A stretch of DNA of 64,000 nt, from the NCBI GenBank assembly GCA_028690035.1, contig JAQVCA010000004.1:124001-188000 (forward strand). The letters run 5' to 3'. The notes beneath the pieces are model-generated. The model had not been told where the DNA came from and ran no database searches. It saw only the letters and a list, made by a program, of their open reading frames with translations. This stretch comes from Comamonas sp. (GTDB lineage: Bacteria; Pseudomonadota; Gammaproteobacteria; Burkholderiales; Burkholderiaceae_C). A program made the translations under genes and the position numbers. Shown here in pieces: positions 1 to 64,000 of the stretch (the stretch's first letter is position 1; every line of letters starts with the position of its first letter).

Positions 1-2
1 GC

Positions 3-554
3 GTGCGCGTGCTGCAGCACCAGGCCGTTGAGCGCGAGCTGCACCGCCCCGTGCACCTGATCGCGGGCATCACCGCCAACGAACGCATGGACTGGCTGGT
101 GGAAAAAGCCACCGAGCTGGGCGCCGCCAGCCTCACACCGCTGCTGGCCGAGCGCAGCGTGCTCAAGCTCAAAGGCGAGCGCGCCGACAAAAAGCGCGAG
201 CACTGGCAGGCCGTGGCCGTGGCCGCGTGCGAGCAGTGCGGGCGCAACCGGGTGCCGCTGGTGCACCCGGCGCTCACCTTGGCGCAGTGGCTGCAAGCGC
301 ACCCTGTGGAGCAGGATGCCCCGGGCACGCAGCGCGCCGTGCTCTCGTTGGCGCCGGGTTGCCAGCCGCTGGCGCAAGTCCTCGCCAAAGAGGCTGGCCC
401 CGTGGTTTTGCTCTCTGGCCCGGAAGGGGGTTTGAGCCCGGCTGAAGAAGCGCTGGCCCTGCAAGCGGGTTTTGCACCGGTGACGCTGGGGCCGCGCATT
501 TTGCGGGCCGAGACGGCACCGCTGGCAGCGCTGGCGCTGCTGGGGGCGCTCTGA
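3..554 (+). CDS. rsmE: 16S rRNA (uracil1498-N3)-methyltransferase RsmE, 5' end truncated by window
   Basis: Protein contains ERMDWLVEKATELGA, SGPEGGLSPAEEALA and LGPRILRAETAPLAAL, typical RsmE motifs. Confidence 0.93.
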   Translation: MRVLQHQAVERELHRPVHLIAGITANERMDWLVEKATELGAASLTPLLAERSVLKLKGERADKKREHWQAVAVAACEQCGRNRVPLVHPALTLAQWLQAHPVEQDAPGTQRAVLSLAPGCQPLAQVLAKEAGPVVLLSGPEGGLSPAEEALALQAGFAPVTLGPRILRAETAPLAALALLGAL

Positions 555-555
555 C

Positions 556-1419
556 TCAGCCTGATTTGGCTGCAGCGGTGCTGGCCCCCACGCTGCACGG
601 GCGCAGCGGCTTGCCCGCCAACGCGGGCTCCAGCGCCTTGATCTTGGGCTGCAGGGCGCTGGTTACGGCGGGCAGCTGCAAGGAGTACACCGTGCTGGCT
701 GCACGCTCTTGCACCACGCGCGCACCGCGCACCCCGGCGCGCAACATGCGCGTCAGCTCACGCGTGGCGGCCTCTTCGGTGGAAAAGCGCCCCAGCGACA
801 GGCCCGGCTCCAGACTGCCACCGGCGCGGTCGGTGTCCACACCGCGCCCGCGCAGCTCGCTGCGCCGCTGCACTAACACCTCCTGGCTGGGGAATTTGCC
901 CAGGTACACCATCCAGCGCCCGGCGATCTCCTGGGTGCGCAGCTCGTAGCTGTCCCAGGGCAGCTCTTGGTTGCGCAGGGCGCTGCGCAGGGCTTTGGCC
1001 TGGTCTTCATCGAACGGCCCCGCCTGCAAGCACAGCGCCGGAGGGGCGGCGGGTGCTGGCGGTGCCGCTACCGGGGCAGGGGAAGCCGCAGCAGCCACAG
1101 CACTGGCCGCCAGCGCTGTGGCTGCTGCGGGGGGAGAAGGCTGCGCTGTCTGGGGCGGCTCGGCCTGTGGTGAGGGCGGTGGGGCGGAGGGCGCCGCGCT
1201 GCTGGCCGGAGCTGGCGCAACGGCAGGCTGCGCCCCAGTGGGGGCAGGCTGGGCTGTGTTCGTACCCAGGGCGATGGCTTCGGGGCGCAGCTGCTGGGTC
1301 ACGCGCCACGGCTCGGCGGGGTCTTGTGGCATCCAGCCGATGCCCGCCAGCCAACCCTGGCTCCAGGCGCCGTAGCCCACGTTGGCCACCAGCAACAGCA
1401 GCAAAATCAAACGCAACAT
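556..1419 (-). CDS. SPOR-domain membrane protein
   Basis: N-terminal TM segment, Pro/Ala-rich linker, C-terminal SPOR-like domain (CLQAGPFDEDQAKALRSAL...WMVYLGKF). Confidence 0.7.
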   Translation of the reverse strand: MLRLILLLLLVANVGYGAWSQGWLAGIGWMPQDPAEPWRVTQQLRPEAIALGTNTAQPAPTGAQPAVAPAPASSAAPSAPPPSPQAEPPQTAQPSPPAAATALAASAVAAAASPAPVAAPPAPAAPPALCLQAGPFDEDQAKALRSALRNQELPWDSYELRTQEIAGRWMVYLGKFPSQEVLVQRRSELRGRGVDTDRAGGSLEPGLSLGRFSTEEAATRELTRMLRAGVRGARVVQERAASTVYSLQLPAVTSALQPKIKALEPALAGKPLRPCSVGASTAAAKSG

Positions 1420-1431
1420 GGCGGGCTTCTC

Positions 1432-2274
1432 CTAGGGCCGCACGGGCAAAGCCATGTGCCGGGGGCGCACGCTCACTTCTGCGCTATGCACCGCCTGCAA
1501 CCCCTGGGCCGTTTGCACCAGCAACGCCCCATCGGGAGCCACCCCCTGCGCGGTGCCTTGCAGCCCATCGCTGGTGTGGATGGGCTGGCCACGCAGCACG
1601 TCCACCGCCGCAAAACGCGGCACCAGCGGCGCAAAGCCATGGCTGGCAAACGCCAGTACGGCGTGTACCACGGGCGGCAGGATCTGCGCCAGCGCCAGCG
1701 GTGCCGTCCAGCGCGCATCCAGCTCGCGCAAGCTGGCGGGCGGGGTGCTCCAGCCCTGCGCCGACTGGGGTAGGGCGATGTTCAGGCCCATGCCGATCAC
1801 CACATAACGGGCCGGCGCCTGGGCGGGTGCGCCGGCCACCATGCCAGAGGAGGGCAGGCTGGTGGTTTCGATCAGGATGCCGCCCAGCTTGCGCCCGTCG
1901 CGCAGCCACAGGTCGTTGGGCCATTTCAGGCCAATTTGGGCCGCTTGGTCGGTGCCTGAGGCGTGCAGCGCCTCCACCACCGCCATGCCCACGGCCAGCG
2001 ACAAGCCCGACCAGTCCTGCGGGGCCAGCATCAGCCCCAGCGACACCATCAGGCTGTCGCCCGGTGCATTGCTCCAAGGGCGACCCAGGCGGCCCCGGCC
2101 TTGCGTTTGCTGCTCGGTAATCAAGAGCGTGGGCTCGGTCTGCCCAGCACGCGCGCGGCGCATGAGTTCGGTGTTGGTGGAATCGACCTGCGGCAGCACT
2201 TCCACCGTGAAGTGGGGCAGCAGCGGTTGCAGCGCCAGCCACAGGTCTTCGGCGGGCCACGCCATGCGGTTCAT
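1432..2274 (-). CDS. birA: Biotin-[acetyl-CoA-carboxylase] ligase
   Basis: VDSTNTELMRRA, TEQQTQGRGRLGRPW and KWPNDLWLRDGRKLGGILIE motifs; ATG at 2274 (MNRMAW). Confidence 0.93.
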   Translation of the reverse strand: MNRMAWPAEDLWLALQPLLPHFTVEVLPQVDSTNTELMRRARAGQTEPTLLITEQQTQGRGRLGRPWSNAPGDSLMVSLGLMLAPQDWSGLSLAVGMAVVEALHASGTDQAAQIGLKWPNDLWLRDGRKLGGILIETTSLPSSGMVAGAPAQAPARYVVIGMGLNIALPQSAQGWSTPPASLRELDARWTAPLALAQILPPVVHAVLAFASHGFAPLVPRFAAVDVLRGQPIHTSDGLQGTAQGVAPDGALLVQTAQGLQAVHSAEVSVRPRHMALPVRP

Positions 2275-2801
2275 ACGCTCTCCGGTGCCCCGGGGGGCAA
2301 AAAATCTTCGGGCTGGGGCGGACGCCAGCCGCGCTTGGGTGCCAACATCGTGCCCCGGCAGGTGGGGGCGCCGCAGTGGCAGGCGTATTCGGCTTTGAGC
2401 TTTTTGGTGTAGCGCTCTTCGACCATCAGGCCATAGTCGTAGGACAGCTCTTCGCCCGCAGCAATGGGGCGCAGCGCGGTGATGAAGATGCGCCCATCGT
2501 CTTCCAGCGCGTAGCAATTGGGCGCGCAGCTGTGGTTGATCCAGCGCGCCGCGTTGCCGCCGTGGGCTGCGTCGATGACGCGATCGTCATCGACATGGAA
2601 GTAAAACGTGTGCAAGGGCTGCTCGGGGTCGTGGGGATGGCGGCGCTGGGCCTCGTCCCAATCGATGACCTCGCCCAGATACTCAATAATGCGCGTGCCC
2701 GCAGCCATGGCCTGCAGTGCGAACACGCCTTTGCCATGCACACCCGAGCGGCGTACCTGGATACGCCGCCCCTGGGAAGAACGCTTGGCTGCAACGGACA
2801 T
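2271..2801 (-). CDS. SET-domain protein (putative lysine methyltransferase)
   Basis: RRSGVHGKGVFA, YLGEVID, NAARWINHSCAPNC, EELSYDYG and post-SET-like CHCGAPTCRGTM; ATG at 2801. Confidence 0.9.
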   Translation of the reverse strand: MSVAAKRSSQGRRIQVRRSGVHGKGVFALQAMAAGTRIIEYLGEVIDWDEAQRRHPHDPEQPLHTFYFHVDDDRVIDAAHGGNAARWINHSCAPNCYALEDDGRIFITALRPIAAGEELSYDYGLMVEERYTKKLKAEYACHCGAPTCRGTMLAPKRGWRPPQPEDFLPPGAPESV

Positions 2802-2952
2802 GAAAAATTCTGCTACCTTGAAAAAAGGCCCGCTTGTGCGCAATCCCTGTGAACGACTGCGAATGGGCAAGCTGGAACGGAAATAGAAAGCCAAAGATTG
2901 TAGAAGCCCAGCATCCCTGCCCAGGATTGGCTGGCACCACGAAAACATAAGT

Positions 2953-5871
2953 ATGAGTAAAACCCTCGTCATCGCAGAAAAACCATCGGTCGCCCAAGAC
3001 ATCGTGCGCGCCCTCACGCCCGTGGCGGGCAAGTTCGACAAGTACGAAGACCATTTCGAGAACGAACAGTACGTGGTCACCAGCGCCGTGGGCCACCTGG
3101 TGGAAATCCAGGCCCCCGAAGAATTCGACGTCAAACGCGGCAAGTGGAGCTTTGCGCACCTGCCGGTGATTCCGCCGCGCTTTGACCTCAAACCCGTGGA
3201 CAAAACCAAAAATCGCCTGGCCGCCGTGGTCAAGCAAGCCAAGCGCAAAGACGTAACGCAGCTGATCAACGCCTGCGACGCCGGGCGCGAAGGGGAGCTG
3301 ATCTTTCGGCTGATCGAGCAGTACGCCGGGGGCGCCAAGGGCACGCTGGGCAAGCCGATTGCGCGCCTGTGGCTGCAGTCGATGACGCCGCAGGCCATCC
3401 GCGATGGCTTCAACCAACTGCGCAGCGACGCACAAATGCAGGGCCTGGCCGACGCGGCGCGCAGCCGCTCCGAGGCCGACTGGCTGGTGGGCATCAACGG
3501 CACGCGCGCTATGACGGCGTTCAACTCGCGCGATGGCGGCTTCTTTTTGACCACCGTGGGCCGGGTGCAAACGCCCACGCTGTCGCTGGTGGTCGAGCGC
3601 GAAGAAAAAATCCGCGCCTTCGTCAGCCGCGATTACTTTGAGGTCCACGCCAGCTTTGCCGCCCAGGCGGGCGACTACCTGGGCAAGTGGTTCGATCCGC
3701 AATTCAAAAAATCGGACGACCCCGAGGCCAAGGCCGACCGCCTGTGGAACGCCCAAGCCGCCCAGCAAATTGCCGATGCCGTGCGCGGCAAAGCCGCCAG
3801 CGTGCGCGAGGAATCCAAGCCCAGCACCCAGGCCAGCCCACTGCTGTTTGACCTGACCAGCCTGCAGCGCGAGGCCAACGGCAAGTTTGGTTTCTCGGCC
3901 AAAACCACGCTGGCGCTGGCCCAGGCGCTGTACGAAAAGCACAAGGCGCTGACCTACCCACGAACCGATTCGCGCGCCCTGCCCGAAGACTATGTGCCCG
4001 TGGCGCGCCAGACGTTTGAGATGCTGGCCAACTCGCCCATGGCGCACCTGGCGCCCTACGCCCAGCAGGCACTGCAACATAACTACGTGCGCCCGACCAA
4101 GCGCGTGTTCGACAACAGCAAGGTGAGCGACCACTTTGCCATCATCCCCACCACGCAGGCACCCACAGGCCTGTCCGAGGCCGAGCAAAAGCTCTACGAC
4201 CTGGTGGTGCGCCGCTTTATGGCGGTGTTCTTCCCCAGTGCCGAGTACCAGATCACCACGCGCATCAGCCAGGTGGAGCAGCACCACTTCAAGACCGAAG
4301 GCAAGGTGCTGATCCAGCCCGGCTGGCTGGCCATTTACGGCAAAGAAGCCGCCAGCGAAACCGAAGGCGGCAAAGACGGCGACAAGGGCCAGCCCCTGGT
4401 GGCCGTGCAGCCCGGCGAGCAGCCGCTGACCGAGCAAGCCACGCCCAAGGCGCTGAAGACCAAGCCGCCTGCGCGCTACTCGGAAGCGACGCTGCTGGGC
4501 GCCATGGAAAGCGCCGGCAAACAGATCGACGACGAAGAACTGCGCAGCGCCATGCAGGAAAAAGGCCTGGGCACGCCCGCCACGCGCGCGGCCATCATCG
4601 AAGGGCTGCTGACCGAAAAGTACATGCTGCGCGAAGGGCGCGAGATCATCCCCACGGCCAAAGCCTTCCAGCTCATGACGCTGCTGCGCGGCCTGGAAGT
4701 CAAAGAGCTGTGCAAGCCCGAGCTGACCGGCGAGTGGGAATACAAGCTGGCGCAAATGGAGCGCGGCCAGCTCTCACGCGCGAGCTTCATGCAGCAAATT
4801 GCCGCCATGACCGAGCGCATGGTGCAAAAAGCCAAGGAATACGACCGCGACACCATCCCCGGCAACTACGCCACCCTGGCCGCACCCTGCCCGCACTGCG
4901 GCGGCATCGTCAAGGAAAACTACCGCCGTTATGCCTGCACCGGCGCCAACGGCCAGGGCGAAGGCTGCGGCTTTTCGTTCACCAAATCGCCCGCCGGGCG
5001 CACCTTTGAAGTGGCCGAGGCCGAAACCCTGCTGCGCGAACGCCGCATTGGCCCGCTGGAGGGTTTCCGCTCCAAGGCCGGTTGGCCCTTCACCGCCGAA
5101 GTGGCCATCGTGCTGGACGATGCCACGGGCAACCACAAGCTCGAATTTGACTTTGGCGACGACAAGGCGGGCGAAGAATCGGGCGAGCTGGTGGACTTCG
5201 GCGGCCAAACCAGCCTGGGCGCCTGCCCCGCCTGCGGCGCGCCGGTCTATGAGCACGGCAGCAACTACGTGTGCAGCAAAGCGGTGCCCACCGCGCAGCA
5301 GACCCTGCCCAGCTGCACGTTCAAAAGCGGGCAGATCATCTTGCAGCAACCGATTGAGCGTGCGCAGATGCAAAAACTGCTGGCCACCGGCAAGACCGAT
5401 GTGCTGGAAAAGTTCATCTCCAACCGCACACGCCGCCCCTTCAAAGCGCACCTGGTGTGGGACGCCAGCGCGGGCAAGGTCGGCTTCGAGTTTGAACAGC
5501 GCGACAGCAAATACCCGGCACGCAAAACTGCCGCTACAAAAACAGAAGCTGGTAGCGCTGGCAAGACAAGCACTTCAAAAACAAAAGCAGCCAAAACCAC
5601 CACCAGCAAAGCGGGAGCAGCTCGCAAAACTGCAGCAGCCAACTACCGCCCCGATGCCGCCCTGGCCGCAGTAATTGGCGATGGCGCCGTCGCGCGCACC
5701 GAGGCGCTGAAAAAACTCTGGGACTACATCAAGGAACACCAGCTGCAAGACCCGCAGGACAAACGCACCATCGTCGCCGACGACAAACTGCGCGCCGTGC
5801 TCGGCAAAGAGCGCGCCGGTATGTTTGAGCTGACGGGCCTGCTGGGGCCGCATTTGGTGGCGCAGGGGTAA
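2953..5871 (+). CDS. topB: DNA topoisomerase III
   Basis: Toprim MSKTLVIAEKPSVAQDI, TYPRTDSRALPEDY active-site region, C-terminal Cys motifs, Lys/Ala/Thr-rich tail. Confidence 0.96.
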   Translation: MSKTLVIAEKPSVAQDIVRALTPVAGKFDKYEDHFENEQYVVTSAVGHLVEIQAPEEFDVKRGKWSFAHLPVIPPRFDLKPVDKTKNRLAAVVKQAKRKDVTQLINACDAGREGELIFRLIEQYAGGAKGTLGKPIARLWLQSMTPQAIRDGFNQLRSDAQMQGLADAARSRSEADWLVGINGTRAMTAFNSRDGGFFLTTVGRVQTPTLSLVVEREEKIRAFVSRDYFEVHASFAAQAGDYLGKWFDPQFKKSDDPEAKADRLWNAQAAQQIADAVRGKAASVREESKPSTQASPLLFDLTSLQREANGKFGFSAKTTLALAQALYEKHKALTYPRTDSRALPEDYVPVARQTFEMLANSPMAHLAPYAQQALQHNYVRPTKRVFDNSKVSDHFAIIPTTQAPTGLSEAEQKLYDLVVRRFMAVFFPSAEYQITTRISQVEQHHFKTEGKVLIQPGWLAIYGKEAASETEGGKDGDKGQPLVAVQPGEQPLTEQATPKALKTKPPARYSEATLLGAMESAGKQIDDEELRSAMQEKGLGTPATRAAIIEGLLTEKYMLREGREIIPTAKAFQLMTLLRGLEVKELCKPELTGEWEYKLAQMERGQLSRASFMQQIAAMTERMVQKAKEYDRDTIPGNYATLAAPCPHCGGIVKENYRRYACTGANGQGEGCGFSFTKSPAGRTFEVAEAETLLRERRIGPLEGFRSKAGWPFTAEVAIVLDDATGNHKLEFDFGDDKAGEESGELVDFGGQTSLGACPACGAPVYEHGSNYVCSKAVPTAQQTLPSCTFKSGQIILQQPIERAQMQKLLATGKTDVLEKFISNRTRRPFKAHLVWDASAGKVGFEFEQRDSKYPARKTAATKTEAGSAGKTSTSKTKAAKTTTSKAGAARKTAAANYRPDAALAAVIGDGAVARTEALKKLWDYIKEHQLQDPQDKRTIVADDKLRAVLGKERAGMFELTGLLGPHLVAQG
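5533..5632 (+). repeat. 80-bp palindromic repeat copy A (5545-5624) inside the topB reading frame
   Basis: GAAGCTGGTAGCGCTGG...CTTCAAAAACAAAA is about 31/43 identical ungapped to copy B at 14245; right end AAAGCGGGAGCAGCTCG falls exactly 80 bp from the left end. Confidence 0.65.
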
Positions 5872-5875
5872 GGCC

Positions 5876-6670
5876 GTGACCACACCGACATCGACCCACC
5901 CGCCTCGGGGCACCACGACACCCCAGCGCCACATCCCCCTGCAGGGTTGCAGCAACTTTCGCGATCTGGGGGGCTACATCGGCCACCAGGGGCGGGCGCT
6001 GCGCTGGGGCAAGGTGTTTCGCGCCGACCATCTGGCCGATCTGCAGGCGCAGGACTGGGCGCAGCTGCACGCGCTGGGCCTGGCACGCGCCGTGGATTTG
6101 CGCGGGCACACCGAGCGCCAGCGCCAGGGCTACGACTGGCCCCAGCTGGAGCAGCACCATCTGGCCATTGAGCCCACCTTGGTGCAAGAGGCCATCGCGC
6201 TGTTGCAAGCCGGTGGCCAGCTGAGCGTGCCCGACACCGTGGCGCTGATGCAGGACACCTACCGTAGCTTTGTGCGCGACCACACGCCGGTGTTTGCACG
6301 CCTGCTGGCGCTGCTGCTGGAAGACGAGCGCCCGCTGGTCTTTCACTGCACGGCGGGCAAAGACCGCACCGGCTGGGCGGCGGCGCTGCTGCTGCACGCG
6401 CTGGGCGTGCAGCGCGTACACATCGAGCACGATTACCTGCTCACCAACCAGCTCTACCGCCCCGCTGCGCTGGCCGACCAGGCCGCGCAGCATGCACCCG
6501 CTGAGGTGCTGCAGGTGCTCTGGGCCGTGCAGCTGCCGTTTTTGCACAGTGCCTACGCGCTGGTCGATGCCGAATACGGTGGCCTGGACACCTACCTGCG
6601 CGAAGTGCTGGGCCTGCGTGCCGATGCCCTGGCGCAATTGCGTGCGCGCTACCTGCAACCGGCCGCGTAG
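5876..6670 (+). CDS. Tyrosine-protein phosphatase (IphP-like)
   Basis: GCSNFRDLGGY near N-terminus and HCTAGKDRTGWAAALLL CX5R active site; GTG start. Confidence 0.88.
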   Translation: MTTPTSTHPPRGTTTPQRHIPLQGCSNFRDLGGYIGHQGRALRWGKVFRADHLADLQAQDWAQLHALGLARAVDLRGHTERQRQGYDWPQLEQHHLAIEPTLVQEAIALLQAGGQLSVPDTVALMQDTYRSFVRDHTPVFARLLALLLEDERPLVFHCTAGKDRTGWAAALLLHALGVQRVHIEHDYLLTNQLYRPAALADQAAQHAPAEVLQVLWAVQLPFLHSAYALVDAEYGGLDTYLREVLGLRADALAQLRARYLQPAA

Positions 6671-6708
6671 GCGTGCCCGCCCTGAGTGCTTTGAGGAGTT
6701 TGCCCCCC

Positions 6709-7410
6709 ATGAACCACCCCATCCTGAACCACCCCATCACCCAAGCATGGCCGCTGCAGCACCCTGAGCGGCTGCAGCTGTACTCGTTGCCCACGCCCAA
6801 TGGCGTCAAGGTGTCGATTGCGCTGGAGGAAATGGGCCTGCCCTACGAGGCGCACACCATCCGCATCGCCCAGAACGACCAGTTTCACCCTGGTTTTCTG
6901 GCGCTGAACCCGAACAACAAGATTCCCGCCATCCTCGACCCCGATGGCCCTGGGGGTCAGCCCCTGGCGTTGTTCGAGTCGGGGGCCATCCTGATCTATC
7001 TGGCCGAAAAAACGGGGCAGTTTTTGCCCCAGGACCCAGCGCAGCGCTACGCCACCCTGCAGTGGCTGATGTGGCAAATGGGCGGTGTCGGCCCGATGTT
7101 GGGCCAGCTGGGTTTTTTCCACAAATTTGCGGGCAAGGATTTTGAAGACAAACGCCCACGCGATCGCTATGTGGCCGAAACGCGCCGCTTGCTGGGCGTG
7201 CTCAACCAGCATTTGGGCCAGCAGCCTTGGATGGTGGGGCAGGCGTACACCATTGCCGATATGGCCATCTTCCCCTGGGTGCGCAATTTGGTGGGCTTTT
7301 ATGAAGCCGGGGAGTTGGTGGGCTGGGACGACTTTCCCCATGTGCAGCGTGCGCTGGCCGATTTTGTCGCCCGCCCTGCCGTGCAGCGCGGTCTGATGGT
7401 GCCCGCCTGA
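6709..7410 (+). CDS. Glutathione S-transferase family protein (YghU/Ure2p-like)
   Basis: LYSLPTPNGVKVSIALEEMGLPYEAH; LNPNNKIPAILDPDG; FESGAILIYLAEKTG. Confidence 0.9.
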   Translation: MNHPILNHPITQAWPLQHPERLQLYSLPTPNGVKVSIALEEMGLPYEAHTIRIAQNDQFHPGFLALNPNNKIPAILDPDGPGGQPLALFESGAILIYLAEKTGQFLPQDPAQRYATLQWLMWQMGGVGPMLGQLGFFHKFAGKDFEDKRPRDRYVAETRRLLGVLNQHLGQQPWMVGQAYTIADMAIFPWVRNLVGFYEAGELVGWDDFPHVQRALADFVARPAVQRGLMVPA

Positions 7411-7417
7411 GGCAGGT

Positions 7418-7948
7418 TCAGCGCGAGAACAGACGTGCCAGCCAGCCCTTTTTGGGCATGCGCTGCTCCAGCTCGGGAAACATATGCTCGTAGTCGGTGC
7501 GGGCATCCCCGCGTGTGCTGCTGTCCGCACGCTCGCGCTGGGCGCGGTTGCGTTGCAGGTACTTTTTGACCGTCTCCACGTAGGCGTGGTCTTCGGTGCG
7601 AATGTGGCTGAACAGCCAGCGCGAGAGCACCTGGTGCAGCTCTTCGGCCACATCTTCGCCATTTTCAAAGCGCTGCTGGATAGATACGATGCGGCGAATG
7701 AACAGCTCGTGCACCTTTTTGTGCGGCCCTTCAAAGTCGTAACCCGCCTGCTCCAGCAGGTTTTCTTCAAAAGCAAAATGCGATTCAGTGTAGTCCGCCG
7801 TGTCTGCGATCACGCGCGATAGGGCCTGCCGATCGGGCGAGGCGCGCAGGTCGTACAGGGTATTGATGTAGGTAGCGATGCGGCGATGTTGGCGATCGAT
7901 CTCACCAATGCCCGTATCCAGATCAGCCGTCCAGACAAGATGAGCCAT
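7418..7948 (-). CDS. Bacteriohemerythrin
   Basis: TGIGEIDRQHRRIATYINTLY, ESHFAFEENLLEQAGYD, HKKVHELF, WLFSHIRTEDHAY His/Glu ligands. Confidence 0.9.
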   Translation of the reverse strand: MAHLVWTADLDTGIGEIDRQHRRIATYINTLYDLRASPDRQALSRVIADTADYTESHFAFEENLLEQAGYDFEGPHKKVHELFIRRIVSIQQRFENGEDVAEELHQVLSRWLFSHIRTEDHAYVETVKKYLQRNRAQRERADSSTRGDARTDYEHMFPELEQRMPKKGWLARLFSR

Positions 7949-8187
7949 AACTGTTTATAACTATTTGATAGATAAATCAATCGAATATACCCAGTTATTC
8001 ATACTGTTGTCACACTTGCAGGGTGGACTTTAGCGATGCACGGGGTTTCATGTGCAACACACCGTAGTCTTAGTGCTCGTTTGGCAACTTCTGGCAACAC
8101 TGTGTTGTCCCTGCGGGGACTGGCAAAGCGGTCGTGTGCTCACAGATACTGGGCCTCTTTCTATGGTGACGAACCGGCCCGATTCTT

Positions 8188-9224
8188 ATGACCTCCACCT
8201 CCCCCATCCTGCGCCGATTGCCTTTGGGCAGCCAGTGGCCCTGTATCGACCCTTTTCTGTTCTGCGCGCACCACAACGATGCCTACCCCCAGGGCAACGG
8301 TGCGTTCGGCCCCGATCCGGCTTTGCTGGCGGGGCGCAATATCGGCAACGACTTCAGCGCCCAGGACGGCTGGAGCATGTACCACGGCCAGGATGTGCCC
8401 GGCTTTCCCGTACACCCGCATCGCGGCTTTGAAACCATCACCCTGGTGCGCAAGGGCATGCTCGACCATGCCGACTCGCTGGGCGCCATGGCGCGCTTTG
8501 GCGGTGGCGATGTGCAGTGGATGACCGCCGGCAGCGGCGTGCAGCACACCGAGATGTTTCCGCTGCTGCACACCGATCGGCCCAACCCGCTGCAGCTGTT
8601 CCAGATCTGGCTGAACCTGCCTGCGCGCCACAAGATGGAGCCGGCGCACTTCACCATGTACTGGAACGAGCAGATTCCACGCCTGCAGCAGGTGGATGCG
8701 GCTGGTGCAGCAACCACCGTCACCGTGGTCGCCGGGGCATTGCCTGGGGCCGATGCGCCGTTGCCGCCGCCTCCCGCCTCCTGGGCTGCGCAGGCCGACA
8801 GCGATGTGGCCGTCTGGATCATCGAACTGGCCCCGGGCGCGCGCTGGACGCTGCCGCGCGCGCGTGGCGCAGACACCCAGCGCATGCTGTACTGGTTTGC
8901 CGGTCAACAGCTGACGCTGGCCCAGGACACGCTGCGCTGTATATCGACGCACAGCAAGACATCGTGCTGCACAACCCCGGTAGCGAGCCTGCCGAGCTGG
9001 TGCTGCTGCAAGGCCACCCGATTGCCGAACCCGTGGCACGCTATGGCCCGTTTGTCATGAACACGCAAGACGAAATTCACCAGGCCATTCGCGACTACCG
9101 CCGCACCGAGTTTGGCGGCTGGCCCTGGGCGGCCAGCGCCCCGGTGCATGGCCCCGAGCCGCGCCGCTTTGCGCGCCGCCCCGGGCAACAGCACGATGAG
9201 CTGCCTCCGGTGGCCGCCCCCTAG
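8188..9224 (+). pseudogene. Pirin-family protein, frameshifted near 8928-8945
   Basis: Frame 8188..9060 encodes pirin (FPVHPHRGFETITLV, GGGDVQWMTAGSGVQHTEM) to about 8935; conserved C-terminus (YIDAQQDIVLHNPGSEPAELVLLQGHPIAEPVARYGPFVMNT) continues in the 8517..9224 frame. Confidence 0.75.
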
Positions 9225-9308
9225 GCCGCAGCCACTCCACCAGGCGGCATCGGCGACAATGGCCGCCTTGTTTTCTTCTCTGTGCGCATAAGAATGCGCC
9301 TGCCTGAC

Positions 9309-9794
9309 ATGCCAATCACCCAAGACTCTGCCGTCACCCTCCGCTACACCCTGCACGAGCTGCTGCCCAATGGCAGTGCGCTCAAGCTGCTGGACCAGGG
9401 CCACACCGCCTACCTGCATGGTGGCTACGAGAACATCTTCCCCAAAGTGGAAGCGGCCTTGGCAGGCAAGGCCGTGGGCGACAGCATCCGCCTGGATTTG
9501 GCCGTGGAAGATGCCTTTGGCCCCGTGGACGAGGCCCTCAAGCGCACCATCCCTAAGGGGGAATTTCCTCCCGGCGTGAAAGTGGGTGGCCAGCTGCGTG
9601 GCACCAACGACCAGGGCGAGCCCCAGGTCTACAACGTGGTGAAGATCAAAGGCCCCGTGGTGCTGCTGGACGGCAACCACCCGCTGGCGGGCAAGGCGCT
9701 GCGCTTTAGCGCCACCGTGGCAGAAGTGCGCCCCGCCAGCAGCGAAGAAATCGCCCACCGCCATGTGCATGGCGACCATGGCCACCACCATTGA
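9309..9794 (+). CDS. slyD: FKBP-type peptidyl-prolyl isomerase, SlyD-like, His-rich tail
   Basis: ENIFPKVEAALAGKAVGDSI, AFGPVDEALKRTIP, DGNHPLAGKALRFSATVAEVR, C-terminal HRHVHGDHGHHH. Confidence 0.88.
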   Translation: MPITQDSAVTLRYTLHELLPNGSALKLLDQGHTAYLHGGYENIFPKVEAALAGKAVGDSIRLDLAVEDAFGPVDEALKRTIPKGEFPPGVKVGGQLRGTNDQGEPQVYNVVKIKGPVVLLDGNHPLAGKALRFSATVAEVRPASSEEIAHRHVHGDHGHHH

Positions 9795-9836
9795 TGCAGG
9801 GCAGCGGTAAGCGGTGCTGCTGCCGCTGCCTTCTGC

Positions 9837-10511
9837 CTAGCTCGGGATTCTTTCTAGGCAATAGCCCAGGCCCCGCACCGTAGCGATACGGATGGGGCCT
9901 TTTTCTATTTTCTTGCGCAGGCGGTGGATGTACACCTCGATGGCGTTGTTGCTCACCTCCTCGCCCCATTCGCACAGGCGCTCGACCAGCTGCGCCTTGC
10001 TCACCAGCCGCCCGGCGCGCTGCAGCAGCACCTCCAGCAGGCCCAGCTCGCGCGCAGACAGCTCCACCATCTTGCCGTCGATGGTCGCCACGCGCCCTGC
10101 CTGGTCGTACACCAGTGGGCCGTGCCGGATGGTGGCGCTGGTGGTGCCCATGCCCCGGCGGGTCAGGGCACGCACGCGCGCTTCCAGCTCCTGCAGGCTG
10201 AAGGGCTTGGCCATGTAATCGTCGGCCCCCAGATCCAGACCCTTGACGCGCTCTTCGACGGCGTCGGCAGCCGTCAGGATCAACACCGGCAGGCTGTCGT
10301 TGCGGCTGCGCAGGCGACGCAGCACCTCCAGGCCATGCACACGCGGCAGGCCCAGATCCAGGATCAGCAAATCAAAATGGTTGTTCATCAGCAAGGCCGT
10401 ATCGGCCTCAGCACCGTTGGTCACATGATCCACCACGGCCCCGGAATTTCTCAGGCTGCGCAGCAGGCCATCGGCCAGCACCTGATCGTCTTCTGCTATC
10501 AAAATACGCAT
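9837..10511 (-). CDS. OmpR-family response regulator (QseB/PmrA-like)
   Basis: MRILIAEDDQVLADGLLRSL, ILDLGLPRVHGLEVL, GADDYMAKPFSLQEL, winged-helix C-terminus. Confidence 0.93.
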   Translation of the reverse strand: MRILIAEDDQVLADGLLRSLRNSGAVVDHVTNGAEADTALLMNNHFDLLILDLGLPRVHGLEVLRRLRSRNDSLPVLILTAADAVEERVKGLDLGADDYMAKPFSLQELEARVRALTRRGMGTTSATIRHGPLVYDQAGRVATIDGKMVELSARELGLLEVLLQRAGRLVSKAQLVERLCEWGEEVSNNAIEVYIHRLRKKIEKGPIRIATVRGLGYCLERIPS

Positions 10512-10827
10512 GCGTTCGGTCTCCTCGTCACATTATTCTCGGGCTGGAGGCGGGCCATGCCTCTCTCCCGTATGCATGCCCAGTATGGGCCATCCCCTGG
10601 GCCTAGCAGCGACAAACCTACACCGGGCCGGGAATTTTCAACTGTATCGGGGTTCTGATTGGAGGTTTGCTTTTGCGCAAGTGCCTATCGTGGCGCTGGG
10701 CGCGGGCTCTACAATGCCCGGTTCTTTGCCCGGTGGTGCTGGCTTTGTGCTATAGCGCAGCGCCCCGGCACACCTTGGGCCGATCCCTGGTTTCTTTCCT
10801 CTTCTTTCTTTATTTGGAGTAACTCCC

Positions 10828-11157
10828 GTGCTGATTTCCCCTGCCTTTGCCCAAGCCGCTGCCCCTGCCGCAGGTGGTGATTTCATGAGCCAACTCAGCG
10901 GCATGCTGCCCCTGGTGCTGATGTTTGTGGCGCTGTACTTCATCATGATCCGCCCGCAAATGAAGCGCCAGAAAGAGCACCGCGCCATGGTGGAAGCGCT
11001 GGCCAAAGGTGATGAAGTGGCCACCGCCGGTGGCCTGCTGGGCCGCGTGGTCGATCTGGACGAACAATTCCTGTTTGTGGAAGTGGCCAGTGGCGTCAAG
11101 CTGCAGCTACAGCGCCAAGCCGTGACGCAGGTGCTGCCCAAAGGCAGCGTGAAGTAA
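10828..11157 (+). CDS. yajC: Preprotein translocase subunit YajC
   Basis: MLPLVLMFVALYFIMIRPQMKRQKEHRAMVEAL; upstream of secD; GTG start. Confidence 0.93.
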   Translation: MLISPAFAQAAAPAAGGDFMSQLSGMLPLVLMFVALYFIMIRPQMKRQKEHRAMVEALAKGDEVATAGGLLGRVVDLDEQFLFVEVASGVKLQLQRQAVTQVLPKGSVK

Positions 11158-11275
11158 ACGCGGCAAAGCCTAGCTGCGCTTTTCTGCCCACTCTACGCCA
11201 CCTCCCCAACCACGCTGCGCGGGCGCTGTCTTTGCCTGACAGCGCCCGCGCAGGCGTTTTGGAACCAACGCCATC

Positions 11276-13228
11276 ATGAACCGATACCCGCTGTGGAAGT
11301 ACGCCATCCTTGCGATAGCGCTGCTTATCGGGGTGATTTTCACCCTGCCCAATTTTTTTGGCGAGGCCCCTGCCGTGCAGGTTTCCTCGGCCAAAGCCAC
11401 CATCAAGGTCGATACCGGCACCCTGCAACAGGTGGAAGCCGCCTTGCAGGCTGCGGGCTTACAGCCCGACATCCTGGCGCTGGAGGGCAACTCTGTGCGC
11501 GCCCGCTTTGCCACGCCCGATGACCAGCTCAAGGCCAAAGACGCCATCCAAAGCGCCCTGGTGAGCGACCCGAACGATGCGCCCTACATCGTGGCGCTGA
11601 ACCTGGTGCCGCGCACGCCGACCTGGCTCTCGGCGCTGGGGGCCAAGCCCATGTACCTGGGGCTGGACCTGCGCGGTGGCGTGCATTTCATGCTGCAGGT
11701 GGACATGGCCGCCGCGCTGACGCAAAAAACCGACTCTCTGGCCGGCGACCTGCGCAGCCTGCTGCGCGACAAGGGCATCCGCCACGGCGGCATCCAGCGC
11801 GATGGCCAGAGCATCGACGTGCGCCTGCGCACCGAGGCCGACATCACCGCCACACGCAACCTGATCACCGACCAGCTGCCCGACCTGCAGACCGAGCTGC
11901 TGGGCAGCGGCTCCGACCAGCGCCTGCGCGCCAGCATCAAGCCCGAGGCGCTGCGCAAAGTGCAGGAGCAGGCGCTCAAGCAGAACATCACCACCTTGCA
12001 CAACCGCATCAACGAGCTGGGCGTGGCCGAGCCGGTGATCCAGCAGCAAGGCCTGGATCGCATCGTGGTGCAGCTGCCGGGCGTGCAGGACACGGCCAAG
12101 GCCAAAGACATCCTGGGCCGCACCGCCACGCTGGAGCTGCGCCTGGTCGATGAGTCCACCGAAGGCCGCGCCGCCGAGATGGGCACCGGCCCCGTGCCGT
12201 TTGGTGCCGAGCGCTACCTGGACCGCAATGGCCAACCGGTCATTGTGAAAAAGCAGGTCATCCTGACCGGTGAAAACCTCACCGATGCCCAGCCCGGCTT
12301 TGACAGCCAGACGCAAGAACCCACCGTGAACCTGGTGCTCGATGCCAAGGGCGCGCGCATCTTCAAAGACATCACGCGCGAGAACATCAACAAGCGCATG
12401 GCCATCATCTTGTTTGAAAAAGGCAAGGGCGAGGTGGTCACGGCACCCGTGATCCGTGGCGAGATCGGCGGTGGCCGCGTGCAGATTTCCGGGCGCATGA
12501 CCACCACGGAAGCCAACGACACCTCGCTGCTGCTGCGCGCCGGTTCGCTGGCCGCACCCATGGAAATCATCGAGGAATACACCATCGGCCCCAGCCTGGG
12601 CGCCGACAACATCCAGCGCGGCATCGACTCGGTGGTCTGGGGCATGGTGGCCATTGCCGCCTTCATGTGCGTGTACTACGCACTGTTTGGCGTGTTCTCC
12701 ACCATCGCGCTGGGCGTGAACGTGCTGCTCTTGATGGCGGTGCTGTCCATGCTGCAGGCCACCCTGACCCTGCCCGGCATTGCCGCCATGGCGCTGGCCA
12801 TTGGCGTGGCCATCGACTCCAACGTGCTCATCAACGAACGCATCCGCGAAGAGCTGCGCGCGGGCATGTCGCCCCAGCAGGCCATCCACGCCGGTTACGA
12901 CCGCGCGTGGGCCACGATTTTGGACTCCAACCTGACCACGCTGATCGTCGGCCTGGCGCTGCTGGCTTTTGGCTCGGGCGTGGTGCGCGGCTTTGCCGTG
13001 GTGCACTGCATCGGCATTGCCACCAGCATGTTCTCGGCGGTGTTCTTCTCGCGCGGCCTGGTCAACCTGTGGTACGGCGGCAAGAAAAAGCTCAAGAGCG
13101 TTTCCATCGGCCAGGTCTGGAAGCCCGCGCCGGATACGACGGATACGACAGATGCTGCCCCTACCGGCGCATCGCTGGCCTCGGTGGCCACGGCGCCGCT
13201 GCAGTCCCCGACGGTCGATAAACCCTAA
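11276..13228 (+). CDS. secD: Protein translocase subunit SecD
   Basis: MYLGLDLRGGVHFMLQVD, IQRGIDSVVWG, GVAIDSNVLINERIREELR. Confidence 0.97.
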   Translation: MNRYPLWKYAILAIALLIGVIFTLPNFFGEAPAVQVSSAKATIKVDTGTLQQVEAALQAAGLQPDILALEGNSVRARFATPDDQLKAKDAIQSALVSDPNDAPYIVALNLVPRTPTWLSALGAKPMYLGLDLRGGVHFMLQVDMAAALTQKTDSLAGDLRSLLRDKGIRHGGIQRDGQSIDVRLRTEADITATRNLITDQLPDLQTELLGSGSDQRLRASIKPEALRKVQEQALKQNITTLHNRINELGVAEPVIQQQGLDRIVVQLPGVQDTAKAKDILGRTATLELRLVDESTEGRAAEMGTGPVPFGAERYLDRNGQPVIVKKQVILTGENLTDAQPGFDSQTQEPTVNLVLDAKGARIFKDITRENINKRMAIILFEKGKGEVVTAPVIRGEIGGGRVQISGRMTTTEANDTSLLLRAGSLAAPMEIIEEYTIGPSLGADNIQRGIDSVVWGMVAIAAFMCVYYALFGVFSTIALGVNVLLLMAVLSMLQATLTLPGIAAMALAIGVAIDSNVLINERIREELRAGMSPQQAIHAGYDRAWATILDSNLTTLIVGLALLAFGSGVVRGFAVVHCIGIATSMFSAVFFSRGLVNLWYGGKKKLKSVSIGQVWKPAPDTTDTTDAAPTGASLASVATAPLQSPTVDKP

Positions 13229-13239
13229 AGGAGGATGAC

Positions 13240-14190
13240 ATGGAGTTTTTCCGCATCCGCAAAGACATTCCCTTCATGAAATACGCGTTGGTCTTCAACG
13301 TGATTTCGATTCTGACCTTCGTGCTGGCGGTGTTCTTCCTGGTCACGCGCGGTCTGCACCTGTCGGTGGAGTTCACCGGCGGCACCGTGATGGAAGTGAC
13401 CTACACCCAGGCGGCCGACCTGCCCAAGGTGCGCGACACCGTAGGCAGCCTGGGCTACCGCGACGTGGTGGTGCAAAACTTTGGCACCGCCCGCGATGTG
13501 ATGATCCGCCTGCCGGTGCAAAAAGGGGTCACCTCCGCACAGCAAAGCGAGCAGGTGCTCACTGCACTGCGCGCCCAGGATAGCGGGGTGGAGCTGCGCC
13601 GCACCGAATTCGTCGGCCCCCAGGTGGGCGAGGAGCTGATGACCAACGGCCTGCTGGCGCTGGGCGTGGTGATGCTGGGCATCATCATCTACCTGGCGTT
13701 TCGCTTTGAATGGAAGTTTGGCGTGTCCGCCGCGTTCGCCAACTTCCACGACGTGGTCATCATCCTGGGCTTTTTTGCCTTCTTCCAGTGGGAGTTCTCG
13801 CTGGCCGTGCTCGCGGGGGTATTGGCCGTGCTGGGCTACTCGGTGAACGAATCGGTGGTGGTGTTCGACCGCATCCGCGAAAAATTCCGCAAGACGCGCA
13901 ACATCAGCACCCCGGCCGTGATCGACCACGCCATCACCTCCACCATGAGCCGCACCATCATCACCCACGCCTCGACCGAAGCGGTGGTGCTGGCCATGCT
14001 CTTCTTCGGTGGCCCCAGCCTGCACTACTTTGCGCTGGCGCTGACGATTGGCATCGTGTTCGGGATTTACTCGTCCATCTTTGTCGGCTCGGCACTGGTC
14101 ATGTGGCTGGGTGTCAAGCGCGAGGATTTGGTCAAGGTCAAGAAAGAAAACCACGATCCCAACGACCCCAACGCAGGGGCCGTGGTGTAA
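13240..14190 (+). CDS. secF: Protein translocase subunit SecF
   Basis: LSVEFTGGTVMEV, GYSVNESVVVFDRIREKFR. Confidence 0.97.
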   Translation: MEFFRIRKDIPFMKYALVFNVISILTFVLAVFFLVTRGLHLSVEFTGGTVMEVTYTQAADLPKVRDTVGSLGYRDVVVQNFGTARDVMIRLPVQKGVTSAQQSEQVLTALRAQDSGVELRRTEFVGPQVGEELMTNGLLALGVVMLGIIIYLAFRFEWKFGVSAAFANFHDVVIILGFFAFFQWEFSLAVLAGVLAVLGYSVNESVVVFDRIREKFRKTRNISTPAVIDHAITSTMSRTIITHASTEAVVLAMLFFGGPSLHYFALALTIGIVFGIYSSIFVGSALVMWLGVKREDLVKVKKENHDPNDPNAGAVV

Positions 14191-14217
14191 CCCCTGCGGC
14201 ACAGCGCTTCAAAACCA

Positions 14218-14244
14218 AAGGACGCCCTGGGGCGTCCTTTTTTT
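14218..14244 (+). terminator. Rho-independent terminator after secF
   Basis: GGACGCCctgGGGCGTCC followed by TTTTTTT, directly abutting repeat copy B. Confidence 0.8.
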
Positions 14245-14324
14245 ATAGCTGTTAGCGCTGGATGGATAGGCTTTTCAAAAATAAAACAATCTAAAAATCT
14301 TACCTATCCAGCGTAACCAGCTAT
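14245..14324. repeat. 80-bp palindromic repeat copy B
   Basis: ATAGCTGTTAGCGCTGGATGGATAGG...CCTATCCAGCGTAACCAGCTAT; arms are imperfect inverted repeats. Confidence 0.8.
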
Positions 14325-14357
14325 GAATATAAAAGCAAGCATCGCCAGCGCCAGCCG

Positions 14358-15680
14358 TCAATCCACCGCCGGTTGCGACTCGGGTGCGGGCTCGGGCAGC
14401 TTGCGCGCCTGCACCTTGTCGATGATCTTGCCGTCCATGTCCACCACCTCAAACTCCCAGCCCTGCCAAACGACCTTGTCGGTTTCGGTGGGCACGCGCC
14501 CGGTGAGCAGCATGACCATACCGCTCAAGGTCTGGTAGCGGCCTTTGTCCTCTTCGGGCAGGGTTTTGAGCTCCAGCCGGTCTTTGAGCTCGAACACGGG
14601 GATATGGCCATCGAGCAGCCAGCTGCCGTCGCTGCGCTGCACGGCCCAGACGTCGCTGGGGTCGTCGCTGACAAATTCACCCGTGATGGCCTCCACCAAA
14701 TCCAGTAGCGCCACCACGCCCAGCACCTCGCCGTATTCGTCGATGACAAACGCCAGGCGTGCGCCGTGCTGTTTGAAGTTTTCCAGCAGCTCCAGGCCGG
14801 TGATGGTTTCGGGGATGTAAATGGGTTTGTCCAGCAACGGATGCTCGGCATGCAACTGGTCGTGGCCATGCTGGTTCAGGTGCAGCAGCCACTGGCGCGC
14901 GTTGAGCACGCCAACGATTTTTTCCAGGCTGCCATCGATGACCGGAAAGCGCGCGTGGTCGTGCGCGGCGATGGTGGCCAGCTGCTGCGCGGGGCTGTCG
15001 TGGATGTCCAGGCACACCACGTCCATGCGCGGCACCATGAGCGAGGAGATTTGCCGGTCGTCCAGCCGAAACAGGTTGCGCACCATGCGGTGCTCTTGCA
15101 CTTCGATCGCACCGGAGTGGGTGCCCTCGGCCAACACGGCGTGGATTTCGTCTTCAGTCACGGCTTGGCCCACATGGTCGCGCACCCCCAGCAGGCGCAG
15201 CAGCAGCTGGGTGGCCACAGAGAGCAGGAACACAAACGGGCGCGTCAGCTGCGCCAGCCAGTGCACCGGGCGCGCCACCAGACGGGCAATGGCCTCGGGG
15301 TGGGTCTGGCCCAGGCGCTTGGGCACCAGCTCGCCCACCACGATCGACACGTAGGTGATGCCCACCACCACCAGCGCCGTGGCCAGCGCCCCCGCCGAAG
15401 CCGGTGCCAGCCCCCATTGCTGCAGCCACTGCGCCAGGGGCCGGGCCAGGGCCGCCTCGCCAAACACGCCATTGAGCACGCCGATGGTGGTGATGCCGAT
15501 CTGGATGGCAGACAAAAAGCGCGTCGGGTCTTCGCCCAGCTTGAGCGCGGCCTGCGCGGCGCTGTCGCCCTCATCGATCCACTTTTGCAGACGGGCCTTG
15601 CGCGCTGTGACCAGAGCGATCTCGGCCATGGCAAACAGGCCGTTGAGCACAATCAGGGCCAATAGGATCAACACTTGCAT
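14358..15680 (-). CDS. HlyC/CorC (CNNM/CBS) family transporter
   Basis: Hydrophobic N-terminus, MVPRMDVVCLD, CBS pair, AFVIDEYGEVLGVVALLDLVEAITGE, CorC_HlyC tail. Confidence 0.92.
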   Translation of the reverse strand: MQVLILLALIVLNGLFAMAEIALVTARKARLQKWIDEGDSAAQAALKLGEDPTRFLSAIQIGITTIGVLNGVFGEAALARPLAQWLQQWGLAPASAGALATALVVVGITYVSIVVGELVPKRLGQTHPEAIARLVARPVHWLAQLTRPFVFLLSVATQLLLRLLGVRDHVGQAVTEDEIHAVLAEGTHSGAIEVQEHRMVRNLFRLDDRQISSLMVPRMDVVCLDIHDSPAQQLATIAAHDHARFPVIDGSLEKIVGVLNARQWLLHLNQHGHDQLHAEHPLLDKPIYIPETITGLELLENFKQHGARLAFVIDEYGEVLGVVALLDLVEAITGEFVSDDPSDVWAVQRSDGSWLLDGHIPVFELKDRLELKTLPEEDKGRYQTLSGMVMLLTGRVPTETDKVVWQGWEFEVVDMDGKIIDKVQARKLPEPAPESQPAVD

Positions 15681-15732
15681 GGTGGCGTGTCCTTGGTGCG
15701 TCGGTCGGTGTGAAGTTCAGCGCTGCGGCACA

Positions 15733-16569
15733 TCAATGTATCCAGCCGGCGTACAGGCCCAGCAAGATCAGCAGGCCCAGCGCAATGCGGTACACGACAA
15801 ACACGCCAAACCCGCGCGTGGAGATCAGGCGCATGAACCAGACGATGACGGCGTACCCCACCGCAAAGGCCACCGCGGTGGCGGCCAGTGTCATGCCCCA
15901 TTGCGCGCCGGTCATGGGCTCGCGCTTGAAAAGCAACATGTAAAAGCCCGACATCATGACCGCCGGAATGGCCAGCAAAAATGAAAAGCGCGCCGCCGCA
16001 TCGCGCGTCAGCCCCAGCAGCAGCCCCACGGTGATGGTGCCGCCCGAGCGCGACACCCCCGGCACCAGGGCCATGGCCTGGGCCAGGCCCAGCAAGATGC
16101 CGTCTTTAACGGTGAGCTGGGCAATGCTGCGCGCCTGGTGGCCGCGTTTTTCGGCCCAGCCCAGCAGCATGCCAAACACAATGAGCATCAGTGCCGTTAG
16201 CGTCAGGGTGCGAAAGGTGGTCTCAATCGCATCGCGCAGCAGCAGCCCCAGCACGCAGATGGGCAAGGTGCCCAGAATCACCAGCCAAGCCACCTTGGCA
16301 TCGACGTCCAGCGCTTGGCGCCCCAAAGTCGGCAGGCTGCGCCACCAAGCCAGCAACATGCGCCCCACATCACGACGGAAGTAGATCAACACCGCCAGCT
16401 CGGTGCCCAGCTGGGTGATGGCGGTGAACGCGGCCCCGGGGTCGGCACCGCCCGGGAGCAAGGGCCCCAGGATGCGCAGGTGGGCGCTGGAAGAAATGGG
16501 CAGAAATTCGGTCAGGCCTTGCACCAGACCCAGGATGAGGGCATCCAACCAACCAAAAGTGGCATGCAT
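15733..16569 (-). CDS. uppP: Undecaprenyl-diphosphatase (BacA/UppP)
   Basis: [19 protein letters not shown] and [17 protein letters not shown]. Confidence 0.95.
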
Positions 16570-17180
16570 ACAAACAAACGTTCCGCAGAGCGATCCGATC
16601 AAAGAAGAGGGGGCAAGTGTAACGAGCAGGCCCAAGGGCACTGGCCCGTGCCGTGGGTGGCGCTCACCCCTGCGCACCTACTGCGTCCAGTTGCACTCAG
16701 CTGTACCTGAAAAATAACAAATGCAAAAATTTTTACAACCATGGTGCATTCAGCACGCAAATACATAATAAAAAGTACACACAACATACCATCTGTAGCA
16801 TTTTTAGATTCGATACCAGCGCTACCCAGAGCACCGTCCTCCCCGCTATACACAGGCAGTGGATAGTTTTACGCACAGCAATGTGCCTCCCATATCCAAG
16901 GGTGGGGTTGCAAGCAATTTTTCAGTTCACAGCATCGGGGTTGAAAAGAAATTTCCACATTTTTTGCGCAACGCTGCACACCAATACGGGGCTTCTGCAG
17001 CCACCCACCATTTGCCATTGCGCATGAACTATCCACTGTTTTATCAACAGTGCGAAAATTCCCGCTTTGGTGCCAGATGCAGCATCTGTAGAAAAACAGA
17101 TGGCACATGCACTATTTTTTCTGTTCAAAATTTTATAAATCGGCCCCATTACCGGGTGACCGGGCGTTTTTCCTGCTTTC

Positions 17181-19334
17181 ATGACCTCCAAAAAATGGGC
17201 CGAAACGGCCCTTGCGGCGTTCGATGCCACCGTCAGCGCCACCCCGGGGCTGCGCACCCGCCCCGGCCAGCGCGCCATGGCCACCCTGGTCGCAGACACC
17301 CTGGCCGCTGCCGAGCTGGGTAAAACCGAAGAAGGCCAAGCGGTGCCCGCCCCTGCCGTGGCGGTCATCCAAGCTGGTACGGGCGTGGGCAAATCCTTGG
17401 CCTACAGCGCCCCGGCCATTGCCCTGGCGTTGGAACGTGGCACGCGGGTGCTGATTTCCACCGCCACCGTGGCGCTGCAGGAACAGCTGGTACACAAAGA
17501 CCTGCCCGCGCTGGCGGCGCAGCTGCCCACGCCGTTTCGCTACGCCCTGGCCAAGGGACGGGGGCGCTTTGTTTGCAAGCTCAAGCTGGAGCGTCTGGCC
17601 AGTAGCCACGCCCAGGAAGACATCGACGATTTGCTCGGCGACCTGGCCCCGGTACCTGCGCCCATCTCGACGGCGCAGCAGCAGGTGCGCCTCAAGCTCT
17701 ACACCAGCATGGCCGACGCGCTGGCGCGCAGCGTCTGGGATGGCGACCGCGACAGCCTGGAAACACCGCCCGAGTCCGAGGTCTGGGGCCCCATCGCCGC
17801 CGAAGGCAGCTCCTGCACCGGGCGCCACTGCCCAGCCTTTGGCAGCTGCAGTTACTTTGAGCGCCGCAAAGAGCTGGTCGCCGCCCAGGTGATTGTGGTG
17901 AACCACGATTTGCTGCTGTCCTCGCTGGGTGCGCGCTTGCTGCCCGAGCTGCACAGCAGCCTGCTCATCCTGGACGAGGCACACCACCTGCCGGCCACGG
18001 CGCTGTCTCAGTTTGCCTGCGGCATGGATTTGTCGCGCCTGCAGTGGCTGGACAAACTGGCCAGCCGGGCGCTGCGCATCGGGCAATTGCTGGAGGTGGC
18101 CGAGATCGCCGACATCCCCACGCACACCGGCGGCCTGCGCCAGCACCTGGGCCAGCTGGCCCAAGCCGTCACGCAGGAATATGGCGCCGCGCTGCAGGCT
18201 CCGGCCAGCCGCTTTGCCCCGGCGCGGGCACGCGTGCCAGGCGGCGTCCTGCCCGAGACCCTGCTGCCCCCCTTGGCCGCCGTCGCCAAGCATGCCAGCG
18301 GCCTGCTGGAGGCCTTGCGGGCGATTGCCAAGGCTCTGCGCACGGCCATCAAGGAGCAACCCGACGACGCGCAGCAGCTGGCGCAGCTCTACGCCCAGCT
18401 GGGCAGCCTGGCCCCGCGCCTGGAAGCGGTGTACGCCACCACCGAGCTGCTGCAGTACCAACCCAGCACCCCAGGTGCAGCGCCCGCTGCCAAATGGTTC
18501 ACCCAGGAAATGGATGGCGAATTCATTGCTCTGAGCGCACATGCCAGTCCGCTGTTGCCCGGCAGCACCTTGCGTCAGCAGCTGTGGAGCCAAGTGCGTG
18601 GCGCGGTGCTGACCTCAGCCACCTTGACCAGTGGTGGCGGTTTTGATTTTTTTCTGCGTGAAGTGGGTCTGGCCGATCTGCCCCAGGTACAGACCCTGGA
18701 GGTGGAAAGCCCTTTTCGCTACGCCGAGCAAGGCCGCCTGATCGCGCACCACACCCGGGCCGATCCACGCGAAGCCGCCGCCTTCACGCAAGAGATGGTG
18801 CACGCGCTGCTGCACGACCTGGCCCAGGTGCAGACCGGAGCGCTGGTGCTGTTCACCTCGCGCGAGCAAATGCGCCAAGCGGTCGATGCCCTGCCCAGCC
18901 ACCTGCACAGCCAAGTGCTGGTGCAAAACACCCTGCCACGCGCCAGCCTGCTGGCGACGCACCGCGAGCGCGTGCAGGCCGGGCAGGTGTCGATCATTTT
19001 TGGCATGCAGTCTTTTGGCGAAGGACTGGATCTGCCCGGGGACCTGTGCGCCAGCCTGTTCATCACCAAACTGCCTTTTGCGCCCCCCGACGACCCGGTG
19101 GGCGAAGCCCGTGCCGACTGGCTGCGCAGCAGCGGGCGCAATCCCTTCAATGACCTGGTGGTACCCGCCACCGCCATCCGTCTGGCGCAGTGGATGGGCA
19201 GAGCCATCCGCACCGAACACGACCATGCGCAGGTCGTGTGTTACGACCGGCGTTTGCTGCAAACCAGCTATGGCCAGCAGTTGTGCAAAAGTCTGCCACC
19301 CTTTGCCATCGAAAAACGTTTTTCATCCTCTTGA
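17181..19334 (+). CDS. dinG: ATP-dependent DNA helicase DinG
   Basis: IQAGTGVGKSLAYSAPAI Walker A; LLILDEAHHLP; Fe-S Cys region; FGMQSFGEGLDLPGD; QWMGRAIRTEHD. Confidence 0.93.
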   Translation: MTSKKWAETALAAFDATVSATPGLRTRPGQRAMATLVADTLAAAELGKTEEGQAVPAPAVAVIQAGTGVGKSLAYSAPAIALALERGTRVLISTATVALQEQLVHKDLPALAAQLPTPFRYALAKGRGRFVCKLKLERLASSHAQEDIDDLLGDLAPVPAPISTAQQQVRLKLYTSMADALARSVWDGDRDSLETPPESEVWGPIAAEGSSCTGRHCPAFGSCSYFERRKELVAAQVIVVNHDLLLSSLGARLLPELHSSLLILDEAHHLPATALSQFACGMDLSRLQWLDKLASRALRIGQLLEVAEIADIPTHTGGLRQHLGQLAQAVTQEYGAALQAPASRFAPARARVPGGVLPETLLPPLAAVAKHASGLLEALRAIAKALRTAIKEQPDDAQQLAQLYAQLGSLAPRLEAVYATTELLQYQPSTPGAAPAAKWFTQEMDGEFIALSAHASPLLPGSTLRQQLWSQVRGAVLTSATLTSGGGFDFFLREVGLADLPQVQTLEVESPFRYAEQGRLIAHHTRADPREAAAFTQEMVHALLHDLAQVQTGALVLFTSREQMRQAVDALPSHLHSQVLVQNTLPRASLLATHRERVQAGQVSIIFGMQSFGEGLDLPGDLCASLFITKLPFAPPDDPVGEARADWLRSSGRNPFNDLVVPATAIRLAQWMGRAIRTEHDHAQVVCYDRRLLQTSYGQQLCKSLPPFAIEKRFSSS

Positions 19335-20170
19335 GGGCTGCATGCCAGCCCTGCTACTGCATGGGCTAAAAACTCCTAAATAAATAGCTGTAAGCGCAGC
19401 ACTGTCGTGCGTTTTTTCTATTTTTTTATGAAAAATCTATCCCTGTTTTTACGCCGCTGGGTGTCTGGGGTTGTTCTTTGTCAGCACTGTGGTTTTTTGT
19501 TTAAAGTTTTTATAAAAAATAGTAGTGGTTAGTAAACGTGGCATTTCGCTGTGGATAAGAATTTTTCATGTGCAAAGTCAAAGGTTTGACACATGAAAAA
19601 GCTTGTGGGCAGCAGGCCGAACAACCAAAAACATGGATGGGCACAAGTTGGCGCCATCCATTTTTTTTGTGGATAAGTGGTTTTTTTGTTGCCGGTTGGA
19701 CACAGGCGGTTGAGCGGTTTTTTGGGGAAATTTGCTAAACAAGTTTTTGTTTTTGCATCACTTTTTTGAAAAAATGATGCTGTGCATAACTTTTCTTCTG
19801 GGCTTTTTAGCGTGTACCGCGCACATGCACACATCGCGCCTTACGGATCAAACATCATTTTGGAAACGTTCACCACCATGGCCACTTGTTCTTTAACTTT
19901 GTCTTTTTAAATAGTAGTAATAGTAAGCCTACCGCTGTGTTGTGGATAATTGAAAATTTGTTTTCAAAACAATAACTTAAACATGAATTACTGTTGTGGG
20001 ACAAACTATGCACAGTGGCAAGTGCATTGGGGGTAACTTTCTGAAATACCCACGCCCTGTGGATAAAAGAATTTTTTGATTTGTTTTTTCCACAAAGTTA
20101 TCTACAGCGCTGGACCGGTGCTGGCGGGCGTGTGCACCGATCGCAGACATAAAAAAACAGACCCGAAGGT
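19335..20170. other. oriC: Candidate chromosomal replication origin (oriC-like) region
   Basis: AT-rich intergenic; exact DnaA boxes (TGTGGATAA/TGTGCATAA) at 19550-19558, 19668-19676, 19781-19789, 19941-19949, 20058-20066; near-matches at 20006-20014 and 20098-20106; TAG-repeat tracts at 19520-19536 and 19912-19926, each 13-14 bp from a box. Confidence 0.75.
19384..19400 (+). repeat. Palindromic repeat family copy C, left-end fragment
   Basis: ATAGCTGTAAGCGC identical 14-mer to the left end of copy E (28328). Confidence 0.6.
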
Positions 20171-20175
20171 CTGTT
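20152..20175 (-). terminator. Terminator of the Spy/CpxP-like gene
   Basis: Minus strand ACAGACC-TTCG-GGTCTGT followed by TTTTTT. Confidence 0.8.
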
Positions 20176-20206
20176 GTTTGGTGGGGAAACTCTGCGAATC
20201 GGAAGT

Positions 20207-20707
20207 TCAGAAATGGCGTCCATGCATGTGCATGTGCATTTTGCGGTGACCTGTTGTTGGCAGGCTGTCGAACGCTTTTTGCTGGGCAGCGTTCAAGCTG
20301 TTGTAAAAGGTGCGTGTGGCTTGGTCGCGTTGCTCGGCGTCAGCGTGGTGTTGTTGGCGCATTTGGGCTTGGGCATCCAGGCGCTGCAAGGTGTTCATGG
20401 CCTGCCAGTCGGTCTTGGCGACCAGTGCCATATGCCGGGGGTGGCTGTGGACGCTGGTCACATAGGTCTGCCAGGCGGCTTGCTGCTCGGGCTGGAGTTG
20501 CAAAAGGTTTTTCATGCGTTCCAAGTGCTGTGCCTGCTTGTTTTCGTGGCGCTGCTGGTTGTCTTGCGCGCGCTCGGTCATCCGGCCATGCTGCATAGGG
20601 GAGGGGGTCGGTGCCGGCACTTCAGCCCAGACCGCGGTGCTGGCCATTGCGCTGCCGACAGCAGCCCATGCGGCCCAGCGCGACAAAGAGGTGGTGAGGC
20701 GGTTCAT
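20207..20707 (-). CDS. Spy/CpxP-like periplasmic protein (LTXXQ-type), His/Met-rich C-terminus
   Basis: Signal peptide; LLQLQPEQQAAWQTYV and LNAAQQKAFDSLP repeats; MHMHMHGRHF tail. Confidence 0.65.
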   Translation of the reverse strand: MNRLTTSLSRWAAWAAVGSAMASTAVWAEVPAPTPSPMQHGRMTERAQDNQQRHENKQAQHLERMKNLLQLQPEQQAAWQTYVTSVHSHPRHMALVAKTDWQAMNTLQRLDAQAQMRQQHHADAEQRDQATRTFYNSLNAAQQKAFDSLPTTGHRKMHMHMHGRHF

Positions 20708-20827
20708 GGAAAATTCCTTTCATAAGTTCTGCACACACCCGATGGCAGTGCACAGGGGTGTACTGTGCCGTATGCATGTAAGGCGCATGTGTCGCTGTGT
20801 GGTGCTGGTGTAAAGAGCAGGCACAGT

Positions 20828-20880
20828 AAATTTTTATGAAAAATGGCTGAAACCGTTGCTGCATAAGCGGTAAAAGCTAT
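20828..20880. repeat. Palindromic repeat family copy D (right half) upstream of rdgC
   Basis: CATAAGCGGTAAAAGCTATG versus GATAAGCGGATAAAGCTATG in copy E. Confidence 0.6.
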
Positions 20881-20901
20881 GGTTTTTTTAAAAGGGTGTT
20901 C

Positions 20902-21924
20902 ATGTTCAAGAATCTGATCGTGTACCGCATCGACCCAGCTTGGCGCTGCAGTCTGCAAGATTTGGAGCAGGCGCTGCAAGCGGCCCCGTTTTTACCTTGT
21001 GCGGCGACCCAGGCCGAATCTGCAGGGTGGGTGCCGCCCCGTGGGCAGGCGCATGGGGCGTTGGTGGAAAGTGTCGGGGGACAGTGGATCCTGCGTTACC
21101 AGCAAGAAAGCCGACTGTTGCCTGCCAGCGTGGTGCAGCAGCGTGTACAGGAAAAATGCGCCGCCATTGAGCGTGAGTCCGGGCGCAAACCCGGTAAAAA
21201 AGAGCAGCGTGACCTGAAAGAGGAGGCGCGTCTGGATTTGCTGCCGCAGGCCTTTACCCGGCACAGCGGGGTTTGGGTGTGGATCGATCCGCAGGCGCAT
21301 TGGTTGGTGCTGGATGCCAGCGCACAGGGTAAGGCCGATGCGGTGGTCAGCCTGCTGGTCGAGCATGTGCCGGGCTTGGCGGTGGCCTTGGTGGATACGG
21401 CCATGGGCCCACAGGCCGCAATGGCGCAGTGGCTACTGACGCATGAGGCCCCGGCAGGGTTCAGCATCGATCAGGAGTGCGAGCTCAAGGCCAGCGACGA
21501 TTCCAAGGCCGTGGTGCGCTACGCGCGCCATCCGTTGGATATCGACGAAGTGCGCCAGCATGTGCAGGCGGGCAAGCTGCCCAGCAAGCTGGCTTTGACT
21601 TGGGATGGACGCGTGGGCTTTTTGCTGACCGAAGCGTTGCAGCTGAAAAAACTCAGCCTGCTGGATACCGTGCTGGATGCCAGCGCGGGCGGCACGCAGG
21701 CCGAGGAGGGCTTCGATACCGATGTGGCCCTGATCACCGCAGAGCTGGCACTGTTGTTGCCTGACCTCTTGGACGCCTTGGGTGGCGAGGCGTCCACTCT
21801 GGCGGCCAGAGCGCCAGCCACGGGCAGCGGGTTGCAGGCGAGGGCACCAGCGACCGGCACGGGCACCATCACCGGCCCCCGCCAGGCGCCTGTCGATAGC
21901 GCCCCCGACGAAGCGCCTTTTTAG
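20902..21924 (+). CDS. rdgC: Recombination-associated protein RdgC
   Basis: MFKNLIVYRI start, ...ESRLLPASVVQQRVQEK, GRKPGKKEQRDLKEEARLDLLPQAF, WIDPQAHWLVLDASAQGKADAVVSLL. Confidence 0.95.
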   Translation: MFKNLIVYRIDPAWRCSLQDLEQALQAAPFLPCAATQAESAGWVPPRGQAHGALVESVGGQWILRYQQESRLLPASVVQQRVQEKCAAIERESGRKPGKKEQRDLKEEARLDLLPQAFTRHSGVWVWIDPQAHWLVLDASAQGKADAVVSLLVEHVPGLAVALVDTAMGPQAAMAQWLLTHEAPAGFSIDQECELKASDDSKAVVRYARHPLDIDEVRQHVQAGKLPSKLALTWDGRVGFLLTEALQLKKLSLLDTVLDASAGGTQAEEGFDTDVALITAELALLLPDLLDALGGEASTLAARAPATGSGLQARAPATGTGTITGPRQAPVDSAPDEAPF

Positions 21925-21933
21925 CAGGTGGTT

Positions 21934-22131
21934 CTAGGCCACCTCGTAGCCTTCCTCGGCAATGGCCTGGGCCAAGGCGGCGCGGCTGGCCTGCGCTGAT
22001 TGCACCACCACTTGCTGGGCTGCGCGGTCGATGCTGACCTGGGCACTGGCATCGACCGCCTGAATCGCTTGCTGGACGGCACGTTCGCAGTGGCCACAGG
22101 TCATACCAGTGACATGAAAAGTATGTTGCAT
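21934..22131 (-). CDS. Heavy-metal-associated (CopZ-like) metallochaperone
   Basis: HVTGMTCGHCERAVQQAIQ MXCXXC motif, 65 aa. Confidence 0.88.
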   Translation of the reverse strand: MQHTFHVTGMTCGHCERAVQQAIQAVDASAQVSIDRAAQQVVVQSAQASRAALAQAIAEEGYEVA

Positions 22132-22271
22132 GGAAAACTCCTGATCGGGTGCATGACAGAAAAGCGGCATCATGACGCAAGATGTGACCTCAAGGTCGAT
22201 AGTGGCACACCCTGCGCAGGCACACTGTCGCTTTTTGGCAGAGCATGCAACCTTCTATAAGGATGTAAAAA

Positions 22272-23855
22272 ATGAGCATCTTGGCCCTCATGCGCCGGTT
22301 CACCATCCGGCTGCGCATGCAAGGCGCAATTGGCGCGGTGTTGCTTTTATTGGGCCTGCTGGGTGGGGCTGGTATGTGGGGCATGCTGCGCATCCACGCA
22401 GTCAATCAGGATTTTTTTGTCGGGCCTTATGCCCAATCTGAGCATCTGGCCCAGGTGTCGGGCCACTTGGCCCAGGTGCGCTGGGCGGAGAAAGAGCTGC
22501 TGCTCCAGCTGACCCAGCACCATGCATTAGAGCGTGCCTATGCCGACTGGCAGACCAGCTTGCAACAACTGGAACAGCAGGCCCGCCCCCATGTTGAGCT
22601 GTCTGCACCCATCCAAGCCTATGCAGCTGCCTTGCGCCCGGCCATGCAAGCTGCGCTGGCATCGGGTCAGACCGGGGGCGATCTCTCTGCGCTGCTGGCG
22701 CTGGCTGAAAAGGCGGCAGCGCCCTGGGGCCAGGCACAGCAGCACTTGCAAGCCCTGCAGCAGCAGGTGGTGCAGCAAGCTGCGCAGGTGCAAAGCCAAG
22801 GGGAAGTGCTGGCCCAACAGATGCGTTGGCTGTTTATCGCCGCGTTGCTGGTGACGCTGCTGGTGGTGGGGCCTTTGACATGGTTGAACATGCTGGCCAT
22901 TTGCCGCCCCTTGACGCAAGCGCGGCAGGTGGCGCAGGCGATTGCCACGGGCGATCTGACCCAGCCCATCGACAGCCAGGGCAGCGACGAGGTGGCCGAT
23001 CTGCAACGCGCCTTGCAGGACATGCAAGCCAATCTGAACCGCATGGTGGGGCAGGTACAAATGGCCAGCCACAGCATTGCGCTGGCCAGCCAGGAAATCG
23101 CCAGCGGCAACAGCGATCTTTCCGCGCGCACCGAGCAAACGGCCGGCAATCTGCAGCAGACGGTGTATTCGCTGGAGCAACTTACCGGCACCGTGCAACA
23201 AACGGCTGCGTCAGCAGGGCAGGCCAATCAGCTGGCTGGTTCAGCGGTACACACCGCCGGGCAAGGTGGTGCGGTGGTGGAGCAGGCGGTGGCCAGCATG
23301 CAGGAGATCGCAACGGCCAGTCGGCGCATTGGCGACATTCTGGGCTTGATCGACGCGATTGCGTTTCAAACCAACATTTTGGCGCTGAACGCTGCGGTGG
23401 AGGCGGCGCGCGCCGGCGAACAGGGCCGAGGTTTTGCGGTGGTGGCAGCCGAAGTGCGCCTGCTGGCCCAGCGCAGCGCCGATGCCGCGCGCGAAATCAA
23501 GCAACTGATCCAGGCCACGGTGGCCACAGTGGACGGGGGCGTGCGCCATGTAGAGGACACCGGCGGCACCATGCAGACCATCGTCTCGGGGATTGAGCGC
23601 GTGGCGGCACTGGTGGGCAGCATTGCCACCACGGCGCACGAACAGGCCTCGGGCATTGCCCAGGTACACCAAGCGGTGGGACAGATCGACCAGATGACGC
23701 AGCAAAACGCCACACTGGTGCAAGAGTCCGCCGCTGCAGCCGATTCCTTGCGCGAGCAGGCCCAGCGCCTGGCCACCGTGGTGGGGCAATTCACCCTGCG
23801 GGACGATGCGGATTCGGGTTCGGCGCGACCACTGCCTTGGTTGCCCAGCCGCTGA
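22272..23855 (+). CDS. Methyl-accepting chemotaxis protein
   Basis: Two TMs, HAMP, conserved signalling tip [34 protein letters not shown]. Confidence 0.96.
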
Positions 23856-23884
23856 TCTTGCGCGCTGCTGCGGTGTTGTGGCAC

Positions 23885-23918
23885 ACAAAAAAAGGTTCCA
23901 CGTGGAACCTTTTTTTGT
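23885..23918. other. parS: parS-like site within a 34-bp perfect palindrome (also a bidirectional terminator)
   Basis: ACAAAAAAAGGTTCCACGTGGAACCTTTTTTTGT; core 23894-23909; between convergent MCP and GST genes. Confidence 0.8.
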
Positions 23919-23960
23919 ACCAGAAGAAGAGAACGGTAGACACTCCCTTCCCGCACAGGC

Positions 23961-24566
23961 TTACAGCAGACCCTCGGCGCGCAGTGCCGCTTGTACGGCA
24001 GGGCGGTTGCCCACGCGCACCAAGTAGGCTTGCAGGTGGGCCAGGCCGGACAGATCCACGCCGACGAACTTGCCCCAGCCTGCCACGGTGAACAGATAGG
24101 CATCGGCCACGGTGAACTGCTCACCCATGAGGTAGGCACGGTTGGCCAACTGCTCATTCACCCAGGTAAAGCGCTGCAGCAGGCGTTTTTGGATGGTGGG
24201 TTTGAAATCTTGGGGCGTATCGGGCGAGAACAGGGGGCTAAAGCCCTTGTGCAGCTCGGTGCCGATGAAGTTCAGCCACTCCAGGGCGCGGTAGCGCTCC
24301 ATGCTGCCCACCGGAGCGAGCAGGTTTTTTGCCGGGGCTTGGTCGGCCAGGTACTGCACGATCACCGGGCCTTCGCGCAGGGTTTGGCCATCGTCCAGCA
24401 CCAGGAAGGGCACATAGCCCAGCGGGTTGATGGTGTAGAAGTCGGTCTGATCTTTGAGCGTGTGGCTTTTGAGGTCGGCCTGGATCAGCTCGCAGGCGAT
24501 GCCCGCTTCTTGCGCCACGATATGGGGCGACAGGGAACAAGCACCGGGGCTGTAGTAAAGCTTCAT
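23961..24566 (-). CDS. Glutathione S-transferase (GstA-like)
   Basis: MKLYYSPGACSLSPHIVAQEAGIACELI; NPLGYVPFLVLDDGQTL. Confidence 0.93.
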   Translation of the reverse strand: MKLYYSPGACSLSPHIVAQEAGIACELIQADLKSHTLKDQTDFYTINPLGYVPFLVLDDGQTLREGPVIVQYLADQAPAKNLLAPVGSMERYRALEWLNFIGTELHKGFSPLFSPDTPQDFKPTIQKRLLQRFTWVNEQLANRAYLMGEQFTVADAYLFTVAGWGKFVGVDLSGLAHLQAYLVRVGNRPAVQAALRAEGLL

Positions 24567-24803
24567 GGCAATAGAACACAAAGAGTGGAACAAGGAGGGC
24601 TATGGTAGTGCGGAAGTCATCGCTGTGTGTGGGGTGTGCCCATCGCACGATGGCCCTGGCTTCGGGGCGGCCCAGCACATGCGATGCAAAAGAATGGGAA
24701 AATTTAAAGTTTTCTGTGCGTTATTGCTGCTGCACATCCTTCTTTTTTCGCCGCAGCGGGTGCTGCAGGCGGTGTGCCAGTCCTGCGCTGGAGTCCCAAA
24801 ATC

Positions 24804-26777
24804 ATGCTGTACCCCCAAGAATTTGACGTCATTGTGGTTGGCGGTGGCCATGCTGGCACTGAAGCCGCACTGGCCGCTGCGCGCATGGGTTGCAAAACCC
24901 TGCTGCTGACCCACAACATAGAAACCCTGGGGCAGATGAGCTGCAACCCATCCATCGGTGGCATTGGCAAAGGCCATTTGACCAAGGAGGTCGATGCCAT
25001 GGGCGGTGCCATGGCACTGGCGACCGATAAAGGCGGCATTCAGTTCCGGATTTTGAACAGCTCCAAAGGCCCCGCTGTGCGCGCCACGCGTGCGCAGGCC
25101 GACCGCATTCTGTACAAGGCCGCCATCCGGGAGATGCTGGAGAACCAGCCCAATTTGTGGCTGTTCCAGCAAGCGGTGGACGACTTGATGGTCGAAGGCG
25201 ACCGCGTGGTGGGTGCCGTCACGCAAATTGGCATCCAGTTTCGTGCGCGTGCCGTGGTGCTCACCGCAGGGACGTTCCTGGACGGCAAGATCCACGTGGG
25301 TTTGAGCAACCACGAAGGGGGGCGCGCAGGCGATCCGCCATCGCAGCGCCTGTCGCAACGCCTTAAAGAATTGCAACTGCCGCAAGGGCGCCTCAAGACC
25401 GGCACCCCGCCGCGCATCGATGGCCGCAGCATCGACTTCAGCCAATGCACCGAGCAGCCTGGCGATGGCATGCCCGGTGGTGCCAACGAAGGCGTGGTGC
25501 CGGTGTTCAGCTACCGGGGCCATGCCAGCATGCACCCGCGCCAAATGCCGTGCTGGGTGACGCACACCAACCAGCGTACGCACGACATCATCCGCAGCGG
25601 CTTTGACCGCAGCCCCATGTTCACCGGCAAGATCGAAGGCGTGGGCCCGCGCTACTGCCCCAGCGTGGAAGACAAGATCAACCGCTTTGCGGACAAAGAC
25701 AGCCACCAGATCTTTCTGGAACCCGAAGGCCTGACCACCCACGAGTTCTACCCCAACGGCATCTCCACCAGCTTGCCGTTCGATATTCAGTACGCGCTGG
25801 TGCGCTCGATCAAGGGTCTGGAAAACGCGCACATCTTGCGTCCCGGCTACGCCATTGAGTACGACTACTTTGACCCCCGCTCCTTAAAGAGCAGCTTTGA
25901 AACACGCCAAATCCAAGGACTGTTTTTTGCCGGGCAGATCAACGGCACCACGGGCTACGAAGAAGCAGCGGCCCAAGGCCTGTTTGCCGGTATCAACGCC
26001 GGGTTGCAGGTGCGTGGTCTGGGGCCGTGGGTGCCGCGCCGCGATGAGGCCTATCTGGGCGTGTTGATTGACGACCTCATCACCAAAGGCGTGACCGAGC
26101 CGTACCGCATGTTCACCAGCCGCGCGGAGTTCCGCCTGCAGCTGCGCGAAGACAACGCCGATATGCGCCTGACAGAAATTGGCCGCCAGTTGGGCGTGGT
26201 GGACGATGCCCATTGGGATGTGTTCAACCGCAAGCGCGACGCGGTTTCACGTGAAACAGAGCGTTTGAAGGCCACCTGGGTCAACCCACGCAATTTGCCG
26301 CAAGAAGAAGCGCAACGCGTGCTGGGCAAAGGCATCGAGCACGAGTACAACCTGTTTGACCTGCTGCGCCGTCCGGGCGTGGAGTACGGCAACTTGGTGG
26401 GCATGGACGGCGGTAAATACGCCAGCAGCGATGTTTCACGTGAAACGCTGGGCGATCTGCATGCCGATGTGGTGGAGCAAGTGGAGATTGCCGCCAAGTA
26501 CTCGGGCTACATCGACCGCCAAAAAGAAGAAGTGCAGCGCGCGGCCTACTACGAGAATTTGCAGCTGCCTGCCGATCTGGACTACAGCAAGGTCACCGCG
26601 CTGTCGATTGAAGTGCGCCAGAAGCTGGAAAAGCATCGCCCAGAAACACTGGGTCAGGCTTCGCGCATTTCGGGCGTGACGCCAGCGGCGATATCGCTGC
26701 TGATGATTCACCTGAAAAAAGGCGGCTTCAAAGGCTTTGCCACCAAGCCCGCCGCTGCCCAGCAGGAGCAGGCATGA
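24804..26777 (+). CDS. mnmG: tRNA uridine-5-carboxymethylaminomethyl(34) synthesis enzyme MnmG
   Basis: [48 protein letters not shown]. Confidence 0.98.
26243..26258. other. parS: parS-like site in mnmG
   Basis: GGTTTCACGTGAAACA, 15/16 to TGTTTCACGTGAAACA. Confidence 0.8.
26432..26447. other. parS: parS-like site in mnmG
   Basis: TGTTTCACGTGAAACG, 15/16. Confidence 0.8.
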
Positions 26778-27451
26778 GCACCGCGCTGAACGTGGAAGAG
26801 CTGCGCCCCGGTTTGCTGCAAGGCATACAAGCGCTGGAGCTGCAATTGGACGCTGCCCAAGTGCAGCGCCTGCTGCAGTTCATGGAGCTGCTGCACAAGT
26901 GGAACAAGGTCTACAACCTGACGGCGCTGCGCAATCCGCAGGAAATGCTCACGCACCACATGCTCGATAGCCTGGCGGCGGTGCCGCCGCTGCACCGCCA
27001 TCTGGCCAGCTTACCTGCTGGGCAGCCGCTGCGTCAGCTGGATGTCGGTTCGGGCGGCGGCTTGCCGGGGGTAGTGTTTGCCATTTGCTGCCCGCAGCTG
27101 CAGATCGATTGTGTGGATACCGTGGCCAAAAAAGCCGCCTTTATCCAGCAGGTGGCGGCCAGCTTGCAACTGCCCAACCTGCGCGGCATCCACGCGCGCG
27201 TGGAGTCGCTGCAGCAGCCTTACGCCATCGTGAGCTGCCGGGCGTTTGCCTCGCTGGTCGATTTCACCACCTGGTCGCGCGCCGCGCTGGCGCCCGAGGG
27301 CGTGTGGCTGGCGATGAAGGGCAAGCACCCGCAAGAGGAAATGGACGCTTTGGCCGCCGACCAGGTGCAGGTGTTTCACGTGGAACCATTGCACGTCCCT
27401 GGTCTGGATGCCGAGCGCTGCATCGTCTGGATGCGCCCGGGCACACACTGA
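26774..27451 (+). CDS. rsmG: 16S rRNA (guanine527-N7)-methyltransferase RsmG
   Basis: [42 protein letters not shown]. Confidence 0.97.
27372..27387. other. parS: parS-like site in rsmG
   Basis: TGTTTCACGTGGAACC. Confidence 0.75.
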
Positions 27452-27530
27452 CACACTGGCACAGCCCAGGGCCGTCCAGCGACTGGCATACACTCAAGAC
27501 CATCTCTTACCCAGGATTGCAAAGTCTGTC

Positions 27531-28301
27531 ATGGCCAAAATTTTCTGTATTGCCAATCAAAAAGGTGGTGTGGGCAAAACCACCACCGCAGTCAATTTGG
27601 CCGCTGCGCTGGCGAAAGTGGGCCAGCGCGTGCTGCTGGTGGACTTGGATCCCCAGGGCAATGCCACCATGGGCGCTGGGGTGGACAAGCGCGCGCTGGC
27701 GCTGTCCGTGTACGACGTGCTGCTCGAATCGGCCAGTGTGCGTGAAGCGGTGGTGGCCTCGGAGCAGTGCGGTTTTGCTGTGCTGGGTGCCAACCGCGAA
27801 CTCAGCGGTGCAGAAATCGAACTGGTGGCACTGGAACGGCGCACCGAGCGCCTCAAAAGCGCCCTGCAAGCCGTCGCCGCCGATTTTGATTTTGTGCTCA
27901 TCGACTGCCCGCCCAGTTTGTCTATGCTGACACTGAACGGCCTGTGCGCAGCGCATGGCGTTATCGTGCCCATGCAGTGCGAGTACTTTGCGCTGGAAGG
28001 GGTGACCGATCTGGTCAACACCATCAAGCAGGTGCGTGCCAATATGAACCCGGATTTGCAAATCATTGGCCTGCTGCGCGTGATGTTCGATCCGCGCACC
28101 ACCTTGCAGCAGCAGGTCAGCGATCAGTTGCATGAGCACTTTGCCGGTCAGGTGTTCGACACCGTGATCCCGCGCAACGTGCGTCTGGCTGAAGCGCCCA
28201 GCTACGGGCTGCCGGGGGTGGTGTTCGATCCATCGGCCAAGGGCAGCAAGGCCTTTGTGCAGTTTGCGCAAGAGATGGTGCAGCGCGTGCAAAGCATGTA
28301 G
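27531..28301 (+). CDS. parA: Chromosome partitioning ATPase ParA
   Basis: MAKIFCIANQKGGVGKTTTAVNLAAALA; LVDLDPQGNATMGAG; LIDCPPSLSMLTLNGL. Confidence 0.97.
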   Translation: MAKIFCIANQKGGVGKTTTAVNLAAALAKVGQRVLLVDLDPQGNATMGAGVDKRALALSVYDVLLESASVREAVVASEQCGFAVLGANRELSGAEIELVALERRTERLKSALQAVAADFDFVLIDCPPSLSMLTLNGLCAAHGVIVPMQCEYFALEGVTDLVNTIKQVRANMNPDLQIIGLLRVMFDPRTTLQQQVSDQLHEHFAGQVFDTVIPRNVRLAEAPSYGLPGVVFDPSAKGSKAFVQFAQEMVQRVQSM

Positions 28302-28327
28302 CTAGGTCTTGGTGAAATAACTTTTTG

Positions 28328-28407
28328 ATAGCTGTAAGCGCTTTATTTATAAGGGTTTTAGCTTGTTTTATCTTTTAAACCTTGGCCTGATAAGCGGATA
28401 AAGCTAT
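28328..28407. repeat. 80-bp palindromic repeat copy E between parA and the hydrolase gene
   Basis: ATAGCTGTAAGCGCTT...AAACC...GATAAGCGGATAAAGCTAT, exactly 80 bp. Confidence 0.8.
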
Positions 28408-29002
28408 GAAAAAAATAGAAGCGCCCGAGGCCAGCCCCGATATGGGCTGCCATGTGCTGCTGCTGCCCGGCTGGCGCAACTCCGATGCGCAGCATTGGCA
28501 AAGTCGCTGGGAACAGCGCTATGGCTACGAGCGCGTGGAGCAGCATGAATGGCTGCACCCGCTGCGTGGCGACTGGACCACGCGCCTGCAAGATGCCGTG
28601 CTGGACCACCCGCGCCCCGTGGTGCTGGTGGCGCACAGCCTGGGCTGCGTCCTGACCGCCTGGTGGGCCGCCCACGCCCCCAAGGTGGCCCTGGCCAAGG
28701 TGCGTGCCGCCTTGCTGGTGGCGCCCGGTGATGTGGATCGTCCCGGCGTGCATCCGCAACTGGCGCGCTGGGCGCCGGTGGCGCTGGAGCCGCTGCCGTT
28801 TCCCAGCATCGTGGTGGGCAGCCACAACGACCCGTATTGCAGCCTGGAGCGGGCCTGGTTCTTTGCCCAGTCCTGGGGCGCGCGCTGGGTGGATGCGGGC
28901 CACGCCGGACACATCAACAGCGCCAGCCACCTGGGCGACTGGGAGGCCGGACATGCTTTGTTGTTTGATTTGATGAAGGACACTGCCCATGGCAACCGCT
29001 AA
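28406..29002 (+). CDS. RBBP9/YdeN-family alpha/beta hydrolase
   Basis: VLLLPGWRNSDAQHWQSRWE, LVAHSLGCVLTAWW nucleophile elbow, DAGHAGHINSASHLGDW; start could be 28442 instead. Confidence 0.9.
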   Translation: MKKIEAPEASPDMGCHVLLLPGWRNSDAQHWQSRWEQRYGYERVEQHEWLHPLRGDWTTRLQDAVLDHPRPVVLVAHSLGCVLTAWWAAHAPKVALAKVRAALLVAPGDVDRPGVHPQLARWAPVALEPLPFPSIVVGSHNDPYCSLERAWFFAQSWGARWVDAGHAGHINSASHLGDWEAGHALLFDLMKDTAHGNR

Positions 29003-29906
29003 ACCCAAGGGCTTGGGGCGTGGCCTGGAAGCCTTGCTTGGCCCCAAAGTCAGCGAAACCGCCTCCAACGCCGCCGATCTGCCCAGCGCCCTGGCGCTGG
29101 AGCAGTTGGTGCCCGGCCAGTACCAGCCGCGCACCCATATGGACGAGGGTGCGCTCTACGAGCTGGCCAACAGCATCCAGGCACAGGGCATCATGCAGCC
29201 GATTTTGGTGCGCCGCTTAAGTCGGGGCGAGCACGCGGGCAAGTACGAAATCATTGCCGGTGAGCGCCGCTTTCGCGCCGCCCGCATTGCCGGGCTGACG
29301 CAGGTGCCCGTGCTGGTGCGCGATGTGGCCGATGAGGCTGCTGCCGCCATGGCGCTGATTGAAAACATCCAGCGCGAAGACCTCAACCCTCTGGAAGAAG
29401 CCCAGGGCCTGCAACGCCTGGTGCAAGAGTTTGGCCACACGCACGAGCAGGCGGCCACGGCTGTGGGGCGCAGTCGCTCGGCGGCCAGCAACCTGCTGCG
29501 GCTGCTGCAGCTGGCGCCACCAGTGCAGACCATGCTTATGGCTGGCGACCTGGACATGGGCCACGCGCGTGCGCTGCTCAGTCTGGACAAGGCCGAGCAG
29601 ATCAATGCGGCCAACCAGGTGGTGGCACGCAAGCTGTCGGTGCGTGAGACCGAGGCGCTGGTCAAAAAACAGCTGGCTGAGGCGGTGGGGGCAGAACGCA
29701 AGTCGGCCAGCATGCCTGCCAAGACGGGCGATGTGCTGCGCGTGGAAGAAGAACTCTCTGACCTGCTCATGGCGCAGGTGGAAGTGCGCCTGAAAAAACG
29801 CAGCCAGCGCCACGGCAAAGAAGATGCTGTGGGCGAGCTGGCGATCCAGTTTGGCTCGCTGGATGCCCTGAATGGCTTGATTGAACGTTTGCGTCGGTGT
29901 CCATAG
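28989..29906 (+). CDS. parB: Chromosome partitioning protein ParB
   Basis: KGLGRGLEALLG; QYQPRTHMDEGALYELANSIQAQGIMQPILVR; GERRFRAARIAGL; ALIENIQREDLNPLEEA. Confidence 0.97.
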   Translation: MATAKPKGLGRGLEALLGPKVSETASNAADLPSALALEQLVPGQYQPRTHMDEGALYELANSIQAQGIMQPILVRRLSRGEHAGKYEIIAGERRFRAARIAGLTQVPVLVRDVADEAAAAMALIENIQREDLNPLEEAQGLQRLVQEFGHTHEQAATAVGRSRSAASNLLRLLQLAPPVQTMLMAGDLDMGHARALLSLDKAEQINAANQVVARKLSVRETEALVKKQLAEAVGAERKSASMPAKTGDVLRVEEELSDLLMAQVEVRLKKRSQRHGKEDAVGELAIQFGSLDALNGLIERLRRCP

Positions 29907-29922
29907 GCTGTGCGGCGCCCAT

Positions 29923-29956
29923 AAAAAAACCTTCGCACATCTGCGAAGGTTTTTTA
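29923..29956. terminator. Terminator after parB
   Basis: AAAAAAACCTTCGCAcatctGCGAAGGTTTTTT. Confidence 0.85.
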
Positions 29957-30005
29957 TGTTCCACGTGCAAGCTGCAGAGCGCAGCGGCCAACACGGGGAT
30001 GGGGC

Positions 30006-30830
30006 TTAGTTGCCCACTTTCAGTTGGCCACCACGGCCCAGACCGCCTTTGACTTCCTGGGCTTTGTAGTTGCGCAGGGACACCACCATGCTGTTGTAGG
30101 CATCCATGAACGCAGCGACGGTGGCCTTGCCTTCGGGCGAGCGCGAAAAGCCACCCAGACCGGCACCACCTGCACCACCCAGCGCACCCATGGCTGCGCC
30201 AAAGTTGGTGGCGGTGGCATTGCCCTCGGAGATGGAAATCTGCACGCCAGAACGGATGTCGAACAGGCTCAGGGTCACGACCGAAGCCTTGCTCTGCATG
30301 GCGCCACCGATGGCTGCACCCACGCTGCCAAAGATGCCACCCACACCGGCGGCTATGCCACCGACGGCATCGTTGTCGATGATGATGGAGGGCTCCATGT
30401 AGTAATCGGCAGCCACGCGCTGGCCTTTTTGCTGTTTGGAGCCGGCACGGAACTCACCAGAGTTGCGCTGCTTGTCGGTGATGGCGGAGATCTTGCTCTC
30501 GGTGCGGCCACCGCCGATCGAGGTGATCACAAAGCAGTTCGATTGCTGCACGGCCAGGCGAATGAGCGGCTCAATGGTGGTGATTTTGGTGGCTGCGCCA
30601 AAGCTGCCGTACCACTCTTTGTCGCGACCATCGTCCACAGCCAGGGTGCCCAGGGGCGCATCGCAGCGCTCCAGCGACGGGTTGGCATTGACGCTGCTGG
30701 CACCACCGGCTGCACCGGTGGAGGCGGTGGCGGCGTTGCCGGTGGTAATGCTGCCACCACCGGGGGTGACACAGGCTGTCAAAGCCAAAGTGGAGAGCAG
30801 AGCCAGAAGACGCAGGGAAGGTTTACGCAT
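30006..30830 (-). CDS. CsgG/HfaB-like lipoprotein
   Basis: Lipobox LALTACVTPGG; TIEPLIRLAVQQSNCFVI; ADYYMEPSIII; VVTLSLFDIRSGVQISISEGNA. Confidence 0.6.
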   Translation of the reverse strand: MRKPSLRLLALLSTLALTACVTPGGGSITTGNAATASTGAAGGASSVNANPSLERCDAPLGTLAVDDGRDKEWYGSFGAATKITTIEPLIRLAVQQSNCFVITSIGGGRTESKISAITDKQRNSGEFRAGSKQQKGQRVAADYYMEPSIIIDNDAVGGIAAGVGGIFGSVGAAIGGAMQSKASVVTLSLFDIRSGVQISISEGNATATNFGAAMGALGGAGGAGLGGFSRSPEGKATVAAFMDAYNSMVVSLRNYKAQEVKGGLGRGGQLKVGN

Positions 30831-30911
30831 GAAGAGTGCTTTCTGATAGGGAAGGTTGCAAACAAAAAAAGATCTTGAAAGAGACCTTGTCTCGGCGACT
30901 GCGGTCATCGG

Positions 30912-31529
30912 TCAGTGGCGCTGCCAGCCGTGGTGGCCCCAGTGCCAGTAGTAGGAGGAAGAGGGAGAGGTGGACTGCATCCACTGCTCCCAGTCTTTAC
31001 GGGCTTGCTCACGGGCTTGGTATTGCGCTTGGTCATCACCTTTGGCTTTTTCAGCCATGATCAGCAGTTGGCGAGCTTCAGCGCTGCCTTGGGCTGCAGC
31101 GCGGCTCAGCCAAGTATGCGCCTCAGCGGCGTCTCTGCCCATTTCTTCCAGACCGGCAAGGTACAAGCGTCCAAGTAGCAATTGCGCCGCCAGCAGGTTG
31201 TGTTCCCCTGCCTTGCGCAGCCACTGCAGTGCCTGGTAGCCGTTGTGGGGGACACCATCGCCACGCAACAAGCGCAGGCCCAGATCGTAGGCCGCATGGG
31301 GATTGTCTTCTGCCAGGGCTTCCAGCTGCTGCAGCCGCAGGTCGGCTTGTGCTTCGCGGGCGCTGGGCACCGCCCCAGGCAGTGCGGCACTGCGCGGCTG
31401 GTCGGTGCAACTGTGACCGGTGCAGATACGCACGGTATCTGGGGTGGCGAGTTGTGCTTGTGGTGTCTGTGCCGCGCAGCCTGCCAAAATCAGTGCGCTT
31501 GCCATTCCTGTCCAAAAGAGAGGGTGCAT
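30912..31529 (-). CDS. SEL1/TPR-repeat lipoprotein
   Basis: Lipobox LILAGCAAQ; AAYDLGLRLLRGDGVPHNGYQALQWLRKAGEHN... SEL1-like repeats. Confidence 0.7.
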   Translation of the reverse strand: MHPLFWTGMASALILAGCAAQTPQAQLATPDTVRICTGHSCTDQPRSAALPGAVPSAREAQADLRLQQLEALAEDNPHAAYDLGLRLLRGDGVPHNGYQALQWLRKAGEHNLLAAQLLLGRLYLAGLEEMGRDAAEAHTWLSRAAAQGSAEARQLLIMAEKAKGDDQAQYQAREQARKDWEQWMQSTSPSSSYYWHWGHHGWQRH

Positions 31530-31638
31530 TGAACGGTATTTCCTATGGCCCAAATGGATCGGGATCATAGGTGAAAACTATAGGATGCGACCATCCTTCT
31601 CACTACGGCGCACGTATTTTTTTGCGAAATCATTCAAG

Positions 31639-32526
31639 ATGAAAACCTCTTTTTGGCAGCGCAGATCGCTGTCCCTGGTCTGGCCTTTGCCCGCGCTGGT
31701 GGTTTGGGGTGGCGCTTGGTTGTTGTTTGTCGGTGTGCAGCGCTGGCTGCCCTGGTGGGGCGCTGCCGGTTGGGCGGTGGTGTTCAGTGTCGGTGCCAGT
31801 CTGTGGGGCGCCACCTGGTGGCGCCGGGCGCTGCTGGCGCTGGGCTTTCCGCTGTCGTTTGCCGTGTTGGCCGCCGGCAGCTTGCCCGCCTGGGGCTGGC
31901 TGCTGTTGCTGGGCGGTTTGTTGCTGGTCTATCCCCTGAATGCGTGGCGCGATGCGCCGGTGTTTCCCACCCCGGCGGGGGCCCTGGATGGGTTGGCCCA
32001 GGTGCTGCCATTGCCTGCCGGGGCGCGCGTGCTGGACGCCGGGTGCGGTCTGGGCCATGGCCTATGTGCCTTGCACCAGGCCTGGCCCCAGGTGCAGCTG
32101 CATGGGGTGGAGTGGAGCTGGGTGCTGCGCTGGGTCAGTGCGCTGCGCTGTCCGTGGGCTCGGGTGCGCCAGGGCGATATGTGGGCCGTCGATTGGTCGG
32201 GCTACGACCTGGTGTACCTGTTCCAGCGCCCCGAGAGCATGACGCGCGCTACCGTCAAATCCCTGACCGAGATGGCCGATGGCGCCTGGCTGGTGAGCCT
32301 GAATTTTCCGCTGGCCGATGTCGCACCCACGCACCACCTGACACTGCCCGATGGGCGCCCGCTGTATGCCTACCGCTGTCCGATTGCATCGGTGGACCGT
32401 CACCGTGTAGATGACGACGCCCAGGCTGGGCAGAGGGCCGACCTGACACCGCCAGGCGTGTGGGTGCGGGGCGAGCGCGTCTATCCGCTCCAGCACCGTC
32501 CGGGGGGCCAGCGCCGCGCACACTGA
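31639..32526 (+). CDS. Membrane-anchored class I SAM-dependent methyltransferase
   Basis: N-terminal TM helices then RVLDAGCGLGHGLCAL motif I. Confidence 0.78.
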   Translation: MKTSFWQRRSLSLVWPLPALVVWGGAWLLFVGVQRWLPWWGAAGWAVVFSVGASLWGATWWRRALLALGFPLSFAVLAAGSLPAWGWLLLLGGLLLVYPLNAWRDAPVFPTPAGALDGLAQVLPLPAGARVLDAGCGLGHGLCALHQAWPQVQLHGVEWSWVLRWVSALRCPWARVRQGDMWAVDWSGYDLVYLFQRPESMTRATVKSLTEMADGAWLVSLNFPLADVAPTHHLTLPDGRPLYAYRCPIASVDRHRVDDDAQAGQRADLTPPGVWVRGERVYPLQHRPGGQRRAH

Positions 32527-32542
32527 TCGCGTGCATGCCTCA

Positions 32543-32558
32543 TGTTTCACGTGAAACA
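32543..32558. other. parS: parS site (exact consensus match)
   Basis: TGTTTCACGTGAAACA, 16/16, upstream of the MFS gene. Confidence 0.88.
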
Positions 32559-32617
32559 GAGGGTGGGTCGGAGGGCAGCGCTGCATCAAGCCTGGGCGCG
32601 CGTTCTAATACGTGGCT

Positions 32618-33889
32618 ATGTCTGCTACCTCTTCTTCCTCCCCTGTTTGGCGCCAAGATGCGCGCACCATTGGCCTGGTTGGTCTGGCCCATGGCTCGTC
32701 CCACTTTTTTCATTTGCTGCTACCGCCGCTGTTTCCGTGGCTGATTGCCGAGTTTGGCTACAGCTACGTGCAACTGGGCGCCATGGTGTCGATGTTTTTC
32801 ATCGTGTCCGGCATCGGGCAGATGCTGTCAGGCTTCCTGGTCGATCGGATCGGGGCGCGGCCCGTGCTGTTTGCCGCCCTGGGCTGCTTTGTCGTGGCAG
32901 GCCTGGTGGCAGCCTCGGCACAGAACTACGCCATGCTGCTGGCCGCATCGCTGTTTGCCGGGCTGGGCAATGCGCCGTTTCACCCAGTAGATTTCACGAT
33001 TTTGAACAAGCGCGTGTCGGCGCCCAACATGGGCCACGCTTTCTCGGTGCATGGCATCACGGGCAACCTGGGCTGGGCGGCAGCGCCGGTGTTCATGGCA
33101 GGCATCACCAGCTGGACGGGTTCCTGGCGCTTGGCTTGTTTGTGCGGCGCGGGCTTGGCGGCTCTGGTGTTGCTCACCATGGTCTGGCAGCGCCGCTGGC
33201 TGGACGATCGGGCGCCCGATCTGCAAGCCTTAGGCCCAGACGCTGCCCCTGGCTCGGCACCGCTTCAGGCCACATCCCAGGTTTCGGCTGCCCCGGCCTT
33301 TGCCTTTCTGGCCCTGCCCACCGTATGGCTGTGTTTTGCGTTTTTCTTTCTCAGCACGGTGGGTTTGAGTGCCGTGCAAAGCTTTGCCAGTCCCGCGCTG
33401 CAGGCCTTGTACGGCTTGCCGGTGGCCCAGACGGCAATGGTGGTGACCGGCTTCATGCTGTGTGGCGCGGTGGGTGCGGTGGGCGGTGGTTTTCTGGTGG
33501 CGCGGGTGCAGCGGCTGGAGCGCACGATTGCCGTGTTCTTGCTGCTGGCCGGAGCGCTGCTGGCCCTGGTGGGCACGGGCTGGCTGTCGGGCATGGCGGC
33601 GCTGGTGGTGGCTTCGGTTGCAGGGTTTGGCCATGGCCTGTCGGGCCCGTCGCGCGACATGCTCATCAAGCAGGCCGCCCCTCCCGGGGCCACGGGGCGT
33701 GTGTACGGCACGGTGTACTCGGGGCTGGATCTGGGCTTCAGCATGGCTGCGCCGATGTTTGGTTATCTGATGGATCGCGGCCAGCCCGGTCTGGTGTTCT
33801 TTGGTGCGGGCGCGGCGTTGGCCGCCAGTGTGCTGGCGGCAGGTGCCGTGGGTGCAGGCATCCATCAGCGGCGCCTGCAGCAGTCGTAA
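32618..33889 (+). CDS. MFS transporter
   Basis: 12-TM type protein, GLAHGSSHFFHLLLPPLFPWL, LVDRIGARPVL. Confidence 0.88.
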   Translation: MSATSSSSPVWRQDARTIGLVGLAHGSSHFFHLLLPPLFPWLIAEFGYSYVQLGAMVSMFFIVSGIGQMLSGFLVDRIGARPVLFAALGCFVVAGLVAASAQNYAMLLAASLFAGLGNAPFHPVDFTILNKRVSAPNMGHAFSVHGITGNLGWAAAPVFMAGITSWTGSWRLACLCGAGLAALVLLTMVWQRRWLDDRAPDLQALGPDAAPGSAPLQATSQVSAAPAFAFLALPTVWLCFAFFFLSTVGLSAVQSFASPALQALYGLPVAQTAMVVTGFMLCGAVGAVGGGFLVARVQRLERTIAVFLLLAGALLALVGTGWLSGMAALVVASVAGFGHGLSGPSRDMLIKQAAPPGATGRVYGTVYSGLDLGFSMAAPMFGYLMDRGQPGLVFFGAGAALAASVLAAGAVGAGIHQRRLQQS

Positions 33890-33923
33890 CAATGCACGCC
33901 TGAGCGCGCGGCGCCGCGCGCAC

Positions 33924-33960
33924 AAAAAAGCCGCCTGATGACCAGCATCAGGCGGCTTTT
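33924..33960. terminator. Terminator hairpin after the MFS gene
   Basis: AAAAAAGCCGCCTGATGaccagCATCAGGCGGCTTTT. Confidence 0.88.
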
Positions 33961-33966
33961 GTTATG

Positions 33967-34041
<75 letters not shown>

Positions 34042-34184
34042 GAAGCCAGCGAGTATAGCGGCATTTTTGGCGTATCGGACAATTTGCACCATGGGCTTGT
34101 GTCTGTATCCAACGGTGCATGCACCTGATGACAATAGCGTCTTACGCAATCGGCTGTAATGGCTGCAGGTCAACCCTTGGGAGA

Positions 34185-35420
34185 ATGGCGATGCTCAAAA
34201 CCTCGTTGGACAAATCGAAGATCAAATTCCTGCTGCTCGAAGGCGTGCACGCCTCGGCGGTGCAGACCCTGAAAGCGGCGGGTTACACCAATGTGGAGCT
34301 GCTGCCCCAGGCGCTGGAGGGCGAGGAGCTCAAGCGCAAGATTGCCGATGCGCACTTTGTTGGCATCCGCTCGCGCACCCAGCTCACGCGCGAAGTGTTC
34401 GATGCCGCCAAAAAACTGGTGGCTGTCGGGTGCTTCTGCATTGGCACCAACCAGGTCGATCTGCAGGCGGCGCAGGAAAAAGGCGTGGTGGTGTTCAACG
34501 CGCCGTATTCCAACACGCGCTCGGTGGCCGAGCTGGTGCTGGGCGAGGCCATCTTGCTGCTGCGCGGCGTCCCGCAAAAGAATGCCGTGGCACATCGCGG
34601 CGGCTGGCTCAAGAGCGCCGACAACGCCTTTGAGATCCGTGGCAAGACGCTGGGCATCGTGGGCTATGGCTCGATCGGCACGCAGCTGTCGGTGCTGGCC
34701 GAGGGGCTGGGCATGCACGTGATTTTTCACGACGTGGTCGCCAAGCTGCCTTTGGGCAATGCCCAGCAGGCGGCCTCGCTGGAAGACTTGCTGGCGCGCA
34801 GCGACATCGTCACCCTGCATGTGCCCGAACTGCCCTCCACCCAGTGGATGATGGGCGAAAAAGAATTTGCCGCCATGAAGCCGGGCAGCATCTTCATCAA
34901 CGCCGCGCGCGGTACGGTGGTGGTGATCGATGCGCTGGTGCAGGCGCTGCGCAGCGGCAAGCTGCTGGGCGCGGCCATCGATGTGTTCCCCGTGGAACCC
35001 AAGAGCAACAAGGACGAGTTCATCTCGCCCCTGCGCGGTCTGGACAATGTGATTTTGACGCCGCACGTGGGCGGCTCCACCATGGAGGCCCAGGCCAACA
35101 TTGGCTTGGAAGTGGCCGACAAGCTGGTGCGCTACAGCGACAACGGCACCACCATCTCGGCGGTGAATTTCCCCGAGGTGGCTTTGCCCGAGCACCCGGG
35201 CCAGAACCGCATCCTGCACGTACACCGCAACGTGCCGGGCGTGCTCTCGGCCATCAACCAGGTGTTTGCTGAAAACGGCATCAACGTGGCCGGTCAGTAC
35301 CTGCGCACCAACGAGCAGGTGGGCTATGTGGTGATCGATCTGGCGCCCGGTTCCTCGGCGCTGGCCCTGGAAAAGCTGGCCCAAATCCCCGGCACCCTGC
35401 GCTGCCGCGTGCTGTTCTAA
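34185..35420 (+). CDS. serA: D-3-phosphoglycerate dehydrogenase
   Basis: KIKFLLLEGVHASAVQTLKAAGY; GCFCIGTNQVDL; LGIVGYGSIGTQLSVLAE; C-terminal ACT domain. Confidence 0.95.
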   Translation: MAMLKTSLDKSKIKFLLLEGVHASAVQTLKAAGYTNVELLPQALEGEELKRKIADAHFVGIRSRTQLTREVFDAAKKLVAVGCFCIGTNQVDLQAAQEKGVVVFNAPYSNTRSVAELVLGEAILLLRGVPQKNAVAHRGGWLKSADNAFEIRGKTLGIVGYGSIGTQLSVLAEGLGMHVIFHDVVAKLPLGNAQQAASLEDLLARSDIVTLHVPELPSTQWMMGEKEFAAMKPGSIFINAARGTVVVIDALVQALRSGKLLGAAIDVFPVEPKSNKDEFISPLRGLDNVILTPHVGGSTMEAQANIGLEVADKLVRYSDNGTTISAVNFPEVALPEHPGQNRILHVHRNVPGVLSAINQVFAENGINVAGQYLRTNEQVGYVVIDLAPGSSALALEKLAQIPGTLRCRVLF

Positions 35421-35438
35421 CTGGCATATGGCCCGCTT

Positions 35439-36887
35439 GTGAGCGACGTTCTGCCCTCCAGCCCTGCTGCCAGCACCAGCAGCTTGTCTGCACCTGCGGC
35501 GGGCTTGCCGTCGGGGAATGCTTCTGTATCCGTAGCTGCTGGCGCAGTACCAGCAAGCGTTGCGGGCAGTTTTTCTTCTCAAGCGCAAACCCAAGGGGTG
35601 CCGAGTCAGTCCGCGCCCGCGCCTGCGGTTTTGGTGGCAGGTGCTCCGACTTCCCCTGCCCCGGCGTCGGTACAGACGTCCCAGACCGTGCAGGCGACCC
35701 AGGCCGTCCAGGCCGTGGTGGCTACCAGCGCCACTGCGCCCGCTGCGCAAGTGGCTGTGGCCGCCGCCCAGGCGGCGCTGGCCAGCGCGGTGCATTTGTC
35801 GCCCCAGGCGCAGCAGGCGGTGCGCGTGGAGGCCTTTACCCAGTTGGTGGCGCAGTTGGTGCAACAGGTGGTGCAACAGGCCGGGGGCGGGCAGCTGCCG
35901 GCCAGCGCCTGGCCCGCCCAGGGCGTGGCCCCGGCGCTGCAGGCGCTGCTGTCCAGTCTGGTGCAACAGGCCACCGTGGGGCAGGCCTTGCCCCAGCAGC
36001 TGGTCAGTGTCCAGGCCTGGCCGCAAAGCCTGCTGCAGGCCGTGTTGCAGCAAGCCGGGCAACAGGCCAGGGTCGGGACTGCGGGCGCAGCCATGCTGGC
36101 ATCCGCCAATCCCGCCACGGGCCAGCCCATGCCTGCGGCCACGGCCAGTGCGCCCGCCGCGCGTGCGGCGACGGTGGCCATTCCGGCGCTGCAAAACTGG
36201 CTGGTGCTGCAAGGCAGTATCCAGGCGCAAGATGGTGTGCGCGGCATGAGCCTGACGCTCAAAGTGCCCCAGGCCTGGGCGCAGGCCCAGGCGGCGCTGG
36301 GCTCCGGCGCAGCCAAAGCCGGTGCAGGCGTGGCGGCCAGCGTCTCTGCGGCCCCTGGGGGGCACAGCGCCGTACCTGGTGCCGCAGCGACTGCGCCATC
36401 AGGGCCGATGGGCTTTGGCGCGCTGCTGGGGGGCGTGCAGCTGCCCTTTGCGGGCAGTGTGCAGCAGCTGACCAGCTCGGCCTTTGGCCTGGTCTTGCAG
36501 CCCCAGGCGCTGCCGGGTACGCCGCAGGCCATCCAAGCGCAATTGCAACTGCTGCGCACCAGCGCCATCTTGCAGCTGGAGCTGCAACCCTTACCCGCTC
36601 AGGCGGCGCAGCAGGCGGTGCAAGCCGCCGCAGCCTACACCCCGGCGCAGCTGGTGCCGCAGGAATGGCTGTCGCTGCTGCAAGGCCGGGTGACCGATCC
36701 CTGGGTGCAGATGGCGCAGCTGCAGGCCAGCGGCTACGCGCCGCGCCAGCAGCCCCATGCGGGCGAGCAGGCGGGCTTGTGCGTTATCGAGGGCTGCCAG
36801 TACCTGGGCCGCGCCGTCTGCGCGCAGCCGTTTTGCGCGCAGATGAACTACCTGTGGTCGGTGGCGCGGGCGCAAAGCCGCGCGTAG
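35439..36887 (+). CDS. Ala/Gln/Val-rich low-complexity protein, FliK C-terminal-like (weak)
   Basis: Uninterrupted ORF after serA; composition and LTLKVPQAW/QAQLQLLRTSAILQLELQPL resemble hook-length-control-type proteins; C-terminal GLCVIEGCQYLGRAVCAQPFCAQMNYLW. Confidence 0.45.
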   Translation: MSDVLPSSPAASTSSLSAPAAGLPSGNASVSVAAGAVPASVAGSFSSQAQTQGVPSQSAPAPAVLVAGAPTSPAPASVQTSQTVQATQAVQAVVATSATAPAAQVAVAAAQAALASAVHLSPQAQQAVRVEAFTQLVAQLVQQVVQQAGGGQLPASAWPAQGVAPALQALLSSLVQQATVGQALPQQLVSVQAWPQSLLQAVLQQAGQQARVGTAGAAMLASANPATGQPMPAATASAPAARAATVAIPALQNWLVLQGSIQAQDGVRGMSLTLKVPQAWAQAQAALGSGAAKAGAGVAASVSAAPGGHSAVPGAAATAPSGPMGFGALLGGVQLPFAGSVQQLTSSAFGLVLQPQALPGTPQAIQAQLQLLRTSAILQLELQPLPAQAAQQAVQAAAAYTPAQLVPQEWLSLLQGRVTDPWVQMAQLQASGYAPRQQPHAGEQAGLCVIEGCQYLGRAVCAQPFCAQMNYLWSVARAQSRA

Positions 36888-36914
36888 GCCGGGGAGCAGG
36901 TCAGCGCACGGGGG

Positions 36915-37643
36915 CTATGCCCCATCGCTGGCGATGCGGCCATCGACCAGTTCGATCGTGCGGTCGCATTGCGCCGAGATGCGCGGATCGTGCGTGACCA
37001 TCAGCAGCGCGCAGCCAAATTCGCGGTTGCAGGCGCGAAACAGCGCAAACACCTCGGCGGCCGAGCGGCTGTCCAGATTGCCGGTGGGCTCATCGGCCAG
37101 CAACAGTGCGGGCTGGGTGATCAGTGCACGCGCCACGGCCACGCGCTGCTGCTGCCCGCCAGAGAGCTGCCCGGGGCGGCTGTGCAGCCATTTGCCCAGC
37201 CCCACGCGCTCGAGCAAATCCTGCGCCAGCGCGCGTTGGGCGCTGCTGGGCTGGCCCCCGGCCAGCATGAGGGGCATGAGCACGTTTTCCAGCGCCGTGA
37301 AGGCCCCGAGCAGGTGGTGGAACTGAAAAACAAAACCGATGCTGCGCCCGCGCAGGGCGGTGCGCTGGGCATCGTCCATGCGGCTGGTGGGCTGGCCCAG
37401 CAGGTACAGCTCGCCGCTGCTGGGGGTGTCCAGCAGGCCGATCAGGTTCAGCAGTGTGCTTTTGCCCGAGCCCGAGCTGCCCACCAGCGCCGCAAAGTCC
37501 TGGCGTTGCAGGGTCAGGTCGATGTCGTGCAGCACCTGCACCTCGGTGGGTTGGCCCACGTGGTAGCGTTTGCACAAGCCCTGCAGGCGCAGCACTGCTT
37601 GCGTGCGCGCAGGCCCAGGGGGGATGCTTGGGGATTCATGCAT
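36915..37643 (-). CDS. ABC transporter ATP-binding protein (LolD/MacB-type)
   Basis: VGSSGSGKSTLLNLIGLLDTPSSGEL Walker A, LSGGQQQRVAVARAL, LLADEPTGNLD. Confidence 0.93.
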   Translation of the reverse strand: MHESPSIPPGPARTQAVLRLQGLCKRYHVGQPTEVQVLHDIDLTLQRQDFAALVGSSGSGKSTLLNLIGLLDTPSSGELYLLGQPTSRMDDAQRTALRGRSIGFVFQFHHLLGAFTALENVLMPLMLAGGQPSSAQRALAQDLLERVGLGKWLHSRPGQLSGGQQQRVAVARALITQPALLLADEPTGNLDSRSAAEVFALFRACNREFGCALLMVTHDPRISAQCDRTIELVDGRIASDGA

Positions 37644-38838
37644 GGCGAATGGCCTCCACCGGGTCCAGTTGCGCGGCGCGGCGCGCCGGGATGGCAGCCG
37701 CCACCACGCCGGTCAAGGTGGCCAGGGCCGCAGCCAGCACCGGCAGCCACGGATCGATCGGTACGTAGAACAGGTTCTGCGCAAAGGTGTTGAAAACGGC
37801 CACCAGCCCATAGCTGGCGGCACTGCCCAGCAGCGAGCCCAGCAGGCCCAGTACCGCGCCTTGCAGCAAAAAGATGCGCAGCATCTGCCTGCGCGTGGCC
37901 CCCATGGCGCGCAGGATGCCGATTTCGCGCGTGCGCTGCACCACACTGACGGCCAGCACGCTGGCAATGCCCAGCGCCACGCTCAGGGCCACAAAGAGGC
38001 TGATCATCTGGGTGGACAGGCGCTGCGACTGCAAAGCGTTCATCAGCTGGGTGTTGGTGGCGATCCAGCTTTGCGCCTTCAGCCCGGTCAGGCGCGCGAT
38101 CTGCTCGGCCACGCGCTGCGCGTCAAAAATCTGGTGCAGTTTGACTTCCAGCACGGTGGCAGCGCCCGGCAGATTCAGCAGCGATTGCGTCGGCTGCATG
38201 CCCAGATAGACGTAGCGCGCATCCAGCTCGCGCACGCCCAGGTGAAAGATGCCTGCCACGTTGACCACGCTTTCGCGGCCCTGGCCCGCGTCCAGCCGCA
38301 GCTTGTCGCCCATGCGCAGACCCAGGTCGGCGGCCAGCTGGCTGCCGATGACGGCATCTTGCGCATCCAGGCGAAAACTGCCCGCCACCATGGCATCTTG
38401 CAGATCGACGATGCGCCGGTAGCGCACCGGGTCCACGCCCAGCAGGGCCACCGACATCGATGCCTGCCCGCGTCGTGCAAACGCGGGCCCAGAGATCAGC
38501 GGCGAGACGGCGCTGAGCTGCGGCAAGCCATCGAGCAGATCGCGCACCTGCTGCCAGTTGTTGATGGAGCGCAGGCGCTGCGCGCGTTGGTCCTCCAGCA
38601 CCAGCTGCACATGGCCAGGCGGTGCGGGGGCAATGAGGTTGCGCTCCTGCGGCGGCTCCACCTTGATGTGTGCCTGTGTGCCCAGGGTGCGCTCGATGAT
38701 GTTGCTTTGCAGCCCGGCAATCAGCGCCGACAGAAACACCAGCACCGCCACACCTACGGCGATGCCAATCAAAATCAACGTGCTTTGTGCCTTGCCTTCG
38801 CGCAGAAAGCGCAGCGCAATCGTCCACTCGATCCACAT
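37636..38838 (-). CDS. FtsX/LolC-type ABC permease
   Basis: N-terminal TM then periplasmic MacB-like domain; LAVSVVQRTREIGILRAMGATRRQMLRIFLLQGAVLGLLGSLLG. Confidence 0.9.
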   Translation of the reverse strand: MWIEWTIALRFLREGKAQSTLILIGIAVGVAVLVFLSALIAGLQSNIIERTLGTQAHIKVEPPQERNLIAPAPPGHVQLVLEDQRAQRLRSINNWQQVRDLLDGLPQLSAVSPLISGPAFARRGQASMSVALLGVDPVRYRRIVDLQDAMVAGSFRLDAQDAVIGSQLAADLGLRMGDKLRLDAGQGRESVVNVAGIFHLGVRELDARYVYLGMQPTQSLLNLPGAATVLEVKLHQIFDAQRVAEQIARLTGLKAQSWIATNTQLMNALQSQRLSTQMISLFVALSVALGIASVLAVSVVQRTREIGILRAMGATRRQMLRIFLLQGAVLGLLGSLLGSAASYGLVAVFNTFAQNLFYVPIDPWLPVLAAALATLTGVVAAAIPARRAAQLDPVEAIRHA

Positions 38839-38841
38839 GGC

Positions 38842-40089
38842 TTAGGTGCCCTGAGTGGTGGTGGTCGATGGCGCGGGCTGCGCAGGCAGTCCGGGCTGGG
38901 GGCGGGCCTGCACGCGCACGCGCTGGCCGCTTTGTAGGGTGGCCGGGGCATCGGCCAGCACCCAGTCGCCCGCCTGCAGGCCAGCGGTGACCTCGGTGTG
39001 CGCCATACCGCGCAGGCCCAGTTGCAGCGCGCGGCGTGCGGCACGGCCTTGCTCCACCACCCACACCTGGGGGCGTGCGGGGTCGCTCAGGTCCAGGGCA
39101 TCGTTGGGCACCACCAGCGCCTGCTCGCGCTGGGCGGTGTGCAGGTTGACCGACACCGTCATGTCTTGGCGCAGAAAAGGTGGCACCGGCGCCACCGTCA
39201 GGCGCGCGTCCACCGTGCCGCGCTGGGGATCGATGCTGGGTGCCAGGAAGTCCAGCTGCGCGGCAAACGGCTCGGTCGGGTAGGCATCGGCGATGCAGGT
39301 GGCCTGTTGCCCCAGGGCCAGCACGTGCAGATTCTTTTCGTCCAGCGCCACCAGCACTTCGGTGGCACCGTCGGGGGCCAGCTCAAACAGTACCTGCCCG
39401 GGCTGCACCAGATCGCCCGGCTCGGCATGGCGTGTGAGCACCGTGCCCGCCAGCTCGGCGCGGATGGTGGCCTTGTCCAGCTGCGCCTGCGCTTGGGCCA
39501 GCTGGGCCTGGGCTTGGCGCTCCAGCGCTTGGCCGGGCTGCAGGGCGCGTGCTTGCAGCTGGGCCTGCTCTGCCTGGGTGCGAGCCAAAGATTCGGCCTG
39601 CTGCGCTTGCTCCAGCACTTCGGGGGTGACGGCCTGCTGCGCGGCCAGCACGCGGCGGCGCTCCAGCTCGCGCTGCGCTTGCTGCCATTGGCGCTGGGCC
39701 TGTTGCGCGGCCAGCACGGCCTGGGGCCGGGTGGTGTTGCGCAGCTCCTGCAGCGCGGCGCGGGCTTGCTGCACCTGGGCCTGCAGATCGTCGGCGCGCA
39801 GCACCGCCAGCACATCGCCGGGGCGCACGCGGTCGCCTTCACGCACGCGCCGCTCCAGCACCACGGCGGTGATGGGGCTGCCCACTTGGGTGCGCGAGGG
39901 GGTGGTGATGCGTCCCGTGGCCACCACGGTCTGCACCAGGGGTTGTGCGGCCACCTGGTAGGCATCCAGTCGGGGACCGGCCATTTTTTGTGTGCCGATC
40001 CAGCCAGCCGCGGCCAGCACGAGGGCGGTCGCAGCGCCAATCCAGAGGGAACGAGGCCGCATGGTGGTCAATCCATATGGGTGCCGCAT
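38842..40089 (-). CDS. HlyD/RND-type periplasmic adaptor subunit
   Basis: Long coiled-coil hairpin with lipoyl halves; LAGTVLTRHAEPGDLVQPGQVLFEL. Confidence 0.88.
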   Translation of the reverse strand: MRHPYGLTTMRPRSLWIGAATALVLAAAGWIGTQKMAGPRLDAYQVAAQPLVQTVVATGRITTPSRTQVGSPITAVVLERRVREGDRVRPGDVLAVLRADDLQAQVQQARAALQELRNTTRPQAVLAAQQAQRQWQQAQRELERRRVLAAQQAVTPEVLEQAQQAESLARTQAEQAQLQARALQPGQALERQAQAQLAQAQAQLDKATIRAELAGTVLTRHAEPGDLVQPGQVLFELAPDGATEVLVALDEKNLHVLALGQQATCIADAYPTEPFAAQLDFLAPSIDPQRGTVDARLTVAPVPPFLRQDMTVSVNLHTAQREQALVVPNDALDLSDPARPQVWVVEQGRAARRALQLGLRGMAHTEVTAGLQAGDWVLADAPATLQSGQRVRVQARPQPGLPAQPAPSTTTTQGT

Positions 40090-41196
40090 TCAGCTCTGCC
40101 AGGCACTGCCACCGCTGGCCAGAGCCTGCAGCACCTGGGCGGTGTGCGCCCCGGCAGGGCCACTGGGGTTGATGGGGTAGGGCGCCGAGCCAAAGCGCGG
40201 GGCGGGGCTGGCCTGCAGGGTGCCACCGTCGTGGGCGTACACGCTGCGTGCTTGCAAATGGGGGTGCTGGGCGGCCGCCTGGGGGCTGAGCACGGCGGCA
40301 AAGCAGGCATCGCTGCCTTCCAGCAACGCCTGCCAGTGCGCTTGCGGGTGCTGCAGAAAGAGGGCTGCCAGCCGTGCGCGGCGCCGTGGCCAGGCACTGC
40401 GCTCCCACTGGTCGCCGGTGAATTCCGGGTCGTCCTGCAGGCCCAGCGTATGCAGCAGCAGTTGGTAGAACTGCGCCTCGATGGGGCCAATGGTGATGTG
40501 CTCGCCATCGGCGCAGACATAGGTGTCGTAAAACGGCGCGGTGGTGTGCAGGCTGGTGTCGCGTGTCTCGCCCACCAGGCCGGTGGCGCGCATGCTCAAC
40601 ATCAGGTTGAGCATGTGTGCAGCGCCATCGACGATGGCCGCATCGACCACGCAGCCCTGGCCCGTTGCGCGCGCTTGCAGCACGCCGCTGAGCACGCCGG
40701 TCATCAGGTACAGCGCGCCGCCGCCAATGTCGCCCAGCACGCCAAACGGGGGCACGGGGCGCGCATCGGCCGGGCTGCAGCCCCACATGGCCCCCGACAG
40801 CGCCGCGTAGTTGGCATCGTGCCCAGCGGTGTGCGCCAGCGGGCCGTGCTGGCCCCAGCCGGTCATGCGGCCATAGACCAGCGCGGGGTGGATGGCGTGG
40901 CACTCCTGCGGGCCCAGGCCCAGGCGCTCCATGCTGCCGGGGCGCATGCCTTCGATCAGCACATCGGTATCGCGCACCAGCTGCAGCGCCAGGGCGCGGC
41001 CCTCAGGGGTTTTCAGGTCGGTGAACACCGAGCGCTTGCCCCGGTTGAGCAGGTCGCCGGTGATGGGCGTGCCGCTGCTGGGGCGCACCAGGCTGATGAC
41101 ATCGGCGCCCAGATCGGCCAGATGCATGGCGCAAAACGGGCCGGGGCCCAGGCCACCGATCTCCAGGACGCGCAGACCTTGTAAAACTTTTTGCAT
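40090..41196 (-). CDS. CaiB/BaiF-family CoA transferase (alpha-methylacyl-CoA racemase-like)
   Basis: LRVLEIGGLGPGPFCAMHLADLGADVISLVRP; NRGKRSVFTDLKTPEGRALALQLV. Confidence 0.93.
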   Translation of the reverse strand: MQKVLQGLRVLEIGGLGPGPFCAMHLADLGADVISLVRPSSGTPITGDLLNRGKRSVFTDLKTPEGRALALQLVRDTDVLIEGMRPGSMERLGLGPQECHAIHPALVYGRMTGWGQHGPLAHTAGHDANYAALSGAMWGCSPADARPVPPFGVLGDIGGGALYLMTGVLSGVLQARATGQGCVVDAAIVDGAAHMLNLMLSMRATGLVGETRDTSLHTTAPFYDTYVCADGEHITIGPIEAQFYQLLLHTLGLQDDPEFTGDQWERSAWPRRRARLAALFLQHPQAHWQALLEGSDACFAAVLSPQAAAQHPHLQARSVYAHDGGTLQASPAPRFGSAPYPINPSGPAGAHTAQVLQALASGGSAWQS

Positions 41197-41220
41197 GCTT
41201 GTCTCCTTGTTATGAAATTG

Positions 41221-41300
41221 TGAGCTGCCACCGCTCAATGGGTAAAGATTTTTAGTGCTTTTAAGCTGAAAAACCTTTTTCAATCAGCGGCTGCAGCTAT
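41221..41300. repeat. 80-bp palindromic repeat copy F
   Basis: TGAGCTGCCACCGCT...AACCTTTTTCAATCAGCGGCTGCAGCTAT, 80 bp; its right end contributes the TAG stop of the 41297..42958 CDS. Confidence 0.72.
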
Positions 41301-42958
41301 GTTTTTGGATGGTCTGGGGCCTCGGCATGGTTCTCGCTGGCCGGGCTGGCCCCGCCCAGGCGTTGGCGCCCGGCCGGGGTGATGCGGTACTTTTGCAGGC
41401 GGCTGTTGGGCTTGTCGGGGATGGTGCGTGCCATCAGCCCGGACTCCAGCGCAGGCGACAGGTAGAGCTTTTCAAAATTGTCGCGGCCTTTGAGCTGGAG
41501 TTTTTCCATCAGCTCTTTGCGGCTGCATTCGCCCTGGGCGGCCACTGCCAGCAGCAGGCCCACCGGCCCCGAGGCCTGCCCCGTGGCCGCCGCACCGACT
41601 TGCATCTTGCCCTGACTTGCCACTTGCATCGTGACTTGTCTTGTTTCTTGCCTTGTGACTTGACCTTCTTCTTGTACTGCGTCTTGTCCTGTATCTTGCC
41701 TTGTAACTTGCCTTGCCTTGGGCGAAGGAGGCAGGGCAACTGGCTGTACCCATTGCGGGGCAGGACGGCGTAGGACAGCGCGGAATTGGTGGTCGCTGGC
41801 TTCGCTGTGCAGTTCGGTCTGGGGCCACTGCTGCAGGGCGTGTGCAAGGCCGCTGCCCATGCCCCGGTAGGGCAGCAGGCGAAAAGCGTGTTCGCTCAAG
41901 GTGGGGTTGCGCCGGTGTGCCTGGCCCTGGCGCACGGCCTCCAGGTTCAGCCCATCGGGCAGGTGGCCGGGGCTGACAATTTCTATGCGGTCGGACAACA
42001 CCAGCACGCGGATCGGGGCGTTGACCAGGTAGTCGCGGTGGACCAGGGCATTGACCAGCAGCTCTTGCAGGGCGGTTTCGGCCACCTCCAGCTGGCCCGG
42101 TGTGTGGACGCTGTGCTCGCCTTGCACGCGGTGCAGGTTGCGTTTGATGAAGGCCAGCGCCTCGGTGTACTGCTGAGCCAGCGTGCCGCCGATGTCCTGG
42201 CGGTCCAGGTAGCGCGTATCGCTTGGGCTGGTGCCGGGGAATGCAATGGCCTGGATGCAGCAGGCCGGGCGCCAGCGCTGCGGCTCGCGCCCAAACAGCA
42301 GCAGGCCCGACAGGTTGAGCTCGCCGCCATCGCCCAGGCCCAGCTGGCGCAGCACCACCTCCAGCGGCAGTTGGGGGTAGTGGCTGGTGGGGTGGGCACC
42401 GCCGTCCAGGGGCGCATCGCTGGGGGCTCCATAGTGGCGCTGCAGGTAGTGGCGCAGGGCAGGCTCGTCCAGATCGGCGCAGCTGGTCTGTGCCACGGGC
42501 ACCACGTCCACATACACCAGCCCGGCGCGCTGGAACCGGCGCAGCGTCTCTTCGCGTGCGGTGACGTGGCGCTTGCCCACGCCCTGTTTCACCCAAATGC
42601 GCCCCAACTTGTCCAGGTAGGGTTTGGACAGCCCATCGGGCACGATGGCGTGGATCACCAGCCCCTGCGCGGTGGCGTGGTTGTGCGTGTGCAGCTCAAT
42701 GGCTGGGCACACCTGCGTGCTGGCGGTCTGGCTGAGCAGCTGGTGGATGCGGCGCACTTCGGCCATGTCCAGCGCGGCGATGCTGCCGTCGTCGCCGACG
42801 CCGATCAGCAGGCTGCCGCCGCCGCTGTTGGCAAAGGCCACCAGCTCGGTGGCCAGGGTGTCGGCATCGTCCAGGGTGCGCCGAAACTGGCGCTGGCTGT
42901 CTTCACCCAGTGCGATGTGCTCCAGCAGCTGGGCCGTGGTGAGGGGAGGGGGGGTCAT
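41297..42958 (-). CDS. AlbA_2-domain (divergent AAA) ATP-binding/transcriptional-regulator-like protein
   Basis: ALGEDSQRQFRRTLDDADTLATELVAFANSGGGSLLIGVGDDGSI; EIVSPGHLPDGL; LLPYRGMGSGLAHAL. Confidence 0.85.
   Translation of the reverse strand: MTPPPLTTAQLLEHIALGEDSQRQFRRTLDDADTLATELVAFANSGGGSLLIGVGDDGSIAALDMAEVRRIHQLLSQTASTQVCPAIELHTHNHATAQGLVIHAIVPDGLSKPYLDKLGRIWVKQGVGKRHVTAREETLRRFQRAGLVYVDVVPVAQTSCADLDEPALRHYLQRHYGAPSDAPLDGGAHPTSHYPQLPLEVVLRQLGLGDGGELNLSGLLLFGREPQRWRPACCIQAIAFPGTSPSDTRYLDRQDIGGTLAQQYTEALAFIKRNLHRVQGEHSVHTPGQLEVAETALQELLVNALVHRDYLVNAPIRVLVLSDRIEIVSPGHLPDGLNLEAVRQGQAHRRNPTLSEHAFRLLPYRGMGSGLAHALQQWPQTELHSEASDHQFRAVLRRPAPQWVQPVALPPSPKARQVTRQDTGQDAVQEEGQVTRQETRQVTMQVASQGKMQVGAAATGQASGPVGLLLAVAAQGECSRKELMEKLQLKGRDNFEKLYLSPALESGLMARTIPDKPNSRLQKYRITPAGRQRLGGASPASENHAEAPDHPKT
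41600..41707 (-). repeat. Nine 12-bp tandem units encoding xxxQ tetrapeptides
   Basis: VTRQ DTGQ DAVQ EEGQ VTRQ ETRQ VTMQ VASQ GKMQ; recurring ACAAGRCAAG on the minus strand. Confidence 0.85.
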
Positions 42959-42983
42959 ACGCACACAAATGCTGGGTTTTATA

Positions 42984-43063
42984 AGAGCTACTGCCGCTTG
43001 CCAGACGGGCGTTTCAGAGGTTTTTGTATCTGAAACACATGCTGGATAAGCGGCAGTAGCTAT
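42984..43063. repeat. 80-bp palindromic repeat copy G
   Basis: AGAGCTACTGCCGCTTGCCAGACGGGCGTTTCAG...CTGAAACACATGCTGGATAAGCGGCAGTAGCTAT, strong inverted repeat, 80 bp. Confidence 0.82.
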
Positions 43064-43095
43064 GGTTTTAGTTTTGGGTGTGGGACGGTAGCGGT

Positions 43096-44130
43096 TTACG
43101 CACAGTCTGGGTAGAACAGCTTGCGCGTGCTGACCGGCGCCACCGCCCGGGCGATGGCGCCGATGTGGTCGGGCGTGGTGCCGCAGCAGCCGCCCAGAAT
43201 GTTCACCAGCCCCTCGGCGGCAAACTCGTGCACCAGGCGGCTGGTGACCTCGGGTGTTTCGTCAAAGCCGGTGTCGCTCATGGGGTTGGGCAGACCGGCG
43301 TTGGGGTAGCAGCTGATGAAGGTATCGGGCGCGGCCTTGGCCAGCTCTTGGATGTAGGGGCGCATCAGCGCCGCGCCCAGGGCGCAGTTCAGGCCCACCG
43401 ACAGCGGGTTGGCATGGCGCACGCTGTGCCAAAACGCGGTCACGGTTTGGCCACTCAGGATGCGCCCCGAGGCATCGGTCACCGTGCCGCTGATCATGAT
43501 GGGCAGGCATTCGCCGGTCTGCTCAAACGCCTCATCGACGGCAAACAGCGCGGCCTTGGCGTTGAGCGTGTCGAAAATCGTCTCCACCAAAATCACGTCG
43601 GCCCCGCCTGCGATCAGGCCCAGGGTTTGCTCCAGATAGGCGGCGCGCAGCTGCTCAAAGTTGATGTTGCGCGCGCCCGGGTCGTTCACATCGGGGCTGA
43701 TGCTGGCGGTTTTGGGTGTCGGGCCCAGGGCGCCGGCGACAAAGCGCGGGTGTTCGGGCGTAGAGAATTTGTCGCAGGCCGCACGCGCCAGCTGGGCGCT
43801 TTGCAGGTTCATCTCGTAGGCCAGATGGCCCATGTGGTAGTCGTCCTGGGCGATGCTGGTGGCGCCAAAGGTGTTGGTCTCGATCAGGTCGGCCCCGGCG
43901 GCCAGGTAGCCTTCGTGGATGTCGCGGATCACATCCGGGCGCGTCAGGCTCAGCAGCTCGTTGTTGCCCTTCACATCGTAGGCAAAGTCGGCAAAGCGCT
44001 CGCCCCGGTACTGGGCCTCGGTGAGCTTGAAGCGCTGGATCATGGTACCCATGGCCCCATCGAGGATGGCAATACGTTGTTCCAGGATGGCTGGCAGCTG
44101 CTGGGCGCGGGTGTAGGTGGGCAAAGTCAT
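43096..44130 (-). CDS. metH: Methionine synthase N-terminal homocysteine-binding module (split MetH)
   Basis: [54 protein letters not shown]-like [14 protein letters not shown] Zn site; about 344 aa only. Confidence 0.9.
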
Positions 44131-44230
44131 GGGCGCAGATTGTAGGAAGTTGGCTGCACCCGCGTACCGCGCGTTGCCTAGAATGGTCAGCAGCATGTGT
44201 TTTACAACGATAGATTCAGGAGACGCAACC

Positions 44231-46075
44231 ATGCCCATTGACCTACATGTTCCTGCCGCCGTGCGGCATAGCCGCTTGATTGCCTGGGTGGCCGAGATGG
44301 CGGCCCTGTGCCAGCCCGCACGCATCCACTGGTGCGATGGCAGCCAAGAAGAGTACGACACGCTGTGCCAGCAGCTGGTGGAGGCGGGCACCTTCATCCG
44401 CCTCCATCCGGCCAAGCGCCCCAACAGCTATCTGGCGCGCACCGATCCATCGGATGTGGCGCGCGTGGAAGACCGCACCTTCATCTGCTGCGAGCGCCAG
44501 GAGGATGCCGGCCCCACCAACCACTGGATGGCCCCCGAGGTCATGCGCTCCACCTTGCAGCCACTGTTTGCCGGGTGCATGGCCGGGCGCACGATGTATG
44601 TGATTCCTTTTTCTATGGGCCCGTTGGGCAGCCCCATCGCCCAGTTGGGGGTGGAGCTGAGCGACAGCGCCTATGTGGCGGTCAATATGCGCCTGATGAC
44701 GCGCATGGGGCGTGCGGTGTACGAGGTCTTGGGCGAGCAAGGCGATTTTGTGCCGTGTGTGCATACGGTGGGCGCGCCCTTGGCGGCTGGGGCCAGCGAT
44801 GACAGCGTCTGGCCGTGCAATCCGGACGTCAAATACATCGTCCACTACCCAGAAACGCGTGAAATCTGGAGCTATGGCTCGGGTTACGGCGGCAATGCCT
44901 TGCTGGGTAAGAAATGCTTGGCCCTGCGCATTGCATCCAAGATGGGGCAGGAGCAAGGCTGGCTGGCCGAGCACATGCTGATTCTGGGCGTCACCGATCC
45001 CCTGGGGAGCAAAAAGTATGTGGCGGCGGCTTTTCCCAGCGCCTGCGGCAAGACCAACTTTGCCATGCTGGTGCCTCCACCTGGGCTGGAGGGCTGGCGC
45101 GTGACCACGGTGGGTGATGACATCGCCTGGATCCAACCCCAGGCCGATGGCAGCCTGCGCGCCATCAACCCCGAGGCGGGCTACTTCGGTGTGGCACCGG
45201 GCACCAACTGGCACACCAACCCCAACTGCATGGCCAGCCTGCAGCGCGATGTGATCTTCACCAACGTGGCGCTGACCGATGAGGGCGATGTCTGGTGGGA
45301 AGGGCTGGAGGCCGACCACGGTGGCCAGTTGCCCCAGCACCTGATCGACTGGCAGGGCCGCGACTGGACGCCCGCGCTGGCGCAGGCAACCGGCGCCAAG
45401 GCCGCCCACCCCAACGCGCGCTTTACCGTGGCAGCGACGAACAACCCCGTGCTCGACCCCGCCTGGGACGATGGGCAAGGGGTGAAGATTGACGCTTTGA
45501 TCTTTGGCGGGCGCCGCTCCAGTACGGTGCCTTTGGTGACCGAAGCGCGCAACTGGGTCGAAGGTGTCTACATGGCCGCCACCATGGGCAGCGAAACCAC
45601 GGCCGCCGCCTTTGGCCAGCAGGGCGTGGTGCGCCGCGACCCGTTTGCCATGCTGCCGTTTTGCGGTTACCACATGGGCGATTATTTTCAGCACTGGCTG
45701 GACATGGGTGCCAAGATTGAGCAAAGCGGAGCGACTGCGCCACGCATCTACTGTGTGAACTGGTTCCGCAAGAACGCCCAGGGCCAATTCCTCTGGCCGG
45801 GCTACGGCGAAAACATGCGCGTGCTCAAGTGGATGCTGGATCGCCTGGCCGGTCAGGCCCAGGGGCAAGAAGGCCCATTTGGATTGGGCCCGCGCTACGA
45901 AGACCTGCCCTGGGAGGGGCTGCCCTTCACGCCAGAGGCATTTGCCCGCATCATGGCGCTGGACTTGCAGGATTGGCAGGTCGAGCTGCAATCGCATGCT
46001 GAGCACTTTGCCAGTTTGGGTGAGCGGCTGCCCGTGCAGCTGGAGCAAGTCCGAATGGCTTGGGCACAGGCCTGA
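44231..46075 (+). CDS. pckG: Phosphoenolpyruvate carboxykinase (GTP)
   Basis: [60 protein letters not shown]. Confidence 0.96.
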
Positions 46076-46112
46076 ACCGTTTCGGCCCACACCGTGAACA
46101 AGGAGGATAGAC

Positions 46113-47216
46113 ATGGACCACGTTATTCGATCACCTGGCAAATACGTACAAGGCGCCGATGTGCTGCCGCGCCTGGGGGAATACCTCCAGCCCCTGGCCA
46201 CCAGCTGGCTGCTGATTGCCGATGCGCTGGTGCTGGGCTTTGCCGAAGCCACCGTGCGCGCCAGCCTGGAGCGTGTGGGGCTGGCGTTGGAGGTGGCCGC
46301 GTTCAACGGCGAATGCTCGCAAGGCGAGATCGACCGGCTCAGTGCCCTGGCAGCAGAAAAAGGCTGCCGCGCCATCGTTGGCATGGGTGGCGGCAAGGCC
46401 CTGGACACGGCCAAGGCGGTGGCCTATGGCTGCCAGCTGCCGGTGGCCGTGGTGCCCACGCTGGCCTCGACCGATGCCCCGTGCAGCGCCTTGTCGGTGC
46501 TGTACACCGACGCGGGGGTGTTCGATCGCTACCTGCTGCTGCCCAGCAACCCGGCGCTGGTGCTGGTGGATACGCGCATCGTGGCCAAGGCCCCCGCACG
46601 TTTGCTGGCGGCGGGCATGGGCGATGCCCTGGCCACCTGGTTTGAGGCCCGCGCCTCGTCGCGCAGCCATGCGCGCACCATGGCCGGTGGCCTGGCCACG
46701 CAAACCGGCCTGGCTCTGGCCAAGCTGTGCTACGACACCTTGCTGCAGGAAGGCGAAAACGCCATGCTGGCAGCGCAGTCGCAGCTGGTCACCCCGGCGC
46801 TGGAGCGTGTGGTTGAGGCCAACACCTACCTCAGCGGCGTGGGCTTTGAAAGCGGTGGCCTGGGCGCGGCCCACGCCGTACACAACGGCCTGACAGCGGT
46901 GCCCGAAACCCACCACCTGTACCACGGCGAGAAAGTCGCTTTCGGGGTGTTGGTGCAGCTGGCGCTAGAAAGCGCCCCGGCCGATGAGCTGCACGCCGTC
47001 ATGGGGCTGTGCCGTGCCGTGGGGCTGCCCCTGACGTTGGCGCAGCTGGGCGTGACCAGCGACATCCCCGCCAAGATGCAGGCGGTGGCCCAGCTGGCCT
47101 GCGCCGAGGGCGAAACCATCCACAACATGCCCGGCGGCGTCACGCCCGAGCAGGTCTATGCCGCGTTGCTGATGGCCGACCAGCTGGGCCAGCGCTTTTT
47201 GGCCCACGGGCGCTGA
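46113..47216 (+). CDS. gldA: Glycerol dehydrogenase
   Basis: [58 protein letters not shown]. Confidence 0.94.
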
Positions 47217-47347
47217 ACCTGTCGCACGCGCAGGTCCCGGCCCAGCCCGGCCTGCGCGTGCGGCCCCAGTCTGGGCGGCCCTTATGATTTGGTGCGGTGT
47301 GGGCATGCGGCCCGGGCCGCGATGGACGATGAACCGGAGATGGAACG

Positions 47348-47773
47348 ATGAAAATTTTGCTGGCTGTGGATGGCAGTGCGTACACCAAAAAAATGCTGGC
47401 TTATCTGTGCGTGCACGATGAGCTGATGGGTGGGGGACGCAACCAGTGCACCCTGCTGACCGTGATGTCGGCCCTGCCGCCGCGTGCGCGTGCCGCGCTG
47501 AGCAAGGAGATGGTCGATAGCTACTACCAGGAAGAAAGTGCCAAGGTGCTGGATCCGGCACTCAAATTTTTGGAGCAGCACCAGATCACCGCGGCCACGC
47601 GCCTGGAAATTGGGCCTCCGGGCGAGCTGATCGCGCGCGTGGCCGAAGAGGAGAAGTACGACCTCATCGTCATGGGCACGCACGGCCATGGCTCGCTGGG
47701 GCGTCTGGTGATGGGCTCGGTGAGCACCCAGGTGCTGGCCAACTGCTCGGTGCCTGTGCTACTGATCCGCTGA
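47348..47773 (+). CDS. Universal stress protein UspA family
   Basis: MKILLAVDGSAYTKKML; LIVMGTHGHGSLGRLVMGSVSTQVLANCSVPVLLIR. Confidence 0.95.
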   Translation: MKILLAVDGSAYTKKMLAYLCVHDELMGGGRNQCTLLTVMSALPPRARAALSKEMVDSYYQEESAKVLDPALKFLEQHQITAATRLEIGPPGELIARVAEEEKYDLIVMGTHGHGSLGRLVMGSVSTQVLANCSVPVLLIR

Positions 47774-48529
47774 GAGGGCGGCGGTCGCGCTGCCTGGCAA
47801 GACGGTGCGGCCCTCGCGCAGCGCCGCGATGAGCAGGTCGGGCGTGGTGCGGATATGCGCCTCCAGCGCCAGGGCGGCGCGCGCGTCCTGACCGGCCAGG
47901 GCGTATTCGACGATGGCCGCATGCTCTGCGTGTACGTCGCGCACGCAGCCCGGCAAGGCCATGGCGCAACAGCGGTAGCGTTCCGCGTGGCGCGACAGCA
48001 GGCGCAGCACGCGCAGCGTCCAGGCCGAGGGGTAGCCCGACAGCAGGGCCTCGTGAAAGCGCAGGTTGAGCAGCTCCCAGTGGCGCCGCCGCCCCGGGGT
48101 GGTGGGCGCTTCGGTACACACGGCGGCATAGGCCTGCTCGACGCGGCTGCGCCATGGCGCATCGCCATGGCGGATGGAAAGGCGCAGGGCTTCGGTTTCT
48201 ATCTGTACGCGCAGGCGTGTCAGGTCTTCCAGCTCCTGCAGCGTGATCGGGGCGACCCGAAAGCCGCGCTGCCCTTCGGTGGTGACCAGGGCATCGCTGA
48301 CCAGTCGCGTCAGGGCTTCACGCACGGTGCCTGCGCCCACGGCGTACTGGGTGCGCAGGTGCTCGATGCGCAGCTTGCTGCTCGGGGGCAGACGCCCTTC
48401 CACGATGTCTTCGCGCAGCGTGGCGTAGGTTTGTTCGATCAGGGTGCGGCTGGGGTGCTCGGTGTCCAGCAAGGCATCGCCCAGTTGGGGTGGCTCCAGT
48501 GCGGAGGGAAGAAAGCTGCGTTTGGCCAT
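47759..48529 (-). CDS. GntR-family (FCD) transcriptional regulator, AphS-like by context
   Basis: LREDIVEGRLPPSSKLRIEHLRTQYAVGAGTVREALTRLVSDALV wHTH; FCD domain; next to the DmpR-type regulator. Confidence 0.92.
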   Translation of the reverse strand: MAKRSFLPSALEPPQLGDALLDTEHPSRTLIEQTYATLREDIVEGRLPPSSKLRIEHLRTQYAVGAGTVREALTRLVSDALVTTEGQRGFRVAPITLQELEDLTRLRVQIETEALRLSIRHGDAPWRSRVEQAYAAVCTEAPTTPGRRRHWELLNLRFHEALLSGYPSAWTLRVLRLLSRHAERYRCCAMALPGCVRDVHAEHAAIVEYALAGQDARAALALEAHIRTTPDLLIAALREGRTVLPGSATAALSADQ

Positions 48530-48569
48530 GGCGTGTGGGGTGGATGGTGTGGTGCGTGTGGGGGGGCAT

Positions 48570-50285
48570 TTAGCCCGGGCCGTGGGCGGTGCGCTCTTGC
48601 TGGCGCTGCAGACGGTAGCTGAGCTGGGCACGCGTCAACCCCAGGGCGCGCGCGGCAGCGGCCAGATTGCCGCCCGTGCGGGCCACGGCCTCGGTGAGCA
48701 GCTGATTTTCCAGGGTTTCCAGGGTGAGGCCGCTGCTTTGCAGCTGGTCGTACCACTGCGCAGGCAGCGTCCCAGCTGCGCTTGCGCGGGCATTTTCCAG
48801 CGCGCCGCAGGCGCTGACGGTGGCGCCTTCGGGCAGGCTCAGGTGGGGAAAGAGCACCTCGGCATCCACTTCATCGCCGGAGGCGCTGAGGATGACGCCG
48901 CGCTCAATGAGGTTTTCCAGCTCGCGCACGTTGCCGGGCCACTGGTGCGCCTGCATGGCCGCCAGGGCACGGTCGGTAAAGCCCAGTAGGCGTTTGCCGT
49001 GCCGGGTTGCATATTGGTGCAGCAGGTGCATGGCCAGCTGGGCGATGTCCTCGCCGCGCTCGCGCAGCGGTGGGATGTGGATCGGGTAGATGTTTAGGCG
49101 GTAGAGCAAATCCTGGCGAAAGCGTCCGGCGCGCACGGCTTGTTCCAGATCGACGTTGGTGGCCGCCACCACGCGCACATCCACTTTGCGTGCCTGGCTG
49201 GCACCCAGGCGGTCGATCTCGCCGCTTTGCAGCACCCGCAGCAGCTTGGCTTGGGCGGGCAGGGGCAGTTCGCCCAGTTCATCGAGCAGCAGCGTGCCGC
49301 CGTGGGCGCGTTCAAAGCGGCCCATGCGCGGCGCTGCGGCGCCGGTGTAGGCGCCTTTTTCCGCGCCGAAGAGCTCGCTTTCAATCAGCTCGGCGGGCAA
49401 AGCCGCGCAGTTGACAGCGACAAACGGCTTGTCCGCGCGCGCGCTCATGGCGTGCAAGGCGCGGGCAAAGCGCTCCTTGCCGACGCCGGTTTCGCCAGTG
49501 AGCAGTACCGTGACCTGGGTGTGGGCGGCTTTGCGCAAAAACTCGGCAGTGCGTCGAAAGGCGGGTGAGCTGCCCACCAGCGGGCCCAGATCGTCGGTCG
49601 GCTGCAGCTGGGTGCGCAGGGTGTGTACTTGGGACTGCAACTCGTCCAGCTTGACGAGCATGGAGTCGGCATCGTAATCGCGGGCCATGGCTGCGCCATC
49701 GGGCCACTCTTCGGCGTAGCGCCCTTCGATGCTGCAGTGCTCGTGGCCGCAGCCCGCGCATTGCACTTCCTTGTAGAGCACGGGGCGGCGGAAAAAGGCG
49801 CTGGTGTAGCCGGAGGCATATCCCAGCAGCATCCAGCAGACGGGGTCATCCTGCGGACCAAATTCCCGGGTGTGGGCCTCGGCCTCCCAGCTGTGGTCCC
49901 ACCGAAAGCGGCACAGAAAGTGGCCCCGTCCCTCATCCACCTCAAACACCTGGGGGGTGACTTGCACCGCGCCTTCGAGCATGTGCAGTTGCGGGCCAAT
50001 GGCAAAGCCATCGAACAAGCTGGCATCCGGGCGCAGTTGACCGGCCAGCAAGGCATCGCGCTCGCCAGCGGCGTAGCCCGTGCGCATCAGCACCCGGCGT
50101 GTTTGCGCCCGGCCCAGGGTGGTCATGAGTTCGCGGCGCAACGCACTCAGGGCCGCCATGTGCAGCAACAGCATGCGCTGGTCAGCCAGCCAGATACGGC
50201 CATCGGTGGTCGAAAAGTGCACCAGTCGGCGCAAGTCCTGATCGGGCGGCAGAGGGGGAAGCGGGGAGACAGAAGGGGTAGACAT
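48570..50285 (-). CDS. dmpR: Sigma-54-dependent phenol-responsive activator (DmpR/MopR/AphR type)
   Basis: N-terminal XylR_N/V4R domain ([22 protein letters not shown]), [52 protein letters not shown]. Confidence 0.95.
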
Positions 50286-50354
50286 ACCCAAAAGTATCGA
50301 TAAAAAGATATTTTTCGCCTATGGGGCTAGTCCCAGGATGCAACGCCCAAGAAA

Positions 50355-50401
50355 TTGATCATTTCATCAAATCTGCCGAACGAAATCGCGCATTTCATCA
50401 T
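50355..50401. promoter_or_regulatory. DmpR/XylR-type upstream activating sequences (UAS1 50355-50370, UAS2 50386-50401)
   Basis: TTGATCATTTCATCAA and degenerate TCGCGCATTTCATCAT, centres 31 bp apart, upstream of the sigma-54 promoter. Confidence 0.78.
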
Positions 50402-50531
50402 GCTGCAGCGCAATATTCAATGCGTCCGGGCCATTCGCCACATTGCCAAAGACGCAAACAACGGCCTCTAGCGGCGAATTTTTTCAGTATTTACCCTGAA
50501 TTTGACGGCATTTATCGACATTTCAAAAAAG

Positions 50532-50548
50532 TTGGCACGGTCTGTGCA
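50532..50548 (+). promoter_or_regulatory. Sigma-54 (-24/-12) promoter of the phenol hydroxylase operon
   Basis: TTGGCACGGTCTGTGCA: GG (50534-50535) and GC (50546-50547), 12-bp spacing. Confidence 0.88.
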
Positions 50549-50584
50549 TAACCACTAGCACTACGCGACTTTGAGGAGCCTTTC

Positions 50585-50872
50585 ATGAATACCAAGCCCC
50601 AGCCAGATGCGCAATGGGATGTCAGCCGCAAATACGTGCGGGAAGTGCAGCAGCACGACAACGGCATGGTGGAGTTCGAGTTTGCCGTCGGCGAGCCGGG
50701 CCTGTTTGTCGAAATGGTCATGCCCCGCGCAGAGTTTGAAGACTTCTGCGCCATGCAGGGGGTGCAGCCCACCCAAGGCCGCCTGCCCGAGCATGCCGAT
50801 GGCAGCACCGCGCACGAATGGGACTGGAGCCTGCGCGATGCCCGCGAGCAGCACTTTCGCACCACGCGGTAA
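50585..50872 (+). CDS. dmpK: Phenol hydroxylase assembly protein DmpK
   Basis: FVEMVMPRAEFEDFCAMQGV; first gene of the operon. Confidence 0.93.
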   Translation: MNTKPQPDAQWDVSRKYVREVQQHDNGMVEFEFAVGEPGLFVEMVMPRAEFEDFCAMQGVQPTQGRLPEHADGSTAHEWDWSLRDAREQHFRTTR

Positions 50873-50947
50873 GCCCGCATATCCGCACGCTGCACCGCCT
50901 GCACCTTTTTCTTCCACTGCATAACAACTTTTCAGGAGACACACTCT

Positions 50948-51946
50948 ATGCAAATCGACTTGCGCACTGTCAGCATCACCCCGCTGCGGCAGACCTACAA
51001 CCACATTGCCGACCGACTGGGTGCGGACAAACCGGCCTCGCGCTACATCGAAGGCACGATGGACGTGCAGCCCGAGGCGAACTTTCACTACCGCCCTACC
51101 TGGGACCCCGAGCACGAGCTGTTTGACCCGCGCCGCACCCGCCTGGTGATGAAAGACTGGTACGCACTGAAAGACCCGCGCCAGTTCTACTACGGCACCT
51201 ACACCCAGGCCCGCGCCCGAATGCAAGAGGTGGCTGAGGCCGACTTTGACCTGGTCGAAAGCCGGGGGTTGGCCGATCGCTATGACAACAACGCCCGCAG
51301 CAAGGCACTGGACTTTTACGTGCCGCTGCGCCACGTTGCCTGGGGGGCCAACCTGAATGGCTCTTACCAATGCGCCTACGGCTATGGCACCGCCATTACC
51401 CAACCCTGCTTGTACGCGGGCATGGACCAGTTGGGCATTGCCCAATACCTCACCCGCCTGGGTTTGCTGCTGGGTGACCAAGAGGCCCTGGAGGCCGGCA
51501 AACAAGCGTGGCTGCACGCCCCTGCCTGGCAAGGGCTGCGCCGCCTAGTGGAAGACACCTGGGTGACCAAGGACTGGATGGAGCTGTTTGTGGCGCAGAA
51601 CGTGGTACTGGACGGCGTGCTGTTCACCCTGGCCTACCGCGAGGTGGATGAGGCTTTGAGCCAGCAGGCAGGCCCCGTGACCTCCATGCTCACGCGCTTT
51701 CAAGCCGAGTGGGCCCTGGATGCCAATAAATGGGTGGATGCCGTCATCAAAACCGCTGCCGCCGAAAGCAGCGACAACCAAGCCTTGCTCAATGGCTGGT
51801 ACGCCCACTGGCGCAGCCGCGTGCAAGAAGCCCTGGCCCCCGTGGCCGCACTGGCCCTGGGGGCTGATGCCCCGGCCGCTTTGGAGCGCAGCGTGGCCAT
51901 GCTCGATGCCCGCATGGCCAAGGTTGGCTTGACCATTCCGGTCTGA
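50948..51946 (+). CDS. dmpL: Phenol 2-monooxygenase beta subunit DmpL
   Basis: MQIDLRTVSITPLRQTYNHIADRLGADKPASRYIEG...; position in operon. Confidence 0.95.
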   Translation: MQIDLRTVSITPLRQTYNHIADRLGADKPASRYIEGTMDVQPEANFHYRPTWDPEHELFDPRRTRLVMKDWYALKDPRQFYYGTYTQARARMQEVAEADFDLVESRGLADRYDNNARSKALDFYVPLRHVAWGANLNGSYQCAYGYGTAITQPCLYAGMDQLGIAQYLTRLGLLLGDQEALEAGKQAWLHAPAWQGLRRLVEDTWVTKDWMELFVAQNVVLDGVLFTLAYREVDEALSQQAGPVTSMLTRFQAEWALDANKWVDAVIKTAAAESSDNQALLNGWYAHWRSRVQEALAPVAALALGADAPAALERSVAMLDARMAKVGLTIPV

Positions 51947-51975
51947 ACACCCTTTTTGCATTCAGGAGTATCGGA

Positions 51976-52245
51976 ATGTCCAACGTATTCATTGCTTTTC
52001 AGAAGAACGAAGAGTCCCGCGCCATCGTCAACGCCATCTTGGCCGACAACCCGCAGGCCATCGTCAACGACCAGCCCGCCATGGTGAAGATTGATGTGCC
52101 CACCCGCCTGGTGGTGCGCAAAAGCACGATCGAAGAAGAAATCGGGCGCGATTTTGACCTGCAGGAAATGCAGATTCACCTGATCACCATGAGCGGCAAC
52201 GTCGATGAAACCGACGATGAATTCACGCTCACCTGGCACCAATAA
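51976..52245 (+). CDS. dmpM: Phenol hydroxylase activator/effector protein DmpM
   Basis: MSNVFIAFQKNEESRAIVNAILADNPQA; MmoB/DmpM size. Confidence 0.95.
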   Translation: MSNVFIAFQKNEESRAIVNAILADNPQAIVNDQPAMVKIDVPTRLVVRKSTIEEEIGRDFDLQEMQIHLITMSGNVDETDDEFTLTWHQ

Positions 52246-52296
52246 CCGCTTATTCACCATTGCGCTCCTAGCGAGCGCACCAAGGAGACATACACC

Positions 52297-53844
52297 ATGG
52301 ATATGAAAGTCAAGAAAAAGCTCAACCTCAAAGAGCGCTACAACCTGATGACGCGCGATCTGGCTTGGACCCCCACCTACCAAGGCGTGCGCGAAGTGTT
52401 CACCAACATGGAGTACGAGGGCATCAAGATCCACGACTGGGACAAGTTTGAAGACCCCTTCCGCATGACGATGGACTCGTACTGGAAGTACCAGGCCGAG
52501 AAAGAGCGCAAGCTCTACGCCATCATTGATGCCTTCACGCAGAACAACGGCCACCTGGGCGTGACCGATGCGCGGTACATCAACTCGCTCAAACTGTTCA
52601 TGACCGGCATCAGCCCCAACGAGTACATGGCGCACCGGGGCTTTGCCCGCATGGGCCGCGAATTCCCCGGCGCGGGGCCACGGGTCGCTTGCCAGATGCA
52701 GGCGCTCGATGAAATCCGCCACGCGCAAACGCAAATTCACAGCCTGTCGAACTACAACAAGCACTACAACGGCTTTCAGAACTGGCACCACCAGCACGAC
52801 CGCGTGTGGTTCCTGTCGGTGCCTAAATCCTTCTTTGACGATGCACTGACCGCCGGACCCTTCGAGTTCATGATCGCCATTGGCTTCGCGTTTGAATACG
52901 TGCTGACCAACTTGCTGTTCGTGCCCTTCATCAGCGGCGCGGCCTACAACGGCGACATGGGTGCCATGGCCTTTGGCTTCTCGGCGCAGAGCGACGAATC
53001 GCGCCACATGACGCTGGGGCTGGAGATCATCAAGTTCATCCTGGAGCAGGACCCGGACAACCTGCCCATCGTGCAGGCCTGGCTGGACAAATGGTTCTGG
53101 CGCGGCTACCGCGTGCTCACCCTGGTGGCGATGATGATGGACTACATGCTGCCCAAGCGCGTGATGAGCTGGAAGGAAGCCTGGGAGGTGTACGCCGAGC
53201 AAAACGGCGCGGCCCTGTTCAACGACCTGGCCCGCTACGGCATCAAAGTACCCAAGGGCTGGGAGCAGGCCTGCAAGGACAAAGACCACCTCAGCCACCA
53301 AGCCTGGAACGTGTTCTACAACTACGGCGCTGCCGCCCCCTTCCACACCTGGGCCCCCAGCGAGAAGGACATGGAGTGGCTCTCGGCCAAGTACCCGGAC
53401 AGCTTCGACAAGTACTACCGCCCGCTGTGGACGCACTACAACCAGCAGCAGGCCGAAGGCAAGCGCTTCTACAACGGCACGCTGCCCATGCTGTGCCAAG
53501 TCTGCCAAGTGCCCATGTTCTACACCGAACCGGACGACCCCACAAAGATCGCCTACCGCGAAACCGAGTACCAGGGCATGAAGTACCACTGCTGCTCGGA
53601 CGGCTGCCAGCACATCTTCGACAACGAACCCGAGAAGTACGTGCAAAGCTGGCTGCCCGTGCACCAGATCTACCAGGGCAACTGCTTCCCCGAGGACGTG
53701 GACCCATCCAAGCCCGACTTCAACCCGCTGGCCGAAGTGCTGCGCTGGTACAAGATCAATCCGGGCCAGGACAACATGGACTACGCCGACTCGCCCGACA
53801 AGCGCAACTTCGAGATGTGGCGTACCCAGGCCACCGGCAACTAA
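52297..53844 (+). CDS. dmpN: Phenol hydroxylase alpha (oxygenase) subunit DmpN
   Basis: Diiron motifs DEIRHAQ and DESRHM; LNLKERYNLMTRDLAWTPTYQ. Confidence 0.97.
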   Translation: MDMKVKKKLNLKERYNLMTRDLAWTPTYQGVREVFTNMEYEGIKIHDWDKFEDPFRMTMDSYWKYQAEKERKLYAIIDAFTQNNGHLGVTDARYINSLKLFMTGISPNEYMAHRGFARMGREFPGAGPRVACQMQALDEIRHAQTQIHSLSNYNKHYNGFQNWHHQHDRVWFLSVPKSFFDDALTAGPFEFMIAIGFAFEYVLTNLLFVPFISGAAYNGDMGAMAFGFSAQSDESRHMTLGLEIIKFILEQDPDNLPIVQAWLDKWFWRGYRVLTLVAMMMDYMLPKRVMSWKEAWEVYAEQNGAALFNDLARYGIKVPKGWEQACKDKDHLSHQAWNVFYNYGAAAPFHTWAPSEKDMEWLSAKYPDSFDKYYRPLWTHYNQQQAEGKRFYNGTLPMLCQVCQVPMFYTEPDDPTKIAYRETEYQGMKYHCCSDGCQHIFDNEPEKYVQSWLPVHQIYQGNCFPEDVDPSKPDFNPLAEVLRWYKINPGQDNMDYADSPDKRNFEMWRTQATGN

Positions 53845-53878
53845 GCGTCAGCAATCCAGAGAAAAAAGGAGACACCCC

Positions 53879-54235
53879 ATGGCCGTTAAATCCCTTGGCC
53901 CCTACACCTTCGCCGCCAAAGACACGGTGGACAAATTCCCCGCGCCGCTGCTGTACATCGGCTGGGACGACCACAAGCTGTTTTGCTCGCCCGTGTGCGT
54001 GCCCATGCCGCCCAGCGCCACCTTCCGTGAGCTGGTGCAAGGCACGCTACCGGGCATCTACAGCGCCCACCCAGACTTTGCCAAGATCGACTGGGACAAC
54101 GCCGAATGGTTCTTGTCCGGCCAAGCCTTCCAGCCCGACATGGACAAGACCCTGGCCGAGAACGGCATTGGCCACAAAAGCGCCATCCGCTTTCGCACAC
54201 CGGGCCTCACGGGCCTGAGCGGCTCGTGCTTCTGA
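53879..54235 (+). CDS. dmpO: Phenol hydroxylase gamma subunit DmpO
   Basis: Size, position and YNF sequence type (MAVKSLGPYTFAAKDTVDKFPAPLLYIGWDDH). Confidence 0.93.
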   Translation: MAVKSLGPYTFAAKDTVDKFPAPLLYIGWDDHKLFCSPVCVPMPPSATFRELVQGTLPGIYSAHPDFAKIDWDNAEWFLSGQAFQPDMDKTLAENGIGHKSAIRFRTPGLTGLSGSCF

Positions 54236-54292
54236 GCCGCTGACTCCACGGTTTGGGTGCAGGAGGGAATATGCGGCCCCTCCTGGCTTTTG

Positions 54293-54312
54293 CCCTCCCC
54301 TTCGGGGGAGGG
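54293..54312. other. Intra-operon stem-loop with UUCG tetraloop between dmpO and dmpP
   Basis: CCCTCCCC-TTCG-GGGGAGGG, perfect 8-bp stem followed by AATTTTAC. Confidence 0.85.
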
Positions 54313-54324
54313 AATTTTACTCAA

Positions 54325-54364
54325 AAGTGCCTCAAACCCTTTACCAGCAAGCGCAAGCAGCTAT
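54325..54364. repeat. Palindromic repeat family copy H (right half)
   Basis: TGCCTCAAACCCTTTACCAGCAAGCGCAAGCAGCTAT, near-identical to copy I. Confidence 0.75.
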
Positions 54365-54388
54365 CATTTTTAATAAATCGAGATTGCC

Positions 54389-55456
54389 ATGAGCCACCAG
54401 CTCACCATTGAACCGCTCGGCCAGGTCATCGAGATCGAGGAAGGCCAGACCATTTTGGATGCCGCGCTGCGCGCCGGCATTTACCTCCCCCACGCCTGCG
54501 GCCACGGCCTGTGCGGCACCTGCAAAGTGCAGGTCAGCGACGGCGAGATCGAACACGGCGAAGCCAGCGGCTTTGCCCTGATGGACTACGAACGCGAAGA
54601 AGGCCTGTGTCTGGCCTGCTGCGCCACCGTCGAATCCGACGTGGTGGTCGAGGCCGAAATCGACGAAGAGCCCGACGCACTGAACCTGCCCGTGCAAGAC
54701 TTCCACGGCGTGGTGGCGCGCATCGAAGACCTCACCCCCACCATCAAGGGCGTGTGGATTGAGCTGGATGCACCCATCACCTTCCAAGCGGGCCAGTACG
54801 TCAACCTGCACATTCCTGGCGAGGGCAACACGCGCGCCTTCTCCATTGCCAGCGCCCCGGCGCAACGCAACGAAATCGAACTCAACATCCGCCGCGTGCC
54901 CGGCGGCATGGGCACGGCGTGGGTCCACGAGCAACTGCGCGCAGGCGAGCGCGTGAAAATCTCGGGCCCCTACGGGCGCTTTTTCTTGCGCCACAGCGAA
55001 CACCAGGCGCACGATCTGGGCTACCTGTTCCTGGCGGGCGGCTCGGGCCTGTCGAGCCCGCGTTCCATGATTTTGGAGCTGCTGGCCAGCGGCTGCACCC
55101 GGCCCATCACCCTAGTGAACGGCGCGCGCTGCCAAAGCGAGCTGTACCACCACGACGAGTTCGTGCAACTGGCCCAGCAGCACGCCAACTTCAGCTACGT
55201 GGCGGCGCTGTCTGACGAGCCTGAGGACAGCGGCTGGACGGGCGCGCGCGGCTTCGTCCACGAGGCGGCCAAAGCGCACTTTGCCAACGACTTCCGTGGC
55301 CACAAGGCCTACCTGTGCGGCCCGCCGCTGATGATCGACGCCTGCATCACCACGCTGATGCAAGGGCGCCTGTTCGAGCGCGACATTTACACCGAGAAGT
55401 TCATCTCGGCCGCCGATGCACAGCAGGTGCGCAGCCCGCTGTTCAAGAAAATTTGA
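54389..55456 (+). CDS. dmpP: Phenol hydroxylase reductase component DmpP
   Basis: N-terminal 2Fe-2S CGHGLCGTCKVQV; FAD/NAD domains (RAFSIASAP, FLAGGSGLSSPRSMI). Confidence 0.96.
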   Translation: MSHQLTIEPLGQVIEIEEGQTILDAALRAGIYLPHACGHGLCGTCKVQVSDGEIEHGEASGFALMDYEREEGLCLACCATVESDVVVEAEIDEEPDALNLPVQDFHGVVARIEDLTPTIKGVWIELDAPITFQAGQYVNLHIPGEGNTRAFSIASAPAQRNEIELNIRRVPGGMGTAWVHEQLRAGERVKISGPYGRFFLRHSEHQAHDLGYLFLAGGSGLSSPRSMILELLASGCTRPITLVNGARCQSELYHHDEFVQLAQQHANFSYVAALSDEPEDSGWTGARGFVHEAAKAHFANDFRGHKAYLCGPPLMIDACITTLMQGRLFERDIYTEKFISAADAQQVRSPLFKKI

Positions 55457-55498
55457 ACCCGAGCCATGCGCCCACCGCTGCCGCTGCCACTGCGACAC

Positions 55499-56404
55499 TC
55501 AGCCCCCGCGTCGGCGCGTGGTGCCGGCGAAGGTGCGCACCACCTCCAGAAAAGCGCGCAGCGCGGGCGAGGCGTCGCCGCTGCGGTACAGGCAACTGAG
55601 TTCCAGCTCTTTGAGCTGGGCGCTGTGCAGGGGACGAAAGGTCACACCGGGCAGGCGCAGGTTGGAGGCCGACTGCGTCGTCACCGCCGCGCCAAAACCG
55701 GCCGACACCAGGGCCACGGCGGTGAGGACGTCCTCCACCTCTTGCTCCACGTGCAGCGGCACCCCTTCGGCGTGGAAGGCATCTGTGACCTCTTGCGCCA
55801 GCCCGCGCATGGGCACGTTGGGGTAGAGGATCAAGGGGATGCCGTGCAGGTCCTGAATGCGCAGCGAGGGCAGCACCGTCAGGGGGTGTGTGGCGGGCAG
55901 TGCCACCATCATGGGTTCATGCAGCACGGTTTCGGTGCTGATGTCGGCCTCCTGCGGCACCAGGCGGTTAAAGCCCACGCTGATGCGCCGCTCGCGCAGC
56001 GCCTGCAGCTGCGCATCCTTGGTCAGGTTGTGCAGCACGATCTTCACATCGGGACGCGCCTGGTGAAAGCGCGCCAGGATGCGCGGAATCACATCCAGCA
56101 CGCCCGAGCCAAACAGCCCCACATCCAGCCGCCCGATCCAGCCTTGTCCGGCCAGGCGTGCGCGCTCGGCCGCTTGCTGGGCCAGCTCCAGCAGATTGGG
56201 CACCTCTTGCAGCAGGGTCTGCCCCGCCTCGGTCAGCGTCATGCCTTTGGGGGTGCGGATGAACAGGGCGACGCCCAGCTTGTCTTCCAGTGCCTGGATG
56301 TGGCGCGTCAGCGGCGGTTGCGACAGATGCAGGCGCGCGGCGGCCCGGCCCATGTGGCCTTCTTCGGCCACGGCAAGAAAGTAACGCATGTCGCGCAGAT
56401 CCAT
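55499..56404 (-). CDS. LysR-family transcriptional regulator (AphT-like by context)
   Basis: MDLRDMRYFLAVAEEGHMGRAAARLHLSQPPLTRHIQALEDKLGVALFIR. Confidence 0.93.
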   Translation of the reverse strand: MDLRDMRYFLAVAEEGHMGRAAARLHLSQPPLTRHIQALEDKLGVALFIRTPKGMTLTEAGQTLLQEVPNLLELAQQAAERARLAGQGWIGRLDVGLFGSGVLDVIPRILARFHQARPDVKIVLHNLTKDAQLQALRERRISVGFNRLVPQEADISTETVLHEPMMVALPATHPLTVLPSLRIQDLHGIPLILYPNVPMRGLAQEVTDAFHAEGVPLHVEQEVEDVLTAVALVSAGFGAAVTTQSASNLRLPGVTFRPLHSAQLKELELSCLYRSGDASPALRAFLEVVRTFAGTTRRRGG

Positions 56405-56454
56405 AGGACGGTCTCCGGTAGGGGGTAAATATGCGCAGATGGTATCGAGCAGGT

Positions 56455-56472
56455 GTCCAAACGGTATTGGAC
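56455..56472. promoter_or_regulatory. Candidate LysR operator in the lysR upstream region
   Basis: GTCCAA-N6-TTGGAC inverted repeat; the 11-mer GGTATTGGACG recurs upstream of dmpQ at 57234-57244. Confidence 0.55.
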
Positions 56473-56537
56473 GGTATCGAGTTCCCTGCTTATGGTGGTG
56501 GCGTTTTACGGTCGCTGTGTAGCGATGTTTTTCATGG

Positions 56538-57161
56538 ATGGACCGCATGATGAGCACTTCTTCCCCAACGAATTCCTCTGTACCCACCCCTGCCACAGTC
56601 CCCCGCGCGGTCACGGTGCTGATTGCCCGCCGCGTGCTGCCGTCAGCGGTGGCCCAGTTTGAAGCCGCCATGCAGGGCATGCTGGCTGCTGCAGCCGGCT
56701 TTGCTGGCCATCTGGGTGGCCAGGTGGTACGCCCAGAAGAGGGCGTGGACGACGGTGGTGCCGAGCCCTTGCTGTACCACGTGGTTTTTGCCTTCGACAA
56801 CGAAGCGCACCTAGCGGCCTGGCAAAACTCACCCGAACGTGCGCACTGGCTGGCGCAGGTGCTGCCCCACACGGTGGGCACACAGCAGCTGCAGCGCGTG
56901 GCTGGCCTAGACTACTGGTTTGCCGCGCCCAACAGCACTACGCGCGCGGCACCGCCGCGCTGGAAAGTGGCCACGGTGACATGGTTGGGCATTTTTCCGA
57001 CGGTGCTGCTGCTGTTTGTGACCGTGGCCCCGTGGCTGGCCAGCTGGCACTTGGTGCCCCGCGTGATGGTCATCACCGTGTTGGTGGTGTTGATCATGAC
57101 TTGGGTGGTGGCACCGCGCCTAACGCGCTGGCTGCACCCCTGGCTGCATGCCAAAAGTTGA
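56538..57161 (+). CDS. Antibiotic-biosynthesis-monooxygenase (ABM)-domain membrane protein
   Basis: AVTVLIARRVLPSAVAQFEAAMQGMLAAAAGFAGHLGGQVVRPE; C-terminal TMs. Confidence 0.78.
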   Translation: MDRMMSTSSPTNSSVPTPATVPRAVTVLIARRVLPSAVAQFEAAMQGMLAAAAGFAGHLGGQVVRPEEGVDDGGAEPLLYHVVFAFDNEAHLAAWQNSPERAHWLAQVLPHTVGTQQLQRVAGLDYWFAAPNSTTRAAPPRWKVATVTWLGIFPTVLLLFVTVAPWLASWHLVPRVMVITVLVVLIMTWVVAPRLTRWLHPWLHAKS

Positions 57162-57325
57162 TGTTGATTTAGGGTTTTCTTTTAAGGGAAAACCCGAATT
57201 CATTCAAAAGTAGTATTAAAGGAGCCAAAAAATGGTATTGGACGACAACGATATCTTTTTTTATCGTTGCTTATCTGCTCGCAGGAGCCCCGTTTCATGA
57301 GGGTGCCGCACAGGAGACACAACCC

Positions 57326-57661
57326 ATGCAGAAATTCGTCATTCACATTGAAAACACCGGCGAGTGCTATAGCACCACCGGAGCTCGCTCCGTGCTGGAA
57401 GGCATGGAAGCGCTGGGTAAAAAAGGCATTCCCGTCGGCTGCCGCCAAGGTGGCTGTGGCGTGTGCAAGGTGCAGGTGCTGGATGGCGAGTACACCCGCC
57501 GGGTGATGAGTCGCGCCCATATCAGTGCCGAAGAAGAAGCGGCAGGCTGCGTGCTGTCGTGCCGCATCTATGCGCGCAGCGACTTGCGTCTGAACGTCGT
57601 GGGCGCGATGAAGAAAACCGTGTGTCGCCCCGTGGCGGCTTCCCTTTCCCCCAACTCGTGA
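57326..57661 (+). CDS. dmpQ: Plant-type 2Fe-2S ferredoxin (DmpQ/XylT-like)
   Basis: GCRQGGCGVCKVQVLDGEY; directly before C23O. Confidence 0.93.
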   Translation: MQKFVIHIENTGECYSTTGARSVLEGMEALGKKGIPVGCRQGGCGVCKVQVLDGEYTRRVMSRAHISAEEEAAGCVLSCRIYARSDLRLNVVGAMKKTVCRPVAASLSPNS

Positions 57662-57689
57662 ACTTACCAACCCCCAAAGGAGACAACTC

Positions 57690-58616
57690 ATGGCAATGAC
57701 AGGCGTTTTGCGTCCTGGCCACGCACAAATTCGCGTGCTGGACCTGGAAGAATCGGTCAAGTGGTACACCGATGTCATGGGCCTCAAGCCCATGGGGCGT
57801 GATGCCCAAGGTCGCGCCTATTTCAAAACCCGCGCCGAGCGCGACCACAACAGCGTGGTACTGCGCCAAGCCGACCAAGCAGGCCTGGACTTCTTTGGTT
57901 TCAAAGTGCTGGACAAAGCCACTCTGGATGACTTGGAGCAAAAGCTGCAAGCCTTTGGTGTCAAAACCGAACGCATCCCCGCTGGCGAAATGCTGGAAAC
58001 TGGTGAACGCGTGCGCTTCAACGTACCCACAGGCCACACTATTGAGCTGTATGCCGAAAAGACCAACGTAGGCAACGCCACCGGCTGTCTGAACCCTGAG
58101 GTGGATGTCATCGACACTCCCGGCATTACACCGATTCGCATGGACCACTGCCTGTTGTATGGCGGCGATCTGGATGGAACCAAAGAGCTGTTCGAGAAAG
58201 TGTTGGGCTTTAACCTGGTCGAGCGTGTCAAGCTCGAAGACGGCAAGACCGATCTGGGCATCTGGCTGACCTGCAGCGCCAAGGCACACGACATCGCCTT
58301 TGTGCGCCACGCAGAAGATAGCAAGCTGCACCACGTTTCCTTTCAGCTGAGCAGCTGGGAGCAGGTTCTGCGTGCTGCCGACATCATGAGCAAAAATCGT
58401 GTCTCCATCGACGTATCGCCCACCCGTCATGGCGTAACCAACGGCACCACGATTTACTTCTTTGACCCCAGCGGTAACCGTCTGGAGACGTTCTGCGGCG
58501 GCTACGACCACTATCCGGACATGGAGCCCATCACCTGGACGTGGGATGAAGTGGGTGCCGGCATCTTCTATCACAACCGTAAATTGAACGATGCGTTCTT
58601 GAGCGTAGTGACCTAA
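57690..58616 (+). CDS. dmpB: Catechol 2,3-dioxygenase (extradiol)
   Basis: LRPGHAQIRVLDLEESVKWYTDVMGL; LHHVSFQLSSWEQVLRAADIM; FFDPSGNRLETFCGGY. Confidence 0.97.
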   Translation: MAMTGVLRPGHAQIRVLDLEESVKWYTDVMGLKPMGRDAQGRAYFKTRAERDHNSVVLRQADQAGLDFFGFKVLDKATLDDLEQKLQAFGVKTERIPAGEMLETGERVRFNVPTGHTIELYAEKTNVGNATGCLNPEVDVIDTPGITPIRMDHCLLYGGDLDGTKELFEKVLGFNLVERVKLEDGKTDLGIWLTCSAKAHDIAFVRHAEDSKLHHVSFQLSSWEQVLRAADIMSKNRVSIDVSPTRHGVTNGTTIYFFDPSGNRLETFCGGYDHYPDMEPITWTWDEVGAGIFYHNRKLNDAFLSVVT

Positions 58617-58623
58617 GGAGCGC

Positions 58624-59064
58624 ATGGCGATGGCACAACACAGCGTTGAACAACGTGCCATCACCGCCGAGGCCGCCAATGCCGCCGTCGTGGCAGCGGT
58701 GGCCAAGGCCGGTGAACTGGGCATCCGCATCAATGTCGCCGTGACCGACGCCTCGGGCGTGCTGGCGGCTTTTCTGCGCATGCCCGGGGCATTTTTGCAC
58801 TCGGTGGACATTGCCATCGACAAGGCCTACACCAGCGCCGGCTTTGGCTTTGCCACGGCGCAGTGGGCCGGCATCCTGCAGGGCGACGAAGCCTTGCGTT
58901 TGGGCATGCCGGTGCGTCCCAGAAATGTGGTCTTTGGAGGTGGTTTGCCCATCCGCGAGGGCGGTATGCTCATCGGCGGCATTGGTGTCTCTGGCGGCAG
59001 TGCCGAAGAAGATGCCATCTGTGCCCGCGCAGCCTTGCAGGCGCTGGGCTTGGATGCTGCATAA
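58624..59064 (+). CDS. GlcG/HbpS (DUF336) family protein
   Basis: ELGIRINVAVTDASGVLAAFLRMPGAFLHSVDIAIDKAYTSAGFG; GGLPIREGGMLIGGIGVSGGSAEED. Confidence 0.9.
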   Translation: MAMAQHSVEQRAITAEAANAAVVAAVAKAGELGIRINVAVTDASGVLAAFLRMPGAFLHSVDIAIDKAYTSAGFGFATAQWAGILQGDEALRLGMPVRPRNVVFGGGLPIREGGMLIGGIGVSGGSAEEDAICARAALQALGLDAA

Positions 59065-59097
59065 GAACCATAAACCGCATATCAACAAGGATCAATT

Positions 59098-59973
59098 ATG
59101 AAGACAACACGCATTGCCAGCGCGGCAGCACTGGCGCTACTGGTGGCCGCCGGTGCACAGGCAGAGGGCCACTACGTACCTGGCGTGGAAGGGATGCAAG
59201 GCCCCAGCGTACCGCCGCCCGGTGTGTATTACCTGGGCTACTTGGTGAACTACGACATCAGCAGCCTGCGTGCCCCAGGCTCCAGCGACGCCATTCCTGG
59301 TCGTAACAAGGGCTCAGTCACGGCACTGGCCAACCGCCTGGTGTGGGTGACCAACCATAAATTTCTGGGCGCAGACTACGGCATTGAAACCATCATTCCG
59401 GTGATGCGCACTTCGCTGGATTTCGCCAACTCGAAAGACTCGGGCGTGGGCGACGTGTATGTCGGCCCCCTGGTGCTGGGCTGGCATGGCCCGCAGTGGG
59501 ATGCCGTGGCCGCTGCAGGCATGTGGCTGGATACGGCCAGCACCCGCGAGCCTGCCTCGCCGGGCAAAGGCTTCAAGAGCACCATGCTCACTGGTGGTCT
59601 GACCTACTACTTTGACGGTGCCAAGACCATCACCGGTTCGGCACTGGCCCGTTACGAGTTCAACAGCCGCAAAGACAACGGCATCCGCCCCGGCCAGCAG
59701 TTGACCGTGGAGTGGGGGCTGGGCAAATCTTTTGGTACGTTCTCCGCCGGTCTGGTGGGTTACAGCCAGTGGCAGACCACCAACGACAACGGCGTGGGTG
59801 CCAGCGATGACAAATCTTCCGTACACGCGGTGGGAGCCGAAGTGGTGTACCCCATCCCCAGTGCGGGTGTGTTCTTGAAGGCTGCGGCCTACAAGGAAGT
59901 CAGCGCCAAGGGCGGCACCAACCCCCAGCCCAAGGGCTCTTTGGTGCGCTTCAGCCTCGTGAAAGCGTTCTAA
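59098..59973 (+). CDS. Outer-membrane SphA/phenol MetA-type transporter family protein
   Basis: Signal peptide; GHYVPGVEGMQGPSVPPPGVYYLGYLVNY; beta-rich; C-terminal Phe (VKAF). Confidence 0.82.
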   Translation: MKTTRIASAAALALLVAAGAQAEGHYVPGVEGMQGPSVPPPGVYYLGYLVNYDISSLRAPGSSDAIPGRNKGSVTALANRLVWVTNHKFLGADYGIETIIPVMRTSLDFANSKDSGVGDVYVGPLVLGWHGPQWDAVAAAGMWLDTASTREPASPGKGFKSTMLTGGLTYYFDGAKTITGSALARYEFNSRKDNGIRPGQQLTVEWGLGKSFGTFSAGLVGYSQWQTTNDNGVGASDDKSSVHAVGAEVVYPIPSAGVFLKAAAYKEVSAKGGTNPQPKGSLVRFSLVKAF

Positions 59974-60082
59974 ACAGCACTTTCTTAGCCTCCTTATGAG
60001 GTGACAAAGACAGGGTGGCGGCATGGGTTGCCACCCTGGCGGGGTCGGGCCATCGTTTTTTTACTTTAACCAGAGCAGAGCT

Positions 60083-61543
60083 ATGCAAGAGTTTTTGAAT
60101 TTCATCAATGGCGAGTACGTGCGCAACACCAGCGGTAAAACGTTCCCCGATACCAACCCCGTTAATGGCCAGATCATCGGCAACATTTACGAAGCCGGTG
60201 AGGTGGAAGTCAATGCCGCCGTGGCCGCCGCCAAAGCCGCGCTCAAGGGCGACTGGGGCCGCCTGTCGGTGGCCGAGCGCTGCAAGCTGCTGGACGCCGT
60301 GGCCGGTGAGATCAACCGCCGCTTTGACGACTTCCTGCAGGCCGAAATTGCCGACACCGGCAAGCCGCACCACCTGGCCTCGCACGTGGACATTCCACGC
60401 GGCGCCGCCAACTTCCAAATCTTCATCGACACCATCAAGAGCACCTCCACCGAGTCGTTCAACATGCGCACGCCCGACGGCAAAACCGCATTGAGCTACG
60501 GCGTGCGCGTGCCACGCGGTGTGATCGCCGTGGTCTGCCCCTGGAACCTGCCGCTGCTGCTCATGACCTGGAAAGTCGGCCCCGCGCTGGCCTGCGGCAA
60601 CACCGTGGTGGTCAAGCCTTCCGAAGAAACCCCCGCCACCGCCACGCTGCTGGGCGAGGTGATGAATGCCGTGGGTATGCCCAAGGGCGTGTACAACGTG
60701 GTGCACGGTTTTGGCCCCGGCTCGGCCGGTGAATTCCTCACCAAGCACCCCGACGTGAACGGCATCACCTTCACCGGCGAAACGCGCACCGGCACCGCCA
60801 TCATGAAGGCCGCCGCCGACGGCGTGCGCCCCGTGTCGCTGGAAATGGGTGGCAAGAACGCTGCCGTGGTGTTTGCCGATTGCGACTTCCAGGTGGCCAT
60901 CGATACGCTCACCCGTTCGTGCTTTGAGAACGCTGGCCAAGTGTGCCTGGGCACCGAGCGCGTGTACGTGGAGCGCCCGATTTTTGAGAAAGTGGTTGCC
61001 GCCCTGAAAGAGCGTGCCGAAGCCATGAAGCCCGGCCTGCCCTTTGACCACGACACCAAGATTGGCCCGCTGATCAGCAAAAAACACCAGACCAAGGTGC
61101 TGGGCCTGTACAAAACCGCCAAGGACGAAGGCGCCACCATCGTTACCGGCGGCGGCATCCCTGACATGCCCGAGGCGCTGAAAGATGGCTCTTGGGTGCA
61201 GCCCACCATCTGGACGGGCCTGCCCGAAACCGCCACCGTGGTGACCGAAGAAATCTTTGGCCCCTGCTGCCACATCAGCCCCTTTGACAGCGAAGAGGAA
61301 GTGCTGGGCAAAGTCAACGCCAACCGCTACGGCCTGGCCACCGCCATCTTCACGCAAGACATTGCGCGCGCCAACCGCCTGGCGCACCAGATCGAAGTGG
61401 GCCTGTGCTGGATCAACGCCTGGTTCCTGCGCGATCTGCGCACGCCGTTTGGTGGCTCCAAGCAGTCGGGCATTGGCCGTGAAGGCGGCGTGCACTCGCT
61501 GGAGTTCTACACCGAGCTGCGCAACGTGATGGTGAAGTTCTAA
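60083..61543 (+). CDS. dmpC: 2-hydroxymuconic semialdehyde dehydrogenase
   Basis: MQEFLNFINGEYVRNTSGKTF; ALDH motifs VSLEMGGKNAAVVFADCD, FENAGQVCLGTERVYVE. Confidence 0.96.
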   Translation: MQEFLNFINGEYVRNTSGKTFPDTNPVNGQIIGNIYEAGEVEVNAAVAAAKAALKGDWGRLSVAERCKLLDAVAGEINRRFDDFLQAEIADTGKPHHLASHVDIPRGAANFQIFIDTIKSTSTESFNMRTPDGKTALSYGVRVPRGVIAVVCPWNLPLLLMTWKVGPALACGNTVVVKPSEETPATATLLGEVMNAVGMPKGVYNVVHGFGPGSAGEFLTKHPDVNGITFTGETRTGTAIMKAAADGVRPVSLEMGGKNAAVVFADCDFQVAIDTLTRSCFENAGQVCLGTERVYVERPIFEKVVAALKERAEAMKPGLPFDHDTKIGPLISKKHQTKVLGLYKTAKDEGATIVTGGGIPDMPEALKDGSWVQPTIWTGLPETATVVTEEIFGPCCHISPFDSEEEVLGKVNANRYGLATAIFTQDIARANRLAHQIEVGLCWINAWFLRDLRTPFGGSKQSGIGREGGVHSLEFYTELRNVMVKF

Positions 61544-61554
61544 GCCAATTTTTA

Positions 61555-61600
61555 AGCAAAATTGGCCTCAAACCCTTACCAGACAAGCGCAAGCAGCTAT
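61555..61600. repeat. Palindromic repeat family copy I (right half)
   Basis: GGCCTCAAACCCTTACCAGACAAGCGCAAGCAGCTAT, parallels copy H. Confidence 0.75.
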
Positions 61601-61631
61601 TAAACCCATAGCATTCAAGAGAGCCACACCC

Positions 61632-62498
61632 ATGACGGACACCGCCCCCAACCCCGAGATCGGCCAGAGCATCACCGCCGCAGGCATCCGCACCAACTAC
61701 CACGACAGTGGTGGCGCTGGCGCCCCGGTGCTGCTCATCCACGGCTCGGGGCCGGGCGTGTCGGCCTGGGCCAACTGGCGCCTGGTCATGCCCGCGCTGG
61801 CGCAGCAGGCGCGCGTGATTGCGCCCGACATGGTGGGCTTTGGCTACACCGAGCGCCCGCAAGATTTTGTCTACACCATGGACGCCTGGGTGCGCCAGGC
61901 CGTGGGCCTGCTCGATGCCCTGGGCATTGAGCGCACCGACCTGGTGGGCAACTCGTTTGGCGGCGGTCTGGCGCTGGCGTTGGCCATTGCCCACCCCGAG
62001 CGCGTGCGCCGCCTGGTGCTGATGGGCAGCGTGGGCGTGCCCTTTGCCATCACGCCCGGGCTGGACGCTGTGTGGGGCTACACCCCGTCGGTGGAGAACA
62101 TGCGCGCCATCATGGATTACTTCGCCTTCAACCAGGGCCTGATGAGCGACGACCTGGCGCGCCTGCGCTTTGAGGCCAGCGCCCGCCCCGGCGTGCAAGA
62201 GTCTTACGCCGCCATGTTCCCCGCCCCGCGCCAGCGCTGGATTGAAGCGCTGGCCAGCGCCGAGGCCGACATCCGCGCCCTGCCGCACCAAGCCCTGGTC
62301 ATCCATGGCCGCGAAGACCGCGTGATCCCGCTGAGCACCTCGCTGACGTTGTCCAGCTGGATTCAGCGCTCCCAACTGCACGTGTACGGCCAATGCGGCC
62401 ACTGGACGCAAATTGAACACGCCGCGCGCTTTGCCCGCTTGGTGGGCGACTTCCTTGCTGAAGCGCACCCCGACGAGCCGCTGCCGCTGCAGCCCTGA
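61632..62498 (+). CDS. dmpD: 2-hydroxymuconate semialdehyde hydrolase
   Basis: VLLIHGSGPGVSAWANWR; LVGNSFGGGLALALAI; VIHGREDRVIPL. Confidence 0.95.
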   Translation: MTDTAPNPEIGQSITAAGIRTNYHDSGGAGAPVLLIHGSGPGVSAWANWRLVMPALAQQARVIAPDMVGFGYTERPQDFVYTMDAWVRQAVGLLDALGIERTDLVGNSFGGGLALALAIAHPERVRRLVLMGSVGVPFAITPGLDAVWGYTPSVENMRAIMDYFAFNQGLMSDDLARLRFEASARPGVQESYAAMFPAPRQRWIEALASAEADIRALPHQALVIHGREDRVIPLSTSLTLSSWIQRSQLHVYGQCGHWTQIEHAARFARLVGDFLAEAHPDEPLPLQP

Positions 62499-62534
62499 AC
62501 GACTTTTCTGAACACCCTCGCCAAAGGAACCCCC

Positions 62535-63323
62535 ATGACCATGACCCCTGCCTTGATCGAGCAACTGGGCGACGAGCTGTACCAAGCGCTGACGCAGCGC
62601 CAGATGCTCGAGCCGCTGACCAACCGCCACGCCGACATCACCATCGAAGACGCCTACGCCATCCAGCAAAAAATGCTGGCACGCCGCTTGGCCGCCGGTG
62701 AAAAAGTGGTGGGCAAGAAAATTGGCGTGACCAGCCAGGCCGTGATGAACATGCTGGGCGTGTTCCAGCCCGACTTTGGCTGGCTCACCGATGGCATGGT
62801 GTTCAACGAAGGCGAGGCCGTGCCCGCCAACACGCTCATCCAACCCAAGGCCGAGGGCGAGATTGCCTTCGTGCTGAAGAAAACCCTCAAAGGCCCGGGC
62901 GTCACCGCCGCCGACGTGCTGGCCGCCACCGAAGGCGTGATGGCCTGCTTTGAAATCGTCGATTCGCGCATCCGCGACTGGAAGATCAAGATTCAAGACA
63001 CCGTGGCCGACAACGCCAGCTGCGGCGTGTTCGTGCTGGGTGACCGCCTGGTCGATCCGCGCGACGTGGACCTGGGCACCTGCGGCATGGTGCTGGAAAA
63101 GAACGGCGAAATCGTTGCCACCGGCGCTGGCGCTGCGGCCCTGGGCCACCCCGCCAACGCCGTGGCCTGGCTGGCCAACACGCTGGGCCGCCTGGGCATT
63201 GCGCTGGAAGCGGGTGAAGTGGTGCTGTCGGGCTCGCTGGGCATCATGGTGCCGGTGCAAGCGGGCGACAACCTGCGCGTGACCATTGGCGGCATCGGCG
63301 GCTGCTCGGTGCGCTTCGTTTAA
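62535..63323 (+). CDS. dmpE: 2-oxopent-4-enoate (2-hydroxypenta-2,4-dienoate) hydratase
   Basis: EDAYAIQQKMLARRLAAGEKVVGKKIGVTSQAVMNMLGVFQPDFG; follows dmpD. Confidence 0.95.
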   Translation: MTMTPALIEQLGDELYQALTQRQMLEPLTNRHADITIEDAYAIQQKMLARRLAAGEKVVGKKIGVTSQAVMNMLGVFQPDFGWLTDGMVFNEGEAVPANTLIQPKAEGEIAFVLKKTLKGPGVTAADVLAATEGVMACFEIVDSRIRDWKIKIQDTVADNASCGVFVLGDRLVDPRDVDLGTCGMVLEKNGEIVATGAGAAALGHPANAVAWLANTLGRLGIALEAGEVVLSGSLGIMVPVQAGDNLRVTIGGIGGCSVRFV

Positions 63324-63333
63324 GGAGCACGGC

Positions 63334-64000
63334 ATGGACTTGCAACTCAGCGGCAAACGCGCCCTGGTCACCGGCTCCACCGCAGGCATTGGCTTTGCCA
63401 TTGCCACCGAGCTGGCGCGCGAAGGCGTGGCCGTGGTGCTCAATGGCCGCAGCAACGAGCGTGTAGCCCAGGCCGTGCAGCGCCTGCTGACTGCCGTGCC
63501 GCAGGCCCAGGTGCGCGGCGTGGCCGCCGATGTGGCCAGCGCCGCCGGTTGTGAGCTGCTGGCCCAGGCCAGCGCGGGTGTGGACATTCTGGTGAACAAC
63601 TTCGGCATCTTCGATCCGCAGCCCTTCGAGGCCATCGACGACGCCCAGTGGCAGCGCTTTTTTGATGCCAACGTGATGAGCGGCGTGCGCCTGACGCGCG
63701 CGCTGCTGCCCGCCATGCAAGCCGCAGGCTGGGGCCGCGTGGTGTTCATCAACAGCGAGTCGGGCGTGAACCCGCCCACCGAAATGGTGCATTACGGCAT
63801 GAGCAAGGCGGCGCAGCTGTCCGTCTCGCGCGGGCTGGCGCAGCACTGCGCAGGCACGGGCGTGACGGTGAACGCCGTGCTGCCCGGCCCGACCCGCACC
63901 GAGGGCGTGGGCGATTTCTTCGCCAAGCTGGCCGCCGACCAGGGCGTGGACCTGGCCGAGGCCGAGCAGCGCTTTTTCACCAATGCACGCCCCACCTCGC
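63334..64000 (+). CDS. SDR-family oxidoreductase, truncated at window end
   Basis: Open frame from ATG 63334: MDLQLSGKRALVTGSTAGIGFAIATELAREG...ILVNNFGIF...NSESGVNPPTEMVHYGMSKAA (YxxxK). Confidence 0.92.
   Translation, partial: MDLQLSGKRALVTGSTAGIGFAIATELAREGVAVVLNGRSNERVAQAVQRLLTAVPQAQVRGVAADVASAAGCELLAQASAGVDILVNNFGIFDPQPFEAIDDAQWQRFFDANVMSGVRLTRALLPAMQAAGWGRVVFINSESGVNPPTEMVHYGMSKAAQLSVSRGLAQHCAGTGVTVNAVLPGPTRTEGVGDFFAKLAADQGVDLAEAEQRFFTNARPTS

Follow-up and report, generated by a model that had tools for sequence, protein, structure and literature searches.

The intergenic gap between dinG and an LTXXQ-family gene is identified, with a probability of roughly 0.94, as the chromosomal replication origin (oriC) of a Comamonas-like bacterium, uncoupled from dnaA and composed of two similar modules in the same orientation. 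The window, i.e., the whole stretch of 64,000 nucleotides that was analysed, corresponds to G000:C11:124001-188000 of a draft genome of 2.9 Mb in 22 contigs. The assignment follows from the GC skew, the conserved DnaA boxes, and the DnaA-trio modules; boxes, trios, low-stability stretches, conserved geometry, skew minimum, distance from dnaA, and parS-like sites were all computed from the DNA. A sequence-only reading had already proposed this gap as a candidate oriC, and the proposal is borne out by the skew minimum and by the conservation of the boxes near rdgC, although the two DnaA-trio elements and the conserved twin arrangement had escaped it. The gap, its borders, and its DnaA boxes are given below in window positions.

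17181..19334, plus strand: dinG helicase gene, left neighbour (NF008729, 766 bits)
19335..20206, no strand: oriC region, about 0.9 kb without assigned genes, from dinG to the LTXXQ gene; skew minimum and box-density maximum of the contig
about 19490-20110: core of the oriC region
19550..19558, minus strand: DnaA box A1, unwinding box of module A (exact match)
19668..19676, minus strand: DnaA box A2, 118 bp from A1 (exact match; spacing conserved)
19696..19704, plus strand: degenerate inverted box TTGGACACA of module A (2 mismatches, from sequence)
19781..19789, minus strand: middle DnaA box TTATGCACA (exact match)
19941..19949, minus strand: DnaA box B1, unwinding box of module B (exact match)
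20006..20014, plus strand: near-match box CTATGCACA (1 mismatch)
20058..20066, minus strand: DnaA box B2, 117 bp from B1 (exact match; spacing conserved)
20086..20094, plus strand: near-match box TTTTCCACA (1 mismatch)
20098..20106, plus strand: inverted near-match box TTATCTACA, 40 bp from B2 (1 mismatch), alike in B-type modules of relatives
20156..20175, minus strand: hairpin resembling a terminator, belonging to the LTXXQ gene and bordering the origin region on the right (sites of this kind are no more numerous there than in shuffles)
20207..20707, minus strand: LTXXQ-family (Spy/CpxP-like) gene, right neighbour (PF07813)

The five exact TTATNCACA boxes, obtained by a pattern count over the 64-kb window, all lie on the minus strand at 19550, 19668, 19781, 19941, and 20058, and shuffles of the whole 64 kb yield 0.47 on average and never more than 3; hence a cluster beyond chance occupies an intergenic region, as is expected of an oriC. 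Their number, shared orientation, and positions had been read correctly from the sequence, as had the near-matches at 20006 and 20098, which are real and, together with that at 20086, lie on the plus strand when one mismatch is allowed. With at most one mismatch, eight DnaA boxes fall in an 870-bp stretch, the top density in the 284-kb contig. The gap was rightly described as AT-rich and gene-free, having 58% AT while the contig has about 63% GC, and it contains two GATC sites only, so that there is no sign of SeqA/Dam control. An RNA element was considered, and no Rfam match was obtained in the gap; promoter and terminator counts there are not above shuffles. A sixth exact DnaA box of the window, TTATGCACA at 50543, is isolated and far from the cluster.

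A basal unwinding system (BUS) has been defined as a box followed by a spacer no longer than 16, at least three trios of which CTA is the commonest, and AT-rich DNA (PMC8287927), and the trio rule calls for a middle A (T on the box strand). Two DnaA-trio elements, each made of a box, a 14-bp spacer, and CTA-type repeats, were found in the gap, the first of them imperfect; the modules A and B to which they belong have the same orientation and are 391 bp apart, with the following parts.

19494..19523, no strand: DNA-unwinding element A, AT-rich, low duplex stability (predicted stability third-lowest among 30-bp loci of the contig)
19517..19535, minus strand: DnaA-trio A, reading TTACTAACCACTACTATTT on the strand of the box, with a 4-base interruption in the run (scan for box, spacer of 14, and trio)
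19576..19588, plus strand: IHF-like site of module A, AGTCAAAGGTTTG (1 mismatch, from sequence)
19892..19921, no strand: DNA-unwinding element B, AT-rich, low duplex stability (predicted stability ninth-lowest among 30-bp loci of the contig)
19909..19926, minus strand: DnaA-trio B, reading TTACTATTACTACTATTT on the strand of the box, six trios without interruption (strict pattern match)
19967..19979, plus strand: IHF-like site of module B, AAACAATAACTTA (1 mismatch, from sequence)

On the strand of the box, 14 bases separate box 19941 from TTACTATTACTACTATTT, beyond which lies AT-rich DNA, and module B thus agrees with the BUS rule (spacer of 14, six trios). Box 19550 is likewise followed by 14 bases and then by TTACTAACCACTACTATTTTTTATAAAA, a run broken after two trios; module A, with the same spacer, therefore falls outside the strict rule. 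The low-stability stretches at 19494 and 19892, ranked among separate 30-bp loci of the 284-kb contig, adjoin trio A and trio B on the far side, i.e., an AT-rich element of low stability lies beside the boxes as in an oriC. Trio B in the gap is the sole match of the strict box-spacer-trio pattern in the 2.9-Mb genome, and the reversed control of that pattern gave one match in 80 genomes. When 2.14 Mb of DNA from the own genome and its relatives was scanned with a looser pattern, the matches fell at origin clusters, with one weak stray match within the named loci.

The position and structure of these modules are conserved in relatives, where the boxes are kept next to rdgC, as the sequence-only reading would have it for close relatives of a true origin. 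The strict trio pattern occurs in 14 of 17 genomes of the genus and lies inside the box cluster wherever the origin region was located. Among 90 collected module occurrences, in which some genomes are counted twice, once by G handle and once by L locus, 89 have a second same-orientation box 117-119 bp upstream of the unwinding box, a spacing that was not part of the trio scan's query. Most modules also carry an inverted box, at 147 bp in the A type or 157-159 bp in the B type, and an IHF-like site is found at -31 in 19 of the 32 modules of type A and 23 of the 29 of type B. The window modules share these parts (second box, IHF-like site, and an inverted partner that is degenerate at A2); for instance, TTGGACACA lies 28 bp from A2 as in the A-type modules of relatives, and the middle box has a counterpart in several of them, 222-235 bp from A1. 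Within the family, the module recurs with the same rigid spacing in Comamonas, Delftia, and further genera. At 40 loci it is present twice in a single orientation, the copies being 367-463 bp apart at 37 of these; in three other genera (G098, G045, and G055) the modules are 4.2, 9.2, and 11.5 kb apart, respectively, with rdgC between them, and their positions are as follows.

G098: modules at 394692 and 398878, flanking rdgC
G045: modules at 40109 and 49309, flanking rdgC
G055: modules at 2495910 and 2507367, flanking rdgC

Such pairs resemble a bipartite origin split by rdgC, not by dnaA. The Comamonas relatives G008, G014, G018, and G020 have a single trio, and hence two trios are not obligatory. 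Modules A and B within a species are on average 45% identical, the same module between species 49-51%, and shuffles 27%, the values above shuffle level being raised by the motifs that were used to find the modules; this modest signal, read from sequence comparison, points to a duplication of some age and to distinct A and B types. A 49-bp box-pair pattern matched 6 of 61 genera, its weakness arising because the boxes vary by one base, and the trio pattern performs better. In G018, nine exact boxes without trios lie about 0.9 kb past the main group (C1:501257-501835), possibly an extra DnaA-binding array, and similar groups occur in G014 and G020.

From this layout we infer how the origin would fire, through the binding of DnaA and IHF, melting, helicase loading, and the use of both modules. 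In each module, DnaA would bind A1 or B1, and IHF would probably bend the adjacent DNA, bringing in A2 or B2, 117-118 bp off, with the inverted partner; DnaA would spread across the 14-bp spacer onto the DnaA-trio strand and melt the AT-rich stretch beyond the trio, on the dinG side, at which DnaB helicase would be loaded. ParB on parS, 6-12.5 kb away, would segregate the origin copies. Whether DnaA opens both of these modules, with their common orientation and fixed geometry, as a twin origin is a tentative proposition, to which we give somewhat less than even odds. The same proposition might extend, at odds still short of even, to, for example, one helicase per module or alternate opening; the dual-module plan may, as a conjecture of like standing, have persisted in a large part of the family as dnaA moved off; and rdgC could, just as tentatively, have come between the halves in some genera. 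Within the oriC reading there is an even chance that one module opens and the other is an extra DnaA-loading or timing site, as would accord with the broken trio A of the window, with the single trio of G008, G014, G018, and G020, and with B. subtilis and Helicobacter pylori, in which the unwinding element lies in one of two parts (PMC8235120); what speaks against it is the retention, in about 40 loci, of both trios, nearly always with the 14-bp spacing and AT-rich DNA.

The assignment of the gap to oriC is further carried by the GC skew, which for the own genome was drawn for the 284-kb contig C11 of the 22-contig draft. The cumulative minimum falls at 143455 of C11 (window 19455), inside the gap; the skew descends from about 32 kb to that point with no lasting turn at dnaA, which lies inside one arm. 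The gene dnaA was located at C11:50849, ahead of dnaN and gyrB; this is on the same contig as the box cluster and 93 kb to its left, so the gap does not have the location of a dnaA-linked oriC. The absence of dnaA, dnaN, and gyrB from the window, pointed out in the sequence-only reading, holds for the window proteins examined, and its notion of an oriC uncoupled from dnaA is upheld by this distance and by a skew that turns at the gap and not at dnaA.

The minima of relatives follow the cluster as well. In G008, the minimum is at 129621 and the cluster at 127710-129283, with dnaA at 641 (129 kb away) and dinG at 4.36 Mb; in G018, the minimum is at 509411 and the cluster at 499862-501835, with dnaA at 685668 (185 kb away) and dinG at 611 kb. 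G018 is the one complete relative sampled genome-wide, and its coarse whole-chromosome sample is positive in one arm, which runs from the minimum to about 3.0 Mb, and largely negative after that. For G098, which belongs to a different genus, the corresponding positions are 389 kb for the minimum, 394.7 and 398.9 kb for the modules, and 134 kb for dnaA. In G001, G002, G004, G010, G014, G019, G041, and G044 the local minimum coincides with the box cluster or adjoins it, and in G098 and G062 the two are within 5-15 kb of each other, the distance from the boxes being 8-15 kb in G018 and G062; the comparison covered relatives other than G054 and G085 (genera without exact box pairs), and G045 over 20 kb. 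In complete relatives in which dnaA or dinG has moved away, cluster and minimum stay together near rdgC, mnmG, and par; it is thus with the replication switch and rdgC/mnmG that the cluster is associated, not with dnaA or dinG.

These results bear on the alternative that the sequence-only reading had itself raised, a datA- or DARS-like locus for DnaA titration or recycling with the true origin elsewhere, e.g., at dnaA-dnaN. Boxes alone would fit such a locus, one exact and one near DnaA box are present upstream of dnaA, and one member of the family (G092) carries a trio element 205 bp past dnaA; nevertheless, the own contig and the relatives alike have their skew switch here and not at dnaA, melting, unlike titration, requires trio elements and low-stability stretches, and the looser scan found no trio element near dnaA in the own genome. 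A datA or DARS locus would consist of boxes without an unwinding element, off the skew minimum, a description that the gap does not answer, and titration is accordingly very improbable. Slightly less probable still are two active origins, one in the gap and a residual one at dnaA, as proposed for Ralstonia pickettii 12D of the same order (PMC4403523), for the dnaA promoter region keeps two boxes but has no skew minimum, box cluster, or trio in the own contig, G008, or G018.

The oriC assigned to the gap is accompanied downstream by the genes and sites listed below; mnmG-rsmG-parA-parB had been recognized in this order from the sequence, and all four are in place.

20896..21924, plus strand: rdgC (NF001463, 450 bits)
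24774..26777, plus strand: mnmG (gidA) (TIGR00136)
26243..26258, plus strand: parS-like site (1 mismatch)
26432..26447, plus strand: parS-like site (1 mismatch)
26774..27451, plus strand: rsmG (TIGR00138)
27372..27387, plus strand: parS-like site (2 mismatches)
27408..28301, plus strand: parA-like gene, start codon uncertain
28989..29906, plus strand: parB (PF17762, PF02195, PF23552)
32543..32558, plus strand: parS site (exact)

The parS-like sites and parAB are 6-12.5 kb from the cluster, and by synteny rdgC is the most constant origin neighbour among relatives. Sequence identity of the own dinG is 87% with the dinG of an uncultured Comamonas (L019) and 66-75% with those of other Comamonas and Delftia. 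The gene dinG was rejected as the defining neighbour of the origin, since G008, G014, and G018 keep rdgC and mnmG near it but have dinG elsewhere. The mnmG start is 4.7 kb from the gap, which is thus not of the E. coli type (adjacent to mnmG, many GATC sites); in G062, a box cluster lies directly upstream of mnmG.

An origin linked to dnaA-dnaN is the usual bacterial arrangement, and origins are usually sought beside dnaA. The gap resembles such an origin in having a DnaA-box cluster and a trio element, and the origin of G092 seems to be dnaA-linked itself, whereas the own dnaA-dnaN-gyrB is 93 kb off and lacks cluster and trio. A dnaA-distant oriC is already known from E. coli and Caulobacter, and hence the kind of origin described here is known; what appears new is the conserved twin-module architecture and not the origin itself. 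The E. coli oriC lies between mioC and mnmG/gidA and has an AT-rich melting stretch, with a box next to the unwinding element and an IHF site on the other side of that box. The gap is similar in being apart from dnaA, linked to mnmG, and furnished with a box, an IHF-like site, and an AT-rich stretch; it differs in its two same-orientation modules, its clear CTA-type trios, and its neighbours dinG, the LTXXQ gene, and rdgC. The E. coli oriC is separated from dnaA, and its DnaA-trios are weak (PMC8287927). With the BUS of Bacillus subtilis (boxes 6/7 and DnaA-trios), the gap shares the box, a spacer within the limit, CTA trios, and AT-rich DNA; unlike it, the gap has the element twice, a second box at 117-119 bp, an IHF-like site, and a distant dnaA. 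In the bipartite origins of B. subtilis and H. pylori, dnaA is the split gene and one part has the unwinding element (PMC8235120). The gap likewise has two DnaA-box groups, and those of G098, G055, and G045 flank rdgC; in contrast, each part in the window carries an unwinding element, the parts are 0.4 kb apart, and no gene lies between the modules, so that the window does not hold a bipartite oriC.

No report on a Comamonas oriC, or on an oriC with two trio modules in the same orientation, was found in a search confined to sources other than subscription papers and DoriC. A genome-wide trio survey kept by design one unwinding candidate per genome (PMC8287927), and a conserved pair would thus have escaped it. 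Since the assemblies G002, G004, G019, and G023 are numbered from dnaA, their origin is misplaced by tens to hundreds of kilobases. Twin modules at fixed spacing provide natural material on the loading of two helicases for bidirectional replication and also bear on how far initiation control depends on the position of the dnaA gene; moreover, the 14-bp spacer together with the 119-bp box spacing constitutes a specific search pattern for the origins of this family.

The distance between mnmG and dnaA is 4-13 kb in most other families sampled in the order and usually tens to hundreds of kilobases in the own family, in which the origin appears to have stayed with mnmG, par, and rdgC. The family is not uniform, as G092 seems to have a dnaA-linked origin, its trio element at C10:6646 lying 205 bp past the point where the dnaA match ends. 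In another family of the order, G031 has strict trio elements at C1:5138137 and 5138528, spaced by 391 bp; mnmG is about 11 kb off and dnaA, across the start of the record, about 60 kb. G086 has a single trio element at C1:1785711, 162 kb from mnmG and 460 kb from dnaA.
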